Shown in pieces: positions 1 to 64,000 of a stretch of DNA of 64,000 nucleotides; positions within the stretch are counted from its first letter, which is position 1; each line of letters opens with the position of its first letter. The stretch spans positions 1 through 64,000 of the forward strand of contig JAFUYB010000052.1 of assembly GCA_017470735.1 (NCBI GenBank), in the 5' to 3' direction. The position numbers and the translations under genes are program-made. The notes under the pieces were generated by a model. The model had not been told where the DNA came from, searched no databases, and saw nothing but the letters and a program-made list of their open reading frames with translations. Origin of the DNA: Lachnospiraceae bacterium (GTDB taxonomy: Bacteria; Bacillota; Clostridia; Lachnospirales; Lachnospiraceae).

Positions 1-152
1 AGATCGCAGCATTAAAAAATCATATATGGGGATTGTAAGATCAGCGAATAGTGATAAAATATAGGAGTCAGACCGGATCTAAATCAGAGATCCAAAGGTG
101 CTCTTTATTCTGCTATTTCCTACAGTAAATTTACCCGACCGAGAGCCATCGC
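1..152. other. left window edge, no gene seen
   Basis: AT-rich sequence before the first small ORF. No convincing coding frame, RNA gene or repeat is visible. It may be the tail of a unit that begins outside the window. Confidence 0.4.
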
Positions 153-383
153 ATGCTTGAAAAAATTGTAGAGTTATTGAAAAATGTTCCTCAAAGTTAC
201 GATGATTTTGTTCGTTCGATGAAATCAGATTTAAGCAAACGGCCAGACTTAATACCGCTTGTTATGGATTTCATTCTTGAAGATTCCTCCAGAAGCCCCA
301 GCGAGATTCTGGAATATTATTGGCGACTTGAAAAGACGGAAATGTTTTTTGATAAATCAGAAGGTGAACGGCTCGCTGTATAA
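153..383 (+). CDS. small hypothetical protein
   Basis: A 76-residue acidic, helix-rich protein that I do not recognise. It begins MLEKIVELLKNVP and has no signal peptide, membrane segment or obvious metal or nucleotide motif. The frame is closed upstream by a stop at 126-128, so the ATG at 153 is the first good start, but there is no strong Shine-Dalgarno. It lies just upstream of the structured RNA gene and shares the AT-rich composition of the accessory block. It could be a small regulator or the remnant of a longer accessory gene; no function is proposed. Confidence 0.45.
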   Translation: MLEKIVELLKNVPQSYDDFVRSMKSDLSKRPDLIPLVMDFILEDSSRSPSEILEYYWRLEKTEMFFDKSEGERLAV

Positions 384-410
384 ATCATAATTTTAGCATA
401 AAAATATCAG

Positions 411-439
411 TTGTACAAATTTATAAAATATGCTAATAT
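411..439 (+). promoter_or_regulatory. promoter of structured RNA copy 1
   Basis: TTGTAC at 411-416, a 17-bp spacer and TAATAT at 434-439. Transcription would start near 446, a few bases before the 5' arm of the closing stem. The second RNA copy has a similarly placed TTGTCA box, which supports this being the RNA's own promoter. Confidence 0.5.
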
Positions 440-445
440 AAAATG

Positions 446-770
446 GCTAACGAAATCAAGAACAAGGATGTCATGTGTACCACCTATGGGAGCGGCAACT
501 CCCACAGGCAGGGTATGGTAAAGCGAGTACCACACGATACAGTCTTTCGGCTGCGATACACGATTGGAATTATACCACAATAATTAGTATAGTCCAAGCA
601 TGAATGTTACCGCATCCGTAGTTAAGGCAGTCTTTCCGTATATTGCGGGGTGTCGGTGTGGAATTGACCGGCATCCCGTTCTTGATTTCCCAAAAGATTT
701 GCGGGAAATCAAGATTGAAGAAAGCTGTCAGGAGACAGATGTTTTCAGTCTGTTTTCTGACAGCTTTTTT
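446..770 (+). ncRNA. structured RNA, copy 1
   Basis: A non-coding RNA of about 325 nt with its own promoter and terminator. The 5' arm GAAATCAAGAAC (452-463) is the exact complement of GTTCTTGATTTC (678-689). Inside are a stem GTGTA/TACAC (476-480 with 557-561), hairpins at 483-508 (TGGGAG/CTCCCA) and at about 515-533 (GGTA/TACC), a CAGTC/GGCTG hairpin near 540-554, and a hairpin at 648-677 with loop GTGTGGA. A diverged copy at 40507-40897 keeps all these stems with compensatory changes, which is direct evidence for a selected RNA fold. A short open frame (600-782) crosses it but ignores the structure. The family is not identified. It shows none of the hallmarks I know for tmRNA, RNase P or SRP RNA; a raiA-like or other clostridial RNA is possible. 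Confidence 0.75.
722..770 (+). terminator. terminator of structured RNA copy 1
   Basis: AGCTGTCAG (723-731) pairs with CTGACAGCT near 757-765, with an inner ACAGA/TCTGT stem, followed by a T tract. The minus strand also has a T-rich tail after the same hairpin, so it may stop leftward transcription from the promoter at 872-900. The second RNA copy ends in a clearly homologous hairpin. Confidence 0.8.
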
Positions 771-817
771 GTCTTTATTTGATGCGGAAAGATGGCACGG
801 TCTGTTTTCAAAATAAT

Positions 818-844
818 TTTCGCAGAATATGCGGCTCTGCGAAC
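818..844 (+). repeat. left recombination site of invertible cassette
   Basis: Arms TTTCGCAGAA and CTCTGCGAAC flank a 7-bp core TATGCGG (828-834). The site matches the reverse complement of the right site (2221-2247) at 25 of 26 positions, with an identical core. Two short inverted arms around a 7-bp asymmetric overlap is the usual build of a tyrosine-recombinase crossover site. Facing copies predict inversion of the DNA between them. Confidence 0.8.
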
Positions 845-871
845 CGGAAACTCTGTTTTTTTACAAAGGAA

Positions 872-900
872 ATTATATATTTTCCATCCCTGCCCGTCAA
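872..900 (-). promoter_or_regulatory. invertible SigA-type promoter, pointing away from the operon
   Basis: Read on the minus strand: TTGACG (900-895), a 17-bp spacer, and a perfect TATAAT (877-872). It lies 28-56 bp inside the left crossover site and fires outward through it. In the present orientation it faces the terminator of the structured RNA. After inversion between 818-844 and 2221-2247 it would face the operon beginning at 2268, giving a leader of about 65-70 nt that keeps the native AAGGAG ribosome binding site. Confidence 0.75.
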
Positions 901-1034
901 GTTTCCAAAAGAATTTTGGCGATTTTCCGCAAAAAATCGTATATGATGCTTGCCCATAACAGAAAACGGCGTCTTGATATCCGGCAATAATGCCGGAATC
1001 AGCGTCAAAATGTGGTCAGGCAGGAGGAAAAGAG

Positions 1035-2171
1035 ATGGCAAGAAAAGGCGAGAACATTTACAAGAGGAAAGACGGACGGTGGGAAGGACGCTATATAAAG
1101 GAACGGCGGAACGGACGGGCAGTGTACGGCTCTGTTTTCGCACGAACTTATCTTGAAGCCAAGCGGAAGAAAAACGATGCAATAGCACACATACAAGAAT
1201 CCGCAAAACAGAAAGATAAAAAGAAGTGTCCGTCTACGCTTTCAACTATTAGCAGACAGTGGCTGGACGATCTTCGTCTGACCAGGAAACCATCGACTAT
1301 CATGAAATACGAAAACCAGCTCCAGAAACACATATTTCCGGTATTCGGAAACCAGAAAATTGACCAGATTACAAATGATGATATTATTGCATTCAGCAAA
1401 AGTTTACTTTCCGGTCAGGGGACTGCAGATGCTCCGATGTCACCGAAAAGCGTATCCGATATTTTATCCCGCATGAAATCCATCCGCAGATATGCCTTGA
1501 TGGAGGGCATGGAGGTACAGTATGCGGCTGACTGCATTGCCATTCCCCAGCACAGTCAGCCGCTCCGCGTGCTGGACCGTAAAGAGGAAGAGGTGCTGTA
1601 CCGTTACCTGAATGACCATTGCGGTCTTACGGAGCTCGGGATTTTGCTCTGTCTGTTTACCGGAATCCGTCTGGGTGAGTTGTGCGCGCTCAGATGGGAC
1701 GATTTTTCGATGGATGAGCGAAAAGTTCATATCAGACGCACCATGCAGCGGCTGCAGACCAGGGATTCCACCCACAAAACAAAGACTTATATTGACATCA
1801 GTGCACCCAAAAGTGCCTGTTCTATCCGGACAATTCCGATCCCCGATCATATCTTTAATGTATTGCAAAAATCATATGCGGAAAATGCCTACCTGTTGAC
1901 GGGCAGTCTCCAGAAGTTTATCGAGCCCAGGACAATGGAAAACCGGTTCAAAAAAATACTGGCAGACTGCCACATTCCAGACGCAAATTTCCATGCTCTC
2001 CGCCATACCTTTGCTACACGCTGCGTGGAAGTCGGTTTTGACATAAAGAGCCTGAGTGAAATCCTCGGTCACGCATCCATCAGCATCACCTTAGACCGGT
2101 ATGTCCATCCAACCATGGAACTGAAACAAGAGAATATGAACAGACTTTCCAATTTATTTGCCGTCAAATAA
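1035..2171 (+). CDS. tyrosine recombinase of the invertible cassette
   Basis: A 378-residue site-specific integrase/recombinase. Residues about 4-45 resemble the AP2-like arm-binding domain of Tn916-type integrases, about 60-160 the SAM-like core-binding domain, and 180-370 the catalytic domain. The catalytic set is complete: Arg212 (GIRLGEL), His320 and Arg323 (HALRHTF), His346 (LGHAS) and the nucleophile Tyr356 (LDRY). The ATG at 1035 is chosen because AGGAGG lies at 1022-1027; an upstream in-frame start at 990 lacks one. The gene lies entirely between two inverted lox-like sites, with no excisionase, relaxase or phage gene nearby. I infer that it inverts its own cassette. It could instead be the relic of an integrated element, but the paired facing sites argue for a DNA switch. 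Confidence 0.9.
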   Translation: MARKGENIYKRKDGRWEGRYIKERRNGRAVYGSVFARTYLEAKRKKNDAIAHIQESAKQKDKKKCPSTLSTISRQWLDDLRLTRKPSTIMKYENQLQKHIFPVFGNQKIDQITNDDIIAFSKSLLSGQGTADAPMSPKSVSDILSRMKSIRRYALMEGMEVQYAADCIAIPQHSQPLRVLDRKEEEVLYRYLNDHCGLTELGILLCLFTGIRLGELCALRWDDFSMDERKVHIRRTMQRLQTRDSTHKTKTYIDISAPKSACSIRTIPIPDHIFNVLQKSYAENAYLLTGSLQKFIEPRTMENRFKKILADCHIPDANFHALRHTFATRCVEVGFDIKSLSEILGHASISITLDRYVHPTMELKQENMNRLSNLFAVK

Positions 2172-2220
2172 ATGGTCAGAATTTTTCTGCACACAGAAAA
2201 CAAGCGGACTCCCGGCATTT

Positions 2221-2247
2221 TTTCGCAGAGCCGCATACTCTGCGAAA
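2221..2247 (-). repeat. right recombination site of invertible cassette
   Basis: On the plus strand, arms TTTCGCAGAG (2221-2230) and CTCTGCGAAA (2238-2247) are perfect reverse complements around CCGCATA (2231-2237), the reverse complement of the left core. The site ends 13 bp before the AAGGAG of the first operon gene, so inversion leaves that gene's translation signals untouched. Confidence 0.8.
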
Positions 2248-2267
2248 CGATGGATTTTCAAAGGAGT

Positions 2268-3566
2268 ATGACATTGAGAGTGATTGAGGATAAGGGAAAA
2301 GAAATCTATGAGCTGGCAGAAAAGATTTTCCCAATTTGCCGGAGTCTTACGGGGGAAGGTGTCAGAGAGACGATTAATTCTCTGAATGATTACATTAAGC
2401 AGGATGGTCTGCATTTTGACATTCATGAGGTACCTACGGGAACGCAGGTCTTTGATTGGACGATTCCGAAAGAATGGAAAATTCGTGAGGCATATATTGA
2501 AGATAAGCAGGGAAATAAGATTGTTGATATGAAGGATAATAATCTTCATGTCATGGGATATTCTACACCGATAGATAAATGGGTGTCACTTTCCGAACTA
2601 AAGGAGTGCGTATATACTCAGTCGGAACAACCCACCATGATTCCCTATGTCACATCATATTATAAGGAGCGGTACGGATTTTGCATGAGTCAGGTACAAT
2701 TGGATTCGTTAGAAGAAGGCGAGTACCATATATTTGTTGATAGTGAGCTTTTTGATGGAAACTTAACATATGCAGATCTCATTATTCCCGGGGATACTGA
2801 CAATGAGATAATGCTAACCAGTTATACTTGCCATCCTTCGATGGCGAATAACGAATGCTCTGGTCCGGTAGTGCTGTCGGCACTTATCCGATTTGTTAAC
2901 TCACTGAAAAACCGAATATACACATATCGATTTGTTTTGAATCCGGAAACTATTGGCTCTATAACATATTTGAGCCAGAATTTAGAGCATCTCAAGGAAA
3001 GATTAGTGGCTGGAATCGTTCTCTCATGTGTGGGGGATGATAGGGATTATTCCATCGTGCATTCAAGATATGCGCAAACCATAGCAGACAAATCTCTGAC
3101 AGCAGTTTTGAAGGGAAAGCAGACATACACGGAATATTCATTCCTCAAACGAGGCTCTGACGAAAGGCAGTATAATGCTCCCGGTATTGAATTACCCGTA
3201 GTAGGATTTTGCAGATCAAAATATGGAGTATACCCAGAGTATCACACATCGGCTGACAATATGGGGCTGATATCCCCAGCGGGACTGCAGGGGGCATATG
3301 AAACTATGGCACAATGGATATGCTGTATGGAGGCGAACCATAACTACAAGATGACAGTGCTTGGCGAACCGCAGTTGGGCAAACGAGGGCTATATCCTAC
3401 CATATCCCAGAAAGGCAGCTATGATGAAATTACAGCGATGATGGATTTTATAGCTTACGCTGATGGGAAGAATGATCTGTTTGATATTAGTGAGATCATT
3501 GGTGTGTCTCCGTATAATTTGTTGCCAATCATCGAGAAACTAAAAAATAACGCACTTTTAGCATAA
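2268..3566 (+). CDS. DUF4910/DUF2172 aminopeptidase-like protein
   Basis: A protein of about 432 residues of the DUF4910/DUF2172 type: a zinc-peptidase-like (M28-like) fold with an inserted domain and a C-terminal winged helix. Candidate metal ligands are His189 in YTCHPSMANNECSGP and His326 with Asp330 in YHTSADN. Such proteins recur in surface polysaccharide and other biosynthetic loci, where their substrate is mostly unproven. It is the first gene of a tightly packed operon and the first downstream of the invertible cassette. The start is uncertain: AAGGAG (2261-2266) is too close to the ATG at 2268 but ideally placed for a TTG at 2274; in-frame upstream starts overlap the recombination site. 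Codon use is AT-rich, unlike the core genes. Confidence 0.8.
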   Translation: MTLRVIEDKGKEIYELAEKIFPICRSLTGEGVRETINSLNDYIKQDGLHFDIHEVPTGTQVFDWTIPKEWKIREAYIEDKQGNKIVDMKDNNLHVMGYSTPIDKWVSLSELKECVYTQSEQPTMIPYVTSYYKERYGFCMSQVQLDSLEEGEYHIFVDSELFDGNLTYADLIIPGDTDNEIMLTSYTCHPSMANNECSGPVVLSALIRFVNSLKNRIYTYRFVLNPETIGSITYLSQNLEHLKERLVAGIVLSCVGDDRDYSIVHSRYAQTIADKSLTAVLKGKQTYTEYSFLKRGSDERQYNAPGIELPVVGFCRSKYGVYPEYHTSADNMGLISPAGLQGAYETMAQWICCMEANHNYKMTVLGEPQLGKRGLYPTISQKGSYDEITAMMDFIAYADGKNDLFDISEIIGVSPYNLLPIIEKLKNNALLA

Positions 3567-3588
3567 GTATCAAAGGAGAGGCAGACAA

Positions 3589-4443
3589 ATGGATATCAAT
3601 AATCTATGTGATGGACTAAGGGAAAAATTAGAAGAAATCGGGATTGCGGCTGGAGATACCGTATATGTAGCTTCAGATATCCGGTATTTGATCTACTCTA
3701 CTACAAACAAGTTCGGAGCAGATCAAATAGACAGTGCCTTGGATATACTCACAAACACCCTTCAAGAAGTGGTTGGTGATGAGGGCACTATTCTATTCCC
3801 TGTATTTTCTTGGGATTTTTGCCGAGGAAAAGGTTTTGATTATTATAAAACACAGGGTGAAGTGGGAACATACTCAAATTGGATTCTTAATAATCGAAAA
3901 GATTTTAGAAGGACACAGCACCCGCTATATTCATTTATGGTGTGGGGAAAGAAACAAGACATGTTCTGTAACATGAGCAATCAGGATGCATGGGGTGTGG
4001 CTTCCCCATTCTATTATTTGTTGAGAAACGAAGGAAAACAGCTTGAGTTCAATGTCGAATCTTACAAGGGACTCACTTTCATCCATTGTATCGAGCAATG
4101 GGTTAAAGTTCCGTACAGACATTATAAGTATTTCTATGGGAAATATACAGATGCAAACGGAGATACCGAGATTAGGACATACTCAATGTATGTGCGCGAT
4201 TTGGATGTATATGAACATACAAAAACTACTCATCAATATTTGATTGAACACGGTGCTGCGGTAGCAACAGAGTGGGATGGCAATAAATTGACGGTTGTTG
4301 ATATTGCAAAATGCTACGATGTTGTAAAAGAAGATATCATTAACAATGATGGAATAAATAATCTTTCGTTTAAGGATTATGAGTTCCATTATGATACACA
4401 ACAAACAATTCCTTATGAAGTAAGAAATATTCCAGTAGAATGA
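3589..4443 (+). CDS. AAC(3)-family N-acyltransferase
   Basis: 284 residues resembling aminoglycoside 3-N-acetyltransferases. The family signature is RTQHPLYSFMVWG around the catalytic His111. Members use an acyl thioester to acylate an amino group. With a dedicated carrier protein and ligase directly downstream, the donor here may be an acyl-ACP and the acceptor an amino sugar, as suggested for AAC(3)-like genes in glycan loci such as the Campylobacter flagellin glycosylation region; this is inference. AAGGAG precedes the ATG. Antibiotic resistance is possible but less likely given the operon. Confidence 0.8.
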   Translation: MDINNLCDGLREKLEEIGIAAGDTVYVASDIRYLIYSTTNKFGADQIDSALDILTNTLQEVVGDEGTILFPVFSWDFCRGKGFDYYKTQGEVGTYSNWILNNRKDFRRTQHPLYSFMVWGKKQDMFCNMSNQDAWGVASPFYYLLRNEGKQLEFNVESYKGLTFIHCIEQWVKVPYRHYKYFYGKYTDANGDTEIRTYSMYVRDLDVYEHTKTTHQYLIEHGAAVATEWDGNKLTVVDIAKCYDVVKEDIINNDGINNLSFKDYEFHYDTQQTIPYEVRNIPVE

Positions 4444-4460
4444 CACAAAGGAGGAAAACC

Positions 4461-4697
4461 ATGGAAATTGAAAGAAAAGTAAAGGACATAATTGCATCAG
4501 TACTTAATGTCAATATTACTGAAATTGAGGATGATACTGCTATTGGAGATTTACCCGAATGGGATTCCCTTCACCACATCCAGATTATTTCTGCGATAGA
4601 GAAAGCATTTGATTTTCGATTTACTCCGGATGTAATGATGGACTTAGAGGATGTTAGTGATATTGTGAATGCAACAGAGGCAAGAGTTGGCAAGTGA
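4461..4697 (+). CDS. acyl carrier protein
   Basis: A 78-residue stand-alone carrier protein. Ser36 in the EWDSLHH motif is the expected phosphopantetheine attachment site, and the acidic four-helix pattern fits the family. AGGAGG lies just before the ATG at 4461; an earlier in-frame ATG at 4440 overlaps the previous gene and is poorly placed. Its stop overlaps the GTG start of the acyl-activating ligase by four bases (GTGA), suggesting coupled synthesis and partnership. It is not next to fab genes, so it is probably a dedicated carrier for this pathway. Confidence 0.9.
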   Translation: MEIERKVKDIIASVLNVNITEIEDDTAIGDLPEWDSLHHIQIISAIEKAFDFRFTPDVMMDLEDVSDIVNATEARVGK

Positions 4698-6145
4698 CAT
4701 CAATAGTTGAACAGATATTTACTTTCGGGAAAGAACACAAAAATAAGGTCGCACTGGCAAATGGTAAAAGTAGCAAGACTTACGGCGAATTGTTGAATGA
4801 TATACTATGTGCAAAAAAAATTCTTTCTGAAAGATTTAAGATAAAAAAGGGGGATAGAGTAATTCTATCTGCAGATAAGCAGATGGAATTTGTATCTGTT
4901 TATTTTGCCTGTCATCTTCTGGAAGCGGTCACACTACCTATTGCGCCAGATACGAATCCCAAAAGATATGAATTAATCAAAAGCAAGGTTGAGCCAAAAC
5001 TTGTGGTGGGATTCAAGGAGTCCGAAGATGGTGCAATAACTGCTGGGTTGAAAGAGTTTATTTTAGAAAGTGATTTTGTATTTAATGAGGAGACAGCCTT
5101 TCCCTCATTAGATTCATTCGCAGATATTATTTTTACTACAGGAACGACGGGTGAACCTAAAGGCGTACAGCTTTCTCACAGGAATATAATGGCTGCTGCA
5201 AGAAATATCAATACGTTTATAAAGAATGCCACGGACGAGGTAGAGATGCTTGCACTTCCAATATCGCATTCCTTTGGACTAGGAAGAATGAGGTGCGCTT
5301 TATCAAACGGACAAACCCTTGTTTTGTTAGGGAGTTTTGCCAATGTAAAACGTTTTTTCCGTTTTATAAAAGACTATGAGGTAAATGGATTTGGTATGGT
5401 TCCTGCAAGTTGGGCGTTATTAAAGAGACTTAGTGGTGACGAAATTAGCAAATACAAGGATCAGTTAAATTATATTGAAATAGGCTCCGCACCTATGCCA
5501 TTAGAAGAAAAAGAGTATTTGATGCAAATGCTTCCTAAAACGAGAATTTGTATGCACTATGGTTTAACAGAAGCCTCTAGAAGTGCATTTATGGAATTCC
5601 ACGAAGAGGAGAATCGGCTTAACACTGTGGGCAAACAATCTCCAAACATGAACATCACTATCCGGGATGAATCAGGGAATGAACTGCCTGATGGAAACGA
5701 AGGAGAAATCTGTGTCAGCGGCGATGCTGTTACAGTGGGTTATTTGAACATACCTAAGGATGATTCATTTTGGAAAAATTCTTTTCGTACTGGAGACTGG
5801 GGAGTAAAGGATCCAGATGGATATATTACATTAAAAAGTCGAAAGAAAGAGCTGATTAATGTTGGCGGCAAAAAGGTAAGTCCCATTGAGGTGGAGGAAG
5901 TACTTAAAGGAATTGACTTTATTGAAGATTGCGTTTGTATTGGAATACCGGATCAGGATGGTATTCTTGGAGAAGTGGTGAAGGCTTTTGTAGTAACGAA
6001 ACATCCTGAAATGATATCATATGAATCCGTAGAGCCCCTGATTGGAAATCAGTTAGAAGGCTTCAAGCACCCGGTAATATATAGCGTAATCGACGAAATC
6101 CCTAAAACCACCTCTGGGAAAATTCAGCGTTTATCATTGAAATGA
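4694..6145 (+). CDS. AMP-forming acyl ligase loading the ACP
   Basis: A 483-residue member of the acyl-adenylating superfamily. The core motifs are visible: the phosphate-binding loop FTTGTTGEPKG, the adenine motif GLTEASR, RTGDWG, the hinge region GGKKVSPIEVEE, and the C-terminal catalytic Lys in KTTSGKIQR. It would activate a carboxylic acid as an acyl-AMP and transfer it to a thiol, most likely the phosphopantetheine arm of the ACP encoded immediately upstream. The GTG start overlaps the ACP stop. The acid substrate cannot be read from the sequence. Confidence 0.85.
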   Translation: MTSIVEQIFTFGKEHKNKVALANGKSSKTYGELLNDILCAKKILSERFKIKKGDRVILSADKQMEFVSVYFACHLLEAVTLPIAPDTNPKRYELIKSKVEPKLVVGFKESEDGAITAGLKEFILESDFVFNEETAFPSLDSFADIIFTTGTTGEPKGVQLSHRNIMAAARNINTFIKNATDEVEMLALPISHSFGLGRMRCALSNGQTLVLLGSFANVKRFFRFIKDYEVNGFGMVPASWALLKRLSGDEISKYKDQLNYIEIGSAPMPLEEKEYLMQMLPKTRICMHYGLTEASRSAFMEFHEEENRLNTVGKQSPNMNITIRDESGNELPDGNEGEICVSGDAVTVGYLNIPKDDSFWKNSFRTGDWGVKDPDGYITLKSRKKELINVGGKKVSPIEVEEVLKGIDFIEDCVCIGIPDQDGILGEVVKAFVVTKHPEMISYESVEPLIGNQLEGFKHPVIYSVIDEIPKTTSGKIQRLSLK

Positions 6146-6159
6146 TGTAGAGGTATGAT

Positions 6160-7281
6160 ATGTGGCAACCACAAGGGTTTTATAATGAATATACACTCAG
6201 AACACCTGTAATTTTATCCGGTGAAAATTCTGTTAGAGGGTTATATAATTATCCGGCGGCAAAGATTGCAGTAATCCATGGGACCTCATTTTGTGATAGA
6301 GAATTGTTTTTATCCACATTTTCTAAGAGAGAAGTTAGATTCTTTGCTAGAAGCTGGAAAGATGAACCTAGTTTTGAGGGACTACGGGAAACCATCGGAG
6401 AACTTGAGGATTTTAAGCCTGATGTGATTATCGCAGTTGGTGGAGGTTCAGTTATTGATGGCAGTAAGTTATGCCGACTATTATATGAATTTCCCTATTT
6501 CGATCCAAAGACTTCCAGAGTTAGCGGACATATGATGAAAACTCGATTTATTGCAGTGCCAACAACCGTAGGAAGTGGGGCAGAAGTTTCATCTGCTGCA
6601 GTTTTCTACGATTCAATGTCGCAAAGAAAAGACATGGTTGTAATTCATGAACTTCAGCCAGATGTCGTGATTTATGATCAGAAATATATAATTGGCACAC
6701 CCCATAGATTGCTATGCGCATCGGCACTTGATGCAACAGCTCATATTTTGGAAGGGTATGTTTCTATTGTTCAGAACTCCTTTACAGATGTTTTGGCGGA
6801 AGAGGGGTTATCATTATTACATGAAGAACTGAAGATGCTAATTTCAGGCAAAGATTGTAACTACTCCCGTTTGCAATATGCTGGTTACATAGGTGGAATT
6901 GTTCAAAACCATTGCATAGTAGGCGCTGCACATGCAATAGCGCACCAACTTACAGAACAAGGATATTCTCATAGTGAAGCAGTTTCATTGCTGCTCCCTG
7001 CTGTCATTAGAATAAATATGACGAATGGGGATTGCTATGATAGATATAAAACCATTTCTGAGAGGGCTGGTTTTACCAGCATAGATGAGATGTTATATTT
7101 CATAGAAAGTATCGTTGAATTCGCAGGATTATCGAATAGGCGCGATGCTTTGATTGAACATTTAACCAAGGCACAGGAAGAGCAATCATTTTGTCAGAAT
7201 GCGATTAATGACAGAGGTGGAAACGGAAATCCTGTCGAAATAACAGGCGAATATATCAAACAACTAATCAGGAGTATGTAA
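6160..7281 (+). CDS. iron-containing alcohol dehydrogenase
   Basis: A 373-residue group III (Fe-type) alcohol dehydrogenase. It has the NAD-binding glycine motif AVGGGSVIDGSK, the TTVGSGAEVS loop and the metal ligands Asp191 and His195 (ALDATAHILEG) with His258 and His262 (GAAHAIAHQL). The family interconverts aldehydes or ketones and alcohols. In this operon the natural role is reduction of the aldehyde released by the downstream LuxC-like reductase. The gene starts 14 bases after the ligase and ends one base before the next start. Confidence 0.85.
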   Translation: MWQPQGFYNEYTLRTPVILSGENSVRGLYNYPAAKIAVIHGTSFCDRELFLSTFSKREVRFFARSWKDEPSFEGLRETIGELEDFKPDVIIAVGGGSVIDGSKLCRLLYEFPYFDPKTSRVSGHMMKTRFIAVPTTVGSGAEVSSAAVFYDSMSQRKDMVVIHELQPDVVIYDQKYIIGTPHRLLCASALDATAHILEGYVSIVQNSFTDVLAEEGLSLLHEELKMLISGKDCNYSRLQYAGYIGGIVQNHCIVGAAHAIAHQLTEQGYSHSEAVSLLLPAVIRINMTNGDCYDRYKTISERAGFTSIDEMLYFIESIVEFAGLSNRRDALIEHLTKAQEEQSFCQNAINDRGGNGNPVEITGEYIKQLIRSM

Positions 7282-7282
7282 T

Positions 7283-9763
7283 ATGGGATATCTCACAGAT
7301 AGTCTTGTTAAGAATGCACCTTTTAATTACGAGGAAAAAGAAAAACAAATAGGGGGATCATTTTATGAGGCTCTGATGGAGGAAGTAAGATTTCATTATG
7401 ATAATAATGATCTTTACCATAAGTTTTGCAACAATAAAGGATTTAATCCGATTACATTTTCAGGAAGCATTAGTGAGATTCCGCCGGTTCAGGTAAGTGT
7501 TTTTAAGGAATTGGGCAGCCATCTAAATAGCGTACCCAAAAATGATATTAAATTGACGCTTCAATCATCAGCTACATCTGGTATACCTAGTAGCGTTCCC
7601 ATAGATAGTATTACTTCCAAGCGTCAGGCGAGATCCATGATAAAGGTAGTTGGCGATTACATTGGGAATGAGAGAAAACCTTTTCTGATTATGGATGTAG
7701 ACCCTATGTCGGGTTTTCGTGAAATCCTCGGGGCAAGATATGCGGCTGTTAGTGGCTATCTGAACTTTGCATCAGATGCCGCATATTTCTTAAAAGTTGA
7801 CGATCATAATACATATTATTTTGATATAGATGGTATTTCCGATTACATTAACGGTATTGATAATCAGGAATCCGTTGTTTTTGGTTTTACATATATTCTA
7901 TACTCTGAAGTAATTAAACCTCTTACAGAGAAAGGTTTACATTTTTTGCTACCGAAAGGATCAAAGGTTATACACATTGGTGGATGGAAAAAACTGGAAA
8001 GCGAAAAGATTAGCAAGGACGAGTTTAATACACTTGCAGCAGATTTATTTGGTATTGAGAAAACGGATATAATTGATATCTATGGATTTACAGAACAAAT
8101 GGGGCTCAATTATCCGGATTGTCCTTGTGGATGCAAACATGCCCCCTTATATTCTGAGGTTATTGTTCGCGATGTCATAACTAAAGAAATCCTCCCAGAA
8201 GGAGAAGAAGGACTTTTGGAGTTTGTGACACCAATACCACACTCGTATCCCGGAAATGCAGTATTGACCGATGATTTAGGAGTTGCAGTTCCGGGAGAAT
8301 GCGAATATGGACGATCTGGGAGAAGATTCAAAATCATTGGACGCTTGAAGAAAGCGGAGATTCGCGGATGTGGAGATATTCTTTCAAGCAAACTAAAATT
8401 TGCAAATGAGGACACATCCGAGCATATTGTAAAGAACAATTCTGATTTTCGAGTATACTATTGTGGAAATCACTTTACAGAAAACAGAGATACTACTGAA
8501 TCATTAGTGAAATTGGCAGATGAACTGAAAAACCGGATAAATTGGCTTAGGGAGCAGCCTATTGATGCATTGATAGGTCTTATTAGCAAAGTTTCAAAAA
8601 AATGGAGCGAGAATGTAGAAGGGTTAAAAGGAAATCAGAATCAAGGATTACAGTTCCTTTTGACATGGTGTACTCCTGAAAACTTGGTGCAGATTGCGAA
8701 TGACGGTCTTCGCGGGAACCGTAAATTTGCTGATGGATTTTTGCCAATAGATGATAATGGCGTCCATATGATGAGATCCACATCACGAGGACTTGTTTGT
8801 CATTGGTTGGCAGGAAATGTTCAGGTACTCGGAATGTTTGTGCTAATTCAAAGTATTCTTACTAAAAATGTAAATATACTCCGAGTATCAAGCAGAGATA
8901 ATGGCGCTTTCCAGTCACTACTCACAGCATTTTCGGGCGAGTCATTTATAACTAGTGGCGGTTATTCTATTTCGGGTGATGATCTTTTGAGTACGATTGC
9001 TCTTGTCTTTTTTGATCATAGAGATATAAAAGCTGGGCGAAAGATGTCTGAGTTGGCGGATGTGCGTATTGCCTGGGGAGGAAGCGAGGCGGTATCTACT
9101 GTATCAGCTTTCCCTTCAAAATATGATTGTGAAGATATTATTATGGGTCCGAAGCTATCAATGTCGGTTGTATCCCATGAAGAAATAGAAAATGAAAGAA
9201 AAGCAAAGAAGTTGGCTAGGAAGATAGCGATTGACGCTAGTGTATTTGACCAGACGGGATGTGCTTCAACACACAACATTTATGTAGAAAAAGGAAGTGA
9301 TATCTCTCCGGTAGATTTTGCAGAGCTTCTGGGCGAAGGAATGTCAAAAGTTGCGAAACAGATTCATAAGGGTGAAATGACACCGGAGGAGTTTGCTGCA
9401 GTTCATTCGGCACGAGGAATATATGATTTCAAGGGAAAGGTATATGGTGACGCTGATTCGATTTGGACTGTTTTATACGATGAGGACATTCAGCTGAATA
9501 AGCCGGTCTACTCACGAGTGATTTTTGTTCATGCTGTAGATAGTATAGAAGAGGTGCTCCAATTTGTCTCTGACGATACACAGACCATAGGTCTCGCAGC
9601 TTCTGGAGAAAAGGCGCAAATCTTTGCGTCCGAGGCTGCAAAAAGGGGAGCGGTACGGTTCCCGTTTTGTGGGAAGATGTTAAATTTTGAATCGCCATGG
9701 GACGGCATGTTTATAATGGAAAGAATGATACGATGGAATACGCTTGGCGGTCCGTTGGTATAA
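7283..9763 (+). CDS. LuxE-LuxC fusion: acyl-protein synthetase and acyl reductase
   Basis: An 826-residue two-domain enzyme. Residues about 1-380 resemble LuxE-type acyl-protein synthetases, with the nucleotide loop SSATSGIPSS and an IYGFTEQMG motif. Residues about 440-826 resemble LuxC acyl-CoA reductases, an aldehyde dehydrogenase relative, with the NADPH-domain stretch NVQVLGMFVLIQS and the acyl-binding Cys660 in FDQTGCAST. In luminous bacteria LuxE and LuxC are separate proteins that turn a fatty acid into an aldehyde. Here they are one chain, with no luciferase nearby but with an ACP, a ligase and an alcohol dehydrogenase. I infer reduction of a bound acyl group to an aldehyde. The ATG lies one base after the previous stop. 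Confidence 0.85.
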   Translation: MGYLTDSLVKNAPFNYEEKEKQIGGSFYEALMEEVRFHYDNNDLYHKFCNNKGFNPITFSGSISEIPPVQVSVFKELGSHLNSVPKNDIKLTLQSSATSGIPSSVPIDSITSKRQARSMIKVVGDYIGNERKPFLIMDVDPMSGFREILGARYAAVSGYLNFASDAAYFLKVDDHNTYYFDIDGISDYINGIDNQESVVFGFTYILYSEVIKPLTEKGLHFLLPKGSKVIHIGGWKKLESEKISKDEFNTLAADLFGIEKTDIIDIYGFTEQMGLNYPDCPCGCKHAPLYSEVIVRDVITKEILPEGEEGLLEFVTPIPHSYPGNAVLTDDLGVAVPGECEYGRSGRRFKIIGRLKKAEIRGCGDILSSKLKFANEDTSEHIVKNNSDFRVYYCGNHFTENRDTTESLVKLADELKNRINWLREQPIDALIGLISKVSKKWSENVEGLKGNQNQGLQFLLTWCTPENLVQIANDGLRGNRKFADGFLPIDDNGVHMMRSTSRGLVCHWLAGNVQVLGMFVLIQSILTKNVNILRVSSRDNGAFQSLLTAFSGESFITSGGYSISGDDLLSTIALVFFDHRDIKAGRKMSELADVRIAWGGSEAVSTVSAFPSKYDCEDIIMGPKLSMSVVSHEEIENERKAKKLARKIAIDASVFDQTGCASTHNIYVEKGSDISPVDFAELLGEGMSKVAKQIHKGEMTPEEFAAVHSARGIYDFKGKVYGDADSIWTVLYDEDIQLNKPVYSRVIFVHAVDSIEEVLQFVSDDTQTIGLAASGEKAQIFASEAAKRGAVRFPFCGKMLNFESPWDGMFIMERMIRWNTLGGPLV

Positions 9764-9784
9764 AAATGAGAGGTTACTTGGGAA

Positions 9785-10207
9785 ATGGATCAGATTAAGT
9801 CTATAGTGGGTGTTGACCATATTGGTTATGCAGTAAAAAGTATTTCACAATCTAAAGAGCAATTTGCTGCTCTAGGTTATTTTTTTGACGATGAAAAGCC
9901 TGACATATTAAGACGTGTAAATGTCTCCGTTGGCAAAAATGGGGGGGTGCGAGTTGAACTTCTTTCACCGCTTAATACGGCTGATAAATCTCCGATAGAT
10001 GGCTATTTGGATAAAATCGGAAGCACACCTTATCACATTTGCTATGAAGTAAGCGACATCGATAAGGCTATTTCAGAATTACAAGAGATAGGTTTTACAG
10101 TGTTAGGGTCTCCAGCCGAGTCAGTACCATTAGAAGGAACTGTATGTTTCCTATATTCTACAGATATTGGACTGATTGAAATAATCGATTATTTGATTGA
10201 TAAGTAA
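9785..10207 (+). CDS. VOC protein, methylmalonyl-CoA epimerase-like
   Basis: 140 residues with two glyoxalase/VOC half-repeats. The four metal-ligand positions are His in VDHIGYAV, Glu in RVELL, His in TPYHICYEV and Glu in GLIEII. The closest familiar relatives are methylmalonyl-CoA epimerases and glyoxalase I. No mutase or other propionate-pathway gene is nearby, so the substrate is more likely an intermediate of this operon. It is the last gene of the unit, 21 bases after the LuxE-LuxC gene. Confidence 0.75.
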   Translation: MDQIKSIVGVDHIGYAVKSISQSKEQFAALGYFFDDEKPDILRRVNVSVGKNGGVRVELLSPLNTADKSPIDGYLDKIGSTPYHICYEVSDIDKAISELQEIGFTVLGSPAESVPLEGTVCFLYSTDIGLIEIIDYLIDK

Positions 10208-10330
10208 GAAACTTTACTGCACCAATTTTATGATTGCAGCAATTTTTCGTCCCCACCAGTAATTAACAGATCACGGTGTCTATCGCTCCTGTGTAGGGGA
10301 ATTTTTATGGAAAAAAATAGCTCTGCGGAT

Positions 10331-10348
10331 ATTACTTCTTGAAGTAAT
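10331..10348. repeat. inverted repeat upstream of vapBC
   Basis: ATTACTTC and GAAGTAAT around a TT centre, about 26 bp upstream of the vapBC -35 box. It could be a regulatory site or a weak end signal for the preceding operon; there is no T tract. Confidence 0.3.
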
Positions 10349-10373
10349 GATTGGAACAGATGTAAAAACACAC

Positions 10374-10413
10374 TTGATATTTTCTTGCTTGCGTATATAC
10401 TATATGTATATAC
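10374..10413 (+). promoter_or_regulatory. vapBC promoter and operator
   Basis: TTGATA (10374-10379), a 16-bp spacer and TATACT (10396-10401). The -10 box lies inside a 21-bp palindrome, GTATATAC-TATAT-GTATATAC (10393-10413). Toxin-antitoxin complexes of this class usually bind such a palindrome to repress themselves, so this is the likely operator. Confidence 0.6.
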
Positions 10414-10438
10414 ATTGATGAATGAGGAGGGCAAGCCC

Positions 10439-10672
10439 ATGGTAACAGCAAAAGTATTTCAAAGTGGAAATAGCCAAGCAATCCGTATTCCTAGCGAATT
10501 TCACACCACGGAAAAAGAGTTCTTCATCCGTCAATTTGGCACGGGTTTTTATCTTATCCCGACCAACGATCCGTGGTATCTATTGCGCAACAGTTTAGGG
10601 AAAGCGAAGGATGAGCAATTTGAGCGAGAGCAGCCAGAAATCTCAATGATTCCGGCTCGGGAGGAGTTCTAA
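10439..10672 (+). CDS. vapB: VapB-type antitoxin
   Basis: A 77-residue antitoxin of the AbrB/MazE-like (SpoVT-AbrB) fold: MVTAKVFQSGNSQAIRIP is the swapped-hairpin DNA-binding signature. The C-terminal half is charged and would thread over the toxin. AGGAGG at 10425-10430 selects the ATG at 10439 over an upstream in-frame ATG. It overlaps the toxin start by one base (TAATG), the usual arrangement. It would repress the operon from the palindrome at 10393-10413 together with the toxin. Confidence 0.85.
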   Translation: MVTAKVFQSGNSQAIRIPSEFHTTEKEFFIRQFGTGFYLIPTNDPWYLLRNSLGKAKDEQFEREQPEISMIPAREEF

Positions 10673-11070
10673 TGTATTTGCTTGATACAAATATCTGTAT
10701 TTATGCAATAAAGGGGACATATCCGAATCTCTCAAAGAAATTGTTATCCATACATCCCGACCTTATCAATGTGTCCGCTGTCACTATGTATGAATTGGAA
10801 TATGGTGCCGCAAAGAGCAAATGGGGAGAAAAATCACATGATGCTATGCACATGTTCTTATCATCATTTGAAATATTGCCGTTTTCTGACATGGACGCTA
10901 TGGCATGTGGTGTGATTCGAGCAGACCTCGAAGCCAAGGGTACACCAATTGGCGCTTATGATGTGATGATTGCGGCGCAGGGGTTATCTAGGAGACTGAC
11001 CGTTGTTACTCATAATACCGGAGAGTTTCAGCGTGTTCCCGGACTCAGCGTTGAGGACTGGACAGTATAG
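10672..11070 (+). CDS. vapC: VapC-type PIN ribonuclease toxin
   Basis: A 132-residue PIN-domain protein. Acidic residues expected at the metal site are present: Asp5 (LLDTN), Glu in YELEYG and Asp97 (GAYDVMIAA), with a polar position near THNTGEF. VapC toxins cut RNA, often initiator tRNA or rRNA; the target here is unknown. It appears full length and intact, directly after its antitoxin. Confidence 0.88.
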   Translation: MYLLDTNICIYAIKGTYPNLSKKLLSIHPDLINVSAVTMYELEYGAAKSKWGEKSHDAMHMFLSSFEILPFSDMDAMACGVIRADLEAKGTPIGAYDVMIAAQGLSRRLTVVTHNTGEFQRVPGLSVEDWTV

Positions 11071-11087
11071 ATAAAAGAGAGAGGGGG

Positions 11088-11235
11088 ATACGGATTATGG
11101 GTGTTGTTTACCCATCATCACTACCTTGCGTATAGAGTAGCCCCAGATCAGGTCGTTATCGTTCAGATGTTCCATGAACGCGAAGACTATATACTTTACA
11201 TTACAGGCTTTTGGATACTATGCCCGGATCATTGA
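11088..11235 (+). pseudogene. relE toxin fragment
   Basis: A duplicate of the C-terminal part of the RelE/ParE toxin gene at 12490-12837. The clear nucleotide match runs about 11088-11190 against about 12670-12778. From 11104 it still reads LFTHHHYLAYRVAP then DQVVIVQMFHERED. A one-base deletion near 11100 breaks the frame relative to the intact gene, there is no start, and after the match the frame runs on to a stop at 11233-11235. It overlaps the 3' end of the minus-strand brnA gene. Confidence 0.75.
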
Positions 11236-11524
11236 TGGCATTGTCAAGAAGACGGCTTAAGAATCCAGTGTATCCTTTTCCGGTTGCTTTCGCCTTTTCT
11301 AAGGTATCGGGAGATATGCGAAGTGAAATCACAGGCTTTACATTTTTGGAACGACGCTTTCTTGCAATCTCAGCCATTTCTGCATACTGTTCCAATGAAA
11401 GCTCCGGCGCATCTTCATCTGGGACAATGGGCATAGATGCGGCAAGTTCTATTTCTTTTATCTGAGCCTCAGTGGGCTGCTGACCGGCATGGATGGTAGT
11501 GCGGATAATCTTTTCATTCTCCAT
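11201..11524 (-). CDS. brnA: BrnA-type antitoxin
   Basis: A 107-residue antitoxin. The C-terminal stretch KPVISLRISPDTLEKAKATG is a ribbon-helix-helix DNA-binding domain; the acidic N-terminal part would contact the toxin. Its start overlaps the end of brnT by 11 bases on the same strand, the toxin-first order typical of BrnTA modules. It probably represses the shared promoter. The 3' end runs into a relE fragment on the other strand. Confidence 0.82.
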   Translation of the reverse strand: MENEKIIRTTIHAGQQPTEAQIKEIELAASMPIVPDEDAPELSLEQYAEMAEIARKRRSKNVKPVISLRISPDTLEKAKATGKGYTGFLSRLLDNAINDPGIVSKSL

Positions 11525-11801
11525 AATAAATCTTCCTTTCTGTCTGGTTTGCCATACGCGCAGATATCAGCCGCGCAGCTTCTCCCCTCATGGTATAAAC
11601 CACATACAGGATTCCTTGTACGCAACCCAAAACAACATAGCGGTCTTCGTCCTGACTGTGCAGTTTGTCGTAATATTCAATCCGCTCATCATCGGCAAAT
11701 ACTAAGGCGGCAGTTTCGAAGCTGATACCATGCTTTTTGATATTAACCCGGTTTTTATTATCGTCCCATTCAACGAGCACATCAGAAATGTTTGTTTTCA
11801 T
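11514..11801 (-). CDS. brnT: BrnT-type ribonuclease toxin
   Basis: A 95-residue BrnT family toxin, a RelE-fold RNase. The family signature is clear: VEWDDNKNRVNIKKHGISF then ETAALVFADDE, with a C-terminal ISARMANQTERKIYY containing the expected Arg residues. The toxin precedes the antitoxin. The promoter leaves almost no leader (see 11808-11836). Confidence 0.85.
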   Translation of the reverse strand: MKTNISDVLVEWDDNKNRVNIKKHGISFETAALVFADDERIEYYDKLHSQDEDRYVVLGCVQGILYVVYTMRGEAARLISARMANQTERKIYYGE

Positions 11802-11807
11802 ACATAA

Positions 11808-11836
11808 AGTATAACAGAAAGTAATACTTTTGTCGA
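11808..11836 (-). promoter_or_regulatory. brnTA promoter, probably leaderless
   Basis: On the minus strand, TCGACA (11836-11831), a 17-bp spacer and TATACT (11813-11808). Only six bases separate the -10 box from the brnT ATG, so transcription should start at or next to the start codon. No Shine-Dalgarno is seen. Confidence 0.6.
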
Positions 11837-11924
11837 GTTATAGTATAGCATAGGGCGGCATGATTATTCCGATATGTCACTAAATAAAACGCAACATACA
11901 GATTCCAGTCATGAGAAATCCCCG

Positions 11925-12032
11925 CAGGGTAAGAGCAAAATAGATTTTTCTAAATATGGTCATAGGACTGAAAAAAGGCAGAAGGTAGACAAATTTATGG
12001 AGGAAATAGCAGAATGCAACTGTGACGGTTGA
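11925..12032 (+). pseudogene. antitoxin C-terminal fragment, duplicate
   Basis: Reads GKSKIDFSKYGHRTEKRQKV followed by DKFMEEI to a TGA at 12030-12032, closely matching the C-terminal half of the antitoxin at 13383-13607. A flanking piece (about 11898-11920) also matches sequence upstream of that gene near 13292-13312. There is no start or N-terminal half, so this is a decayed duplicate. Confidence 0.75.
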
Positions 12033-12054
12033 GATTATTTTTCAAAAACTGCTG

Positions 12055-12076
12055 CAATATTTGCATGCAAATATTG
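12055..12076. repeat. 22-bp perfect palindrome
   Basis: CAATATTTGCA followed by its exact reverse complement TGCAAATATTG, with no loop. It lies between the antitoxin fragment and the promoter of the RelBE-type module. There is no T tract. It could be an operator or a replication-type dyad. Confidence 0.5.
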
Positions 12077-12166
12077 TTGCGTTTAGCAATGAGACAGGCT
12101 ATAATGAGTTTATCTGTTATGGATATGAAAGTATGGCACTACCTCACGAATGCAACGCATGAGTAG

Positions 12167-12195
12167 TTGATAGGACTAGTAACTGGTAGTGTAAT
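12167..12195 (+). promoter_or_regulatory. promoter of Phd/RelE-type module
   Basis: TTGATA (12167-12172), a 17-bp spacer and TGTAAT (12190-12195), about 37 bp before the antitoxin start. Confidence 0.6.
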
Positions 12196-12231
12196 ATAAA
12201 CATCATGAGTTATTTAGAGGAGATGGAATCT

Positions 12232-12486
12232 ATGCCTAATATTAAGCCGATATCGGAACTCAGGAATTACACTAATGTAATAAAGGAAGTAAAATACGGA
12301 AGCAGAGTCTATCTTACCAAAAATGGTCATGGTCATATAACCATGATAAATATGCAGGAGCTTGATGAAATAGAGAAAGAACTGGCATTGTGTAAGTTCA
12401 AGCTTGAAATGGAGAAGGGAGAGCGTTCTATTATGGAAAAAGGGACGGTTTCTTCAAAAGAATTAAGAAAAGGACTTGGGCTATAG
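12232..12486 (+). CDS. Phd/YefM-type antitoxin
   Basis: An 84-residue antitoxin. NIKPISELRNYTNVIKEV, then SRVYLTKNGHGHITMIN, is the Phd/YefM N-terminal DNA-binding domain, and the Lys/Glu-rich C-terminus would bind the toxin. AGAGGAG places the start at ATG 12232 rather than an in-frame ATG at 12205. The toxin gene follows after three bases. Confidence 0.85.
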   Translation: MPNIKPISELRNYTNVIKEVKYGSRVYLTKNGHGHITMINMQELDEIEKELALCKFKLEMEKGERSIMEKGTVSSKELRKGLGL

Positions 12487-12489
12487 GAT

Positions 12490-12837
12490 ATGCGTGATGT
12501 ACAGTTTTCTCCGTTAGTTCAGGAAAAGCTTGGGCAATTAAGAGAACGCTTGTTGCTTGAATACAGCGTTGAAAAAACAGAGAGTATACTGAATGGTATA
12601 TTAGATGATGCTGATAACCTTTCATTGTTCCCGCAGAGTGGTGTAGATATAAGTGGACGATATGAGTTGGATACGGATTATTGGTATTTGTTTACCCATC
12701 ATCACTACCTTGTGTATAGAGCAGTCCCAGATCAGGTCGTTATCGTCCAGATGTTCCATGAACGCGAAGACTTTATGATGAAGCTATTTGGTATATCAGG
12801 TCGTTCACAGGAGTCTATTGACTATTGGGGAGAGTAG
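12490..12837 (+). CDS. RelE/ParE-type toxin
   Basis: A 115-residue RelE/ParE superfamily protein (FSPLVQEKLGQLRERL, YELDTDYWYLFTHHHYLVYR, VVIVQMFHERED). RelE-like toxins cleave mRNA on the ribosome; ParE-like ones poison gyrase. The basic and aromatic C-terminal pattern with MFHERED favours an RNase-like role, but this is not certain. It appears intact, and part of it is duplicated as a fragment at 11088-11190. Confidence 0.82.
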   Translation: MRDVQFSPLVQEKLGQLRERLLLEYSVEKTESILNGILDDADNLSLFPQSGVDISGRYELDTDYWYLFTHHHYLVYRAVPDQVVIVQMFHEREDFMMKLFGISGRSQESIDYWGE

Positions 12838-13382
12838 TGAGTATTAGTAGTCAGAAAAAGGTGAAATGATAAATGATGCTTAAAACATATATAGAAGCAA
12901 TCATTATTTCTCTTGGGGAATGTCTGCGTTTATCCTTATATTCAAGAATGAGACAGTAAATGTCATCGAGGTATTAAGCGCAGCAAAGGCCCGAAAAAAG
13001 ACGGTGCAGGCAGCCCGTATGGAGATATATGGAATAGCCATATGCCAATATTTGACGCGGCGTTGACAGAGGCCAGAAAGTACTTCAGGAGAGTATCAGT
13101 ATGACAGGAACGCCAGGGACAGTGCAAGTATATGTATGCATGTGAATTATTCAAGGACATGATAAACACAGGCTGATATTTATCAGTCCGAAGAATACCT
13201 GACCATGCAGACATAGCCTTGCACTGTTCCGGAGGGGGTACGCAATTAAAAATAATAAGGGGAAGAACCAACGAGTACTTGACACAAACCATACAGATTC
13301 CGGTCATTGAGAAATCCTGAGTGAGGTGGTATTATAACTAAATAGAAAATGCTTTGGATACATATTAAGGAGGTTCGGAGAG
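12838..13382. other. gene-free stretch with decayed coding remnants
   Basis: About 545 bp without an intact gene. The plus strand near 12976-13095 reads as protein-like KGPKKDGAGSPYGDIWNSHM and onward before a stop, and other frames carry short open pieces, suggesting a decayed gene I cannot identify. A 13-bp inverted pair (13116-13128 and 13218-13230, one mismatch) and a CTGATA/TATCAG dyad near 13171-13184 are also present. The end of the stretch holds AAGGAGG for the antitoxin at 13383. Confidence 0.4.
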
Positions 13383-13607
13383 ATGTTAGCAGCAATGACA
13401 GGGCAGGTCATGAACAATTCTATTATTGTAGAGGATGATTTGACAGATTATGAGGGTATGACGCTTGTCGTGACATTTTTGGATGAAAAAAAGAAATCCT
13501 CACAAACTAAGAGCAAAATAGATTTTTCTAAATATGGTCATAGAACTGAAAGAGGGCAGAGTGTGGACAAATATATGGAGGAAATTCGTGGAAATGACAG
13601 AATTTGA
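13383..13607 (+). CDS. antitoxin of a broken PIN-toxin module
   Basis: A 74-residue protein. The N-terminal half (GQVMNNSIIVEDDLTDYEG, then MTLVVTFLD) resembles small antitoxins that precede PIN toxins; the C-terminal half is basic (KSKIDFSKYGHRTERG). AAGGAGG lies upstream of the ATG. The toxin reading frame starts inside its 3' end at 13594 but is truncated, so this antitoxin appears to have lost its partner. A duplicate of its C-terminal half lies at 11925-12032. Confidence 0.65.
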   Translation: MLAAMTGQVMNNSIIVEDDLTDYEGMTLVVTFLDEKKKSSQTKSKIDFSKYGHRTERGQSVDKYMEEIRGNDRI

Positions 13608-13743
13608 TAAAGTATTCATAGATACGGCACCATTTTTTCAAAAACATAAAATATTTTACTTGCAATATCATCCCAATTGGTGTATAGTAGCATTTGTTGT
13701 GGCGAGATGTTGCAACGGTGTGGTTCGTTGGTCAAGTGGTTAA
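13594..13743 (+). pseudogene. truncated PIN-domain toxin
   Basis: Starts with MTEFDKVFIDTAPF, the typical first strand of a VapC/PIN protein including the first catalytic Asp, overlapping the antitoxin end by 14 bases. After about residue 14 the sequence leaves the PIN pattern and runs into the tRNA promoter and tRNA gene, stopping at 13743. The remaining catalytic residues are missing, so the toxin is dead. Confidence 0.75.
13660..13688 (+). promoter_or_regulatory. tRNA-Glu promoter
   Basis: TTGCAA (13660-13665), a 17-bp spacer and TATAGT (13683-13688), 33 bp before the tRNA. It lies inside the remains of the PIN-toxin frame. Confidence 0.65.
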
Positions 13744-13793
13744 GACGCCGCCCTCTCACGGCGGAATCAGGGGTTCGACTCCCCTACGAACTG
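13722..13793 (+). tRNA. tRNA-Glu (CUC anticodon)
   Basis: Complete cloverleaf. The acceptor stem GGTTCGT pairs with ACGAACT, the anticodon stem CCGCC/GGCGG encloses the loop CTCTCAC with anticodon CTC, and the T arm AGGGG/CCCCT encloses TTCGACT. The discriminator is G and no CCA is encoded. It decodes GAG. It marks the border between the accessory block and the core genes; no repeat of its 3' end was found near the recombinase. Confidence 0.95.
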
Positions 13794-13812
13794 TTTGGTA
13801 TATGTTGTTGTG

Positions 13813-13846
13813 CTTGAGAGTGGGTATCCACTCTCAAGTTTGTTGT
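13813..13846 (+). terminator. probable terminator after tRNA-Glu
   Basis: A perfect 11-bp stem CTTGAGAGTGG/CCACTCTCAAG around GTAT (13824-13827), followed by TTTGTTGT. The T tract is interrupted, so termination may be partial. Confidence 0.55.
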
Positions 13847-13904
13847 AAGGGAGTTGTTGGGATAAAAAGCTCCCATGAGATTTTGACAGCTGCGGGTTGA
13901 TATT

Positions 13905-14369
13905 ATGTCAAAAAAGACGGATTACGAAAAACGCACGGCGGAGTTTATCCAGCCGATTTTAGAGGAACTGGGATTTTCATTGTACGATCTCGAATATGTC
14001 AAAGAAGCAGGGGAATATTTTCTGCGGGCATACATCGACAAGCCGGACGGCATTACGATTGATGACTGCGTGACGGTCAGCAGGCGGATGAATGAGATTC
14101 TCGATAGGGAGGATTATATTGCTGACGCGTACACCTTTGAGGTCAGTTCGCCCGGCATAGAACGGCGGCTGCGGACAGATCAGCATTTTAAAGGCGCGGT
14201 TGGAGAGCTTGTCCGCCTGAAGCTTTATGCGGCAAAGGATGGAAAAAAAGAGTGGGACGGCATCTTAAAAGAAGCAGCCGAAGATACGGTCGTTTTGGAT
14301 TGTGAGGGGACGGAAATGACGATTCCGAAATCGGAGATCGCATCCGCGCATACCGTGTTTGACGGATAA
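13905..14369 (+). CDS. rimP: ribosome maturation factor RimP
   Basis: 154 residues, the usual length. The N-terminal domain contains LGFSLYDLEYVKEAGEYFLR then YIDKPDGITIDDC, and the region around EVSSPGIERRL is the RimP signature. It helps assemble the 30S subunit. It is the first gene of the rimP-nusA-infB translation/transcription cluster. No strong ribosome binding site is visible before the ATG. Confidence 0.95.
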   Translation: MSKKTDYEKRTAEFIQPILEELGFSLYDLEYVKEAGEYFLRAYIDKPDGITIDDCVTVSRRMNEILDREDYIADAYTFEVSSPGIERRLRTDQHFKGAVGELVRLKLYAAKDGKKEWDGILKEAAEDTVVLDCEGTEMTIPKSEIASAHTVFDG

Positions 14370-14476
14370 TTTTGACAGACAGACGATAAAGCCGGTAATG
14401 ACAGAAAAGCCGTGCATCATGACAGGATCCGCCAGGATGCATTTGGGAACGGTTTGAACACACCAGGGAGGAAGAC

Positions 14477-15679
14477 ATGGAGAATACGGAACTGCTGGAC
14501 GCCTTAAATCTTTTGGAGGCGGAGCGAAACATCAGCAAAGAGGTTTTACTCGAAGCGATCCAAAACGCACTGTTGATCGCATCCAAGAACCACTTCGGGA
14601 AAGCAGACAATATCGATGTGACGATCGATCCTGACACCTGCAATTACCATGTGATCGCCAAGAAGACGGTCGTCGATGAGGTTGAGGATGATCTGGAGCA
14701 GATTTCGCTTGCTGACGCGCATGAGATTGACGGAAGCTTTCAGGTCGGGGATGTGGTAGGCATCGAAATCGAATCCAAGGCATTCGGGCGCATCGCGACT
14801 GCGAGCGCGAAGAATGTCATTTTGCAGAAGATCCGTGAAGAGGAGCGCAAGTCCATCTTTGAGGAATTCGATGCAAAGAAGCACACGATCGTGACGGGTA
14901 TCGTCCAGCGCTTTATTGGGCGGAATATCAGCATTGACCTTGGCCATGCAGACGCGATGCTCAATGAAAATGAACAGATCCGCGGCGAGCATTACCGTCC
15001 GACGGACAGGATCAAGGTTTATATTTTAGATGTCAAGGACACTTTAAAAGGACCGCGTATCCGCGTATCCCGCACGCATCCGGATCTGGTGCGCTGCCTG
15101 TTTGAAGAAGAGGTGGCAGAGGTGCGTGAAGGCATCGTCGAGATCAAGGCGATCGCCAGGGAGGCAGGCAACCGTACCAAGATCGCTGTCTGGTCCAATG
15201 ATGAAAATGTGGATCCGGTCGGTGCATGCGTCGGCATGAACGGCAGCCGTGTCAATGCGGTTGTTTCCGAGCTGGGCAACGAGAAGATCGATATTACGAC
15301 ATGGAATGAAAATCCTGCGATGATGATCGAGAATGCGCTCTCCCCCGCGAAGGTTATTTCGGTTATTGCGGATTCTGATGAAAAGAGTGCAAAAGTAATC
15401 GTTCCGGATTACCAATTGTCGCTCGCCATCGGAAAGGAAGGACAGAATGCACGGCTTGCCGCGCGTCTGACAGGGTTCAAGATCGATATCAAGAGTGAGA
15501 CCCAGGCGCGTGAATCGGGTGAGTTTGACTTCCTGAATTATGATGATGACGAGTACTACGATGACGACGAATACTACGACGATGAATATTATGATGATGA
15601 CGAGTACGAGGATGAGGCTGCAGCAGAAGCCAGTGAAACGGCAGAGGCTGACGGCGCGCAGGAGGAGACAGAAGATTGA
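14477..15679 (+). CDS. nusA: transcription factor NusA
   Basis: 400 residues: N-terminal RNA-polymerase-binding domain (about 1-125), S1 domain (about 130-200), then two KH domains (about 200-350) including the GxxG-type motifs GMNGSR and GKEGQN. It modulates pausing, termination and antitermination. The C-terminus (from about 352) is an unusual low-complexity tail of Asp, Tyr and Glu repeats followed by an Ala/Glu stretch. AGGGAGG precedes the ATG. Its stop overlaps the next start by four bases. Confidence 0.95.
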
Positions 15680-16008
15680 CGCATGACAAAGTCCTGTCGA
15701 TGCTGTCTCTTGCCCACAAAGCCGGAAAGCTGAAAAGCGGTGAGTTTGCCGTTGAAAAGGCTGCGAAATCCAAGCAGGCACGGCTTGTGATCGTGGCAAA
15801 GGATGCTTCAGAGGGCACAAAGAAATCGTACAAAGATCTGTGCAGCCATTATCATGCTGTATACACCGAGTATGGTGACAAGGCAGCACTGGGACAGGCA
15901 ATCGGGAAAGAATTCCGGGCGGCGCTCGCCGTCTGTGATGAGAATTTCGCAAAGGAGATCACCGGACGGATGCAGGAGAAGTCCGACAGTGACGACGGAG
16001 GTAGATGA
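15676..16008 (+). CDS. L7Ae-family RNA-binding protein (YlxQ-like)
   Basis: A 110-residue L7Ae/L30e-fold protein (MLSLAHKAGKLKSGEFAVEK, ARLVIVAKDASEG). Relatives bind kink-turn RNA and sit between nusA and infB in Firmicutes. The only start that covers the domain is a TTG at 15676, overlapping the nusA stop (TTGA). The YlxR (DUF448) gene that usually lies between nusA and this gene is absent here. The next gene, infB, starts directly after the stop. Confidence 0.88.
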   Translation: MTHDKVLSMLSLAHKAGKLKSGEFAVEKAAKSKQARLVIVAKDASEGTKKSYKDLCSHYHAVYTEYGDKAALGQAIGKEFRAALAVCDENFAKEITGRMQEKSDSDDGGR

Positions 16009-18804
16009 ATGGCAAAGATGAGAGTGAACGAACTGGCAAAGGAGCTTGCCGTCCCGAACAAGGACATTTTGACGCTGCTCCATCAGAATGGTTTTGACGC
16101 AGTCAAGAGCCATTCGAGTAATATTGAAGACGATGCCATCAATCTGGTCAGGTCTCACTTCGGGAAGTCTGCCGGGGAACAGCCGGCGCCTGCACAGCCC
16201 AAGGCAGAGGCGAAACCGGCACCCGCTGCAGCTGCAGTGCCTGATGCTGCTGTAAAGCAGGAAATAGCGGAATCAAAACCGGCAGAGACGCCTGCCCAAA
16301 GCGCACCGGTTCAGCATAAAGAGACGCCTGCTCCCGCAAAGCCGGCACCCGCTGCGGGAAAAGAAGCACCGTCGGCAAAAGAGGGTGAAGCGGGAGAAAA
16401 ACGGGCGAAGCGTCCACGCCCGAAAAAGAAGAATATTACGACTGTTTTCAATATGAAATACTCCAGCCAGCAGGGCGGAGGCAGTGGACGAAGCAACGAT
16501 GCTAGAAGGCGTGAACGCAGCCGTTCCCGCCAGCAGGAGCATGATCCGCAGCGCCGTGGCGGCGTGCGGGGAATTATCCGTCCGCGTCCGGAAAGTGAGC
16601 GTACTGTGCGCCCGAAGGCGACACAGCCGAGACCGGATGAGGAGGAAATCATCATCCGTCCCGCTCAGGAGAAGACGGTGAATGAGCCAAAGAAAAAGCC
16701 TGCTGCTTTGCAGAATACCAATGCTGCACCGCAGCAGGACACCAAGCAGGCACCTGCAAAGAACAGCAATGACCGTCCGAAAAATGAGGAGCGCCGTGCG
16801 CCCAGACCGGAGAATCAGGCTCGGGGAGGACAGCAGCCTCAGGCATCTTCCAATGGAAGCAATGCCAACAAGTCCCAGCAGGGCAACAAGCCGGGCGGTA
16901 AGGATTCCGGAAAGAACCGGCGCAAGAAAAAAGGCGATGCTCTTGGCAAGAAAAAAGAGCGTTATGTCAATTTGGAGAAAAAAGAGCGCAACAAGCGTTC
17001 CAAGAATCAGAATAAGCAGCCGCAGGAGAGAAATTCTGAAGAAATCCTGACCCTGATCCTGCCGGAAAGGCTTACGATCAAGGAGCTGGCTGACAAGATC
17101 CAGGTCGCGCCGTCGGCTATCGTGAAAAAGCTTTTCATGAAAGGCACAATGGTGACGGTCAACCAGAGCATTGAATACGAGCAGGCAGAAGAGATTGCGT
17201 TGGAATTCAACTGCATCTGTGAGCCTGAAGAAAAGGTCGATGTCATTGCAGAACTGTTAAAAGAGGAAGAAGAAGATCCTACGACGATGGTGACGCGTCC
17301 GCCGGTTGTCTGCGTGATGGGTCATGTCGACCACGGAAAGACATCCCTTTTGGATGCGATCCGCGATACCCGCGTGACGGCAAGGGAAGCGGGCGGCATT
17401 ACGCAGAAGATTGGTGCGTATGTCGTATCGGTCAATGACCAGAACATTACTTTTTTGGATACGCCGGGTCACGAAGCATTCACGGCAATGCGTATGCGCG
17501 GAGCGAATTCAACGGACATCGCGATTCTCGTTGTTGCCGCGGACGACGGCGTGATGCCGCAGACGGTTGAGGCCATCAACCACGCAAAGGCGGCGGATAT
17601 TGAAATTATCGTGGCAATCAACAAGATTGATAAGCCTAATGCCAATATTGAGCGTGTCAAGCAGGAACTGTCAGAGTATGAACTGATTCCGACAGACTGG
17701 GGCGGAAGCACGGAGTTCGTGCCCGTATCCGCGCACACGCACGAGGGTATTGATGACCTGCTGGAGATGATCCTGCTGACATCTGAGGTATTGGAACTGA
17801 AATCCAATCCGAAGCGGAACGCGCGCGGTCTGGTCATTGAGGCGGAGCTGGATAAGGGACGCGGAGCTGTCGCAACGGTTCTGGTACAGAAGGGTACGCT
17901 GAAGGTCGGCGATCCGGTTGCGGCGGGAAGCTCTTTCGGGCGTGTCCGCGCGATGGTCAATGACAATGGCGAGAATGTCAAGACGGCTGGCCCGTCCGTG
18001 CCGGTAGAGATCTTCGGTCTGTCGGAGGTACCGAGGGCAGGTGAGATTTTCGTTTCCCTGGATTCTGAGAAAGAGGCGCGCAGCTTTGCGGAGACCTTTA
18101 TCAATGAGAACAAGAACCGCATGGTCGAAGAGTCCCGTATGAAGATGTCCCTTGATGATCTGTTTTCACAGATTCAGGCGGGCAATCTGAAGGAGCTGGA
18201 TATCATCGTCAAAGCGGATGTGCAGGGTTCGGTCGAGGCTGTCCGTCAGTCGCTGGAAAAGCTGTCCAACGATGAAGTTGTCGTTAAAGTCATCCACGGC
18301 GGCGTCGGGGCGATCACGGAGAGTGATGTAACCTTGGCTTCGGCATCCAATGCGATTATCATCGGTTTTAATGTCCGTCCCGATCCGGTGGCAAAGCAGA
18401 CGGCGGATCAGGAAGGCGTGGATGTACGGCTTTACAAGGTCATCTACAATGCGATCGAGGATGTGGAAGCCGCGATGAAGGGTATGCTTGAGCCTGTTTA
18501 TGAAGAAAAGGTGATCGGTCACGCCGAAGTACGCCAGATATTCAAATCATCGGATGTCGGCAACATTGCCGGTTCCTATGTGCTGGATGGTATGTTCCAG
18601 CGTGACTGCAAGATCCGCATTACCCGTGGCGAGGAGCAGATTTATGAGGGCTCTCTCAGCTCACTGAAGCGTTTCAAGGATGATGTCAAAGAGGTTAAGG
18701 CCGGCTACGAATGCGGTCTGGTGTTCGCAGGCTTTGACGCAATGGTCGAGGAAGACCAGATTGAGGCGTATATTATGGTAGAAGTGCCGAGGGACCGCTT
18801 ATGA
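16009..18804 (+). CDS. infB: translation initiation factor IF-2
   Basis: 931 residues. A long Ala/Pro/Lys- and Arg-rich N-terminal region (about 55-340) precedes the conserved IF2 N-domain, the GTPase domain with GHVDHGKT (about 437-444), DTPGHEAF and NKID, and the C-terminal fMet-tRNA-binding domain. It places initiator tRNA on the 30S subunit. The N-terminal linker is compositionally biased, as is common in the family. The rbfA start overlaps its stop (ATGA). Confidence 0.97.
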
Positions 18805-19190
18805 GACGGCGGAGTGTCAAGCTGGACCGGATCAATGAGGAGGTCTACCGGACGCTGTCGGATATCATCCGCAGCGAAGTTAAAGACCCGCGGATCAGTC
18901 CGATTACCAGCATTACCGGCGTAGAAGTGACCAATGATTTAAAGCAGGCAAAGGTGTATGTCAGCGTTTTCGGTGAGAATGATGCGTTAGATGAGACGAT
19001 GGAAGGGCTGAAAAGCTCTTCGGGGTTCATCCGTGGCAGGCTGGCAAAAGAGCTGAATCTGCGCAATACGCCCGAGCTTAAATTTCTGCCGGATGCCTCG
19101 ATTGCCTATGGGCTGAAAATGTCAAAAATGATTGATGAAGTGGTCGCGCGGGATGAGCGGGATCATGTGCCGGAGGATGAGGAGCAGTAA
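18801..19190 (+). CDS. rbfA: ribosome-binding factor A
   Basis: 129 residues with the RbfA KH-like fold ([20 protein letters not shown], then [20 protein letters not shown]). It supports 16S rRNA 5' end maturation. Its start overlaps infB by four bases. Confidence 0.95.
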
Positions 19191-19276
19191 AATTTATCCG
19201 GCTTTTGGATCGTGGTAAAAAAGAAGCCTGCAGAATATCTGCTATGTGACGCGCAAGGAGCGTAAGGAGGAAGAGA

Positions 19277-20239
19277 ATGAGTCTGACGCTGGATAAGGTT
19301 TTAGAAGGGGCAAAGACCGTGGCGATTGCCGGTCATGTGCGCCCGGACGGAGACTGTGTCGGTTCGTGCATGGGACTGTACAATTACATTGACACCGTCT
19401 ATCCCGGGATTGAGGCGCAGGTGTATTTAGAGCCGATACCGGAGGTATACCGTTTCCTGAAAAATACGGACAAGGTAAAGGTCGTTTCGGGCAATGAACC
19501 GCAGTACGATCTGTTTATCTGCCTTGACTGCGGTGAGATCAGCAGGCTTGGAGCGGCAGGGGATATTTTTACAAATGCCAAGCGCACTTTCTGTGTGGAC
19601 CACCATATCAGCAAGCATGATTTCGCGGATGACAATTATGTCTTTCCAAAAGCCAGCTCGACAAGCGAGCTGCTCTGCGAGCTGATGGATATGGACAAGG
19701 TGACTAAGGAAACGGCGGAATGCCTGTATACGGGGATTGTGGATGATACCGGGGTCTTCCAATATGACTGCACTTCGTCTAAGACGATGAATACGGCTGG
19801 ATTGCTGATGGACAAGGGCATCAACTATTCGTCTCTGATTGAGCGGACTTTCTTTGAAAAGACTTATGCGCAGAACCGGATTTTAGCGGAAGCCCTGCTG
19901 ACCGCGAAGCTGCATGATGACGGCCGGATCATTTCGACATGGCTGTCCAAAGCCAAGATGGATGAGTACGGCGTAGAGGCTTCGGATACCGAAGGGATTG
20001 TCGAGCAGCTCCGTACTACGAAAGGCGTTGCTGTTGCTGTCTTTTTGCACGAGAATAATGACGGTACCTACAAGGGCAGCCTGCGGGCAAGTGTGGATGT
20101 CAATCTGGTCAACATCGCGGCGCTTTACGGAGGAGGCGGCCATGCAAAGGCGGCAGGATTTACGGCGACCGGTGATCCGGAGAGCGAGATCATTCCAAAG
20201 CTCCTGGAAGGAATCCGTAAGGAATTGTCACAGCTTTGA
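19277..20239 (+). CDS. nrnA: DHH-family oligoribonuclease NrnA-like
   Basis: 320 residues. Motifs are GHVRPDGDCVGS (metal site), DCG, the DHH motif in CVDHHIS, and the C-terminal DHHA1 motif GGGGHAKAAGF. It degrades nanoRNA and/or pAp or cyclic dinucleotide products. Its place between rbfA and truB is standard in Firmicutes. AAGGAGG precedes the ATG. Confidence 0.93.
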   Translation: MSLTLDKVLEGAKTVAIAGHVRPDGDCVGSCMGLYNYIDTVYPGIEAQVYLEPIPEVYRFLKNTDKVKVVSGNEPQYDLFICLDCGEISRLGAAGDIFTNAKRTFCVDHHISKHDFADDNYVFPKASSTSELLCELMDMDKVTKETAECLYTGIVDDTGVFQYDCTSSKTMNTAGLLMDKGINYSSLIERTFFEKTYAQNRILAEALLTAKLHDDGRIISTWLSKAKMDEYGVEASDTEGIVEQLRTTKGVAVAVFLHENNDGTYKGSLRASVDVNLVNIAALYGGGGHAKAAGFTATGDPESEIIPKLLEGIRKELSQL

Positions 20240-20282
20240 TGGTCATCTGAAAACATCTGAACCGTTGCATTTGAGGATGAAA

Positions 20283-21377
20283 ATGAAACAGGATTTTATT
20301 TACACCGGCTTCTTGAATATATATAAAGAAGCCGGTTTTTCGTCACATGATGTGGTAGCCAAACTGAGAGGGATACTGCATCAGAAAAAGATCGGTCATA
20401 CAGGAACCTTGGATCCGGATGCGGAGGGCGTGCTGCCTGTCGCGCTCGGCCGGGCGACAAAAGCGATTTCGCTGTTGGAAGATCACAGCAAAGGCTATGA
20501 TGTCCGCCTGCTTTTAGGTGTTAAGACAGATACTTATGATACGAGCGGGAGAGTTGCAGCGTCTGTGTTTCCGCTTTCAGATGGGATTGGTGAGGACGAT
20601 CGCTCTCCCGATGATAGTGACGGAAACGGTGCCGTCTGTACGGAATGGTATGAAAAATGGCGGACAGAAAAGATAAGGAATACGGCAGAAATCGAGAGAA
20701 CTTTGGGAATTTCCGAAAAGCAGGTTCGCGAGGCGATTCTTTCGTTTCAGGGGGATCTGATGCAGGTGCCGCCGATGTATTCCGCAAAAAAAGTGAATGG
20801 GAAACGGCTTTATGAGCTTGCAAGGGAAGGTATTGTCATCGAGCGGAAAGCCGTTCCGGTCCGCATAGACGGGATCAGTGATCTGAAGATCAGTCTGCCG
20901 GAGGCATCGTTCCATGTAGAATGCTCAAAAGGGACTTATATCCGCAGTCTTTGTCACGATATCGGAGAAAAACTTGGATGCGGTGGCTGTATGTCGAAGC
21001 TGGTCCGGACGAGGGCAGGGCAGTTTTCGATTGAGGATGCACATCGGTTGGATGAGATCCAAAGTATGATGGATGGTCTGAATGATCAACGGAACAGAGA
21101 AGAAACAGATGGAAAAACTAGCGGTCAAATAGAATCGACGATAGAAGGTTGGATTCTTCCAATCGACCATGCATTTTCTGATTTTCCGATGCTTTTAGTG
21201 AAAGACGAGTCAACTAAGAGGGCTCAAAATGGCAATCCGATTTCGCTTTCTGACCTCGAAAATCCGGAAGCGGCAAAAGCAAGCCAATTTCGAATTTATG
21301 TTTGTCAAAATAAGTTCCTCGGAATCTACGAATGGCGTGGTAAAAATTTATACCCAAGAAAGGTGTTTGCAGAGTGA
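20283..21377 (+). CDS. truB: tRNA pseudouridine-55 synthase TruB
   Basis: 364 residues. The catalytic Asp is in HTGTLDPDAEGVLPV; GDLMQVPPMYSAKKVNG and CSKGTYIRSLCHDIG are family signatures. It is longer than the usual roughly 300 residues because of an inserted segment (about residues 95-150, rich in Asp/Gly/Ser then basic) and a long charged stretch before the C-terminal domain. The ATG at 20283 is chosen for its spacing from GAGG; an ATG two codons earlier is too close. The ribF start overlaps its stop. Confidence 0.95.
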   Translation: MKQDFIYTGFLNIYKEAGFSSHDVVAKLRGILHQKKIGHTGTLDPDAEGVLPVALGRATKAISLLEDHSKGYDVRLLLGVKTDTYDTSGRVAASVFPLSDGIGEDDRSPDDSDGNGAVCTEWYEKWRTEKIRNTAEIERTLGISEKQVREAILSFQGDLMQVPPMYSAKKVNGKRLYELAREGIVIERKAVPVRIDGISDLKISLPEASFHVECSKGTYIRSLCHDIGEKLGCGGCMSKLVRTRAGQFSIEDAHRLDEIQSMMDGLNDQRNREETDGKTSGQIESTIEGWILPIDHAFSDFPMLLVKDESTKRAQNGNPISLSDLENPEAAKASQFRIYVCQNKFLGIYEWRGKNLYPRKVFAE

Positions 21378-22300
21378 AAATATTACATAGCTTCGATGAA
21401 TGTATCATCAACAAGTCTTCCGCGCTCACTGTCGGAAAATTCGATGGTTTACACATGGGTCATTATATTTTGATCGATCGAATTGTGCAAAAGAAAACTG
21501 AGGATTTTGTTGCTATAGCTGTTACCTTTGACAGACCACCCGACAATACTATTTCGGGAAGATTAGAGAAGGTTTTGATGTCCCAGGGAGAAAAAAGGGC
21601 GCTGATGGAGCATCACGGCGTGGATTTTTTGGTTGAACTGCCATTTGATGAGGCTTTTATGCGGATGAAACCAGAGGTTTTTATCCAAAATCTGACCGAA
21701 AAGCTTCATATGAAATACATGATCGTCGGGGATGATTTTACATTTGGCTATAAAGGGCAGGGAAATGCGTCATTTTTAGAGGAATTATCCGGCAGACTCG
21801 GCTTTTCTCTGGATGTCATTCCCAAGATCCGCAGCGGCAACCGGGAAATTTCAAGTACATATATAAGAGAAGAGATCGCGCAGGGTAATGTGGCGCACGC
21901 GAATGAGCTTTTGGGGTATTCTTACTTTATTATAGGGGATATCGTACACGGAAATCAGATCGGAAGCAGTAAAATAGGGCGTCCGACGATCAATATCGTT
22001 CCGCCGGAGGACAAGCTGCTGCCGCCAAACGGAGTTTATGTGACCGAGGTAGTGCTGTTGGGACGGACTTTTCATGGGGTGACCAATGTAGGATTGCGCC
22101 CGACTGTCCGGGAAGGGCACAAGCGGATCGGTGTCGAGACGCATATCCTTGATTTCACCGGTAATGTCTACGACAAACGGGCAAAAGTCATTTTTAAAGA
22201 GTTTTTGCGTCCCGAGAAACAATTTGAAACATTTGACGAACTGAAGGCACAGATTGAAAAAGATGTGCATACTACATATATTTATTTTAATCAAAAATAG
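21374..22300 (+). CDS. ribF: bifunctional riboflavin kinase/FAD synthetase
   Basis: 308 residues. The N-terminal nucleotidyltransferase half has VGKFDGLHMGHYILI and GDDFTFGYKGQGN; the C-terminal kinase half has GRPTINIVPP, NGVYVTEV and GVTNVGLRPTV. It makes FMN and FAD, needed by the flavoproteins in this window such as the Rnf subunits. It starts with GTG overlapping the truB stop (GTGA) and closes the nusA-infB operon. Confidence 0.95.
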   Translation: MKILHSFDECIINKSSALTVGKFDGLHMGHYILIDRIVQKKTEDFVAIAVTFDRPPDNTISGRLEKVLMSQGEKRALMEHHGVDFLVELPFDEAFMRMKPEVFIQNLTEKLHMKYMIVGDDFTFGYKGQGNASFLEELSGRLGFSLDVIPKIRSGNREISSTYIREEIAQGNVAHANELLGYSYFIIGDIVHGNQIGSSKIGRPTINIVPPEDKLLPPNGVYVTEVVLLGRTFHGVTNVGLRPTVREGHKRIGVETHILDFTGNVYDKRAKVIFKEFLRPEKQFETFDELKAQIEKDVHTTYIYFNQK

Positions 22301-22384
22301 ACGCGAAAGCCCACAATATCTTGTGTTGATTGATATACCCACCATTTTTATTACAAAAGTGTTACAATTCAACTAAATTTTTTG

Positions 22385-22414
22385 TTGACAAGGCTGTTTG
22401 ACTTCTACTATACT
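22385..22414 (+). promoter_or_regulatory. promoter of SH3/NlpC-P60 gene
   Basis: Perfect TTGACA (22385-22390), an 18-bp spacer and TATACT (22409-22414), about 75 bp before the start codon. Confidence 0.65.
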
Positions 22415-22489
22415 TCAAAACGATATTTTCCGTATGGGGCGGAGAATGATTGACAAAAACGGGTTGGATAGAAGGAGAGCCATACCGCT

Positions 22490-24598
22490 ATGAGAAACAG
22501 AATTGTCAGAGCTTTTGCCGTTTTAAGCTGCGGCTGCCTTTTGTTGGGCAACTGCGGAGCAGATCAGATCACAGTTGAAACGGGAACTGTTGAGATCAAA
22601 CTGACGGAAGCCGCGGCAGGATTGAGCGCGACTGCAGCCGTCAATTTCGATAAAGTGCTTCAAAAGGCAGAAGAACAAGGGCTTTTAGATGTCAATGGCC
22701 AGGCCGATCAAATGCTGCGGATGCTGCAGGAGACAGAGCTTGCCAATATGCCGGCAGAAGAAGCTCTGGCAAAGGAAGAGGATGACGCTTCTGTTGTTGT
22801 GGCTCAAAAAGCGGATTCAGAGGATGAGTCTGCCCTTTCGGACGATTCGGATAATACTAATAAAAATAACGAGAATGCTGAAGCTGACGAAAATTCTGAT
22901 AAAACGGTTCGGGACAACACTGAAACTGACGAAAATTCCGACATAGCGGTTCGGGACAACAAAGATTCGGACAATAAAACGGATTCGGATCTGAATAGCG
23001 AAAATTCTGATAAAGATAAAAAGGCCGAGAAAAATTCTGACACTTACGGTTATAAGAATATCGGTATCGCCAATGTCCGCACATCCTTGAATGTAAGGGA
23101 TGGCGCGTCGATCAAGGCAAGGCGGATCGGCAGCATGCAGCCGGATTCTGCCTGCGAGATCAAGGGCTATGAGGGCGATTGGGCGAAGATTAAATCAGGC
23201 GATGTGACCGGATATGTCATGTCGTCTTATCTTTTGGTGGACGAAGAGGCGCAGCAGCGGGCAGATCTTTTGATGTCTGATTCCGTGACCGTCAACGCTG
23301 ATGTACTGCGCGTGCGTGAAAGTGCGAGCATCAACAGCCGTATCATTACAAGGGTAAATAGCGGAACGAAGCTCGTTTTGGCGGATTCAGAGGATGGGTC
23401 TGCCCAAAATTCCGCGGTCAAACAGGAACAATCCGGAGCCCCGCCGGGCGAAGAGTCTGATCCGGCGGCCGAAGTCGTTAAAAATCAGGACAATCCGGAT
23501 GATTTTGCAGTAGTTAAAGTAAAAGAACCTAAAAATATTGAAGTGGCAGAGAAATCTCCGCCGGATGAAGATGCCTTTGAGGAGGCGTCCGATGTCCACG
23601 CGGATGAAATCGGAGACAATGGCTGGGTAGAAATTGAATTATCGAACGGCCGTCTCGGATATGTATCTACAGATTATGTCGAAATTTCGACGGAATTGGC
23701 AACAGCAGCGGCATTATACGCACCGGATCCGATCGATGAGGTGAATCCTGCCGTGAATGTGGCGGATGTGACGGTATCCGAGAATGTGACCGTGGCAACA
23801 GAGACGGTACAAGATGATGTTTCCGCAGATACCGGGGATTCTGGCGGAAATAATGAAGATAGCGATCCCGGGGGAGGAGCGTCGGAAGACGACCCTGGAA
23901 TTGCGGAAGCCCCCGAAGCAGAAGCTGACGGGGGCGACGCAGATGTGACGGATTCGGAAAATACGGATTCGTCGGATGATGGTTCAGAGCTCACAGAAGA
24001 TGAGCAGACAGATAAAACAGACACAGAAGAAAGCGAGGATTCCCAAAAATCCGATAAAGACGGCAAAAAGAATCATAAGGATAAGACAGACGGGGATTCG
24101 GATGCCGGAAAAGAAACACAGGCACAAGAGGATTCCGGTTCAGTTGATGATACGCAAACGGATGCAGATGTTCCCGAAGATACTGCGGATGCCGTACCGG
24201 AAGAAAGTGCCGAGACGGCACCGGTCGCACCGGCTGGGAATGCAGGAACGACAGATCCGGCTTCTTTTGCAATGCAGTTTTTGGGAAATCCCTATGTCTG
24301 GGGCGGAAGCAGCCTGACAAACGGGGCTGACTGTTCCGGGTTTGTTATGTCGGTTTACGCGAACTATGGCATTGCGCTGCCGCATTCGTCGGCGGCGCAG
24401 GCTAATTATGGCACGCCGATTTCAGCGGCGGAAGCAGTGCCGGGTGATCTGTTCTTTTATGGCAGCGGAACGATCAACCATGTCGGGATTTATGTCGGCA
24501 ACGGCCAGATCATTCATGCCAGCAATAAACGCACGGGAATCAAGCTTTCTAGTGCGTATTATCAGGCACCGGTGCGTGTGACACGGCTGATGAACTAG
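22490..24598 (+). CDS. secreted SH3 and NlpC/P60 peptidoglycan hydrolase
   Basis: 702 residues. An N-terminal hydrophobic signal (about 1-25) directs export. Acidic Asn/Asp/Glu/Ser repeats (about 95-185) precede a bacterial SH3 domain (about 185-255, NVRTSLNVRDGAS). A second SH3 domain begins near 260 (DVLRVRESASINSR) but is interrupted by a low-complexity insert of about 80 residues before its last strands (NGWVEIELSNGRLGYVSTDY). A long acidic linker leads to the NlpC/P60 domain (about 585-702) with Cys615, His664 and His676. It probably cleaves peptide stems in the cell wall, perhaps during division or spore formation. Confidence 0.9.
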   Translation: MRNRIVRAFAVLSCGCLLLGNCGADQITVETGTVEIKLTEAAAGLSATAAVNFDKVLQKAEEQGLLDVNGQADQMLRMLQETELANMPAEEALAKEEDDASVVVAQKADSEDESALSDDSDNTNKNNENAEADENSDKTVRDNTETDENSDIAVRDNKDSDNKTDSDLNSENSDKDKKAEKNSDTYGYKNIGIANVRTSLNVRDGASIKARRIGSMQPDSACEIKGYEGDWAKIKSGDVTGYVMSSYLLVDEEAQQRADLLMSDSVTVNADVLRVRESASINSRIITRVNSGTKLVLADSEDGSAQNSAVKQEQSGAPPGEESDPAAEVVKNQDNPDDFAVVKVKEPKNIEVAEKSPPDEDAFEEASDVHADEIGDNGWVEIELSNGRLGYVSTDYVEISTELATAAALYAPDPIDEVNPAVNVADVTVSENVTVATETVQDDVSADTGDSGGNNEDSDPGGGASEDDPGIAEAPEAEADGGDADVTDSENTDSSDDGSELTEDEQTDKTDTEESEDSQKSDKDGKKNHKDKTDGDSDAGKETQAQEDSGSVDDTQTDADVPEDTADAVPEESAETAPVAPAGNAGTTDPASFAMQFLGNPYVWGGSSLTNGADCSGFVMSVYANYGIALPHSSAAQANYGTPISAAEAVPGDLFFYGSGTINHVGIYVGNGQIIHASNKRTGIKLSSAYYQAPVRVTRLMN

Positions 24599-24652
24599 AT
24601 AGAATTCGATATATGTGTTGTTAGATATCATGCGTTTTTGGTGAAGTTTTGG

Positions 24653-24681
24653 TTTACTTAGGCGCCAAGTTGTGGTATATT
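24653..24681 (+). promoter_or_regulatory. rpsO promoter
   Basis: TTTACT (24653-24658), a 17-bp spacer and TATATT (24676-24681), about 90 bp before rpsO. The leader could hold an S15 autoregulatory structure, which I cannot confirm by eye. Confidence 0.55.
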
Positions 24682-24771
24682 ACTTTGCGTTGCATAAATT
24701 TACCCCTGGTTCGGTCAGCGGAAAGCCAGCCCTGACCTGATTTGGGGCGGATCATTTAAGGAGGCAGAATT

Positions 24772-25038
24772 ATGATCACAAAAGAGAAGAAACAGGCAAT
24801 CATCAGTGAGTATGCCCGCACACCGGGTGATACGGGTTCTCCGGAGGTACAGGTAGCTGTTTTGACAGCCCGTATCGCGGAGCTGACAGAGCATTTGAAG
24901 CAGAATCCGAAGGATCACCATTCCCGCCGCGGACTGCTTAAAATGGTCGGTAAGCGCAGAAATCTGCTGAAGTATCTGCGCAATGTGGATATTGAGAGAT
25001 ATCGTTCCCTGATTGAGCGCCTTGGTTTGCGGAAGTAA
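24772..25038 (+). CDS. rpsO: 30S ribosomal protein S15
   Basis: 88 residues, the normal length, with typical [20 protein letters not shown] and [19 protein letters not shown]. It binds the 16S rRNA central domain. AAGGAGG lies seven bases before the ATG. It is followed by pnp, the usual order. Confidence 0.97.
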
Positions 25039-25106
25039 TGCGCGAAAGACGGATGCATCGGTGAAGAAGAAGCGAAGGGCAAGAAGACATCAAGGAGACA
25101 ACTGAA

Positions 25107-27188
25107 ATGAAAAGATATGAGATGGAACTGGCAGGGAGGACACTGCGCATCGATGTGGGTCGCGTTGCCGCACAGGCAAATGGAGCGGTTTTGATTCAGT
25201 ATGGTGATACGACGGTGCTTTCGACGGCGACTTCGTCGGATAAACCGCGTGAAGGGATTGATTTTTTCCCGCTTTCTGTAGAGTTTGAAGAGAAAATGTA
25301 CGCGGTCGGCAAGATTCCCGGCGGTTTCAACAAAAGGGAGAGCCGTCCGTCGGAGAATGCGGTTCTGACGGCGCGGGTAATCGACCGCCCGATGCGGCCG
25401 CTGTTCCCGAAAGATTTCCGCAATGATGTGACGCTGAACAATCTGGTAATGAGCGTCGATCCGACCTGCCGTCCGGAGATCGTGGCCATGATCGGTACGG
25501 CCATGGCTGCAAGTATTTCGGACATTCCGTTTGACGGTCCGTGCGCCATGACCCAGATCGGCATGGTGGGCGGTGAATTGATCGTCAATCCGGGGCAGGA
25601 AGACTGGGACAAGGGCGATTTGCGCCTGACGGTCGCGTCCACTGAGGAAAAGGTCATCATGATCGAGGCGGGCGCCAATGAGATCAAAGACGAAGTGATG
25701 CTTGAGGCGATTTATAAAGCACACGATGTCAACCAGACGATCATTGCGCTGATCCGTCAGATGATGGCGGAAGTCGGGAAAGAAAAGTACACCTATACGA
25801 GCTGTGCTGTTCCCGATGAGATGTTTGAAAAGATCAAGGAAATTGTGCCGCCTGCAGAGATGGAGGACGCTGTCTTTACCGACGAAAAGCAGGTGCGGGA
25901 CAAGAACATCAAAGAGATTACGGAGCGTCTGGCAGAGGCGTTTGCGGACAACGAAGAGTGGCTTGAGGTATTGGATGAAGCGGTTTACCAGTACCAGAAG
26001 AAGACAGTCCGCAAGATGATCCTGAAGGATCACAAGCGTCCGGACGGGCGCGCGATCGACCAGATCCGTCCGCTGTCGGCTGAAATCGATCTGATCCCCC
26101 GCGTACACGGCTCTGCCATGTTCACACGCGGACAGACACAGATCTGCGATATTGTGACATTGGCGCCGTTATCCGAGGCAAAGCGGATTGACGGATTGGA
26201 CGGCTTTATTACCGAGAAGCGTTATCTGCATCAATACAATTTCCCGTCCTATTCGGTCGGCGAGACGAGACCGTCGAGAGGACCGGGACGGCGTGAGATC
26301 GGACACGGCGCTCTGGCAGAGCGTGCTCTGATGCCTGTATTGCCGAGTATCGAGGAGTTCCCTTACGCGATCCGCGCGGTATCTGAGACCTTTGAATCCA
26401 ATGGTTCGACTTCGATGGCTTCGACCTGCGCGTCTTGTATGTCGCTGATGGCTGCAGGCGTGCCGATCAAGAAGATGGTCGCAGGTATTTCCTGTGGTCT
26501 GGTGACAGGCGATACCGATGACGATTACATTGTTTTGACGGATATCCAGGGGCTGGAAGACTTTTTCGGCGATATGGACTTCAAGGTGACCGGTACGAAA
26601 GACGGTATCACGGCGATCCAGATGGACATCAAGATTCACGGTCTGACCCGTCCGATCGTAGAAGAGGCGATCCGCCGGACACGCGAAGCACGGTTTTTCA
26701 TTATGGACGAATGCATGTCCAAGGCAATTGCCGAGCCGCGTGCTGAGGTCAGCAAATATGCGCCGAAGATCATCTCAATCAAGATCGATCCGCAGAAGAT
26801 CGGCGATGTGGTCGGACAGCGCGGTAAGACGATCAACGAGATCATTGACCGCACGGGCGTCAAGATTGACATTGATGACGACGGCAATGTATCCGTCTGC
26901 GGTTTGGACAAGAACGCAATGGATGAAGCAGTCAAGATGATCGAGACCATTGTGACCGATTTTGCAAAGGGCCAGCTGTACACAGGCAAGGTCGTTTCCA
27001 TCAAGGAATTTGGCGCATTTGTCGAGTTTGCGCCCGGCAAAGAGGGTATGGTTCACATTTCCAAGATTGCGAAAGAGCGGATCGACCGGGTGGAAGATGT
27101 GCTTACGCTTGGCGATACGGTCAAGGTTGTCTGCCTCGGCAAAGACAAGATGGGCCGGATCAGCTTCAGCATCAAGGATGTAAAATAA
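25107..27188 (+). CDS. pnp: polynucleotide phosphorylase
   Basis: 693 residues: two RNase PH domains separated by an alpha-helical domain, then a KH domain (about 550-610, GDVVGQRGKTINEII) and an S1 domain (about 620-690, GKVVSIKEFGAFVEF). It degrades RNA 3' to 5' using phosphate. All domains are complete. It lies 68 bp after rpsO, with a terminator after the stop. Confidence 0.97.
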   Translation: MKRYEMELAGRTLRIDVGRVAAQANGAVLIQYGDTTVLSTATSSDKPREGIDFFPLSVEFEEKMYAVGKIPGGFNKRESRPSENAVLTARVIDRPMRPLFPKDFRNDVTLNNLVMSVDPTCRPEIVAMIGTAMAASISDIPFDGPCAMTQIGMVGGELIVNPGQEDWDKGDLRLTVASTEEKVIMIEAGANEIKDEVMLEAIYKAHDVNQTIIALIRQMMAEVGKEKYTYTSCAVPDEMFEKIKEIVPPAEMEDAVFTDEKQVRDKNIKEITERLAEAFADNEEWLEVLDEAVYQYQKKTVRKMILKDHKRPDGRAIDQIRPLSAEIDLIPRVHGSAMFTRGQTQICDIVTLAPLSEAKRIDGLDGFITEKRYLHQYNFPSYSVGETRPSRGPGRREIGHGALAERALMPVLPSIEEFPYAIRAVSETFESNGSTSMASTCASCMSLMAAGVPIKKMVAGISCGLVTGDTDDDYIVLTDIQGLEDFFGDMDFKVTGTKDGITAIQMDIKIHGLTRPIVEEAIRRTREARFFIMDECMSKAIAEPRAEVSKYAPKIISIKIDPQKIGDVVGQRGKTINEIIDRTGVKIDIDDDGNVSVCGLDKNAMDEAVKMIETIVTDFAKGQLYTGKVVSIKEFGAFVEFAPGKEGMVHISKIAKERIDRVEDVLTLGDTVKVVCLGKDKMGRISFSIKDVK

Positions 27189-27211
27189 TCAGTATTAGCA
27201 AATTCACGAAA

Positions 27212-27246
27212 ACACGGCGGCGTCTGTTTGTGCTGTCGTGTTTTTC
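27212..27246 (+). terminator. terminator after pnp
   Basis: ACACGGCGGC (27212-27221) pairs with GCTGTCGTGT (27232-27241) with two G-U pairs, followed by TTTTTC. Confidence 0.65.
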
Positions 27247-27346
27247 TCTATGTATCTTTGAAAATGGATTTGCGTTGCGGCGTTTGCATGGATATTGCGG
27301 GAAATTGCGTGGGAATGTACGACGGTTTGGGCGTTTCTGAGAAAAT

Positions 27347-28645
27347 ATGAAAAAAGTAATCGTGGTCGGCGGAGGACCGGCGGGAATGATGGCGGCTATT
27401 GCCGCGGCAGAAGCCGGACACCGGACGGTACTTGCCGAACAAAACGAAAAACTTGGGAAAAAGCTGTATATTACGGGCAAAGGCAGGGGAAATTTCACGA
27501 ATGCCGCTGATATAGGTGATTTCTTTGACAAAACCGTCAGCAATTCAAAATTTCTCTATAGTGCACTGTATGGCTTTTCCAATCAGTCTCTTTTGACATT
27601 TTTTGAGGAAAACGGTCTGAAATGGAAGGAAGAACGGGGCGGCCGTATATTTCCTGAGTCGGATCACGCGTCGGATGTGACAAAAGCGCTGACGAAGGCA
27701 CTGCAGAGGGCAGGGGTTGAGGTAAGGCTTAACACCCGGGTGGTGCGGATCGTTACAGAAAAGGGCGATTCGGCAGATCGGATCAGCGGTGTGAGGGTCG
27801 TTACGGAACGGCGCGCGAAAGACAAGCAATATGGTGTGACGCAAAATGCCGATGCGGGCGGAGAATTTCTCGCTGCAGACCACATTATCGTGGCAACGGG
27901 CGGGCTTTCGTATCCGGCTACGGGTTCTACGGGCGACGGCTTCCGTTTTGCTGAGGCATTGGATATTGAGACAAAAACGGCTTATCCGGCGCTTGTTCCT
28001 TTAGAGACAGCGGAAGATGATATTCCTCAAATGCAGGGACTGGCGCTTAAAAATGTCACTTTGACGATATCCGGGGGCAAAAAGAAGGTCTATGACGGCT
28101 TTGGAGAGCTGCTTTTTACGCATTTTGGCGTGTCGGGTCCGTTGGTGCTGTCAGCGTCGTCACGGCTGACAAAGGGTCTGGCAGAAGGAAAACAGTACAA
28201 GGCTGTGATCGATCTGAAGCCCGCTTTGACGGAGCAGATGCTGGACGAAAGGCTCCAACGGCAGATTGCGGAATACCGGAAAAAGGATTTTTCCCATTTC
28301 TTTGAGGGGTTGGTGCCCCGGAAAATGCAGAAGGTGCTGGCCGGACGGACGCAGATCGAGCCGGAACGGAAAATTGGGAGTCTGACAAAGGATGAAAGAC
28401 GGCGGATCGTTTCCCTGCTGAAAGGATTTTCTTTTACGGTAACGGGGACGCGGGGCTTTTCCGAGGCGATCATCACCCAGGGCGGCATTGCGGTCAGGGA
28501 AATCGACCCGACGACTATGTACGCAAAAAAATACAAAGGTCTGTCGTTCGCGGGGGAAGTCATTGATGTGGATGCCCTGACCGGAGGGTTCAATCTGCAG
28601 ATTGCATTTTCCACGGGATATCTGGCAGGGAGCAGCATAGCTTAA
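27347..28645 (+). CDS. HI0933/BaiN-family flavoprotein
   Basis: 432 residues of the HI0933-like FAD/NAD(P) oxidoreductase family. The N-terminal Rossmann motif GGGPAGMMAAIAAAEAGH is followed by GKKLYITGKGRGNFTNA, and the C-terminal half ends with FAGEVIDVDALTGGFNLQIA, which closes over the FAD. The physiological substrate of most members is unknown. A 43-bp tandem duplication begins at its stop codon. Confidence 0.88.
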   Translation: MKKVIVVGGGPAGMMAAIAAAEAGHRTVLAEQNEKLGKKLYITGKGRGNFTNAADIGDFFDKTVSNSKFLYSALYGFSNQSLLTFFEENGLKWKEERGGRIFPESDHASDVTKALTKALQRAGVEVRLNTRVVRIVTEKGDSADRISGVRVVTERRAKDKQYGVTQNADAGGEFLAADHIIVATGGLSYPATGSTGDGFRFAEALDIETKTAYPALVPLETAEDDIPQMQGLALKNVTLTISGGKKKVYDGFGELLFTHFGVSGPLVLSASSRLTKGLAEGKQYKAVIDLKPALTEQMLDERLQRQIAEYRKKDFSHFFEGLVPRKMQKVLAGRTQIEPERKIGSLTKDERRRIVSLLKGFSFTVTGTRGFSEAIITQGGIAVREIDPTTMYAKKYKGLSFAGEVIDVDALTGGFNLQIAFSTGYLAGSSIA

Positions 28646-28725
28646 AGCCCTGACACAAAGATCTGCGGCTGAGAGCAGTATTGCTTAAAGCCCTGATACA
28701 AAGATCTGCGGCAGCATGCATATAT
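28640..28725 (+). repeat. 43-bp tandem duplication
   Basis: Two adjacent units (28640-28682 and 28683-28725) share GCTTAAAGCCCTGA then ACAAAGATCTGCGGC with one difference; the similarity also extends back over AGCAGCATA/AGCAGTATT. The first unit includes the stop of the flavoprotein gene. It lies just before the cmk ribosome binding site. Confidence 0.75.
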
Positions 28726-28745
28726 AAAAAAACAAAGGAGATATT

Positions 28746-29417
28746 ATGGCAATCAATATCGCGATTGACGGACCGGCTGGAGCCGGAAAAAGCACCATTG
28801 CAAAGGGACTGGCAAAGCGGCTGGGCTTTGTCTATGTGGACACGGGGGCGATGTACCGCACGCTGGCATTGTATTTTGTGGAGAATGGAATTGCCCTTGA
28901 TGACGAGGCGGCGATAGAAGCGGCGTTGCCTGCTGTTTCTGTCCGTATTGCGTATCAGGACGGCACACAGCACATTTTCCTGAATGACCGTGATGTGTCA
29001 GGGGAGATCCGTCGTGAAGAAATCGGCAATGCGGCAAGCGCGACGAGCGGTTATCCTGAAGTACGAAAAAAATTATTGGCCCTGCAGCGTGATCTGGCGG
29101 CAGAAAGCGACTGCATTATGGACGGGCGCGACATCGGCAGCTTTGTCCTGCCTGACGCCCAGGTGAAGATTTACCTGACAGCAAGCGTTGTGACGCGCGC
29201 CAAACGGCGTTTTGACGAGCTGGCGGAAAAAGGTGAGTCGCCAAAGCTTTCTGAGATTGAGGCCGATATCGCAAAGCGGGACGAGCAGGATATGAACCGT
29301 GCCGTCTCGCCGCTTGTGCAGGCAGAGGATGCGGTCTATCTGGACACTTCGGCAATGGACATTCCTGAAGTGATGGCGGAAATTGAGCGGATCGCGCGGG
29401 ATAAAGGCGTATTATGA
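28746..29417 (+). CDS. cmk: cytidylate kinase
   Basis: 223 residues with the P-loop IDGPAGAGKSTIAKGLAKRL, the substrate motif VDTGAMYRTL and the GRDIGSFVLPDA motif. It phosphorylates CMP and dCMP. AAAGGAG precedes the ATG. It overlaps ispH by four bases (ATGA) and heads the cmk-ispH-rpsA cluster. Confidence 0.95.
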   Translation: MAINIAIDGPAGAGKSTIAKGLAKRLGFVYVDTGAMYRTLALYFVENGIALDDEAAIEAALPAVSVRIAYQDGTQHIFLNDRDVSGEIRREEIGNAASATSGYPEVRKKLLALQRDLAAESDCIMDGRDIGSFVLPDAQVKIYLTASVVTRAKRRFDELAEKGESPKLSEIEADIAKRDEQDMNRAVSPLVQAEDAVYLDTSAMDIPEVMAEIERIARDKGVL

Positions 29418-30298
29418 AGGTCATAACGGCGGAGCACGCGGGCTTTTGCTTTGGCGTGCAGCGGGCGGTCGAGGAGGCGGAAAAATGTGCGGAGAATGCT
29501 GGATCAGAGGTTTTTACCTATGGACCTTTGATCCATAATGAGTCAGTCATCCACGATCTCGAAGAAAAGGGGATATTTGCCGTAGAAACGGATTTGGAGG
29601 AAGCTTTTCTGTCCGAAAATCCTGCCACGGAAGGCAGAACGCGGCAAAAGCGTCCCAACACCATTATCATCCGTGCCCACGGTGTCGGAAGAGAGACGGA
29701 AAAGCGGCTTAAGGAGCGTTATGAACATGTAGTCGACGCGACTTGTCCGTTCGTAAAAAAAATCCATAAAATCGTCGCGGAGCATTCGGCGGCGGGAGAG
29801 CAGATCGTCATTACCGGTTCGCCGTCACATCCGGAGGTCATCGGCATCCGCGGCTGGGTGCAGGGCGATTCCTATGTGATTTCCAATGAACAGGAGGCAA
29901 ACGCGCTGGATTTGGATGCATCCCGGAAGGTGTGCATTGTTTCACAGACGACATTCCATTTTAATAAATTTAAAGATTTGGTTGAAATCGTAAAGCAAAA
30001 AGTGTATGATATATGTGCTTTTAATACGATATGCAATGCAACCGAAGAACGCCAGAGGGAAGCAGCGCAGCTCGCGCAGGAAGTGGATGCGATGCTCGTA
30101 CTCGGCGGAGAGAACAGTTCCAATTCAAAAAAGTTATTCGAGATCTGCAGTCAGGCGTGTGAAAACACTTATTTTCTGCAGACTTCGGACGATCTGGACC
30201 GATCCACTCTTCTATCCTTTGACAGCATAGGTATTACGGCAGGGGCGTCCACCCCACACTATATCATTGAGGAGGTTCAAAAGAAATGTCAGAAATGA
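29414..30298 (+). CDS. ispH: HMBPP reductase IspH
   Basis: 294 residues. The three cysteines of the iron-sulfur cluster are in HAGFCFGVQRA, VDATCPFVKK and NTICNATEERQ. It makes IPP and DMAPP in the last step of the non-mevalonate isoprenoid pathway. In several Clostridia IspH is fused to ribosomal protein S1; here the two are separate but overlap by 13 bases. Confidence 0.95.
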   Translation: MKVITAEHAGFCFGVQRAVEEAEKCAENAGSEVFTYGPLIHNESVIHDLEEKGIFAVETDLEEAFLSENPATEGRTRQKRPNTIIIRAHGVGRETEKRLKERYEHVVDATCPFVKKIHKIVAEHSAAGEQIVITGSPSHPEVIGIRGWVQGDSYVISNEQEANALDLDASRKVCIVSQTTFHFNKFKDLVEIVKQKVYDICAFNTICNATEERQREAAQLAQEVDAMLVLGGENSSNSKKLFEICSQACENTYFLQTSDDLDRSTLLSFDSIGITAGASTPHYIIEEVQKKCQK

Positions 30299-31461
30299 GC
30301 TTTGAACAAATGCTGGACGAATCACTGAAAACCATTAGGAATGGAGAGGTAGTCGAGGGTACGGTCATCTCGGTGAAGCCGGATGAGATCATCCTGAACA
30401 TCGGATACAAATCCGACGGCATCATCACACGCAGTGAGTACACAAATGAAGGCAATGTGGATCTGACCGAGATGGTCAAGGTCGATGACAAGATGGAGGC
30501 CGTTGTCCTGAAGGTCAATGACAACGAAGGACAGGTGCTTCTTTCCTACAAGCGTCTTGCCCAGGAAAAAGGCAATCAGCGTCTTGAGGAAGCTTACAAC
30601 AATCACGAAGTCCTTAAGGCAAAGGTCATGCAGGTATTAAAGGGCGGTCTTTCCGTCGTTGTGGATGAGGCGAGAGTCTTTATCCCGGCAAGCCTTGTGT
30701 CTGATATGTATGAGAAGGATTTGGGCAAATACAAGGATCAGGAGATTGAGTTCGTGATCACCGAGTTCAATCCGCACAAGCGCCGCATCATCGGCGACCG
30801 CAAGCAGCTTCTGGTTGCAGAGCGTGCAAAGATCCAGGAAGAGCTCTTAAAGACTCTCAAGGTCGGCGATGTGATCGAGGGTACGGTCAAGAATGTGACG
30901 AATTTCGGCGCATTCATCGACCTTGGCGGCATCGACGGACTGCTTCATATCTCCGAGATGTCCTGGGGACGCGTGGACAATCCGAGCAGGCTGTTCTCCA
31001 TCGGCGATACGGCAAAGGTATTCATCAAGGATATCAACGACCGCAAGATCGCGCTGTCGATGAAGTTTGATGAGGACAATCCCTGGAATGGCGCTTCTGA
31101 CCGTTTTGCAGTCGGCAATATCGTGACCGGACGGGTCGCGCGGATGACAGACTTCGGCGCATTTATCGAGCTGGCGCCGGGCGTTGACGCACTGCTTCAT
31201 GTATCGCAGATTTCCAAGGAGCATGTGGACAAGCCTTCGGATGTGCTTTCTGTCGGACAGGAGATCGAGGCAAAGGTTGTTGAGTTCCGTGAGGCGGAGC
31301 ACAAGATTTCCCTCTCCATCAAGGAGCTGATCCGTGACGAGGAAGCTGCCAACCCTTCCGCAAATGACTTTGCAGATGTCGATGTCGAAGCAGTAGGAAA
31401 GAGCCTGGAAGAGGAAGCGGAGACGGAAGATACTGTTGCGGCAGAGGCAGAAGAAGCATAA
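30286..31461 (+). CDS. rpsA: S1-domain protein, ribosomal protein S1-like
   Basis: 391 residues with four S1 RNA-binding repeats (about 18-85, 103-170, 187-255 and 272-342), the third and fourth being most typical (NVTNFGAFIDLGGIDGLLH, RMTDFGAFIELAPGVDALLH). The acidic C-terminal tail is short. Like other Firmicute S1 proteins it has fewer domains than E. coli S1. GAGG precedes an ATG that lies inside the end of ispH. Confidence 0.92.
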   Translation: MSEMSFEQMLDESLKTIRNGEVVEGTVISVKPDEIILNIGYKSDGIITRSEYTNEGNVDLTEMVKVDDKMEAVVLKVNDNEGQVLLSYKRLAQEKGNQRLEEAYNNHEVLKAKVMQVLKGGLSVVVDEARVFIPASLVSDMYEKDLGKYKDQEIEFVITEFNPHKRRIIGDRKQLLVAERAKIQEELLKTLKVGDVIEGTVKNVTNFGAFIDLGGIDGLLHISEMSWGRVDNPSRLFSIGDTAKVFIKDINDRKIALSMKFDEDNPWNGASDRFAVGNIVTGRVARMTDFGAFIELAPGVDALLHVSQISKEHVDKPSDVLSVGQEIEAKVVEFREAEHKISLSIKELIRDEEAANPSANDFADVDVEAVGKSLEEEAETEDTVAAEAEEA

Positions 31462-31529
31462 GATACAAGCTGGCATGGGTTGCCGTTTGATGACATACGG
31501 CGGCCGATGCATTGGAAGGGATTGCCATT

Positions 31530-32306
31530 ATGGACAATTATGAAAAGTTTAAAGACGAGGTATTGAAGCTCACCAAGATCGATCTGAGTGCCTACAAGGA
31601 AAAGCAGATGCGCCGCCGCATTGATTCGCTCGTTGAAAAGCGGGAGTGCAAGTCCTATGCGGAGTATGTGAAGCTGCTGTCTTCCAAGCGGGATGTATTT
31701 GATGAGTTTGTCAATTTCCTGACGATCAATGTGTCAGAGTTTTACCGGAATCCTGATCAGTGGAAGCTTTTGACAGAAGAGTATGTGCCCGAACTGATCG
31801 ACCGTTTCGGCAAGAAGCTGAAGATCTGGAGTGCCGCATGCTCGACGGGTGATGAGCCGTATTCGCTGGTAATGGCATTGTCCAAGCTGATCGATATCAA
31901 TCAGATCAAGATTTACGCTACTGACCTCGACAAGCAGGTGATCGCCCATGCCAAGACAGGTCTGTATTCGGAAAAGAGTATCGCAGGCGTGCCGGATGAG
32001 TACAAAAAGAAGTTCTTCACCAAGGTCGGGCAGTCCTATCAGATTTCCAACCAGGTCAAGAGCCGTGTGGAATTCCGCCAGCACAATCTGCTCCTTGACA
32101 AGTATCCGACGGATTATCATATGATCGTCTGCCGGAATGTATTGATCTACTTCACAGAGGAAGCGAAGCACGAGGTCTACAAGAAGTTCAACGCTTCTCT
32201 GGTCAATCATGGCATTCTGTTCATCGGAAGCACTGAGCAGGTCATGGATTACAAGTCGATTGGATACAAGAGGCGTTCGTCATTCTTCTATGAGAAGGAT
32301 GTGTAG
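31530..32306 (+). CDS. cheR: CheR-type protein methyltransferase
   Basis: 258 residues. The N-terminal CheR domain (KQMRRRIDSLVEKRECKSYA) and the SAM-binding domain (SEFYRNPDQW, WSAACSTGDEPYSLVMAL, IVCRNVLIYF) are complete. CheR methylates glutamates of chemoreceptors. No other chemotaxis gene is near. The ATG at 31530 is favoured over an in-frame start at 31512 because an AAGG lies at the right distance. Confidence 0.9.
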   Translation: MDNYEKFKDEVLKLTKIDLSAYKEKQMRRRIDSLVEKRECKSYAEYVKLLSSKRDVFDEFVNFLTINVSEFYRNPDQWKLLTEEYVPELIDRFGKKLKIWSAACSTGDEPYSLVMALSKLIDINQIKIYATDLDKQVIAHAKTGLYSEKSIAGVPDEYKKKFFTKVGQSYQISNQVKSRVEFRQHNLLLDKYPTDYHMIVCRNVLIYFTEEAKHEVYKKFNASLVNHGILFIGSTEQVMDYKSIGYKRRSSFFYEKDV

Positions 32307-32319
32307 GAATAGAATCTTA

Positions 32320-33432
32320 TTATAAATGCTGACGCAATAGCAGACTCACATAGCCGCAGATATTTTGCATATCAGTGGCTTGTGGGTCTGTTTTGATATA
32401 GTATAGGTCATCGCTCCAATTCTTCTGAAATATGCGCTCATCCTCAAAGAAAGCAGGATTTTTACGATAAACTGCCCGGTCAATCGCAAGAAAATCACCC
32501 ATCATCGTCGAATAGCATTCTTCCTGCTTTGCGGGGCGCTTTTCTGCCGTTGGGATGGATGAGGCGAGCATTTTGGGAATGACCGTGCCTTCCCGCAGTA
32601 AATAGACATATTGGGCGGGATAGGGGAAAAAGTACCGCAATTCGCCGTGAATGAACGGAAGAGCCGCTTTCAGGCGGTTTTCCTCTAATATGAAATAATA
32701 AGCGTCCTCGTGGATGCGGATGGGCTTTGGAAGCGTCACATTCATCGACAAAGTAAGCGTCAGCAGAGAAGCGTCCACGTCCCAATCGGCGTTTTCCACC
32801 GTAAGTTCGGCATTTTGCAATTTGTTGTAAGCAAGCATCGGCAGAAGCCGTACCATACCGCGGACATCGTCGAGATTGTGCTGTAACAGCAGTGCCTCGT
32901 CTGCTTCGTTAGGCTGTTTCGCATAACGGCGGTACACTTCGATCAGCTGTCCGCCGTCATAGGTATCTTCCCGCTCAATGCCGAGGAATGCTTCTATGGA
33001 TTTTTGGTTGCAGCGGTCTAAGTGCAGTAGTTTCTTGTGGCTGCGAACAGACTTCAGCAGGTCGATGGATGCCAGGGCATAAGCATCGACAAAGGAAGCA
33101 GCAGATAAATCAATCAAATGGTGCAATTCGCAGCGTTTTTGCAGATAGGGAATGTCAAAGCCCTCACCGTTGAAAGTGATGATTTCACGGTAGTTGGATA
33201 GTTTGTCGAGAAATGCCTGCAGGATTTCCGTTTCCGCATCCGGTGATTCGGCAAAGCAGAGGACGACATGTAAAGCATCGTCCTTGCGGTACGCCGTTCC
33301 GATCAGGTAAACGGGCTGTCTTTTGGCATCAAAGCCCGTCGTTTCGATGTCTAAAAACAAGGAAGCTTCCGAAAAATAAGGCATGACTCCGGCAAAGTCC
33401 GCCAGGGGATATGTTTCTTCAATAATCTTCAT
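32320..33432 (-). CDS. ribonuclease H-like exonuclease (YprB type)
   Basis: About 370 residues. The exonuclease motifs FLDIETTGFD, TFNGEGFDIPYL and HNLDDVRGM match the DEDD/RNase H-like family found in YprB proteins, often annotated as a predicted nuclease. The C-terminal half is less conserved. GGAG places the start at the ATG ending at 33432; an in-frame TTG four codons earlier is unlikely. It is convergent with cheR (13-bp gap) and divergent from rnfC. Confidence 0.85.
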   Translation of the reverse strand: MKIIEETYPLADFAGVMPYFSEASLFLDIETTGFDAKRQPVYLIGTAYRKDDALHVVLCFAESPDAETEILQAFLDKLSNYREIITFNGEGFDIPYLQKRCELHHLIDLSAASFVDAYALASIDLLKSVRSHKKLLHLDRCNQKSIEAFLGIEREDTYDGGQLIEVYRRYAKQPNEADEALLLQHNLDDVRGMVRLLPMLAYNKLQNAELTVENADWDVDASLLTLTLSMNVTLPKPIRIHEDAYYFILEENRLKAALPFIHGELRYFFPYPAQYVYLLREGTVIPKMLASSIPTAEKRPAKQEECYSTMMGDFLAIDRAVYRKNPAFFEDERIFQKNWSDDLYYIKTDPQATDMQNICGYVSLLLRQHL

Positions 33433-33480
33433 TTTCGTCTCCAAAACAGTAATGTACTAAAAATTATACAAGAAAAAGTG

Positions 33481-33508
33481 CTTTTTTCAAGCATCATTTT
33501 GAAAAAAG
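33481..33508. promoter_or_regulatory. dyad in the rnf/yprB intergenic region
   Basis: CTTTTTTCAA and TTGAAAAAAG are perfect complements around GCATCATT. A TATAGT -10 candidate lies immediately after (33512-33517), so the dyad overlaps the probable rnf promoter and may be an operator. It does not match the usual Rex site. Confidence 0.4.
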
Positions 33509-33557
33509 TGTTATAGTGGATTACAGTGTGAAAATTTAGGAAAGTGGGGTACAGTGT

Positions 33558-34880
33558 ATGGGTCTGAAGACATTTAAAGGCGGCGTACACCCTTATGACG
33601 GGAAGGATTTGTCCAAATCCAAGCCGATCAAGGAGCTGTTGCCGAAAGGGGAGCTGGTCTTCCCTCTGTCCCAGCATATCGGTGCGCCAGCCACACCAAT
33701 CGTTGCCGTAGGAGATACGGTACTCAAAGGGCAAAAGATCGCGGAAGCGGGCGGTTTTGTATCATCGCCGATTTTTTCTTCTGTTTCCGGCAAGGTCAGG
33801 GCGATTGAGCCGAGGCGTGTGGCGGTCGGAGATATGGTGGAGTCGATCATCATTGAGAGCGACAACAATTTCCTTGAGATCGGATTTACCGAGACCGAGG
33901 ATATCACTTCGCTGTCAAATGAAGAGATCATTAACAAAATCAAGGAGGCGGGCGTCGTTGGCATGGGCGGTGCGGGATTCCCTACGCATGTCAAGCTCTC
34001 TCCGAAGGAACCGGACAAGATCGAGTACATCATTGCCAACTGCGCGGAGTGCGAGCCGTATCTGACTTCGGATTACCGCCGGATGGTTGAGGAGCCTGAG
34101 AAGCTGGTCAACGGCATGAAGGTCGTCCTGCAGCTCTTCCCGAATGCCAAGGGTGTATTCGGCATAGAGGACAACAAGCACGACTGTGTTGAGACCTTGC
34201 AGAAGCTGACGGCAAATGAGCCGCGGATGGAAGTTGCCGAGCTGATGACGAAATACCCGCAGGGCGGTGAGCGTCAGTTGATCAAGGCAGTGACCGGACG
34301 GGAGATCAATGCCAAAATGCTTCCGGCGGATGCAGGCTGTATTGTGGACAATGTCGAGACGCTGGTGGCGATTTACAATGCTGTCCGCTTTGGGCGTCCG
34401 CTTACAAACAGGATCTTTACCGTGACAGGCGACGCGGTATGCGAGCCGCGGAATTTTGCGATCAGCATCGGAACAGACTACAGCGAGCTGTTGGAGGCTG
34501 CGGGCGGCCTGCTTTCGGGCGGTGCCAAGAAGATGATCGCCGGCGGTCCGATGATGGGCTTTGCCTTGTTTGACCTGCATATTCCGACGACGAAGACGAC
34601 TTCGGCATTGCTTTGTCTGACAGAAGACGAAGCGTCAAAATATGAGACGACTGCCTGCATCAACTGCGGACGCTGCGTGGAGGCGTGTCCGGAGCAGCTC
34701 GTACCGTCGAAGCTGGCTGACTTTGCGGAGCATGGTCAAAAAGAAGAATTTGAAAAATGGTACGGCTTGGAGTGCGTGGAGTGCGGAAGCTGCAGCTTTG
34801 GCTGTCCTGCAAGACGCCACTTGGCGCAGGCGATCAAGACGACGAAGAAACAGGTACTCGCGGACAAGGGGAAAAAATAG
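33558..34880 (+). CDS. rnfC: Rnf complex subunit RnfC
   Basis: 440 residues. It has an N-terminal biotinyl-like region, the NADH/FMN-binding core (GMGGAGFPTHVKL, ANCAECEPYL, PQGGERQLIKA) and two 4Fe-4S motifs (CINCGRCVEACPEQ, CVECGSCSFGCPA). It is the peripheral NADH-oxidising subunit of the ferredoxin:NAD oxidoreductase, which couples electron flow to ion pumping. It is the first gene of rnfCDGEAB. Confidence 0.95.
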   Translation: MGLKTFKGGVHPYDGKDLSKSKPIKELLPKGELVFPLSQHIGAPATPIVAVGDTVLKGQKIAEAGGFVSSPIFSSVSGKVRAIEPRRVAVGDMVESIIIESDNNFLEIGFTETEDITSLSNEEIINKIKEAGVVGMGGAGFPTHVKLSPKEPDKIEYIIANCAECEPYLTSDYRRMVEEPEKLVNGMKVVLQLFPNAKGVFGIEDNKHDCVETLQKLTANEPRMEVAELMTKYPQGGERQLIKAVTGREINAKMLPADAGCIVDNVETLVAIYNAVRFGRPLTNRIFTVTGDAVCEPRNFAISIGTDYSELLEAAGGLLSGGAKKMIAGGPMMGFALFDLHIPTTKTTSALLCLTEDEASKYETTACINCGRCVEACPEQLVPSKLADFAEHGQKEEFEKWYGLECVECGSCSFGCPARRHLAQAIKTTKKQVLADKGKK

Positions 34881-34895
34881 AAAGGGGTGAATCTT

Positions 34896-35846
34896 TTGGA
34901 TACGATACTTAATGTAACATCAAATCCCCATGTACGGGAGAAGACGGATACACAGAAGATCATGCTCTGTGTCATCGTAGCGCTGCTTCCCGCCACCCTT
35001 TTCGGTATTTTCAACTTCGGTTTTTCCGCGTTGGTACTGATTCTGGTGACGATAGCAACCTGTGTCTTCTGTGAATGGGCGTATGAAAAGCTTTTACACA
35101 AGAAAAGCACGATTTCCGATCTGTCTGCCGTTGTGACGGGACTGCTTCTGGCGCTGAACCTGCCGAGCTCCCTTCCGTGGTGGATGGCAGTGATCGGCGG
35201 CGCATTTGCCATTATCGTCGTAAAGATGCTTTTTGGCGGGCTCGGACAGAACTTTATGAATCCGGCACTGGGCGCGCGCTGCTTTTTGATGATCTCGTTT
35301 ACCGGTCCGATGACGGACTTTTCGGCATTTGACGGATTTACAGGCGCGACGCCGCTGGCTTCCTTAAAGGCAGGAGAGTCGGTTGATACGATGAAAATGC
35401 TGATCGGAACGATTCCGGGTACGATCGGCGAGACTTCGGTCATTGCGCTGTTGATCGGCGCGATCATTATGCTGCTGTGCGGAGTGATCGACCTGCGGAT
35501 CCCGGGATCCTATATTATTACATTCTCCATCTTTACCTTGTTGTTCGGCGGACACGGCTTTGACGCAAGCTTCCTTGTAGCGGAGCTCTGCGGCGGCGGA
35601 CTGATCCTCGGCGCATTCTTCATGGCGACGGATTATGTGTCCTCACCGATCACGCCGATGGGCAAGATTGTGTTCGGCATTATACTGGGACTTCTGACCG
35701 GCGTATTCCGTTTCTTCGGACCGTCCGCCGAGGGTGTCAGCTATGCGATCATCTTCTCCAACCTTTTGGTGCCGCTGATCGAGCGCGCGACGATTCCCCG
35801 CGCATTCGGCATCAAGCGTGAAGTGAAAGGAGGGGATGCATCATGA
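34896..35846 (+). CDS. rnfD: Rnf complex subunit RnfD
   Basis: About 316 residues with roughly eight to ten membrane helices. Thr152 in FTGATPLAS is the expected covalent FMN site. The start is probably the TTG at 34896, eight bases after AAAGGGG; a GTG at 34887 is too close to that site. The rnfG start overlaps its stop by four bases. Confidence 0.93.
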   Translation: MDTILNVTSNPHVREKTDTQKIMLCVIVALLPATLFGIFNFGFSALVLILVTIATCVFCEWAYEKLLHKKSTISDLSAVVTGLLLALNLPSSLPWWMAVIGGAFAIIVVKMLFGGLGQNFMNPALGARCFLMISFTGPMTDFSAFDGFTGATPLASLKAGESVDTMKMLIGTIPGTIGETSVIALLIGAIIMLLCGVIDLRIPGSYIITFSIFTLLFGGHGFDASFLVAELCGGGLILGAFFMATDYVSSPITPMGKIVFGIILGLLTGVFRFFGPSAEGVSYAIIFSNLLVPLIERATIPRAFGIKREVKGGDAS

Positions 35847-36532
35847 AGAATCAACTCGTAAAAGACGCATTGGTTCTGACCGTCATTACATTGGTGGCAG
35901 GTCTGGCTCTCGGATTCGTCAGTGAGATCACCAAGGAGCCGATCGCAAAGGCGGAGGCTGCGGCACTTGCCAAGGCATATCAGTCCGTATTTGCCGATGC
36001 GTCCGAATTTGAACCGTTAGAGGGCTTTGATGCTGACGCGGCAACGCAGATCGGTCTGGCGGCTGAAGGCAATGAAGGCGACAACCAGATCACGGACTGC
36101 CAGGTCGCAAAGGACAAGGACGGCAATGATATCGGGTATATCATTACCGTGACGACGCACGACGGCTATGGCGGGGATATTACATTTTCCATGGGTGTCA
36201 CGAATGAAGGCGTGATGAACGGCTATTCGATCACGAGCATCGATGAGACCCCGGGACTGGGCATGAAGTCGACAGAAGAGGCATTCTACAGCCAGTTTGA
36301 GAATATTCCGGTCGGCGCTTACACGGTGACTAAGACTTCTCCGGCAGGGGAGAATGAGATCGAAGCCATCAGCGGCGCGACGATCACATCCCGTTCGGTG
36401 ACGAATGGCGTTAATGCCGGTATGGCATATTTTGAAGCTTTAGAGAATGCAGGCTCCGGTGATGATGCGGATGCGTCTGAGGAGAGCGCAGATGAGTCCA
36501 CAGAGGAAGAAGGAGGTGAGTCCGATGAGTGA
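35843..36532 (+). CDS. rnfG: Rnf complex subunit RnfG
   Basis: 229 residues: an N-terminal membrane anchor (about 8-28) and an extracytoplasmic FMN-binding domain. The motif AISGATITS carries Thr180, the expected FMN attachment site made by ApbE; an apbE gene lies at 43710-44831. The C-terminal tail is strongly acidic. It overlaps rnfE by 8 bases. Confidence 0.93.
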   Translation: MKNQLVKDALVLTVITLVAGLALGFVSEITKEPIAKAEAAALAKAYQSVFADASEFEPLEGFDADAATQIGLAAEGNEGDNQITDCQVAKDKDGNDIGYIITVTTHDGYGGDITFSMGVTNEGVMNGYSITSIDETPGLGMKSTEEAFYSQFENIPVGAYTVTKTSPAGENEIEAISGATITSRSVTNGVNAGMAYFEALENAGSGDDADASEESADESTEEEGGESDE

Positions 36533-37262
36533 TATGAGAATAGGCGAACGCTTAAAGAACGGTATTCTTATTGAGAATCCGACCTTTGTCCTGATGCTCG
36601 GTATGTGTCCGACGCTTGCTGTCACGACATCGGCGACCAACGGCATCGGTATGGGACTGTCCACGACGGTCGTGCTGACTTTATCCAACCTTCTGATTTC
36701 CATTTTGCGGAATATCATTCCGGATCGCGTGCGTATGCCTGCATTCATCGTTGTCGTTGCTTCGTTCGTGACGATGGTGCAGTTTCTGATGCAGGGTTAT
36801 GTGCCTTCGCTGTATGAGAGTCTGGGAATTTATATTCCTCTGATCGTCGTAAACTGTATCATCCTTGGCCGTGCGGAGAGCTTCGCTTCCAAGAATCCGG
36901 TGATCCCGTCAACCTTTGACGGACTTGGCATGGGACTGGGATTTACGATCAGTCTGACCGTGCTTGGCGCGCTTCGTGAGCTGCTCGGCTCGGGACAGAT
37001 CTTTAAGTATCAGATCCTGCCGCTGGCAGATGCGGCGACAGGCAAGGCCGGTTATACGCCGATTTCCATTTTCGTACTGGCACCGGGAGCTTTCCTCGTA
37101 TTGTCCGTGATTGTGGCAGTAATGAATGTTGTCCGCAAAAAGATGGATGCAAAGGGCAAGCCGCTCGCAGCACCGCAGGGATGCCTGACCGGTGAGTGTG
37201 AGGGCTGTGCTTTCAGCAACGCCTGCACCGGCAAGTCACAGACTACAGAAGCAAAGGCTTAA
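36525..37262 (+). CDS. rnfE: Rnf complex subunit RnfE
   Basis: 245 residues with about six membrane helices and the family stretch NPTFVLMLGMCPTLAVT. The ATG at 36525 follows AAGGAGGTG; the longer upstream frame is only overlap with rnfG. The C-terminus carries a short four-cysteine extension (CLTGECEGCAFSNAC) that could bind a metal or a small cluster. Confidence 0.93.
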   Translation: MSDMRIGERLKNGILIENPTFVLMLGMCPTLAVTTSATNGIGMGLSTTVVLTLSNLLISILRNIIPDRVRMPAFIVVVASFVTMVQFLMQGYVPSLYESLGIYIPLIVVNCIILGRAESFASKNPVIPSTFDGLGMGLGFTISLTVLGALRELLGSGQIFKYQILPLADAATGKAGYTPISIFVLAPGAFLVLSVIVAVMNVVRKKMDAKGKPLAAPQGCLTGECEGCAFSNACTGKSQTTEAKA

Positions 37263-37277
37263 GGAAGGAGGAGACCG

Positions 37278-37880
37278 ATGAAAGAATTATTTGTCATTTT
37301 AGTTGCAAGTTCGATCGTCAACAATGTCGTCTTGAGCCAGTTTTTAGGTCTTTGCCCGTTCTTCGGCGTATCCAAGCGGATCGAGACTTCCGCAGGCATG
37401 GGCGGAGCCGTGATCTTCGTTATCACGCTGGCTTCGTTCGTGACATCGCTGATCTACAACCTGATCCTGGTTCCGACGGGGTTTGAATATCTGCAGACGA
37501 TCGTATTCATTCTTGTGATTGCGGCACTCGTGCAGTTCGTGGAAATGTTCTTAAAAAAGAACATTCCGTCTCTGTATTCATCGCTCGGCGTGTTCTTGCC
37601 GCTGATCACGACCAACTGTGCCGTGCTCGGTGTTGCGATCAACAACATCGGCAATTACTACAACAACGAAGCCCTCGGACTCGGTATGAAGATTCTTTAC
37701 GGAGTCGTGGACGGCTTTGCTACGGCAGTCGGCTTTACGATCGCGATCGTGATCATGGCAGGCATCCGTGAGAAGATTGAGTTTAATGATATTCCGGAAC
37801 CGTTTCAGGGTTCGGCGATCGTGCTTGTGACCGCCGGACTGATGGCGATCGCGTTCTTCGGATTTTCGGGGATTATTTAA
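37278..37880 (+). CDS. rnfA: Rnf complex subunit RnfA
   Basis: 200 residues with six membrane helices (NNVVLSQFLGLCPFFGVS, LITTNCAVLGVAINN). RnfA and RnfE form the membrane core thought to hold a 2Fe-2S cluster and to move ions. AAGGAGG precedes the ATG. Confidence 0.95.
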   Translation: MKELFVILVASSIVNNVVLSQFLGLCPFFGVSKRIETSAGMGGAVIFVITLASFVTSLIYNLILVPTGFEYLQTIVFILVIAALVQFVEMFLKKNIPSLYSSLGVFLPLITTNCAVLGVAINNIGNYYNNEALGLGMKILYGVVDGFATAVGFTIAIVIMAGIREKIEFNDIPEPFQGSAIVLVTAGLMAIAFFGFSGII

Positions 37881-37892
37881 GGAGGGTAGAGT

Positions 37893-38744
37893 ATGAGCGC
37901 AACAGGCGTATTATTAGCAATGGCAATCGTCGGCGCGACAGGCTGCCTGATCGGCTTCTTCCTCTGCATCGCATCGGAGAAGCTGGCGGTTGAGGTTGAT
38001 GAGCGTGAGACGGCGATTTTGGATGTATTGCCCGGCAACAACTGCGGCGGCTGCGGTTATGCGGGATGTTCCGGTCTTGCTGCAGCAATCGTGGCAGGCG
38101 ACGCTCCGGTAAACGGCTGTCCGGTCGGCGGTGATCCGGTCGCGGCAAAGGTCGGCGCGATCATGGGCGTGGACGCGGAAGCGGGTGTCCGTCAGGTGGC
38201 ATTCGTCAAGTGTGCAGGCACCTGTGAAAAGGCGAAAAACAATTACAATTACACCGGCATTGAGGACTGCACGGCGATGGCGTTCGTGCCGGGCGGCGGT
38301 CCGAAGTCGTGTGATTATGGATGCATGGGCTTTGGAAGCTGTGTCAAGGCGTGTCCGTTCGATGCAATCCACATTATTGACGGTATCGCAAAGGTAGACC
38401 GTGAGGCCTGCAAGGCGTGCGGCAAGTGTATTGAGGCATGCCCGAAGCATCTGATCGAGTTTATTCCGTATGAGGCGAAATTCGCTGTGGCTTGCAGCTC
38501 GCACGATAAGGGCAAGGATGTGATGGCAGTCTGTGATACGGGCTGTATTGCCTGCCATTTGTGCGAAAAGAGCTGTAATTTCGATGCTGTCCATGTGGAG
38601 GACAATGTGGCGCATATCGACCAGGAGAAGTGCAAACGGTGCAGTCTCTGTGCGCAGAAGTGCCCGAAGAAGGTCATTCCGCAGCTTCACGGCAAGCCGA
38701 TCGTGCCCAAGGCTCCCAAGCCGCAGGAGAAGCAGTCGGCGTAA
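37893..38744 (+). CDS. rnfB: Rnf complex subunit RnfB
   Basis: 283 residues. An N-terminal membrane helix is followed by the cluster motif GNNCGGCGYAGCSG and several ferredoxin-type motifs (GCMGFGSCVKACPF, ACKACGKCIEACPK, CKRCSLCAQKCPK). It takes electrons from ferredoxin. It ends the operon, with a strong terminator about 30 bp downstream. Confidence 0.95.
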   Translation: MSATGVLLAMAIVGATGCLIGFFLCIASEKLAVEVDERETAILDVLPGNNCGGCGYAGCSGLAAAIVAGDAPVNGCPVGGDPVAAKVGAIMGVDAEAGVRQVAFVKCAGTCEKAKNNYNYTGIEDCTAMAFVPGGGPKSCDYGCMGFGSCVKACPFDAIHIIDGIAKVDREACKACGKCIEACPKHLIEFIPYEAKFAVACSSHDKGKDVMAVCDTGCIACHLCEKSCNFDAVHVEDNVAHIDQEKCKRCSLCAQKCPKKVIPQLHGKPIVPKAPKPQEKQSA

Positions 38745-38773
38745 GTCTTTCTTACAAAAGACGGATAGAATCC

Positions 38774-38815
38774 AAAACCCACTTTTGGCTTTGTGCCGGG
38801 AGTGGGTTTTTGCAT
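38774..38815 (+). terminator. terminator of the rnf operon
   Basis: AAAACCCACT (38774-38783) pairs exactly with AGTGGGTTTT (38801-38810), and the T tract continues to 38811. Confidence 0.85.
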
Positions 38816-38897
38816 GATTTTTTGGATAGGGTATTGGTTGATGGAAAGGTTTTGTTTGCAGGTTTTTCTTTTAATTTTACGCTTTAGTGCGCTAAAT

Positions 38898-39046
38898 AAT
38901 CTTGAAAAGGTGTAGATTTTTGTATTTGATAATCTTGAAAAGGTGTAAAATATCTGTTTTAAAAACCTTGAAAAGGTGTAAAAAAATGCTATAATAAATC
39001 TTGAAAAGGTGTAGATTTTAGAAAATGAAAATCTTGAAAATGTGTG
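38898..39046 (+). repeat. iteron-like array: five 17-bp repeats, 33-bp period
   Basis: Five copies of AATCTTGAAAAGGTGTA begin at 38898, 38931, 38964, 38997 and 39030, exactly 33 bp (about three helical turns) apart; copies 3 and 5 have one or two changes. Spacers are 16 bp, AT-rich and all different. A promoter is embedded: TTGAAA of copy 3 (38968-38973), 16 bp, then TATAAT (38990-38995). The array ends 21 bp before the DUF4143 ATPase start. Confidence 0.85.
38968..38995 (+). promoter_or_regulatory. promoter inside the repeat array
   Basis: TTGAAA from the third repeat serves as -35, with a 16-bp spacer and a perfect TATAAT. A regulator bound to the array would cover both boxes. Confidence 0.6.
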
Positions 39047-39067
39047 ATCCTACGAGAAAGGTATGAT

Positions 39068-40420
39068 ATGTATCGAAAAATCTACCAAAAAATGTTGGAA
39101 TGGAAACAAAGGAGTGGAGGGAATACTGCTTTGATTATCGAAGGTGCCCGACGGGTTGGCAAAAGCTACATTGCGGAAGAATTTGCCAAGAAGGAGTATC
39201 GGTCGTATATTTTGATTGATTTTGCGCAGGTAGGAAAGGAGATTCGGGATGTATTTGAGAACCAGCTTGCCGATTTAGACAGTTTTTTTCGCTATCTGTC
39301 CGGATTTTATGGAGTGAAGCTGTACCCGAATGAGTCGGTATTTATCTTTGACGAGGTGCAGAAATTCCCGCGGGCACGAGAGTCGATTAAGTTTCTTGTG
39401 GCAGATGGAAGATACCACTACATCGAAACGGGCTCATTGGTTTCCATCCGCAAGAATGTAAAAGATATACAGATTCCATCCGAAGAGCGTCACATGAAGA
39501 TGTATCCGATGGATTTTGAGGAATTTCTGATCGCGCTCGGCAACGAAAGTCTGATGGATTTTGTAAAAGACCGATATGCAAATCAGGCGGAAATGGGGCA
39601 GGCAATGCACCGGAAAGCAATGAATTATTTTCGTCAGTATATGATTGTTGGCGGAATGCCCCAGGCAGTAGCAGAATATGTGGCGACGGACGATTTTGAC
39701 CGTACAGATGAGGTCAAGCGTGATATATTGGAATTGTATCGAAGTGACATTGCGAAGCACGCCAATGGCTCTACGATGAAGGTTATGCAGATTTTCGATG
39801 AAATACCGTCAGCATTATCCCGGCACGAGCGGAAATTTCGGTTGTCCGCTTTAGAGAGGGGTGCGAAATATCGTGATTATGAAGATGCTTTTTTCTGGCT
39901 TGCCGATGCAATGATTGTCAACCATTGTTACAATACGCGGGAACCGAATCTTGGGCTGCGGATGAACCGGGACCGGGTGACGCTGAAGTGTTATATGGCG
40001 GATACCGGGCTTTTGATCAGCCATTCGTTTGATGAAAATGGAATTGTCAATGAGGAAATATACAAGAAAATCCTGTTTGACAAGTTGGAAGTCAATCTGG
40101 GCATGCTGACGGAGAATGTCGTTGCCCAAATGCTGGTGGCAGGCGGTCATAAATTATATTTTTATGCAAACGCGTCCCGGCAGGACGCCGACTTGCGTAT
40201 GGAGATTGATTTTCTGATTGCCAAAAGCACGGTTTCCAACCGGCACAACATATCGCCCATAGAAGTCAAATCCGGCAAGCGATATACGCTTTCTTCCATT
40301 CGGAAGTTTGTGCGGAAATACGCCAGCCAGACGGACACGCCGTATGTAATGCATACAAAGGATTTAAAGCGGGAAAACGGTATGTTGTTCTTGCCGATTT
40401 ATATGGTGGGAGTGATGTGA
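39068..40420 (+). CDS. AAA-14/DUF4143 ATPase 1
   Basis: 450 residues. An N-terminal AAA-type domain has Walker A GARRVGKSYIAEEF and Walker B VFIFDEVQK; the C-terminal DUF4143 domain ends with EIDFLIAK and PIEVKSGKR, a pattern like PD-(D/E)xK nucleases. The function of these ATPases is not established; they are frequent in accessory DNA. The ATG at 39068 follows GAAAGG; an in-frame ATG at 39044 overlaps the repeat array. It is only distantly similar to the second ATPase at 42406. Confidence 0.85.
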   Translation: MYRKIYQKMLEWKQRSGGNTALIIEGARRVGKSYIAEEFAKKEYRSYILIDFAQVGKEIRDVFENQLADLDSFFRYLSGFYGVKLYPNESVFIFDEVQKFPRARESIKFLVADGRYHYIETGSLVSIRKNVKDIQIPSEERHMKMYPMDFEEFLIALGNESLMDFVKDRYANQAEMGQAMHRKAMNYFRQYMIVGGMPQAVAEYVATDDFDRTDEVKRDILELYRSDIAKHANGSTMKVMQIFDEIPSALSRHERKFRLSALERGAKYRDYEDAFFWLADAMIVNHCYNTREPNLGLRMNRDRVTLKCYMADTGLLISHSFDENGIVNEEIYKKILFDKLEVNLGMLTENVVAQMLVAGGHKLYFYANASRQDADLRMEIDFLIAKSTVSNRHNISPIEVKSGKRYTLSSIRKFVRKYASQTDTPYVMHTKDLKRENGMLFLPIYMVGVM

Positions 40421-40471
40421 AGGCAATGTGGCATATTTCCCCCGAAAAATGATCGTCAGGAGAATTTGCAG

Positions 40472-40500
40472 TTGTCAAAAAGCGTCAAATATGGTAAAGT
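40472..40500 (+). promoter_or_regulatory. promoter of structured RNA copy 2
   Basis: TTGTCA (40472-40477), a 17-bp spacer and TAAAGT (40495-40500), with a start expected near 40507. A TATAAT at 40513-40518 lacks a good -35. Confidence 0.45.
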
Positions 40501-40506
40501 GACTCC

Positions 40507-40897
40507 GTACTATATAATAAGAAATCAAGAACAATAGGTGTTTGTGTAACGCCAAGAGAGGCTGGACCCCTCTCCTGGCAAAGCATGGTATCAACCTACC
40601 ACACAGTACAGTTCTTCGACTGCGATACACGATTGCCATTATAACACATGGTATCGTTTTTTCAAGCGTTGTATCGTAGCAGAAACAGCCTCGATAAAAG
40701 CGGGGTGTCGGTGTGGACGCATACTGACACCTCGTTCTTGATTTCTCACAGAATTTTCGCATCTGGGCGGTGTGTGCACGCACCGTCCCAAGATGCGTAT
40801 TGTACCATGAAATTGCGGTACTTTGTGGGAGATCGGGATTGGAAGGAGCTGTCAAAAGACAGATTTTTGCAGTCTGGCTTTTGGTAGCTTCTTTTTT
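40507..40897 (+). ncRNA. structured RNA, copy 2
   Basis: A diverged copy of the RNA at 446-770. The closing stem is GAAATCAAGAAC (40521-40532) with GTTCTTGATTTC (40734-40745). The first hairpin keeps its shape with different bases (GCCA/TGGC at 40551-40554 and 40576-40579; GAGAGG/CCTCTC at 40556-40561 and 40569-40574). The ATGGTA/TACCACAC and CAGTT/GACTG hairpins and the GGTGTCGGT/ACTGACACC hairpin (40704-40712 with 40723-40731) are also kept. It has an extra hairpin (about 40760-40797) before the conserved end. The terminator lies about 30 bp before the MaoC gene, so this copy could be a separate RNA or a leader controlling that gene. Confidence 0.72.
40847..40897 (+). terminator. terminator of structured RNA copy 2
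   Basis: AGCTGTCAAAAG pairs with CTTTTGGTAGCT (ending at 40889), with an inner CAGA/TCTG stem, followed by TCTTTTTT. It shares AGCTGTCA, GACAGAT and CAGTCTG with the terminator of copy 1. Confidence 0.7.
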
Positions 40898-40926
40898 ACG
40901 ATTTTTGCAAGAAAGAGTATGTGAAA

Positions 40927-41334
40927 ATGATTTTATCCGTGGGACAAAATGTATCTAGTAAAAATACGATAACTGTAGAGAGTATTGAAAAATACGCGGA
41001 AATAACAGGAGATTATAATCCGATACATTTTGATCGGGAATTTGCCAAAACAAGCATATTTGGAGAGAGGATAGCCCATGGGATGCTATCAGCAGGATAT
41101 ATTTCAGCACTTATTGGAATGAAACTACCCGGCAAAGGAACAGTTTATCTTAAGCAGGAAATCAATTTTCTTTTACCTGTAAAAGTGGGGGATGAAATTA
41201 CAACGACGGTAACAATAGAAGAATGTATAAATTCCCAAAAAGGAATATACCGCTTAAGAACGGTCTGTGTGAATCAGAAAGATCAAATGGTTGTTACTGG
41301 TGAAGCTATTGTGAAATGGAAGGAGCAGAAATGA
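40927..41334 (+). CDS. MaoC-like (R)-enoyl hydratase
   Basis: About 135 residues with a single hot-dog domain. GDYNPIHFDREFA and IAHGML carry the Asp and His of the hydratase motif. Members hydrate enoyl-CoA or enoyl-ACP. The ATG at 40927 is nine bases after GAAAGAG; a GTG at 40921 is the alternative. It overlaps the acyltransferase gene by four bases (ATGA). AT-rich like the operon at 2268-10207. Confidence 0.82.
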   Translation: MILSVGQNVSSKNTITVESIEKYAEITGDYNPIHFDREFAKTSIFGERIAHGMLSAGYISALIGMKLPGKGTVYLKQEINFLLPVKVGDEITTTVTIEECINSQKGIYRLRTVCVNQKDQMVVTGEAIVKWKEQK

Positions 41335-41906
41335 GTACATTTTATGATGAACATGAGCTTGCAGCATTGGGATTAAAATATTATGGAAAGAATGTTTTGA
41401 TAAGCAGAAATGCAGTGCTCTATAGTCCGCATACATTAGAAATTGGTGATAATGTAAGGATTGATGATTTTACAACGATCAGTGGAAATGTAAAAATAGG
41501 AAATTATATTCATATTGCACAATTTTGTGGACTTTATGGTGGAGATGCGGGTATTGAAATGGAAGATTTTACGGGACTATCTTCTCGCGTCGTAATATAT
41601 GCGACATCAAACGATTATTCAGGATATTCTATGACAAACCCAATGGTGCCTGAAAAATACAAAACGACAGACAAAAATGCCCCTGTGAAGCTTGAAAAGC
41701 ATGTTATCATTGGCTGTGTCTCTGCAATTCTTCCAGGTGTTACAATCCATGAAGGCAGTTCAGTAGGAGCAATGACATTATGCAATAAATCGTTGGAGTC
41801 TTGGGGAATCTATGCAGGTGTACCCGCAAAAAGAATTCGTGACAGAAGTAGAAATCTTTTGGAGTTGGAAAAGCAGCTGTGGGATGAAGTGGAACGGAAT
41901 TGTTAA
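41331..41906 (+). CDS. hexapeptide-repeat acyltransferase
   Basis: 191 residues of left-handed beta-helix type (IGDNVRIDDFTTISGNVKIG, HVIIGCVSAILPGVTIHEGS, YAGVPAKRIR), resembling sugar O- or N-acetyltransferases. AAGGAGC precedes the ATG at 41331. With the MaoC gene it forms a two-gene unit that may supply and attach an acyl group to a sugar; this is inference. Confidence 0.82.
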   Translation: MSTFYDEHELAALGLKYYGKNVLISRNAVLYSPHTLEIGDNVRIDDFTTISGNVKIGNYIHIAQFCGLYGGDAGIEMEDFTGLSSRVVIYATSNDYSGYSMTNPMVPEKYKTTDKNAPVKLEKHVIIGCVSAILPGVTIHEGSSVGAMTLCNKSLESWGIYAGVPAKRIRDRSRNLLELEKQLWDEVERNC

Positions 41907-41907
41907 A

Positions 41908-42306
41908 ATGGAAAGCTTTTATCGATTATTTCGAAAAAACTTGGAGAGGCTTGAAAAGGCAAAAGAACGCGACGCATCCGATGAATTTGTATTGAGTGGG
42001 ACTGTGCAGAAATTCAATCTGACCTTTGACATTGCGTGGAAAGTGATGAAGGATATCTGTGTCAATCACTACAAGGTGCTGGATTTTGCAATGGGTTCGC
42101 CGAGGGAGACTTTGCGTGTGGCGGCTTCGGTTCGATTGATTTCTGACGACCGATGGATGAAAATGTTGGATGACCGCAACCGGTTAGCGCATGATTATGA
42201 TGGTTCGTTGGCAGAAGAGTGTTTTTCGGTCATCGTTGAAGAGTATTTACCGCTGTTTCAAGGTTTTGCGGATACCGTATCAAAGATAATCAAGACGAAT
42301 GTGTAA
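41908..42306 (+). CDS. HI0074-like HEPN-fold protein (orphan)
   Basis: 132 residues of the nucleotidyltransferase substrate-binding (HI0074) family, an alpha-helical bundle related to HEPN. The stretch DDRNRLAHDY contains Arg90-x4-His95, the RNase motif of HEPN toxins. Relatives are usually encoded with a small MNT nucleotidyltransferase that acts as antitoxin; none is adjacent here. It starts one base after the acyltransferase stop, and its own ribosome binding site is weak. Confidence 0.7.
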   Translation: MESFYRLFRKNLERLEKAKERDASDEFVLSGTVQKFNLTFDIAWKVMKDICVNHYKVLDFAMGSPRETLRVAASVRLISDDRWMKMLDDRNRLAHDYDGSLAEECFSVIVEEYLPLFQGFADTVSKIIKTNV

Positions 42307-42380
42307 AAAAGATGAAATCTTTCAAGAAAATTATGTAAAAAAGATGAATTTTATGGTATAATTTCCGTAAAAATCATGAA
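42302..42380 (+). repeat. iteron-like array: three 15-bp repeats, 32-bp period
   Basis: TGTAAAAAAGATGAA at 42302 and 42334, and a diverged CGTAAAAATCATGAA at 42366, spaced 32 bp apart. TGTAAA of copy 2 is 17 bp from TATAAT (42357-42362), so the promoter is again built into the repeats. The sequence differs from the array at 38898, but the layout is the same and it also lies before a DUF4143 ATPase gene. Confidence 0.75.
42334..42362 (+). promoter_or_regulatory. promoter inside the second repeat array
   Basis: TGTAAA (42334-42339) within the second repeat, a 17-bp spacer and a perfect TATAAT (42357-42362). Confidence 0.5.
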
Positions 42381-42405
42381 TTCCTTATAAAAAGGGGTGG
42401 ATGGT

Positions 42406-43713
42406 ATGTTCCGGAAATTTTATCAGAAGCTGATGGACTGGCAGGTGCAGAATGTCAAAGAGCCTCTGCTGGTGACCGGGGTGAGGCAGGTTGGGAAGAC
42501 TTGGCTGATCCGGCAATTTTGCAAAGAGCAGTATCCTGACTATATATACATCAATTTGGAAAGCCAGCCTGAATTTTTATCTGTTTTTGAGGAAGGACTT
42601 CAACCGGAACAGATTTTGCGGCAGATCGGAATATTGATGGGAAAGAGCGTTCATCCGCAGACGCCCATTTTTATCGATGAAATTCAGCAGAGCGAGGCAG
42701 CAATCAATGCTTTAAAGTATTTCTGTGAAGCTGACGCAAATTACCGGATTATCGGGGCAGGAAGCCTGTTGGGAGTAAAAATACGCCGTTTTTCATCATC
42801 TTTTCCAGTCGGGAAGGTCAGAATCCAGCAGCTACGTCCTATGGATTTTGAAGAATTTCTGATCGCTTGTGGGCAAGATGCATTGCGGGAAGCGATTCGG
42901 CAATCCTATCATGAAAGCCGTCCATTGCCAGAAGGAATCCACCAAAAGGCAATACAGTTATACCGGGATTACCTGTTTGTCGGCGGGATGCCGCAGGCGA
43001 TAAACAATTATATTGATCACGATTGTTCCGTATTGGAATTTGACCGGAAAATCCAGCAGAATTTATTGTTTTCCTATTCAGCAGATATGACGAAATACAC
43101 GACAAGCGCGGCAGAAGGCGTGAAAATCAATGAGATTTATCAATCCATTCCCCGACAGCTGGCTCGTGAAAATCCGAAGTTTACATACAAAGAAGTGCGT
43201 TCTAAAGCGAATAAACGGGACTTTTCGTCTTCTTTGGATTGGCTCGGAGCATCCGGTCTGGTAGAAATTGTCAAAAAGGCAACATTTCCCCAGTCTCCAT
43301 TAAAAGCATTCGCAGACGATGACAGTTTCAAGGTGTATCTTTCCGATGTTGGCCTGCTTTGTGCAATGAGCGGGCTGCAGTATCGGGATCTGCTTCCATC
43401 ACAGCATAGTATATTTAAAGGTGCCGTGACGGAGAATTATATGGCAGATGCTTTGGCGTGTATAGAGAGCGAATTGTACTATTATAAGCCGGATTACAGC
43501 ATGGAGATTGATTTTTTGCTGGTTCGTGAGGGCGGAGTAGTACCGGCGGAAGTAAGGTCCGGTCGACATAAACGGTCAACAAGTTTGAAGAATTTTGTGC
43601 AAAAATGGACACCACCGTATGCCATGCGTATTTCAGAGACGAATTTCGGGAAGACAGATGACTTGTATTCCATTCCATTATATGCGGTCTTTTGTCTGGA
43701 TGAAGAGATTTAA
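42406..43713 (+). CDS. AAA-14/DUF4143 ATPase 2
   Basis: 435 residues with Walker A GVRQVGKTWLIRQF, Walker B IFIDEIQQS and a C-terminal DUF4143 domain (FKVYLSDVGLLC, AVTENYMADAL, EIDFLLVREGG, PAEVRSG). Same architecture as ATPase 1, with low sequence identity. AAAAGGGG favours the ATG at 42406. It is convergent with apbE, and the two stops overlap by four bases. Confidence 0.85.
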   Translation: MFRKFYQKLMDWQVQNVKEPLLVTGVRQVGKTWLIRQFCKEQYPDYIYINLESQPEFLSVFEEGLQPEQILRQIGILMGKSVHPQTPIFIDEIQQSEAAINALKYFCEADANYRIIGAGSLLGVKIRRFSSSFPVGKVRIQQLRPMDFEEFLIACGQDALREAIRQSYHESRPLPEGIHQKAIQLYRDYLFVGGMPQAINNYIDHDCSVLEFDRKIQQNLLFSYSADMTKYTTSAAEGVKINEIYQSIPRQLARENPKFTYKEVRSKANKRDFSSSLDWLGASGLVEIVKKATFPQSPLKAFADDDSFKVYLSDVGLLCAMSGLQYRDLLPSQHSIFKGAVTENYMADALACIESELYYYKPDYSMEIDFLLVREGGVVPAEVRSGRHKRSTSLKNFVQKWTPPYAMRISETNFGKTDDLYSIPLYAVFCLDEEI

Positions 43714-44831
43714 TATTCCTTATAAGGCACAACATCTCCCATTCCGGAGGAATAATACAGCTCATTTTCATCCGTGATGAAGATCGCTTCGATGTTGGCG
43801 TGTGATTCAACATAATCCATGCCATTGTCCAAGCCCAGCAAAAATACGGTGGTTGACAAAGCATCCCCATCGGTTGAGGAATCGCTGATGATCGTAACGG
43901 AGGACAATCCGTTGTCACAAGGATAACCGGTCGATGTGTCGAGAATATGGTGGTAAATGTTCCCGTCCTGCTCGAAATACCGCTGGTAAGTGCCGCTGGT
44001 CACGACCGATCTGTCAGTCAATTCGACTGCGACAATCGGCGTCCCATCGGTCGAGAAAGGCTTCTGGATGCCGATGGTATAGCTGCTGCCGTCAGGTTTC
44101 TCCCCAAGCGTCAGGACATTGCCGCCGAGATTGATCAGCCCCGCCGAAATGCCTTCGCTTTCCAGATATTCCTTCATTTTGTCCGCGATATAGCCTTTGG
44201 CAATGCCGCCGAGGTCGAGAGCAGCATCCGCATCGAGCAGAGTCACTTGATTGCCGTCAACTTGGACCTTGGTATAATCGATATGAGCCAGACGGTCGGC
44301 AATTTCCGAAGCATCCGGCACGAGAGAAGCAGCATCATCCGAAGCTTTTGGTGCATTTACTGCGTCGGGATATTCTGCAATATCCGAAGAAACATCATGC
44401 GCTGTATCATTTGGTTCATCCGCGTCTGCCATTGCCGTTTTTTCGTGAAAATCCCACAAATCAGAAAGCTTTCCGATTGTGATATCGAACTTACCGCCGG
44501 ACTCCTGGCTATAAGATAATCCCTTTTCAATCAATTCTGCAGTTTCATCGTGTACCGTGACGGCTTCATTGGGATGGGCGTTGATTTTGGACACATCGCT
44601 GTCCGCAACCGTGTCAGAAAAATACTGCTCAAAGGTTTCCGCCATTTCCATACAATGGTCGAGGGCATATTGCTGCGACTGGTCGTAAAGGGTCACCTGA
44701 ATGACCGTGTCAAAATAAAAGCCGCTGTCCGAAATCGGTTCGTTGGAATGCGGCGCACAGCCGCCCAAAAGGAAAGCCGTGGTTGATGCAAGCAGTATTT
44801 TTGTTGTAAAAGCTGTTTTTATATTACGCAT
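43710..44831 (-). CDS. apbE: FAD:protein FMN transferase ApbE
   Basis: About 373 residues, a lipoprotein: signal MRNIKTAFTTKILLAS and lipobox LLGGC with Cys25. Family motifs include FDTVIQVTLYD, GGKFDITIGKLSDLW, LGGIAKGYIADK, INLGGNVLTLG and the metal-binding region near DSSTDGDALSTTVF. ApbE attaches FMN to Thr of RnfD and RnfG, both encoded upstream in this window. It carries an acidic insert of about 50 residues (around 130-180) not typical of the family. The start at 44831 is chosen because it gives a proper signal peptide. Confidence 0.92.
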   Translation of the reverse strand: MRNIKTAFTTKILLASTTAFLLGGCAPHSNEPISDSGFYFDTVIQVTLYDQSQQYALDHCMEMAETFEQYFSDTVADSDVSKINAHPNEAVTVHDETAELIEKGLSYSQESGGKFDITIGKLSDLWDFHEKTAMADADEPNDTAHDVSSDIAEYPDAVNAPKASDDAASLVPDASEIADRLAHIDYTKVQVDGNQVTLLDADAALDLGGIAKGYIADKMKEYLESEGISAGLINLGGNVLTLGEKPDGSSYTIGIQKPFSTDGTPIVAVELTDRSVVTSGTYQRYFEQDGNIYHHILDTSTGYPCDNGLSSVTIISDSSTDGDALSTTVFLLGLDNGMDYVESHANIEAIFITDENELYYSSGMGDVVPYKEY

Positions 44832-44873
44832 AGCTGTTTGACATATCTGTTGAGCACAAAGCATTTTTTCTTA

Positions 44874-45032
44874 GGAACTGTCACAAAATAACTTGCACAT
44901 TTCTGGCTTGTCTTCAGCTCCATCTGTTGCGTTGTCCTCAATCAACGATGCGCCGCATCGCCTCATTCGGACGCCTTGCATATGAAGCTGAATCCATCGC
45001 CATAAATGCACAGATTAATTTGAGACAGTCCC
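44874..45032. mobile_element. MITE-like foldback element
   Basis: About 159 bp that folds back on itself almost end to end. GGAACTGTCACAAAATAA and TTAATTTGAGACAGTCCC form imperfect terminal inverted repeats, and the inner parts (CTTCAGCTCCAT with ATGAAGCTGAAT; ACGATGC with GCATCG) keep pairing. It has no coding capacity and is flanked by TTA on both sides. It could be a miniature transposable element or a REP-like repeat. Confidence 0.55.
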
Positions 45033-45147
45033 TTAATCTCGAATTATAGCACAGATAGATGATTTTTTCTTGGAATTGTGGTAAAGTAGTTTCAATTGTC
45101 GCGTATATTTGTTTATTTCAAAAATAGATTTGGATTGGAGATACATA

Positions 45148-45984
45148 ATGAACCCTTTTTCTGAGAAAAAACGCATTGTGATCAAAATCGGCTCGCACTC
45201 GCTGGTACACGCAAGGACGGGGCGGGTGGATTACATCAAAATGGAACGGCTGGCAATGGAGATTTCCGATTTAAAAAACCGCGGGCTGGATGTCTGCCTT
45301 GTTTCATCAGGGGCGATGGCGGTAGGCAGGCAGATTTTGGGCGTGCAGCACAAGTCAAAATACCAGCCAGAAAACCAAATGCACGCGTCAATTGGGCAGG
45401 CGCGGCTGATGTCAATCTATCAGAAATTTTTCACTGAATATAATGAAATTTGTGGGCAGGTGCTGATGACGAAAGAGACGATGCGCGATAATGTCTCGCG
45501 GAAAAATGCCCAGAATGCCTTTGAGGAATTATTTAAAGCGGGTGCGATCCCTGTTGTCAACAACAATGATACGGTCTCCACTTACGAAATCCAGTTTGGC
45601 GACAACGATACGCTTTCTGCCATTGTCACATCGCTGATCCAGGCGGATCTGCTGATCATTTTAACCGATATAGACGGGCTGTATTCCGCGGATCCGCGGG
45701 AGAACGAGAGCGCGCATCTGATCCGTCATGTGGGGCGGATTGACGATGCCCTGCTTGAGATGGCTTCCGACCGTCCCGGCAGCGCGGAGGGCACCGGCGG
45801 CATGGCAACCAAGCTGCGTGCCGCGCAGATTGCAACGGCATCCGGGGCGGATATGGTGATCGCCAATGGGGCTGATGTGACGATTTTACACCGTATTTTT
45901 GAAAATGACTATGTCGGAACCTTTTTTGAAGGACATTTCGATGAAGATTTTGACCTTCTTGGCGTAGTTGAAGAAGGATATTGA
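45148..45984 (+). CDS. proB: glutamate 5-kinase
   Basis: 278 residues, amino-acid kinase fold only (no PUA domain). IVIKIGSHSLVH, LVSSGAMAVGRQI, VVNNNDTVS, FGDNDTLSAIV and GTGGMATKLRAA are the expected motifs. It makes glutamyl-5-phosphate for proline synthesis; proA is not adjacent. GGAG selects the ATG at 45148 over an in-frame upstream start. Confidence 0.95.
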   Translation: MNPFSEKKRIVIKIGSHSLVHARTGRVDYIKMERLAMEISDLKNRGLDVCLVSSGAMAVGRQILGVQHKSKYQPENQMHASIGQARLMSIYQKFFTEYNEICGQVLMTKETMRDNVSRKNAQNAFEELFKAGAIPVVNNNDTVSTYEIQFGDNDTLSAIVTSLIQADLLIILTDIDGLYSADPRENESAHLIRHVGRIDDALLEMASDRPGSAEGTGGMATKLRAAQIATASGADMVIANGADVTILHRIFENDYVGTFFEGHFDEDFDLLGVVEEGY

Positions 45985-46025
45985 CGATCCGGGCCGAAAA
46001 ACGATCTGCAGCAGAAATAAATTTT

Positions 46026-46676
46026 ATGACAAACGAACGACAATCCGAAGCAGAGACAATCCGAAAACGAATGAAAGCGCTGCGCCAGCAAAAGAGCTTT
46101 GACGCGCAAGGGCATTTTTTGCTGGAGCAGCAAGCATCTGTTATCCGGGAGAAGCTTGCAGAGATACTGAAAAACCAACCTTTTCTGAAACAGATTCTCT
46201 GCTTTTATCCATTCGGGAGCGAGATTCCATTACTTCCGTTATATAAAAAAATAATAGCAGACTACCTGCTATACTTTCCTATCACCGGAGAGCAGGATCT
46301 GACATTTTACAGAGTTTCTTCTATTGAAAATACTTCGTTTGTTTCGGGGAAAATGGGAATATCCGAACCGTCAGAACGCCAGGAAGCGTATGGAGTTGCG
46401 TCAGATGGAGTGTTTCCTCGCCGTCAAACCGGAATTCGTCATATGGAAAAGGATAAGTTTCAGAATGGATTGTACGAAACGGCAGCTATCGTTCCCGGAT
46501 TGGCATTTTCACTGCAGAATAGGGGAAGGATCGGCTATGGCGGGGGGTATTATGACCGTTTTTTGGCGGAACACCCTGAAATATACAAGATTGGCGTCTG
46601 CTATGATTACCAAATCATAGCAAATCTGCCGCAAAACACCTGGGACATTCCAATGGATTGCGTGGTGACAAACTAG
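46026..46676 (+). CDS. 5-formyltetrahydrofolate cyclo-ligase
   Basis: About 216 residues. IRKRMKALRQ, the phosphate-binding FYPFGSEIPLLPLY and the C-terminal GRIGYGGGYYDRFL are family signatures. It converts 5-formyl-THF to methenyl-THF using ATP. The start is uncertain: the ATG at 46026 fits the family N-terminus, while a TTG at 45981 overlaps the proB stop and could give coupled translation. Confidence 0.9.
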   Translation: MTNERQSEAETIRKRMKALRQQKSFDAQGHFLLEQQASVIREKLAEILKNQPFLKQILCFYPFGSEIPLLPLYKKIIADYLLYFPITGEQDLTFYRVSSIENTSFVSGKMGISEPSERQEAYGVASDGVFPRRQTGIRHMEKDKFQNGLYETAAIVPGLAFSLQNRGRIGYGGGYYDRFLAEHPEIYKIGVCYDYQIIANLPQNTWDIPMDCVVTN

Positions 46677-46719
46677 TTTTACGCCTATATATCGAAAAAG
46701 AGAGGATTGTGTTTTTGCG

Positions 46720-48156
46720 ATGATTGATTTTAAGGAAAATGTGAATTCAAATCAGAAAACCACCGAAGAAACCAGGCAGCAGATGTCGTTTCTTGGGCAG
46801 GCCAAAGAGCTGGTAAAAGAGCGGTCTGAGCGGAGAGGATATCCGCTGACTTTTCATGTGACGACTTTTGGCTGTCAGATGAATGCCCGCGATTCCGAGA
46901 AGCTGACGGGCATGCTTTTGGCGGCGGGATATGTCGAAAAAGAGACGGAAGACGCGGATTTTGTCATTTACAATACCTGTACGGTGCGGGAAAACGCCAA
47001 CAATAAGGTTTATGGGCGTTTGGGCTATCTTCACGGCTATAAGAAACAAAATCCACAGATGAAGATTGCCCTCTGCGGCTGCATGATGCAGGAAGATGTC
47101 GTTGTATCAAAGATAAAACAGAGTTATCCGTTTGTGGATCTGATTTTTGGGACGCACAATATTTACAAATTCCCCGAACTGTTGGTCTCAGTATTGGAAT
47201 CGGAATCACAAATTGTTGATATATGGAAGGAGCATGGGGACATCGTTGAGGATCTGCCCAGCGTCCGAAAGTATCCATTCAAGTCGGGTGTCAACATTAT
47301 GTATGGCTGCAACAATTTTTGCACCTACTGTATCGTCCCGTATGTGCGTGGACGGGAGAGGAGCAGACAGCCCAGAGATATTTTACGGGAGTGTGAACGC
47401 CTGGTCAAAGACGGTGTCGTCGAGATCATGCTTTTGGGTCAGAATGTCAATTCATATGGAAAGACGCTTCAACAAGAAATCTCTTTTGCGGACTTGTTGA
47501 AGGAAGTTGCGACTATCCCTGATTTACAGAGGATCCGTTTTATGACATCCCATCCAAAAGACCTGTCGGATGAGCTGATTGAAGTGATGGCTTCCTATAA
47601 AAATATCTGTCCGCATCTGCATCTTCCGCTGCAATCCGGAAGCGATACGATGCTTGCCGCTATGAACCGGCATTACACCAAGGCGCATTACCTGTCTTTG
47701 GTAGACCGCTTGAGAGCCGCGATTCCGGACATTACGCTCACAACAGACATCATTGTCGGATTTCCGGGCGAAACGGAGGATGATTTTGCTGAGACGATGG
47801 ATGTCGTGGAACGCGTGCGGTATGACAGCGCGTTTACCTTTATCTATTCCAAAAGAACTGGAACTCCTGCCTCTGCAATGGATGGACAAGTGGCAAAAAA
47901 TATTGTGAAGGGACGGTTCAACCAACTTCTTGAACGAGTCCAGACAATCGGTGCAGAGCAGAGTGAGCGTTTCGTCGGAAGCAAACAGAAGGTATTGATC
48001 GAACATCTTAATGAGCAGGATCCTTCACTCGTCACGGGACGGATGATGAATAATTCTATCGTCCATCTGGCTGGAACGGAAAAAATGATTGGGCAGGTTA
48101 TACCCGTAAATATCAAGGAAAGTAAAGGATTCTATTATCTTGGTGAACCGCTATGA
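46720..48156 (+). CDS. miaB: tRNA methylthiotransferase MiaB
   Basis: 478 residues. The UPF0004 domain has Cys in TFGCQMNARDSE, NTCTVRENA and CGCMMQ; the radical SAM cluster is CNNFCTYCIVPYVRGRERSR; the TRAM domain is C-terminal. It adds a methylthio group to i6A37 of tRNA. It overlaps the next gene by four bases (ATGA). Confidence 0.95.
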   Translation: MIDFKENVNSNQKTTEETRQQMSFLGQAKELVKERSERRGYPLTFHVTTFGCQMNARDSEKLTGMLLAAGYVEKETEDADFVIYNTCTVRENANNKVYGRLGYLHGYKKQNPQMKIALCGCMMQEDVVVSKIKQSYPFVDLIFGTHNIYKFPELLVSVLESESQIVDIWKEHGDIVEDLPSVRKYPFKSGVNIMYGCNNFCTYCIVPYVRGRERSRQPRDILRECERLVKDGVVEIMLLGQNVNSYGKTLQQEISFADLLKEVATIPDLQRIRFMTSHPKDLSDELIEVMASYKNICPHLHLPLQSGSDTMLAAMNRHYTKAHYLSLVDRLRAAIPDITLTTDIIVGFPGETEDDFAETMDVVERVRYDSAFTFIYSKRTGTPASAMDGQVAKNIVKGRFNQLLERVQTIGAEQSERFVGSKQKVLIEHLNEQDPSLVTGRMMNNSIVHLAGTEKMIGQVIPVNIKESKGFYYLGEPL

Positions 48157-48542
48157 ACGGGATGTCCAAATATGTGCGAAAAAATGACATTATCTTGTTG
48201 TCGTGCATTGCCGTTCTGATTTTTGTCAGCTTTGGTTTAAGAATCCACTCGATGATGAATAACGGGTCAACTATAGAAATAACTGTTGACGGGAAGGTGT
48301 ATGGGCGGTATGCTTTAGAACAGGATCAGCGCATTCCTGTCGAAATCGATGACGAAACGAAAAATATTGTTGTCATAGCGGATGGAGAGGCGTATATGGC
48401 GGAGGCATCCTGCCCTGACAAGCTCTGCATACATCAGGGAAGGATCGAAAGCCGCTCGCAATCCATTGTGTGCCTGCCCAATCGCGTGATCGTGACAGTT
48501 GTAGACGGCGAGGAACCGGAAATTGATTCGATGACGGATTAG
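48153..48542 (+). CDS. NusG domain II-containing membrane-anchored protein
   Basis: 129 residues: one N-terminal membrane helix (about 12-32) and an outside beta domain of the NusG domain II type (CPDKLCIHQGRI, CLPNRVIVTV). In Firmicutes it usually precedes a Gx transporter-family gene, as here. Its role is not well established; a link to quinone or isoprenoid metabolism or extracytoplasmic electron transfer is suggested by context only. Confidence 0.82.
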   Translation: MNGMSKYVRKNDIILLSCIAVLIFVSFGLRIHSMMNNGSTIEITVDGKVYGRYALEQDQRIPVEIDDETKNIVVIADGEAYMAEASCPDKLCIHQGRIESRSQSIVCLPNRVIVTVVDGEEPEIDSMTD

Positions 48543-48569
48543 ATGAATGGATTTGACTGAACTTATACG

Positions 48570-49088
48570 ATGAATGAGTGGCACGGTAAAAAACTCATAA
48601 AACAGCTTCCACTATGGGGCATATTGGTCTCTTTGGCATTGATACTGAGCTTTATTGAAAGCCTGATCCCTTTTTATTTTGGAATTCCGGGGATGAAGCT
48701 TGGCCTATGCAACGCCATTGTCGTGATTTTGCTGTATCTTTCATCGGCGCGGGAAGCGTTGCTGATCAATCTTTGTCGTATTGTGCTGGCTGGATTTTTG
48801 TTTGGCAATGCGTTTGGCATACTCTATAGCTTTGGCGGGGCACTGTTGTCCTTTTTATGTATGTGGACCGTTTACCGCACAGGGCTGTTTACCATCACAA
48901 CGGTCAGTATCATAGGAGGGCTGACACACAATATCGGGCAGTTGTGTGTGGCCTCTGCGGTGCTCGAAAATGTCAATATTTTCTGGTATGCACCTGCATT
49001 GATGCTCGCCGGAGCCGTGACCGGAGCGGTGATCGGAGTTTTGGCTACGGAATTGATACCCCGATTGAGGTTTTTGTTTATATCATAA
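48570..49088 (+). CDS. Gx transporter family membrane protein
   Basis: 172 residues with about five membrane helices (ESLIPFYFGIPGMKLGLCNA, GGLTHNIGQLCVAS). The family is annotated as Gx transporters or as heptaprenyl diphosphate synthase component I. The context with the NusG-II protein is conserved. The substrate is not deducible. Confidence 0.78.
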   Translation: MNEWHGKKLIKQLPLWGILVSLALILSFIESLIPFYFGIPGMKLGLCNAIVVILLYLSSAREALLINLCRIVLAGFLFGNAFGILYSFGGALLSFLCMWTVYRTGLFTITTVSIIGGLTHNIGQLCVASAVLENVNIFWYAPALMLAGAVTGAVIGVLATELIPRLRFLFIS

Positions 49089-49112
49089 TATAGTAGATAA
49101 GGAGAACAACTT

Positions 49113-49706
49113 ATGTACGCCTACATCGAAGGAACGATCGACGAAATCACGGAAACACAGCTCATTCTCGATCACGACGGGATCGGCTACGAGCTGTTGA
49201 TGCCGCAGTCCGATCTGTCACGATTAACCGGGCATCGGGAGCGGATGCGGATCTATACCTATTATCAGGTGTCGGAAAACGGCGTCGCCCTCTATGGCTT
49301 TTTGACCAAAGAGTCCAAAGAGCTGTTTTTGCTGCTGGTCACAGTCAACGGTGTCGGACCCAAAGCGGCTATTGCGATACTTGGAACGCTTTCTGCCGAA
49401 GACCTGCGGTTTGCGATCATCGGGGAGGATGTGAAAGCAATTTCTGCGGCACCGGGCGTCGGGCCGAAGACGGCAAAGAGGATCATTTTGGATTTAAAGG
49501 ATAAAATCGACTTTGTTGAAGCGGTGGAATCCCATCTGGACAGCGGCGCGCAGGCTGATGCATCCGCGAAAAACGACGCCATGGCGGCACTTGTCGCCCT
49601 CGGATATTCGTCATCGGATGCGGTGCGCGTCTTTGCGGATATGGAAATCGCAGAAGACATGCAGGCAGACGAGCTGATTCGGGCTGCATTGAGAAAGTTA
49701 AGTTAA
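49113..49706 (+). CDS. ruvA: Holliday junction protein RuvA
   Basis: 197 residues with an OB-fold N-terminus (MYAYIEGTIDEI), helix-hairpin-helix motifs (VNGVGPKAAIAILG, APGVGPKTAKRIILDLKDK) and the C-terminal RuvB-contacting domain. It binds Holliday junctions and loads RuvB. AAGGAG precedes the ATG, and ruvB follows after 12 bp. Confidence 0.96.
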   Translation: MYAYIEGTIDEITETQLILDHDGIGYELLMPQSDLSRLTGHRERMRIYTYYQVSENGVALYGFLTKESKELFLLLVTVNGVGPKAAIAILGTLSAEDLRFAIIGEDVKAISAAPGVGPKTAKRIILDLKDKIDFVEAVESHLDSGAQADASAKNDAMAALVALGYSSSDAVRVFADMEIAEDMQADELIRAALRKLS

Positions 49707-49718
49707 AACGGAGTTATT

Positions 49719-50747
49719 ATGGACAGACGCGTCATTACCACGGAAATTTTAAAAGAAGACAAAACGACTGATTTCACCCTGCGTCCGCAGACATTGCAGG
49801 AGTATATCGGTCAGCAGAAGGCAAAAGAAACGCTGGCAATCTATATCGAAGCGGCAAAAGAGCGTGGAGAGCCGCTCGACCATGTGCTGTTTTACGGGCC
49901 GCCCGGGTTGGGAAAGACGACGCTGGCAGGGATCATTGCGAATGAGATGGATGTCCACATCAAAATTACATCCGGACCCGCCATCGCCAAGCCCGGGGAA
50001 ATGGCGGCGCTGCTGTCGGGATTGGCAGAGGGCGATATCCTGTTTGTCGATGAGATCCACAGGCTCAACCGTCAGGTCGAGGAAGTGCTGTATCCGGCGA
50101 TGGAGGATTACTGCATCGATATCATGATCGGAAAAGGACAGCAGGCGCGCTCGATCCGGCTCGATCTGCCGAAATTCACACTGGTCGGGGCAACGACAAG
50201 GGCGGGGCTTTTATCGGCACCGCTTCGCGACCGTTTTGGCGTACTGCACCATTTGGAGTTTTATTCACCCAAAGAGCTGGCCGTGATCATCAAACAGTCC
50301 GCAAAAAAGCTTGAGGTGGATATTGACGAAGCGGGAGCTTATGAAATGGCGCGCCGTTCAAGAGGGACGCCGCGCCTTGCCAACCGCCTGCTGAAGCGTG
50401 TCCGGGATTTCGCGCAGGTACGCTACGACGGCGTGATTACCGAAACCGTGGCGAAAGAGGGGCTTGACCTTCTGGATGTGGATTCCGAAGGGCTCGACCA
50501 GAACGACCGCAATATGCTGCTGACGATCATCGAAAAATTTGACGGCGGTCCGGTCGGACTCGACACATTGGCGGCGGCGCTTGGCGAAGACGCGGGCACG
50601 ATCGAGGATGTTTACGAACCGTATCTGGTGAAAAACGGTTTTATCAACCGCACGCCAAAGGGACGGGTCGCCACCAAAGCGGCATATTCCCACTTCAAAA
50701 AGGATTTTTCAGAACAGATGATGCTGTTTTCGGAGGATGATGCGTAA
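49719..50747 (+). CDS. ruvB: Holliday junction helicase RuvB
   Basis: 342 residues: Walker [19 protein letters not shown], Walker [13 protein letters not shown], sensor motif [18 protein letters not shown], and the winged-helix C-terminus ([13 protein letters not shown]). It drives branch migration with RuvA. Confidence 0.97.
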
Positions 50748-50828
50748 CGCGTTTTGTTGCAGCCGATGAAAATATCTGTTTTCGGGTATGTTTAACAATG
50801 CATTTTTTATAAAAATTTCAGAAAGTTG

Positions 50829-50857
50829 TTGTTTTTCTTGCTGTATTCCGATAAAAT
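50829..50857 (+). promoter_or_regulatory. zapA promoter
   Basis: TTGTTT (50829-50834), a 17-bp spacer and TAAAAT (50852-50857). Confidence 0.45.
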
Positions 50858-50914
50858 GAGTCTTGTGTGTATTTGGGCGCTGCCCGAATGGTTTGGTGTG
50901 TGAGGAGGAGTTGC

Positions 50915-51364
50915 ATGTCGGCAAAGAAGAGCGCAGAAGTCCTGATTGGGGGAAGGGTTTATACGCTTTCCGGTTATGAGGAGGAGGAGTATCTGCAGAA
51001 AGTCGCTGCCTATATCAACAACAAGCTGGCTGAATTCAATGAGATGGAAGGTGCCGCCCACTTGTCTGCCGATATGCGCGCGACACTGATTGAACTGAAT
51101 ATTGCCGACGACTTTTTCAAGGCAAAGGACACGATTGAGAAGCAGGAAGCGGATATCGAACGCAAAGACAAGGAAATCTACGATCTAAAGCACGATCTGA
51201 TTTCCAATCAGGTCAAGTTTGAAGCATTGGAAGAGACGATTTCTTCGCTGGAGAGCGAGAAGAAAGAGCTGCTCAGAGCCAAATCCAAGCTGGAAGCTTC
51301 GCTGGAGGATGCGTTGCTCGGATCGTTGGATTTGGATGACGGCGCGAAACGGAAGACCGTATAA
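50915..51364 (+). CDS. zapA: cell division protein ZapA
   Basis: 149 residues. The N-terminal ZapA domain (VLIGGRVYTLSGYEEEEYLQ) is followed by a coiled coil (about 70-135). It bundles FtsZ filaments. GAGGAGG sets the ATG at 50915; the longer upstream frame has no support. A terminator follows before the U32 peptidase gene. Confidence 0.9.
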   Translation: MSAKKSAEVLIGGRVYTLSGYEEEEYLQKVAAYINNKLAEFNEMEGAAHLSADMRATLIELNIADDFFKAKDTIEKQEADIERKDKEIYDLKHDLISNQVKFEALEETISSLESEKKELLRAKSKLEASLEDALLGSLDLDDGAKRKTV

Positions 51365-51408
51365 TGCTGTTTATGACCGCGGATTGCTGCGGGATATGAA
51401 AATGACTG

Positions 51409-51434
51409 GAGTTCCGCAATGGCGGAGCTCTTTT
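51409..51434 (+). terminator. terminator after zapA
   Basis: GAGTTCCGC (51409-51417) and GCGGAGCTC (51422-51430) around AATG, followed by TTTT. The short T tract lies just before the next gene, so it may attenuate rather than block. Confidence 0.55.
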
Positions 51435-51448
51435 CACATTAGTGGAGA

Positions 51449-53671
51449 ATGATGGAATACGATACGATCGAAGTGCTCGCCCCCGCGGGGAGCCCTGAAA
51501 TTGCCCGTGCCGTGCTAAAAGCGGGAGCGGATGCTGTTTATTTTGCGGGAAATGCTTATGGAGCTAGAGCCTATGCTCCCAATTTCACAAGGCAGGAAGC
51601 CTCTGATATGCTTGATCTTTTGCATTTGCACCGAAAAAAGGCGTATCTGACGGTCAACACGCTGCTCAAAAATACGGAAATCGAGCGGCAGTTGTATGAT
51701 GACCTGCGGTTCTACTACGAGGCAGGAGTCGATGCCGTGCTGGTGCAGGATTTCGGCGTGCTCATGCTGCTGCGGGAGTATTTTCCCGACTGGCCTGTCC
51801 ATGCCAGCACGCAGATGAACATCGTTTCGCATTACGGGGCAAATTTTTTAACCGAATACGGCGTCAAACGGATTGTAGCGGCGCGGGAACTGTCGTTAGG
51901 TGAAATCCGGATGCTCTGCGCAAATTCCGGTGCAGAGATCGAAGTGTTCGTACATGGCGCCCTGTGTGTCTGTTATTCAGGGCAATGCCTGATGTCGAGC
52001 TTTCTCGGCGGACGCAGCGGCAACCGCGGCAGATGCGCCCAGCCCTGCCGCCTGCCCTACAGAGTCCTGGACGGACGGGGCAGGAAAATCAAGACGCCCG
52101 GAGACTATATGTTAAGCCCCAAGGATCTTTGCGGTATTGCGGATCTGCCCGCATTGATCGAGGCGGGAGTCTGTTCTTTAAAAATTGAGGGGCGGATGAA
52201 GCAGGCGGCATATGCGTCAACGGTGACTTCCCTCTACCGTAAGTATGTCGATCTGTACCTGGAAAAAGGACGGAAAGGCTACGCCGTTTCGGAGGAGGAC
52301 AGCACACGGCTTTTGGCAAGCGGCAGCCGCAACGGATTTACGAATGCCTACTTTTTTGTCCATAATACGCCCAAAATGATGAGTTTCGCGGACTCTTCAC
52401 ATGAAAAAAAGCAGGCGGATTTAAAAGAACATAATGAGTCTGTCCAAAGCCAAAAAGCAAAAGAGCTTCTGCCTGATGAAAAGTTGCCGATCGGAGGACA
52501 TCTGACGGCAAAAATCGGTGAACCTTTGGCACTCGTGGTGCGCAGCGGACTGACTGCTGTGACGGTATTCGGAAATACATGCGAACAGGCCAGGAAGCAG
52601 CCGGTATCGGAAAGCGATCTTTACAGCAAGCTGAACAAGACCGGGGACAGTCCGTTTGCTTTCCGGGAAATGTCCATAGAGATGGATGAAAATATTTTTG
52701 TCCCATTAAAAGAAATCAACCGGTTAAGGAGGGAAGCGCTGGAAGGGCTTTACCATAAATTGGTGTCTGCGTATCACAGAAAGCTTCCGCTTGTCCCTTT
52801 TTTACAGATGGATTCACCGAATCCTGATATAGAAGCAGAACCTGCAATTTTTGTGCGTGTTTTAAATGAAGAGCAGTTTTGGGTCGCGCAGAAACAGCCA
52901 TTTGTAGATGCCATTATCCTTCCGATCCGGCTTTACCAGGCTGTAATAGAAGCCGGAGAAGACCGTGAAGAATTTGCCGGTGAACATTCTAAAACCGTGA
53001 AAAAAAGGCAAAAACGCTATATTGTTGAACTTCCTGTCGTGCTTCGGCACGGGACGGCTGAAGCATATGCGCAGTTTGTCAAAGAGCACGGCAGGGCCGA
53101 ATACGAAGTGTCCGGCTATGACGCGCTTGGGTTTGCAAAGGAAATGGGCATTCCGATGGCGCAGATCCACGCAGGCTACCGGCTGTATATGATGTCCGGC
53201 CGCGCGCGGGATGGATTCCGCAGGACCGGCATAGAGCATGGAAGCGTCCCGTTAGAGCTGTCCGAAAAAGAGCTGTCACACCGCGACAACAGCACTGACC
53301 GGATGCTGGTCTATGGCCGTGTTCCGCTGATGTATACCGCGAACTGCGTGGCAAAAAATACCGGGAAATGCACGAAGACAGCTTCACTTTATTATTTGCA
53401 GGACCGCAAAGGGAAGAATTTTCCCGTCATTTGTGACTGCACGACCTGCACCAACATGATTTACAACGCCGTCCCGACCGATCTGACAGACAAATACCGC
53501 GAGATCGCTGCGCTGCGGCCCGAAGCGGTAGAAATTGCATTTTCAACAGAAACCGGAACGGAAGCAGAAGCCGTGCTGAAACGAGTACAAAAAGCCATTG
53601 CAGGCAAAAACAAAATCGATCCGCCCGGTTATGAATTCACACGAGGACATTTTACGAAATCCATAAAGTAA
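51449..53671 (+). CDS. U32-family peptidase / RlhA-like protein
   Basis: 740 residues of the U32 family. LAPAGSPEIARAVLKAGADA, the tail of the TIM-barrel domain with EVFVHGALCVCYSGQCLMSS, and the cysteine-rich stretch GNRGRCAQPCRLPYR are typical, as is the SLKIEGRMKQ segment. Members are annotated as collagenase-like peptidases, but several act in RNA hydroxylation (RlhA, TrhP) and contain an iron-sulfur cluster. The long C-terminal part (DUF3656-like) with CDCTTCTNMIYNA fits the RlhA class. Confidence 0.85.
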   Translation: MMEYDTIEVLAPAGSPEIARAVLKAGADAVYFAGNAYGARAYAPNFTRQEASDMLDLLHLHRKKAYLTVNTLLKNTEIERQLYDDLRFYYEAGVDAVLVQDFGVLMLLREYFPDWPVHASTQMNIVSHYGANFLTEYGVKRIVAARELSLGEIRMLCANSGAEIEVFVHGALCVCYSGQCLMSSFLGGRSGNRGRCAQPCRLPYRVLDGRGRKIKTPGDYMLSPKDLCGIADLPALIEAGVCSLKIEGRMKQAAYASTVTSLYRKYVDLYLEKGRKGYAVSEEDSTRLLASGSRNGFTNAYFFVHNTPKMMSFADSSHEKKQADLKEHNESVQSQKAKELLPDEKLPIGGHLTAKIGEPLALVVRSGLTAVTVFGNTCEQARKQPVSESDLYSKLNKTGDSPFAFREMSIEMDENIFVPLKEINRLRREALEGLYHKLVSAYHRKLPLVPFLQMDSPNPDIEAEPAIFVRVLNEEQFWVAQKQPFVDAIILPIRLYQAVIEAGEDREEFAGEHSKTVKKRQKRYIVELPVVLRHGTAEAYAQFVKEHGRAEYEVSGYDALGFAKEMGIPMAQIHAGYRLYMMSGRARDGFRRTGIEHGSVPLELSEKELSHRDNSTDRMLVYGRVPLMYTANCVAKNTGKCTKTASLYYLQDRKGKNFPVICDCTTCTNMIYNAVPTDLTDKYREIAALRPEAVEIAFSTETGTEAEAVLKRVQKAIAGKNKIDPPGYEFTRGHFTKSIK

Positions 53672-53716
53672 GACCGATCACGCTAAGATTCGTACCAAAT
53701 AGAGGACTCAAACATT

Positions 53717-55030
53717 ATGCTCCATCTGCTGATTTTTATATCCCGTTTTGCTTTAGTCATCCTGTTAGCCTTTTACACCTATTCCTGCTTTGCGGCCTTA
53801 AGGAGCGGAATATCCGAGGAACAGCAGGATTTTCTGTACTTCCGGCAGACGGCTTGTATGTATATGTTCATACTGATCGCCAATGGCATCCTGTACTTGT
53901 CAACCTTTGAGGAACAGGTGCTTGTGATGCTTGGGATGGAGATGGCGTTTTTCATTGCCGTGAGCCTGATCTACAAACACATTTACCGCAATGCATCGCT
54001 GTCGGTCACCAACAATATGTGCATGCTGCTGGCCATTTCGTTCATTATTTTGACGAGGCTCGACATCGATAAGGCATACAAGCAGCTTGTCATTGCGGGC
54101 ATTTCGCTGGCGATCACCTGCCTGATCCCGTTTTTGGTCAAGAAGCTTAAGTTCTTGAACCGTCTGACCTATGTCTACGCAGCGGTCGGGATCCTGGGAT
54201 TGGGGCTTGTCGCTGTTGCAGGAAGCACCTCTTACGGCGCAAAACTGTCTCTTTCGATTGGTGGATTCTCGATTCAACCGTCAGAATTCATCAAGATTCT
54301 GTTCGTGTTTTTCGTGGCGGCAATGCTGTACGATGCCGGCAATGACCGAAGGAAGATTGAAATAGCGACAGCCGTGGCAGGGCTGCATGTGCTGATGCTG
54401 ATCGCGTCAAGAGACCTCGGCGGGGCGGGGATCTTCCTGCTGACTTATCTGGTAATGCTGTATGTCTCTACGCAGGAGCCGCGGTTTTTATTGATCGGAC
54501 TTGCCCTCGGCGCAGTCGGCATGGTGTGCGCGTATTTTCTGTTCGGACATGTCAGAAACCGTGTGATGGCTTGGAAAAATCCACTTTCCGTCGTGGACGG
54601 CGCGGGTTACCAGATCAGCCATTCCCTGTTTGCCATCGGTACCGGCGGATGGTTCGGCAGCGGTCTGTACCAGGGAATGCCCGAAAAAATACCGGTCGTG
54701 GAAAAGGATTTCGTCTTTTCGGCGATCTCGGAGGAATTGGGCGGCGTGTTCGCGCTCTGTCTGATTTTCATCTGCATCAGTTGCTTCTTGATGTTTTTTA
54801 ACATCGCAATGCAGATTCACGACCGATTTTACAAATTGATCGCATTGGGACTGGGTACGGTCTATGCGACCCAGACATTCCTGACGCTCGGCGGCGTCAC
54901 CAAATTCATCCCTTCTACGGGAGTCACATTGCCATTGGTCAGCTATGGAGGCAGCTCCCTGATGTCCACAATGATTCTGTTTGCGATCATCCAGGGGCTG
55001 TATGTCATGCGGGAAGAGGACGGACAATGA
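53717..55030 (+). CDS. FtsW/RodA-type glycosyltransferase
   Basis: 437 residues with about ten membrane helices of the SEDS family. The signature regions are present: GGFSIQPSEFIKILFVFF, DLGGAGIFLLTYLVM, GDG-like GTGGWFGSGLYQGMPEKIP, EKDFVFSAISEELG, and TGVTLPLVSYGGSSL. SEDS proteins polymerise lipid II. It overlaps the partner PBP gene by four bases, so this is a SEDS-bPBP pair, for either elongation or sporulation. Confidence 0.9.
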   Translation: MLHLLIFISRFALVILLAFYTYSCFAALRSGISEEQQDFLYFRQTACMYMFILIANGILYLSTFEEQVLVMLGMEMAFFIAVSLIYKHIYRNASLSVTNNMCMLLAISFIILTRLDIDKAYKQLVIAGISLAITCLIPFLVKKLKFLNRLTYVYAAVGILGLGLVAVAGSTSYGAKLSLSIGGFSIQPSEFIKILFVFFVAAMLYDAGNDRRKIEIATAVAGLHVLMLIASRDLGGAGIFLLTYLVMLYVSTQEPRFLLIGLALGAVGMVCAYFLFGHVRNRVMAWKNPLSVVDGAGYQISHSLFAIGTGGWFGSGLYQGMPEKIPVVEKDFVFSAISEELGGVFALCLIFICISCFLMFFNIAMQIHDRFYKLIALGLGTVYATQTFLTLGGVTKFIPSTGVTLPLVSYGGSSLMSTMILFAIIQGLYVMREEDGQ

Positions 55031-56457
55031 GAAAACGACGACAAGAAAGCCCCCGGCGCAGGGGATCGATCAACCGCGAATTCGCCATTGTCACCTATGG
55101 CTTTCTGCTTCTGTTTCTGTGCATGGCGGGATATTTTATCTATTTTGTCGGCTATGCGGGGGAGGATTTTATTGACAGCCCCTACAATCCCCGGCTGTCA
55201 CAGCTTTCGGAGCACATTATCCGCGGGGATATCCTGGCCGCGGACGGCACGGTGCTGGCGACCTCAGAGGTTGACGACGCCCAGAATGAGACCCGGGTGT
55301 ATCCTAAAGGCAATGAATATGCCCACATTGTCGGTTTTTCGTCCAATGGAATGTCCGGGACCGAATTGGATGCGAATTTCCAGTTGCTCCGGTCGCATTC
55401 GTTTTTTATCGAAAAAATCATCAATGAGCTGCAGGAGCGGAAGAATCAGGGTGATGCGGTGGTGACATCCCTCGATACGGCACTGACTGACGCGCTGTAC
55501 GTCGGCATGGCAAATTACGAGGGGGCGGCAGTCGCGCTTGATCCTGAAACGGGTAAAATCCTTGCGATGGTATCCAAACCGGATTTCGACCCGAATACGA
55601 TCGCGCAGAATTGGTCCTATTATACGGAAACCGGCTCATCGGTACTTCTAAACCGGGCAATACAGGGGCAGTATCCGCCGGGTTCGACCTTTAAAATCTT
55701 AACGGCGCTCGAATATTTGAATGAGGGCGGCGGTATGGAGGATGCCTTTAACTGCAGCGGCTCCTATACCTACGGTGATACCACGATCCACTGTTACCAC
55801 AATACCGTACACGGCGCGCAGAATTTTGAAGAGGCGTTTGCCCATTCGTGCAACAGCGTCTTTGCCGAGGTCGGTCTGTCATTGGATAAATCCGGCATGG
55901 CCCGGCTTGCCAAGCGGCTTTTGTTCAACCGGACGCTGCCGACGGAGCTTAAAAATGTAAAGAAAAGCTCGTTCTCATTAAAGGACGCGGACAGCGGACT
56001 TGTGATGCGGACGGCGATCGGTCAGGGGAATACCCTCGTAACGCCGATCCACATGGCGATGATCGCTTCGGCGATTGCAAATGACGGCGTGCTGATGGAG
56101 CCGTCGGTCATCGATCACACGCAAAACGACGGCGGCACGCTGGTTCGCCGGTATCATCCGGTCAGGTACGGGGAATTATTTGATGAAAGCGAAGTGGGGA
56201 TCCTGCGTGAAATGATGCGCTATGTCGTCACGAATGGGACCGGCAGCAAGCTTTACACGGACAGCTATACGGCTTATGGGAAGACCGGGACGGCGGAGTT
56301 TTCCGACAACAAATCGGAAGCGCACTCATGGTTCGTCGGATTTGCCGAGCAGGATGAGAAAAAAATTGCCGTCGCCATCGTCTTAGAACGGGCCGGCAGC
56401 GGCAGCGAGCACGCCGTTCCATTGGCGCGCACGATGTTTGATACCTATTTCCGGTAG
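55027..56457 (+). CDS. class B penicillin-binding protein
   Basis: 476 residues: an N-terminal membrane helix (about 22-45), a dimerisation region (GDILAADGTVLATSEVD) and a transpeptidase domain with Ser220 in GSTFK, SCN at 274-276 and KTGTAEF at 419. It crosslinks peptidoglycan made by the SEDS protein encoded upstream. It overlaps that gene (ATGA). Its length resembles PbpA/SpoVD-type partners without a PASTA tail. Confidence 0.93.
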   Translation: MRKRRQESPRRRGSINREFAIVTYGFLLLFLCMAGYFIYFVGYAGEDFIDSPYNPRLSQLSEHIIRGDILAADGTVLATSEVDDAQNETRVYPKGNEYAHIVGFSSNGMSGTELDANFQLLRSHSFFIEKIINELQERKNQGDAVVTSLDTALTDALYVGMANYEGAAVALDPETGKILAMVSKPDFDPNTIAQNWSYYTETGSSVLLNRAIQGQYPPGSTFKILTALEYLNEGGGMEDAFNCSGSYTYGDTTIHCYHNTVHGAQNFEEAFAHSCNSVFAEVGLSLDKSGMARLAKRLLFNRTLPTELKNVKKSSFSLKDADSGLVMRTAIGQGNTLVTPIHMAMIASAIANDGVLMEPSVIDHTQNDGGTLVRRYHPVRYGELFDESEVGILREMMRYVVTNGTGSKLYTDSYTAYGKTGTAEFSDNKSEAHSWFVGFAEQDEKKIAVAIVLERAGSGSEHAVPLARTMFDTYFR

Positions 56458-56493
56458 AGATTTATCCCGCAGTGCCGTGAATCAATTTGGACA

Positions 56494-56523
56494 TTGATTC
56501 TCCTTGTGCTTTCGTGGTATAAT
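56494..56523 (+). promoter_or_regulatory. promoter of the nudix unit
   Basis: TTGATT (56494-56499), an 18-bp spacer and a perfect TATAAT (56518-56523), 39 bp before the nudix start. Confidence 0.55.
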
Positions 56524-56561
56524 CAATTTTAGTATTTTTCACAGCATCAGGAGGCATTGCA

Positions 56562-57038
56562 ATGATCGAAGCAACGAGCTGTGGTGGTGTGGTCATATTT
56601 CGTGGAAAGATTCTGCTCCTTTACAAGAATTACCATCATCACTACGATGGATGGGTTCTGCCGAAAGGAACGGTAGAGGAAGGCGAGTCATTTGATGAGA
56701 CTGCCATTCGGGAGGTTCGGGAAGAAACCGATGCCAATGTGACGATTGTCCGTTATGTCGGCAAGAGCAATTATACATTTACGGTACCAGAGGGGATGGT
56801 GGACAAGACGGTCCACTGGTATCTGATGATGGGCGACAGCTATCACAGCCGTCCCCAGCGGCGGGAATACTTTGAGGATTCCGGCTATTACAAGTACCAT
56901 GAGGCTTATCATCTGTTGAAGTTTGCCAATGAAAAGGCAGTATTAAAGCAGGCGTTCCGTGCGTACATCGATATGAAGCGGCACGGGAGATGGAACCAGA
57001 ACGATGCGCCGGGAAAAGACGACAAACCGCAGACTTAA
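56562..57038 (+). CDS. NUDIX hydrolase
   Basis: 158 residues. The Nudix box is GTVEEGESFDETAIREVREE followed by TD, with Glu residues for metal binding, preceded by GWVLPKG. It hydrolyses nucleoside diphosphate-linked compounds; the substrate is unknown. It overlaps the next ORF by 35 bases. AGGAGG precedes the ATG. Confidence 0.9.
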   Translation: MIEATSCGGVVIFRGKILLLYKNYHHHYDGWVLPKGTVEEGESFDETAIREVREETDANVTIVRYVGKSNYTFTVPEGMVDKTVHWYLMMGDSYHSRPQRREYFEDSGYYKYHEAYHLLKFANEKAVLKQAFRAYIDMKRHGRWNQNDAPGKDDKPQT

Positions 57039-57345
57039 TTTCATACCTTGCCAAAATCTCTATCTGTCGGACGACGATCTTGACATTGAGGGGATGTTTC
57101 ATCGTATCCGGATGGGCAAAAAATGCCGTTCGCTCTATTTGATCGCCTTGTCTGAACGGGATGGGGAGATGTTTGTGATTTATTCGGCGCAGGAGCTTCT
57201 TCTGCCGGTGTACGACGGCAGGGATATCTATGTCGCAGGGGCGGCAAAGGGCTATCGGCGGACGCTCTCCCTGCTGAAACAGATGCTTTTGACGGTTTAC
57301 CAGGATACGAATACATTCGATGTGGATCATTATTTTCATCCTTAA
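57004..57345 (+). CDS. conserved-looking hypothetical protein
   Basis: 113 residues that I do not recognise. It is basic at the N-terminus (MRREKTTNRRLNF) and otherwise mixed alpha/beta (CRSLYLIALSERDGEMFVIY). It overlaps the nudix gene by 35 bases and the DUF2953 gene by 26, and coding appearance is good. The tight chain nudix-this-DUF2953-gerW suggests a shared operon near sporulation functions. A shorter start is possible. Confidence 0.6.
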   Translation: MRREKTTNRRLNFIPCQNLYLSDDDLDIEGMFHRIRMGKKCRSLYLIALSERDGEMFVIYSAQELLLPVYDGRDIYVAGAAKGYRRTLSLLKQMLLTVYQDTNTFDVDHYFHP

Positions 57346-58168
57346 AATTTTGGGCATTCTGCTGGCAGCGGCGTTTGCGTTGATCATCCTCGCTCTGGCT
57401 TATCTTCTGTTTGCGCCGGTGACCTACCGCGCCACCGGAGAGCGGCAGACGGAAGCGGGGCTTGAACTTGCAGGATATGACTTGCTGCGGCTGATTAAGG
57501 TGTATATCGTTTATGAAAAGAAGCATTGGCGGTATGGCGTGCGTCTGCTGTGGGGGCTGTTCGGAAAAGAGCGTCGTCGCGGGGAGGATGAAGGACCGTC
57601 CTCTGAAGCACCGGTTGTTGAGCCGGATCTGCCTGAACCGAACCGCAAAGCGCATAAGAAGCCGGCAAAACCGGCGCATAAATCTGATGAAATCCGCAAA
57701 CCGCGCGAACCAAGAGAGCCGCGTGAGCCGGATCAAGACATTACAGAACCGGAACCGCCGGAAGACATTGGCTCCAAACAAAAACATAACGATCCGGAAG
57801 CGGGACGGCTCAAAAAAATACAGATGATGCTTTCGCATCCGGGCAACCAGAGGGCAATGTCGTTGCTGTGGAACGGAGGGATCGGGCTTTTGTACCGTAT
57901 CCGCCCGCATATCAAAAAAGTGGACGGCAGCTTTTCAACCGGTGCGCCGGATACGACAGGAGAATTGGTCGGCGCGATATCGATGCTGCCCGCAGCGCAC
58001 GGCGGCAGGGTTCATCTCAACCCGGATTTTGAGAGCGAAAAGCCTTATGCGACAGGCAATTTTGATGTATATGGCAGCTTACGGCTGTGGTTTGTGGCGG
58101 CGTTTGCTGTCAGAGTGATTGCCAGCCGGGATTGCAGGAGATTGTACCGTCAGGCACGGCAGTTGTGA
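57320..58168 (+). CDS. DUF2953 membrane-anchored protein
   Basis: 282 residues: an N-terminal membrane helix (about 3-28), a variable basic/acidic middle (about 85-175, many EPREP-type repeats), and a C-terminal domain with LVGAISMLPAAHGGRVHLNP. DUF2953 (YtfI-like) proteins usually precede gerW in spore formers, as here. The function is unknown. Confidence 0.8.
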   Translation: MWIIIFILKILGILLAAAFALIILALAYLLFAPVTYRATGERQTEAGLELAGYDLLRLIKVYIVYEKKHWRYGVRLLWGLFGKERRRGEDEGPSSEAPVVEPDLPEPNRKAHKKPAKPAHKSDEIRKPREPREPREPDQDITEPEPPEDIGSKQKHNDPEAGRLKKIQMMLSHPGNQRAMSLLWNGGIGLLYRIRPHIKKVDGSFSTGAPDTTGELVGAISMLPAAHGGRVHLNPDFESEKPYATGNFDVYGSLRLWFVAAFAVRVIASRDCRRLYRQARQL

Positions 58169-58206
58169 TATTTTGGGATATTAAGTGACACGGAGGATTA
58201 AGAATC

Positions 58207-58638
58207 ATGGCAAAGAGTGACGAATTGATGAAAAGCACGATCGGCAATCTGTTCGACGGGATGGAGAGCTTTCTTTCGACCAAATCCGTCGTTGGCGAGC
58301 CGATTTATGTCGGAGATACGATCATCATTCCGCTGGTGGATGTTTCGTTCGGCATGGGAGCAGGCTCTTTTATCGGCGACCGCAAGAACAGCGCTGCCGG
58401 CGGTATTGGCGGCAAGATGTCCCCCAGCGCGGTGCTGGTCATTACCAATGGCAAGACCAGGCTGATCGACATCTCCACCAACCACGGCATCAACAAGCTT
58501 TTGGATCTCGTGCCCGATTTCGTTGCCAACTTTATGAACCGCGGCAAGCCTGTCACCGATCCGGGTGAAATGGCAGCCCGTACAGCGGCGGCAGAAGAGA
58601 TGGAAGAGACGATTTTCGACGCGACAGAAGTGGGATAA
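58207..58638 (+). CDS. gerW: sporulation protein GerW (YtfJ)
   Basis: 143 residues. It carries VVGEPIYVGDTIIIPLVDVS then FGMGAGSFIGD, PSAVLVITNGKTRLID, and ends LDLVPDFVANFM, the GerW/YtfJ pattern. The Bacillus relative is required for normal germination. It supports assignment of the host to spore-forming Clostridia. Confidence 0.9.
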   Translation: MAKSDELMKSTIGNLFDGMESFLSTKSVVGEPIYVGDTIIIPLVDVSFGMGAGSFIGDRKNSAAGGIGGKMSPSAVLVITNGKTRLIDISTNHGINKLLDLVPDFVANFMNRGKPVTDPGEMAARTAAAEEMEETIFDATEVG

Positions 58639-58646
58639 AAAAATGC

Positions 58647-58675
58647 TTGCATTTTAGGTTGTTCTTTGGTAAAAT
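58647..58675 (+). promoter_or_regulatory. rpmB promoter
   Basis: TTGCAT (58647-58652), a 17-bp spacer and TAAAAT (58670-58675). Confidence 0.6.
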
Positions 58676-58731
58676 ACCGTCGTTGCGTTTATGAAGATCA
58701 GATTTTGGATGAAAGATACAAGGAGGAAGTC

Positions 58732-58917
58732 ATGGCTAAATGTTCCGTATGCGGAAAAGGAGCTCATTTCGGTATCAAAGTGAGCCATTCTCATAGAAGA
58801 TCCAACAAAATGTGGAGATCCAACATCAAAAAGGTAAAGTGTGTTGTCAACGGCGCGCACAAGCGTCTGTATGTCTGCACTGCCTGCCTGCGTTCCGGCA
58901 AGGTTGAAAGAGCGTAG
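58732..58917 (+). CDS. rpmB: 50S ribosomal protein L28
   Basis: 61 residues, the usual size: MAKCSVCGKGAHFGIKVSHS and CTACLRSGKVERA, with four cysteines of a zinc-binding (C+) form. AGGAGG sets the ATG at 58732; the longer upstream frame is not supported. Confidence 0.96.
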   Translation: MAKCSVCGKGAHFGIKVSHSHRRSNKMWRSNIKKVKCVVNGAHKRLYVCTACLRSGKVERA

Positions 58918-58948
58918 TCACTTTCAGAAGCTTTGATTGAAATGCAAG

Positions 58949-58976
58949 GGGAGAGCCATACCGGTTCTCCTTTTTT
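58949..58976 (+). terminator. terminator after rpmB
   Basis: GGAGAGCC (58950-58957) pairs with GGTTCTCC (58963-58970), followed by TTTTTT. Confidence 0.85.
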
Positions 58977-59002
58977 CGTCTGCAAATTCAATGATTTTCC
59001 AT

Positions 59003-59030
59003 TTGTATTTTCCCCCGAATTGTATATAAT
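59003..59030 (+). promoter_or_regulatory. asp23-fakA promoter
   Basis: TTGTAT (59003-59008), a 16-bp spacer and TATAAT (59025-59030), about 100 bp before the asp23-like gene. Confidence 0.55.
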
Positions 59031-59129
59031 AGAATGGTATCTTTAAACAGCAATCCGTGACCGGCTGTGAGGCGGTTAGCCAAGCGGACGGCTGCGGTCA
59101 TTTGGCAATGCTTGGAGAGGTGGAAATAT

Positions 59130-59495
59130 ATGCAAGGGCACGGTCAGATAGAGACAAAATTAGGCAAAATTATAATTGACAAGGATGTGATCGCGACCTA
59201 TGCCGGATCCGTAGCGGTGGAGTGCTTCGGGATCGTCGGCATGGCAGCCGTCAATGTCAAGGACGGGCTTGTAAAGCTTCTAAAGAGGGATTACCTGAGC
59301 CATGGGATTGATGTGAAGATTGACGAGGACAATGAGATTTCCCTTGATTTTCATGTGATCATTTCCTACGGTGTCAGTATTGCGACCGTGACGGAGAATT
59401 TGATGCAGACCGTAAAGTACAAGCTGGAAGAATTTGCCGGTATGACAGTGCGTGACATCCGCATTCATGTCGATGGCATCCGCGTGATTGACTGA
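59130..59495 (+). CDS. Asp23/Gls24 family protein
   Basis: 121 residues (IETKLGKIIIDKDVIATYAG, VVNVKDG-like AAVNVKDGLVKLL, IRIHVDGIRV). These envelope-stress-type proteins are regularly encoded before the fatty acid kinase gene fakA, as here. GGAGAGGTGG precedes the ATG at 59130. Confidence 0.9.
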   Translation: MQGHGQIETKLGKIIIDKDVIATYAGSVAVECFGIVGMAAVNVKDGLVKLLKRDYLSHGIDVKIDEDNEISLDFHVIISYGVSIATVTENLMQTVKYKLEEFAGMTVRDIRIHVDGIRVID

Positions 59496-59512
59496 CAGGA
59501 GGGCTATGTGAG

Positions 59513-61138
59513 ATGAATACGATAGATGCGGCACAGCTTTCCAAGATGTTTCTGGCAGGAGCGAAGAATCTGGAGGCAAATAAAGAGCATATCAACGAAC
59601 TGAATGTCTTCCCCGTACCGGACGGCGATACGGGTACCAATATGACGATGACGATCCTTTCCGCGGCAAAAGAAGTCAACGCGATCGACGAGCTGGATAT
59701 GCGCAGCCTGTGCAAAGCGATCTCATCGGGCAGCCTGCGCGGAGCGAGGGGCAATTCAGGCGTTATATTATCCCAGCTCTTCCGCGGCTTTACCAAGGTC
59801 ATCAAGACCGAAAATGAACTGACCGTGGATATCCTCTGCGAGGCGGCCCAGCGGGCCGTTGAGACGGCGTACAAAGCAGTCATGCAGCCCAAGGAGGGAA
59901 CGATTCTGACCGTCGCCCGTGCCGCTGCGGACAAGGCATTAGAGCTTGCGGAGACGACCGATGACATTGAAGTCTATTTGGAAGGCATCGTGAATGAATG
60001 CGAGGAGGTGCTTGCCCGCACTCCGGAGATGCTTCCCGTGTTAAAAGAAGCGGGAGTTGTTGATTCCGGCGGAGAAGGGCTCTGCAAGGTCTTAAGCGGC
60101 GCTTACGCTTTTCTTTCGGGCAAAGACATGGATGTGACGATCGCGGCCGGAGAAACGGCGGAAACAGAAGCAGCACCGGCAGCAAGCCGTTTTACTTACC
60201 GTTTGGAATTTGCGATGCTTCCGCTGCCGTACAATACCCACGAAGACCGCCGGGAGCTGCGCACCTTTATGAAGTCGATGGGAGACGGCGGACATTTAGA
60301 AAAGGAAAACGGCGTCTACATCGGACGCCTGGTCACCAACGATCCCGGACGCATTATCACCAAAGCACTGCACAACGGCGTATTGCAGAAGGTGACCATT
60401 GAAAATACCAAGCTGGACGAAGCGCCGGTATCCGCAGCGGCAGAAACGCCAGTAAAGGCAGAAGAAAAAGCTCCCGCAAAGGAGATCGGTGTCGTAGCGG
60501 TATCCATCGGTGAGGGGATGAAACGCATTTTCGAGGAGCTTGGCACTGACTGCGTCATCGAGGGCGGGCAGACAATGAATCCGAGTACTGAGGACATCAT
60601 GGACGCCATCGGCAGGGTCAATGCCAAAACAGTTTTTGTCCTTCCGAACAATAAAAACATTATCCTTTCGGCAAACCAGGCCGTCGAGCTTGTCAAAGAC
60701 AAGCAGGTCATCGTTCTGCCGACCAAGACTCTGCCGCAGGGGATTTCGGCGATGATCAGCTTTATGCCCGAGGAGAGCGTTGAGGAGAACTGGGAGCGGA
60801 TGACCGAGGAGATCGGCTTTGTCAAGTCCGGCGAGATCACCTATGCCGTGCGGGATACCAATATCGACGGCAAGGAGATCAAGGCAGGCGACTATATGGG
60901 CATCGGAGATGACGGCATCCTTTCTGTAGAGAAAAAGCTGGACAAGACCGTGCTTGGTATGCTGTCCGAAATGGTTGACGACGATTCGGCGCTGATCACT
61001 CTCTATTTCGGATCCGATGTGAAGCATAAAGAAGCGCAGAAGCTGTACGACAAGATCCGCAAAGCCTATTCCGGCTTGGAAGTGGAGCTTCAGGAAGGCG
61101 GACAGCCTGTGTACTACTATGTGGTTTCGGTAGAATAG
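59513..61138 (+). CDS. fakA: fatty acid kinase FakA (DAK2 domain)
   Basis: 541 residues. The N-terminal DhaL/DAK2 domain has FPVPDGDTGTNMTMT and SLRGARGNSGVILSQLFRGF, the nucleotide and metal site. The C-terminal DegV-like part follows a variable Ala/Glu-rich linker (about 305-325). FakA phosphorylates fatty acids bound to FakB, feeding phospholipid synthesis; fakB is not in the window. Confidence 0.92.
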   Translation: MNTIDAAQLSKMFLAGAKNLEANKEHINELNVFPVPDGDTGTNMTMTILSAAKEVNAIDELDMRSLCKAISSGSLRGARGNSGVILSQLFRGFTKVIKTENELTVDILCEAAQRAVETAYKAVMQPKEGTILTVARAAADKALELAETTDDIEVYLEGIVNECEEVLARTPEMLPVLKEAGVVDSGGEGLCKVLSGAYAFLSGKDMDVTIAAGETAETEAAPAASRFTYRLEFAMLPLPYNTHEDRRELRTFMKSMGDGGHLEKENGVYIGRLVTNDPGRIITKALHNGVLQKVTIENTKLDEAPVSAAAETPVKAEEKAPAKEIGVVAVSIGEGMKRIFEELGTDCVIEGGQTMNPSTEDIMDAIGRVNAKTVFVLPNNKNIILSANQAVELVKDKQVIVLPTKTLPQGISAMISFMPEESVEENWERMTEEIGFVKSGEITYAVRDTNIDGKEIKAGDYMGIGDDGILSVEKKLDKTVLGMLSEMVDDDSALITLYFGSDVKHKEAQKLYDKIRKAYSGLEVELQEGGQPVYYYVVSVE

Positions 61139-61183
61139 GGGTTTTGGGCAAAGAAAACAGTTTTTGAATTTAAAAGATTGCTT

Positions 61184-63241
61184 ATGGATTTTTACGCACC
61201 GCTCACCGATTTAAAAGGCATCGGGAGCAAATCGGCAAAGCTTTATGAGGCGCTCGACATTTGTCATGTGGGCGCCCTTCTTTATGATTTTCCAAGGACT
61301 TACCGGCTGTATCCCGATCCCGTTGCGTCGCGTCTTGAGGAGCACGAGGGAGAAAAAACAGCGGTTTCGCTATCGCTCCGAAAGGGCATTTCCACAAAAC
61401 GGACCCGCAGTATGGACATCAGCATCGGACAGGGGACTGTTGACGGAGAGCTTTTGGAGCTGATCTGGTTCCGTATGCCGTACATCCGCAACCAGGTCGC
61501 GCCGGGGCGGGCGTATATTTTCTATGGGGAATTAAAAAAAGTCCGCTCCAATGCCTGGCAGCTGCAGCAGCCCGCTGTCTACGCGCCGCAGGAATATGAA
61601 CGCTTGCGCCGCAGTCCGCAGGCGGTTTATTCACTGACAAAAGGGCTTACCAATAAAGCGGTAGCCAAAGCGGTCGGGCAGCTTTTGGATGATACGGCAT
61701 TGACAGAGGAGTACCTGCCGTCAGAGCTGTTAAACAAGCGTAAACTGCCGGGATACCGCTACGCGATCCGGCAGATGCACACGCCGGACGATTTTGACAG
61801 CTTAAAGGAAGCGCGCGACCGGTTAGTCTATGACGAATTCTTGAAATTTTTCCTGACAAAAGGCATGGAGCAGGGAAACGGGCAGGGGGCGCCGAACCGC
61901 TGGCGTTTTGACCGGGATGAGTGCTATCAGCGGGTGTTATCCCAACTGCCGTTTTCGCTGACAGCGGGGCAGAAAGATACATTGCAGGACATCCGTTCGG
62001 ATTTTGGCGGGGAATATGTCAGCCAGCGTCTGCTCCAGGGTGATGTCGGCAGCGGCAAGACGATCCTGGCGTTTCTCGCGATGCTGCTTGCGGTGGAAAA
62101 CGGTTATCAGGCGGCGATCATGGCACCGACCGAGGTGCTGGCAAGGCAGCATGAAAAGACCTTCCGCTCGTATGTCAGGGAATTTGACCTGCCGTTTCAT
62201 GTCGTCTGTATTACCGGTTCCGTAAAGGCTGCCCAGCGGCGGGAGCTGAACCGTCGTGTTGCCGAAGAAGCGGGGCTTTTTATCATCGGAACCCACGCAT
62301 TGCTGTCTGAAAATATGGAATACCGGGGGCTTGCCGTCGTCGTGACGGACGAGCAGCACCGCTTCGGCGTCAAACAGCGCAAAACGCTGTCAGACAAAGG
62401 GATGGATCCCCATGTGCTTGTAATGAGCGCGACGCCGATTCCGCGCACGCTGGCAATGATCTTGTACAGCGATATGCGAATCTCGGTGATCAAAGATGTG
62501 CCGGAGCGCAGGCTGCGCACCAAGAATGCGGTGATCACCAGGGAAAAACGAAAAAATGCCTTTGATTTTATCGGAAAAGAAGTAAAAGCGGGACATCAGG
62601 CCTATATCATCTGCCCGCTGGTCGAAGCCAGCGAAAAAACTGAGGCGGAAAATGTGACCGAATACGCGGCGACGGTGCGGGAGTATTTCAAAGGGGCGGT
62701 ATCAGTCGGACTGCTGCACGGCAGGATGACGCCGCAGGAGAAAGACCGTGTAATGGCGGAGCTGGTCGATAAAAAAATTCAGGTTTTGGTGTCAACGACA
62801 GTTGTTGAGGTAGGAGTCAACATACCGAACGCAACGGTAATGATGATTGAAGACGCCAACCGGTTTGGACTGGCGCAGCTTCATCAGCTCCGCGGGCGTG
62901 TCGGCAGGGGCGAGTGGCAGTCGTATTGCATGTTCGTGGATGGCAGCCCGAACGGGCAGCAGAGCGAGCGGCTGTCGATCCTGGCACAGTCCAACGACGG
63001 TTTTTTTATCGCGAATGAAGACCTGCGCCTGCGCGGACCGGGGGATTTCTATGGTATCCGTCAGAGCGGCGACCTTGATTTCAAGCTGGCGGACATCTAT
63101 CAGGACGCTGATGTGATGCGCCTTGCCGCAAATGACGCCCAAGAGATGCTCGCAGAGGATCCTGCGCTTACAACAGAAAAATACCGGCCGGTGCGGGAGT
63201 ACCTGCGGAAGATGGATACGGTGGTTTATACGAATTTATAA
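61184..63241 (+). CDS. recG: ATP-dependent DNA helicase RecG
   Basis: 685 residues: an N-terminal wedge domain (LTDLKGIGSKSAKLYEALDI), helicase motifs GDVGSGKTILAF, APTEVLARQH, DEQHRFGVKQR, MSATPIPRTLAM, STTVVEVGVNIPNA and the C-terminal QLRGRVGRG. It remodels stalled forks and branched DNA. The ATG at 61184 is preferred over a TTG two codons upstream. Confidence 0.96.
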   Translation: MDFYAPLTDLKGIGSKSAKLYEALDICHVGALLYDFPRTYRLYPDPVASRLEEHEGEKTAVSLSLRKGISTKRTRSMDISIGQGTVDGELLELIWFRMPYIRNQVAPGRAYIFYGELKKVRSNAWQLQQPAVYAPQEYERLRRSPQAVYSLTKGLTNKAVAKAVGQLLDDTALTEEYLPSELLNKRKLPGYRYAIRQMHTPDDFDSLKEARDRLVYDEFLKFFLTKGMEQGNGQGAPNRWRFDRDECYQRVLSQLPFSLTAGQKDTLQDIRSDFGGEYVSQRLLQGDVGSGKTILAFLAMLLAVENGYQAAIMAPTEVLARQHEKTFRSYVREFDLPFHVVCITGSVKAAQRRELNRRVAEEAGLFIIGTHALLSENMEYRGLAVVVTDEQHRFGVKQRKTLSDKGMDPHVLVMSATPIPRTLAMILYSDMRISVIKDVPERRLRTKNAVITREKRKNAFDFIGKEVKAGHQAYIICPLVEASEKTEAENVTEYAATVREYFKGAVSVGLLHGRMTPQEKDRVMAELVDKKIQVLVSTTVVEVGVNIPNATVMMIEDANRFGLAQLHQLRGRVGRGEWQSYCMFVDGSPNGQQSERLSILAQSNDGFFIANEDLRLRGPGDFYGIRQSGDLDFKLADIYQDADVMRLAANDAQEMLAEDPALTTEKYRPVREYLRKMDTVVYTNL

Positions 63242-63246
63242 GATTT

Positions 63247-64000
63247 TTACTCCACCAATGACACATTGTCCGGCAGCACCGGCTTTACTGTCATCGAATA
63301 ATTCGTGTAATAGACGACAAATCCGGGTACGGCGCCGGAAGGCTTCTTGACTTGCTTTTTTTCGACATAGTCGATCTCAAGCTTGTCCGATTCGCGTCCC
63401 TGGGAGTAATAGCCTGCAATCTGCGCGCAGGTGACGAAATGCTCATCCGGCAATTCGCGTCCTTCGGTGCGGACGATGACATGGGAGCCTGGAATCTGCT
63501 TGGCGTGGAACCACCAGTCGTTGCCCGTGGCGAGCTTGAAGGTCAGCTCATCATTCTGGTAATTGTTTTTTCCGACATAGATGTGGAAGCCGTCCTCTGT
63601 CACATAATGCAGGGGATGGCTTTTTTCCTGTTTTTGGCCTTTTTTCGTACTTCGCTTGCGGATATAGCCTGATTCATAAAGCTCACGGCGGATTTCCGCC
63701 AGGTCAGCTTCATTTTCCGCCAGACTGAGCGCATTCTGGATCGAAGCCAAATGCGTAACGGCTGTTTCGGTTTCCAACAACAGCTCAGAGAGGGCATCCC
63801 TGGTGCGTTTCAGCTTGGCGTACCGCTCAAAATAACGCTTGGCATTGTCAATCGCGTTCAGCTGCGGGTCAAGCGGAATACGGACCTCTTTTTCCGTTTC
63901 AAAATCGGTAAGCGTCACTTCCTTTGCCTGCGGCGTCACTTCCTGCGGGTAAATCTGCAGAAGCGTGCCATAGGTCTTGAAGCGTTCCATTTTTTTCGTA
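63247..64000 (-). CDS. NFACT protein (RqcH/FbpA type), partial
   Basis: The C-terminal part of an NFACT family protein; the frame is open to the window edge, so the N-terminus is missing. A coiled coil (about 40-110 of the visible part, KRYFERYAKLKRTRDALSEL) leads to the NFACT-R domain with HYVTEDGFHIYVGKNNYQND, then WWFHAKQIPGSHVIVRT. RqcH homologues add alanine tails to stalled nascent chains on 50S subunits; the name fibronectin-binding protein is historical. It is convergent with recG. Confidence 0.9.
   Translation of the reverse strand, partial: TKKMERFKTYGTLLQIYPQEVTPQAKEVTLTDFETEKEVRIPLDPQLNAIDNAKRYFERYAKLKRTRDALSELLLETETAVTHLASIQNALSLAENEADLAEIRRELYESGYIRKRSTKKGQKQEKSHPLHYVTEDGFHIYVGKNNYQNDELTFKLATGNDWWFHAKQIPGSHVIVRTEGRELPDEHFVTCAQIAGYYSQGRESDKLEIDYVEKKQVKKPSGAVPGFVVYYTNYSMTVKPVLPDNVSLVE

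Follow-up and report, generated by a model that had tools for sequence, protein, structure and literature searches.

In the Hin system of Salmonella, the inverted H segment contains both the recombinase gene and an outward promoter, and the enzyme is a serine recombinase that uses hix sites and a Fis enhancer. In the promoter invertons fim, RecV (C. difficile) and Mpi (Bacteroides), the recombinase is encoded outside the segment; Mpi and RecV each serve several loci. Additionally, C. difficile cwpV provides an example of orientation-dependent read-through. A study that names Hin as an example described in Providencia stuartii a putative 844-bp invertible segment near fimbriae, with a recombinase open reading frame and 14-bp repeats (PMC5903667). 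In gut Clostridia, inverton group 139 has been linked to a nearby tyrosine recombinase (invertase group 35); its orientation shifts were measured in culture and its examples span ~200-260 bp (PMC11892184).

We analysed a 64,000-nucleotide stretch of DNA from a Lachnospiraceae bacterium (the window), in which a tyrosine recombinase gene and a promoter lie between two inverted sites ahead of an operon. This cassette is very probably an autonomous promoter inverton, with a Tn1549-type integrase encoded inside the segment and the downstream operon as the target that it would toggle. Like Hin, the cassette contains the recombinase and a promoter that would face or leave the target operon; unlike Hin, the enzyme is a tyrosine integrase (Pfam Phage_integrase, 2e-24) with 26-bp sites and candidate arm sites, and membership of the Hin-type (serine) invertases was therefore rejected. 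The P. stuartii segment, compared by description, also has its recombinase inside but is shorter, has 14-bp repeats and belongs to the Gammaproteobacteria. Group 139, likewise compared by description, resembles the cassette in being clostridial and in its tyrosine recombinase, although its examples are too short to hold the gene. The inverted repeats carrying a promoter are common to fim, RecV and Mpi, which differ in having the recombinase outside the segment. The likeness to Tn916/Tn1549-type integrases consists of the best sequence and fold match and the combination of core sites with internal arm-like repeats. A Tn916-like conjugative transposon was rejected as an identity because the recombinase gene lies alone between the sites, with no transfer or excision genes. 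The logic of the cassette is thus known from Hin, while the enzyme class is a different one. Open-access literature searches returned no description of the cassette family. The features of the locus are listed below.

411-439, plus strand: external promoter-like sequence TTGTAC-17-TAATAT with TG at the extended -10; the exact pattern occurs once in the window, and its function is putative
447-693, plus strand: structured leader RNA with its core at 472-582, from covariation among 22 copies
718-776, plus strand: predicted leader terminator, a long hairpin followed by a T run, from folding and sequence
818-843, plus strand: left recombination site TTTCGCAGAA-TATGCGG-CTCTGCGAA, read from the sequence and a repeat search
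872-900, minus strand: outward promoter TTGACG-17-TATAAT, the region's best match to sigma-70 and conserved in the family
1004-1018, plus strand: direct repeat of paired GTCA words (GTCAAAATGTGGTCA), putative arm-type site A, just 5' of the ribosome-binding site, from a motif search
1035-2171, plus strand: tyrosine recombinase of 378 aa with a Tn1549/lambda-Int-like fold, from Pfam, alignment and fold match
2163-2178, plus strand: direct repeat of paired GTCA words (GTCAAATAAATGGTCA), putative arm-type site B, overlapping the stop codon, from a motif search
2222-2247, plus strand: right recombination site, the inverted copy, read from the sequence and a repeat search
2274-3566, plus strand: first operon gene (DUF4910/DUF2172, peptidase-like) with a probable TTG start, after the ribosome-binding site AAAGGAG at 2260-2266
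3589-10207, plus strand: remaining cargo (AAC(3)-like, ACP, AMP-binding, Fe-ADH, LuxE-LuxC fusion and glyoxalase-like), from domain matches

The two sites are 26 nt long, are complementary at 25 of 26 positions and are separated by 1378 nt. The original prediction drew each of them one base too wide (818-844 and 2221-2247) but was right about the repeat and about an asymmetric 7-bp core shared by both sites: TATGCGG and CCGCATA are identical and in the same frame, and the sole mismatch between the sites lies in an arm. The site pattern is present at two positions in the 3.04-Mb assembly, which are the two ends of the cassette, and action in trans on further site copies was dropped as a candidate since there are none elsewhere in the assembly. 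No copy of the cassette in the second orientation was found in the same 3.04 Mb.

The promoter at 872-900 is an 11/12 match to sigma-70, the strongest in the region. It had been predicted at this position with its strand unstated; it is on the minus strand and is directed left out of the cassette, away from the operon, and the assembled orientation is thus the promoter-off one. Inversion maps coordinate x to 3065-x, which would place the -35 at 2165-2170 and the -10 at 2188-2193, directed towards the operon, with a computed start near 2200. The operon itself had been predicted at 2268-10207, and the domain content agrees with this, although the ribosome-binding site makes TTG 2274 the likelier start of its first gene. 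The gap between the right site and this TTG is only 26 bp, which leaves no space for an operon promoter outside the cassette. Relatives of the recombinase were collected from GTDB contigs, viral contigs, plasmids, phages and whole genomes, and in 73 of their cassettes the stretch from the left site to the start of the recombinase was scanned. Of these, 77% have an outward TTGACA-N16..18-TATAAT that departs from the motif at one position at most, compared with 1.4% for the opposite strand and 0.8% for dinucleotide-shuffled sequence, and its -10 usually lies ~25-40 bp away from the site. For the recombinase itself, no conserved promoter emerged from the 73 cassettes.

From these comparisons we propose that the recombinase would bind both inverted 26-bp sites and exchange strands within the identical 7-bp cores, and that the 1.43-kb segment would be inverted with the recombinase gene and the divergent outward promoter that it carries. 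In the assembled orientation the promoter would be directed away from the operon, and in the inverted orientation transcription would begin ~75 nt before the first operon gene. Self-inversion with promoter switching had been suggested from the window alone, and the family comparison supports it well through the bracketing of the recombinases, the promoter, the cores, the orientations relative to neighbours and the closest relative, L019.

A promoter-like sequence, a structured leader RNA and a terminator are located directly 5' of the cassette. The folding strength of 447-776 is z = -7.3, and among 22 copies of the leader both-side changes were observed in 14 of 24 pairs (covariation 0.371 versus 0.118 shuffled and at most 0.090 slid). 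The segment 680-691 is able to pair with 452-463 or with 703-714, and it is possible that these alternative pairings before the terminator form a switch. An Rfam search with the leader gave no match. A covariance model detected it in 11 of 195 relatives (8 genera); copies are found in the window (447-776 and 40541-40651), at C51, C60 and C81 of the same genome (G000; C48 partial) and in genomes G001, G004, G005, G021, G034, G103, G119, G130, G140 and G157. Among the non-cassette genes that follow it are some for choline-binding, BspA-type LRR and Ig-like surface proteins, and the leader appears to form a cis-regulatory RNA family in its own right, associated with surface genes. It also precedes a second cassette in the same genome (L196, which is G000:C81; L002), whose recombinase is 40% identical, whose 27-bp repeats are perfect and whose span is 1432. 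The first cargo gene of this second cassette resembles that of the antiterminator LoaP, with a match (3e-15) that falls short of the curated cut-off, and polysaccharide genes come after it. In L195 (G000:C51, 2998-4450) the leader is directly 5' of an Mpi-like serine recombinase (2e-12, below the curated cut-off). Near 2260-2420 of L198 (G000:C48), a fragment of a recombinase N-terminus lies by a partial leader RNA ahead of glycosyltransferases, and is possibly a relic cassette.

With the cassette oriented as assembled, transcription coming from the leader would run on through the recombinase and into the operon, and 'off' may therefore be conditional instead of silent. It is conceivable, though we consider it unlikely, that the external promoter and leader (411-776) drive both the recombinase and the operon and that inversion mainly alters this read-through. 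The elements upstream of the cassette are consistent with such an arrangement, as is the insulation 3' of the recombinase, which appears weak in the window copy. The clear terminator that precedes the right site in some relatives is missing from the window copy; a strict terminator pattern was found in 10 of 72 cassettes versus 2 of 216 controls, and a stable stem with a T-rich tail in 34% versus 1.5%, so that by these patterns an insulating terminator is common, not universal. Two results argue against read-through as the main effect: the internal outward promoter is conserved family-wide, and the leader was found upstream of cassettes at none of the 38 loci scanned from other genomes.

A doubtful variant of the promoter inverton is that the cassette is a latch gated by a signal and does not switch at random. 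Recombinase transcripts would start, in the assembled orientation, at the external promoter and run through the leader RNA, and conditions that allow read-through of the terminator would lead to recombinase synthesis and flipping of the cassette. The flip would set the operon constitutively on and detach the recombinase from its promoter, and the second cassette would act likewise on the LoaP-like antiterminator gene.

The recombinase gene is complete, as the original prediction held, and a SAM-like domain accompanies the Phage_integrase match at the N-terminal side. The catalytic residues R212, K259, H320, R323, H346 and Y356, the R-K-H-R-H-Y active site of Tn1549/Tn916-like tyrosine recombinases, are invariant among 29 relatives. 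Among solved structures, the best sequence and fold matches are Tn1549 Int (6emz and 6en2), and the fold also matches lambda Int. Residues 8-59 are predicted to form three strands and a helix, and the N-terminal motif GENIYKRKDGRWE is near-invariant among relatives. A Pfam search gave no arm-domain match; the motif and the predicted sheet and helix fit a domain like those of the lambda and Tn916 integrases, and the N-terminus is probably an arm-binding domain. GTCA-N6..9-GTCA pairs, on the same strand as the recombinase and with their two words 11-13 nt apart, are found ahead of the start codon in 80 of 117 relatives and after or over the recombinase stop in 62 of 117, with a control rate of 0.2% of 100-bp windows. 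These pairs are probably arm-type sites, in which case the enzyme would probably bridge core and arm, and the recombinase may repress itself through them. It is rather improbable that the family switches while the enzyme or the sites of this strain are inactive: the gene is intact, all catalytic residues are retained and the core is perfectly matched. What favours a locked copy is the one mismatch between the window sites and the loss of one or both sites in about a quarter of relatives.

Tyrosine recombinases require identical overlap sequences in both partners. In 68 cassettes the left and right 7-bp cores are identical within the locus in 93%, and the cores of between-locus pairs agree in 1.2%. 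Within loci, cores mismatch at ~2% of positions and arms at ~11%, where the site pairs, having been found by similarity, are biased to matching cores, a bias that would have applied to arms as well. The arms are better conserved than the cores between loci, yet they are more divergent within a locus. Cores that are matched within and not between loci are the pattern demanded by strand exchange. This pattern and the conserved outward promoter weigh against a minimal integrase-borne transposon, with terminal inverted repeats and by chance located before operons, that has no switching function. Such an element would agree with the closest solved enzyme being a transposon integrase and with the presence of near-identical cassettes in several Clostridia genera (L047-L053, L119, L131 and L132). 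However, these copies share kilobases of common flank, which indicates that the cassette rides a larger mobile element, and we regard a minimal transposon as very unlikely. A faecal 'phage' contig also carries a near-identical L047-type cassette, and all such copies are in one orientation.

The bracketing of the recombinase was counted in 128 non-redundant, untruncated relatives with enough flank (~32-61% identity). A flanking inverted repeat (score of at least 15) was found in 97 of these and in none of 294 same-sized control windows, and a chance repeat beside an unrelated integrase, for which there is nothing but the shortness of the repeat, is contradicted by these controls, by the confinement of the pattern to the cassette ends and by conservation in the family, and has practically no probability. 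The bracketed cassettes usually span 1.40-1.50 kb. In a tree of 138 recombinases the bracketed state occurs throughout and unbracketed members are scattered, several of which retain the right-hand site alone. In L137 a 375-bp pair of same-type sites is located beside, not around, a related recombinase gene, and the inside and outside forms may thus be related. The original prediction called the module unrecognised: the self-contained design stands, but the module is no one-off, as it belongs to a large Clostridia family with members on Enterococcus plasmids that carry inverted repeats and GTCA repeats.

Orientation was judged from homologous neighbours of the cassettes. A homologous cargo of 6 genes flanks L050 at its promoter side but L054 at the opposite side; the L047 group and L099/L100 are in opposite orientation with 80% DNA identity right up to the site; and in L058 versus L064 the upstream neighbour is exchanged. 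Among 73 cassettes, outward-facing neighbours are on the non-promoter side only in 36, on the promoter side only in 7 and on both in 25. These counts and the opposite-orientation loci indicate that both states occur and that off is commoner in assemblies. The opposite-orientation pairs are from different species or elements and are mostly homologous on one side only, so they may stem from independent insertion. In contrast to these pairs, orthologous isolate loci in four species of one genus had the same orientation throughout, as did the two loci compared among E. raffinosus strains and plasmids. Scans of viral contigs for near-identical copies in opposite orientation gave only single or identical copies, and identical G515 copies at two contig ends, which resembled orientation heterogeneity, were set aside as a same-orientation assembly overlap. 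Contig ends pile up near the gene (left, 11 of 25 within 620 bp; right, 6 of 14 within 402 bp; of 6000), which fits mixed orientations in the sampled populations and could have other causes. In L029, homologous outward-facing genes are present on both sides and the repeat is at least 466 bp, extending into both genes; L153-L165 (genus g237) also have outward-facing homologous genes on both sides, and the L153 and L157 flanks match. These arrangements suggest a choice between two cargoes instead of on/off.

The closest relative, L019, has a recombinase that is 61% identical, matching sites and the same cassette, and its first two operon genes are those of the window (71% and 50%); the third differs (FkbH-like). 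Relatives that share the recombinase and operon but lack the sites had been named as evidence against inversion; L019 carries both together with the sites, which counts in favour. A LuxE-LuxC relative in another genus, with no adjacent cassette, is located in a cluster that by sequence resembles glycan biosynthesis, and for this reason the operon probably makes an acyl or aldehyde-derived group and attaches it to a surface glycan. Elsewhere in the family, first cargo genes encode HTH regulators, FtsK/SpoIIIE-FHA proteins (type VII secretion-like), NRPS modules and response regulators; the E. raffinosus cargo starts with an HTH gene, after which come accessory SecA2/SecY2 genes. At 10385-12837 of the window, 3' of the operon, are three consecutive two-gene pairs whose translations resemble toxin-antitoxin modules.

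The family represents a one-gene, transplantable on/off module, and it supplies tyrosine recombinases with distinct matched sites for side-by-side testing. Should the latch be true, self-limiting flipping cassettes would be a widespread class in Clostridia. The core identity and the conserved promoter predict the 'on' orientation for dozens of unstudied loci, which include type VII secretion-like, NRPS, regulator, surface protein and polysaccharide genes. An order-level search found a relative (E at most 1e-60) in 49 of 392 genomes, ~1 in 8, and many gut Clostridia may thus hide phase-variable surface and competition genes.
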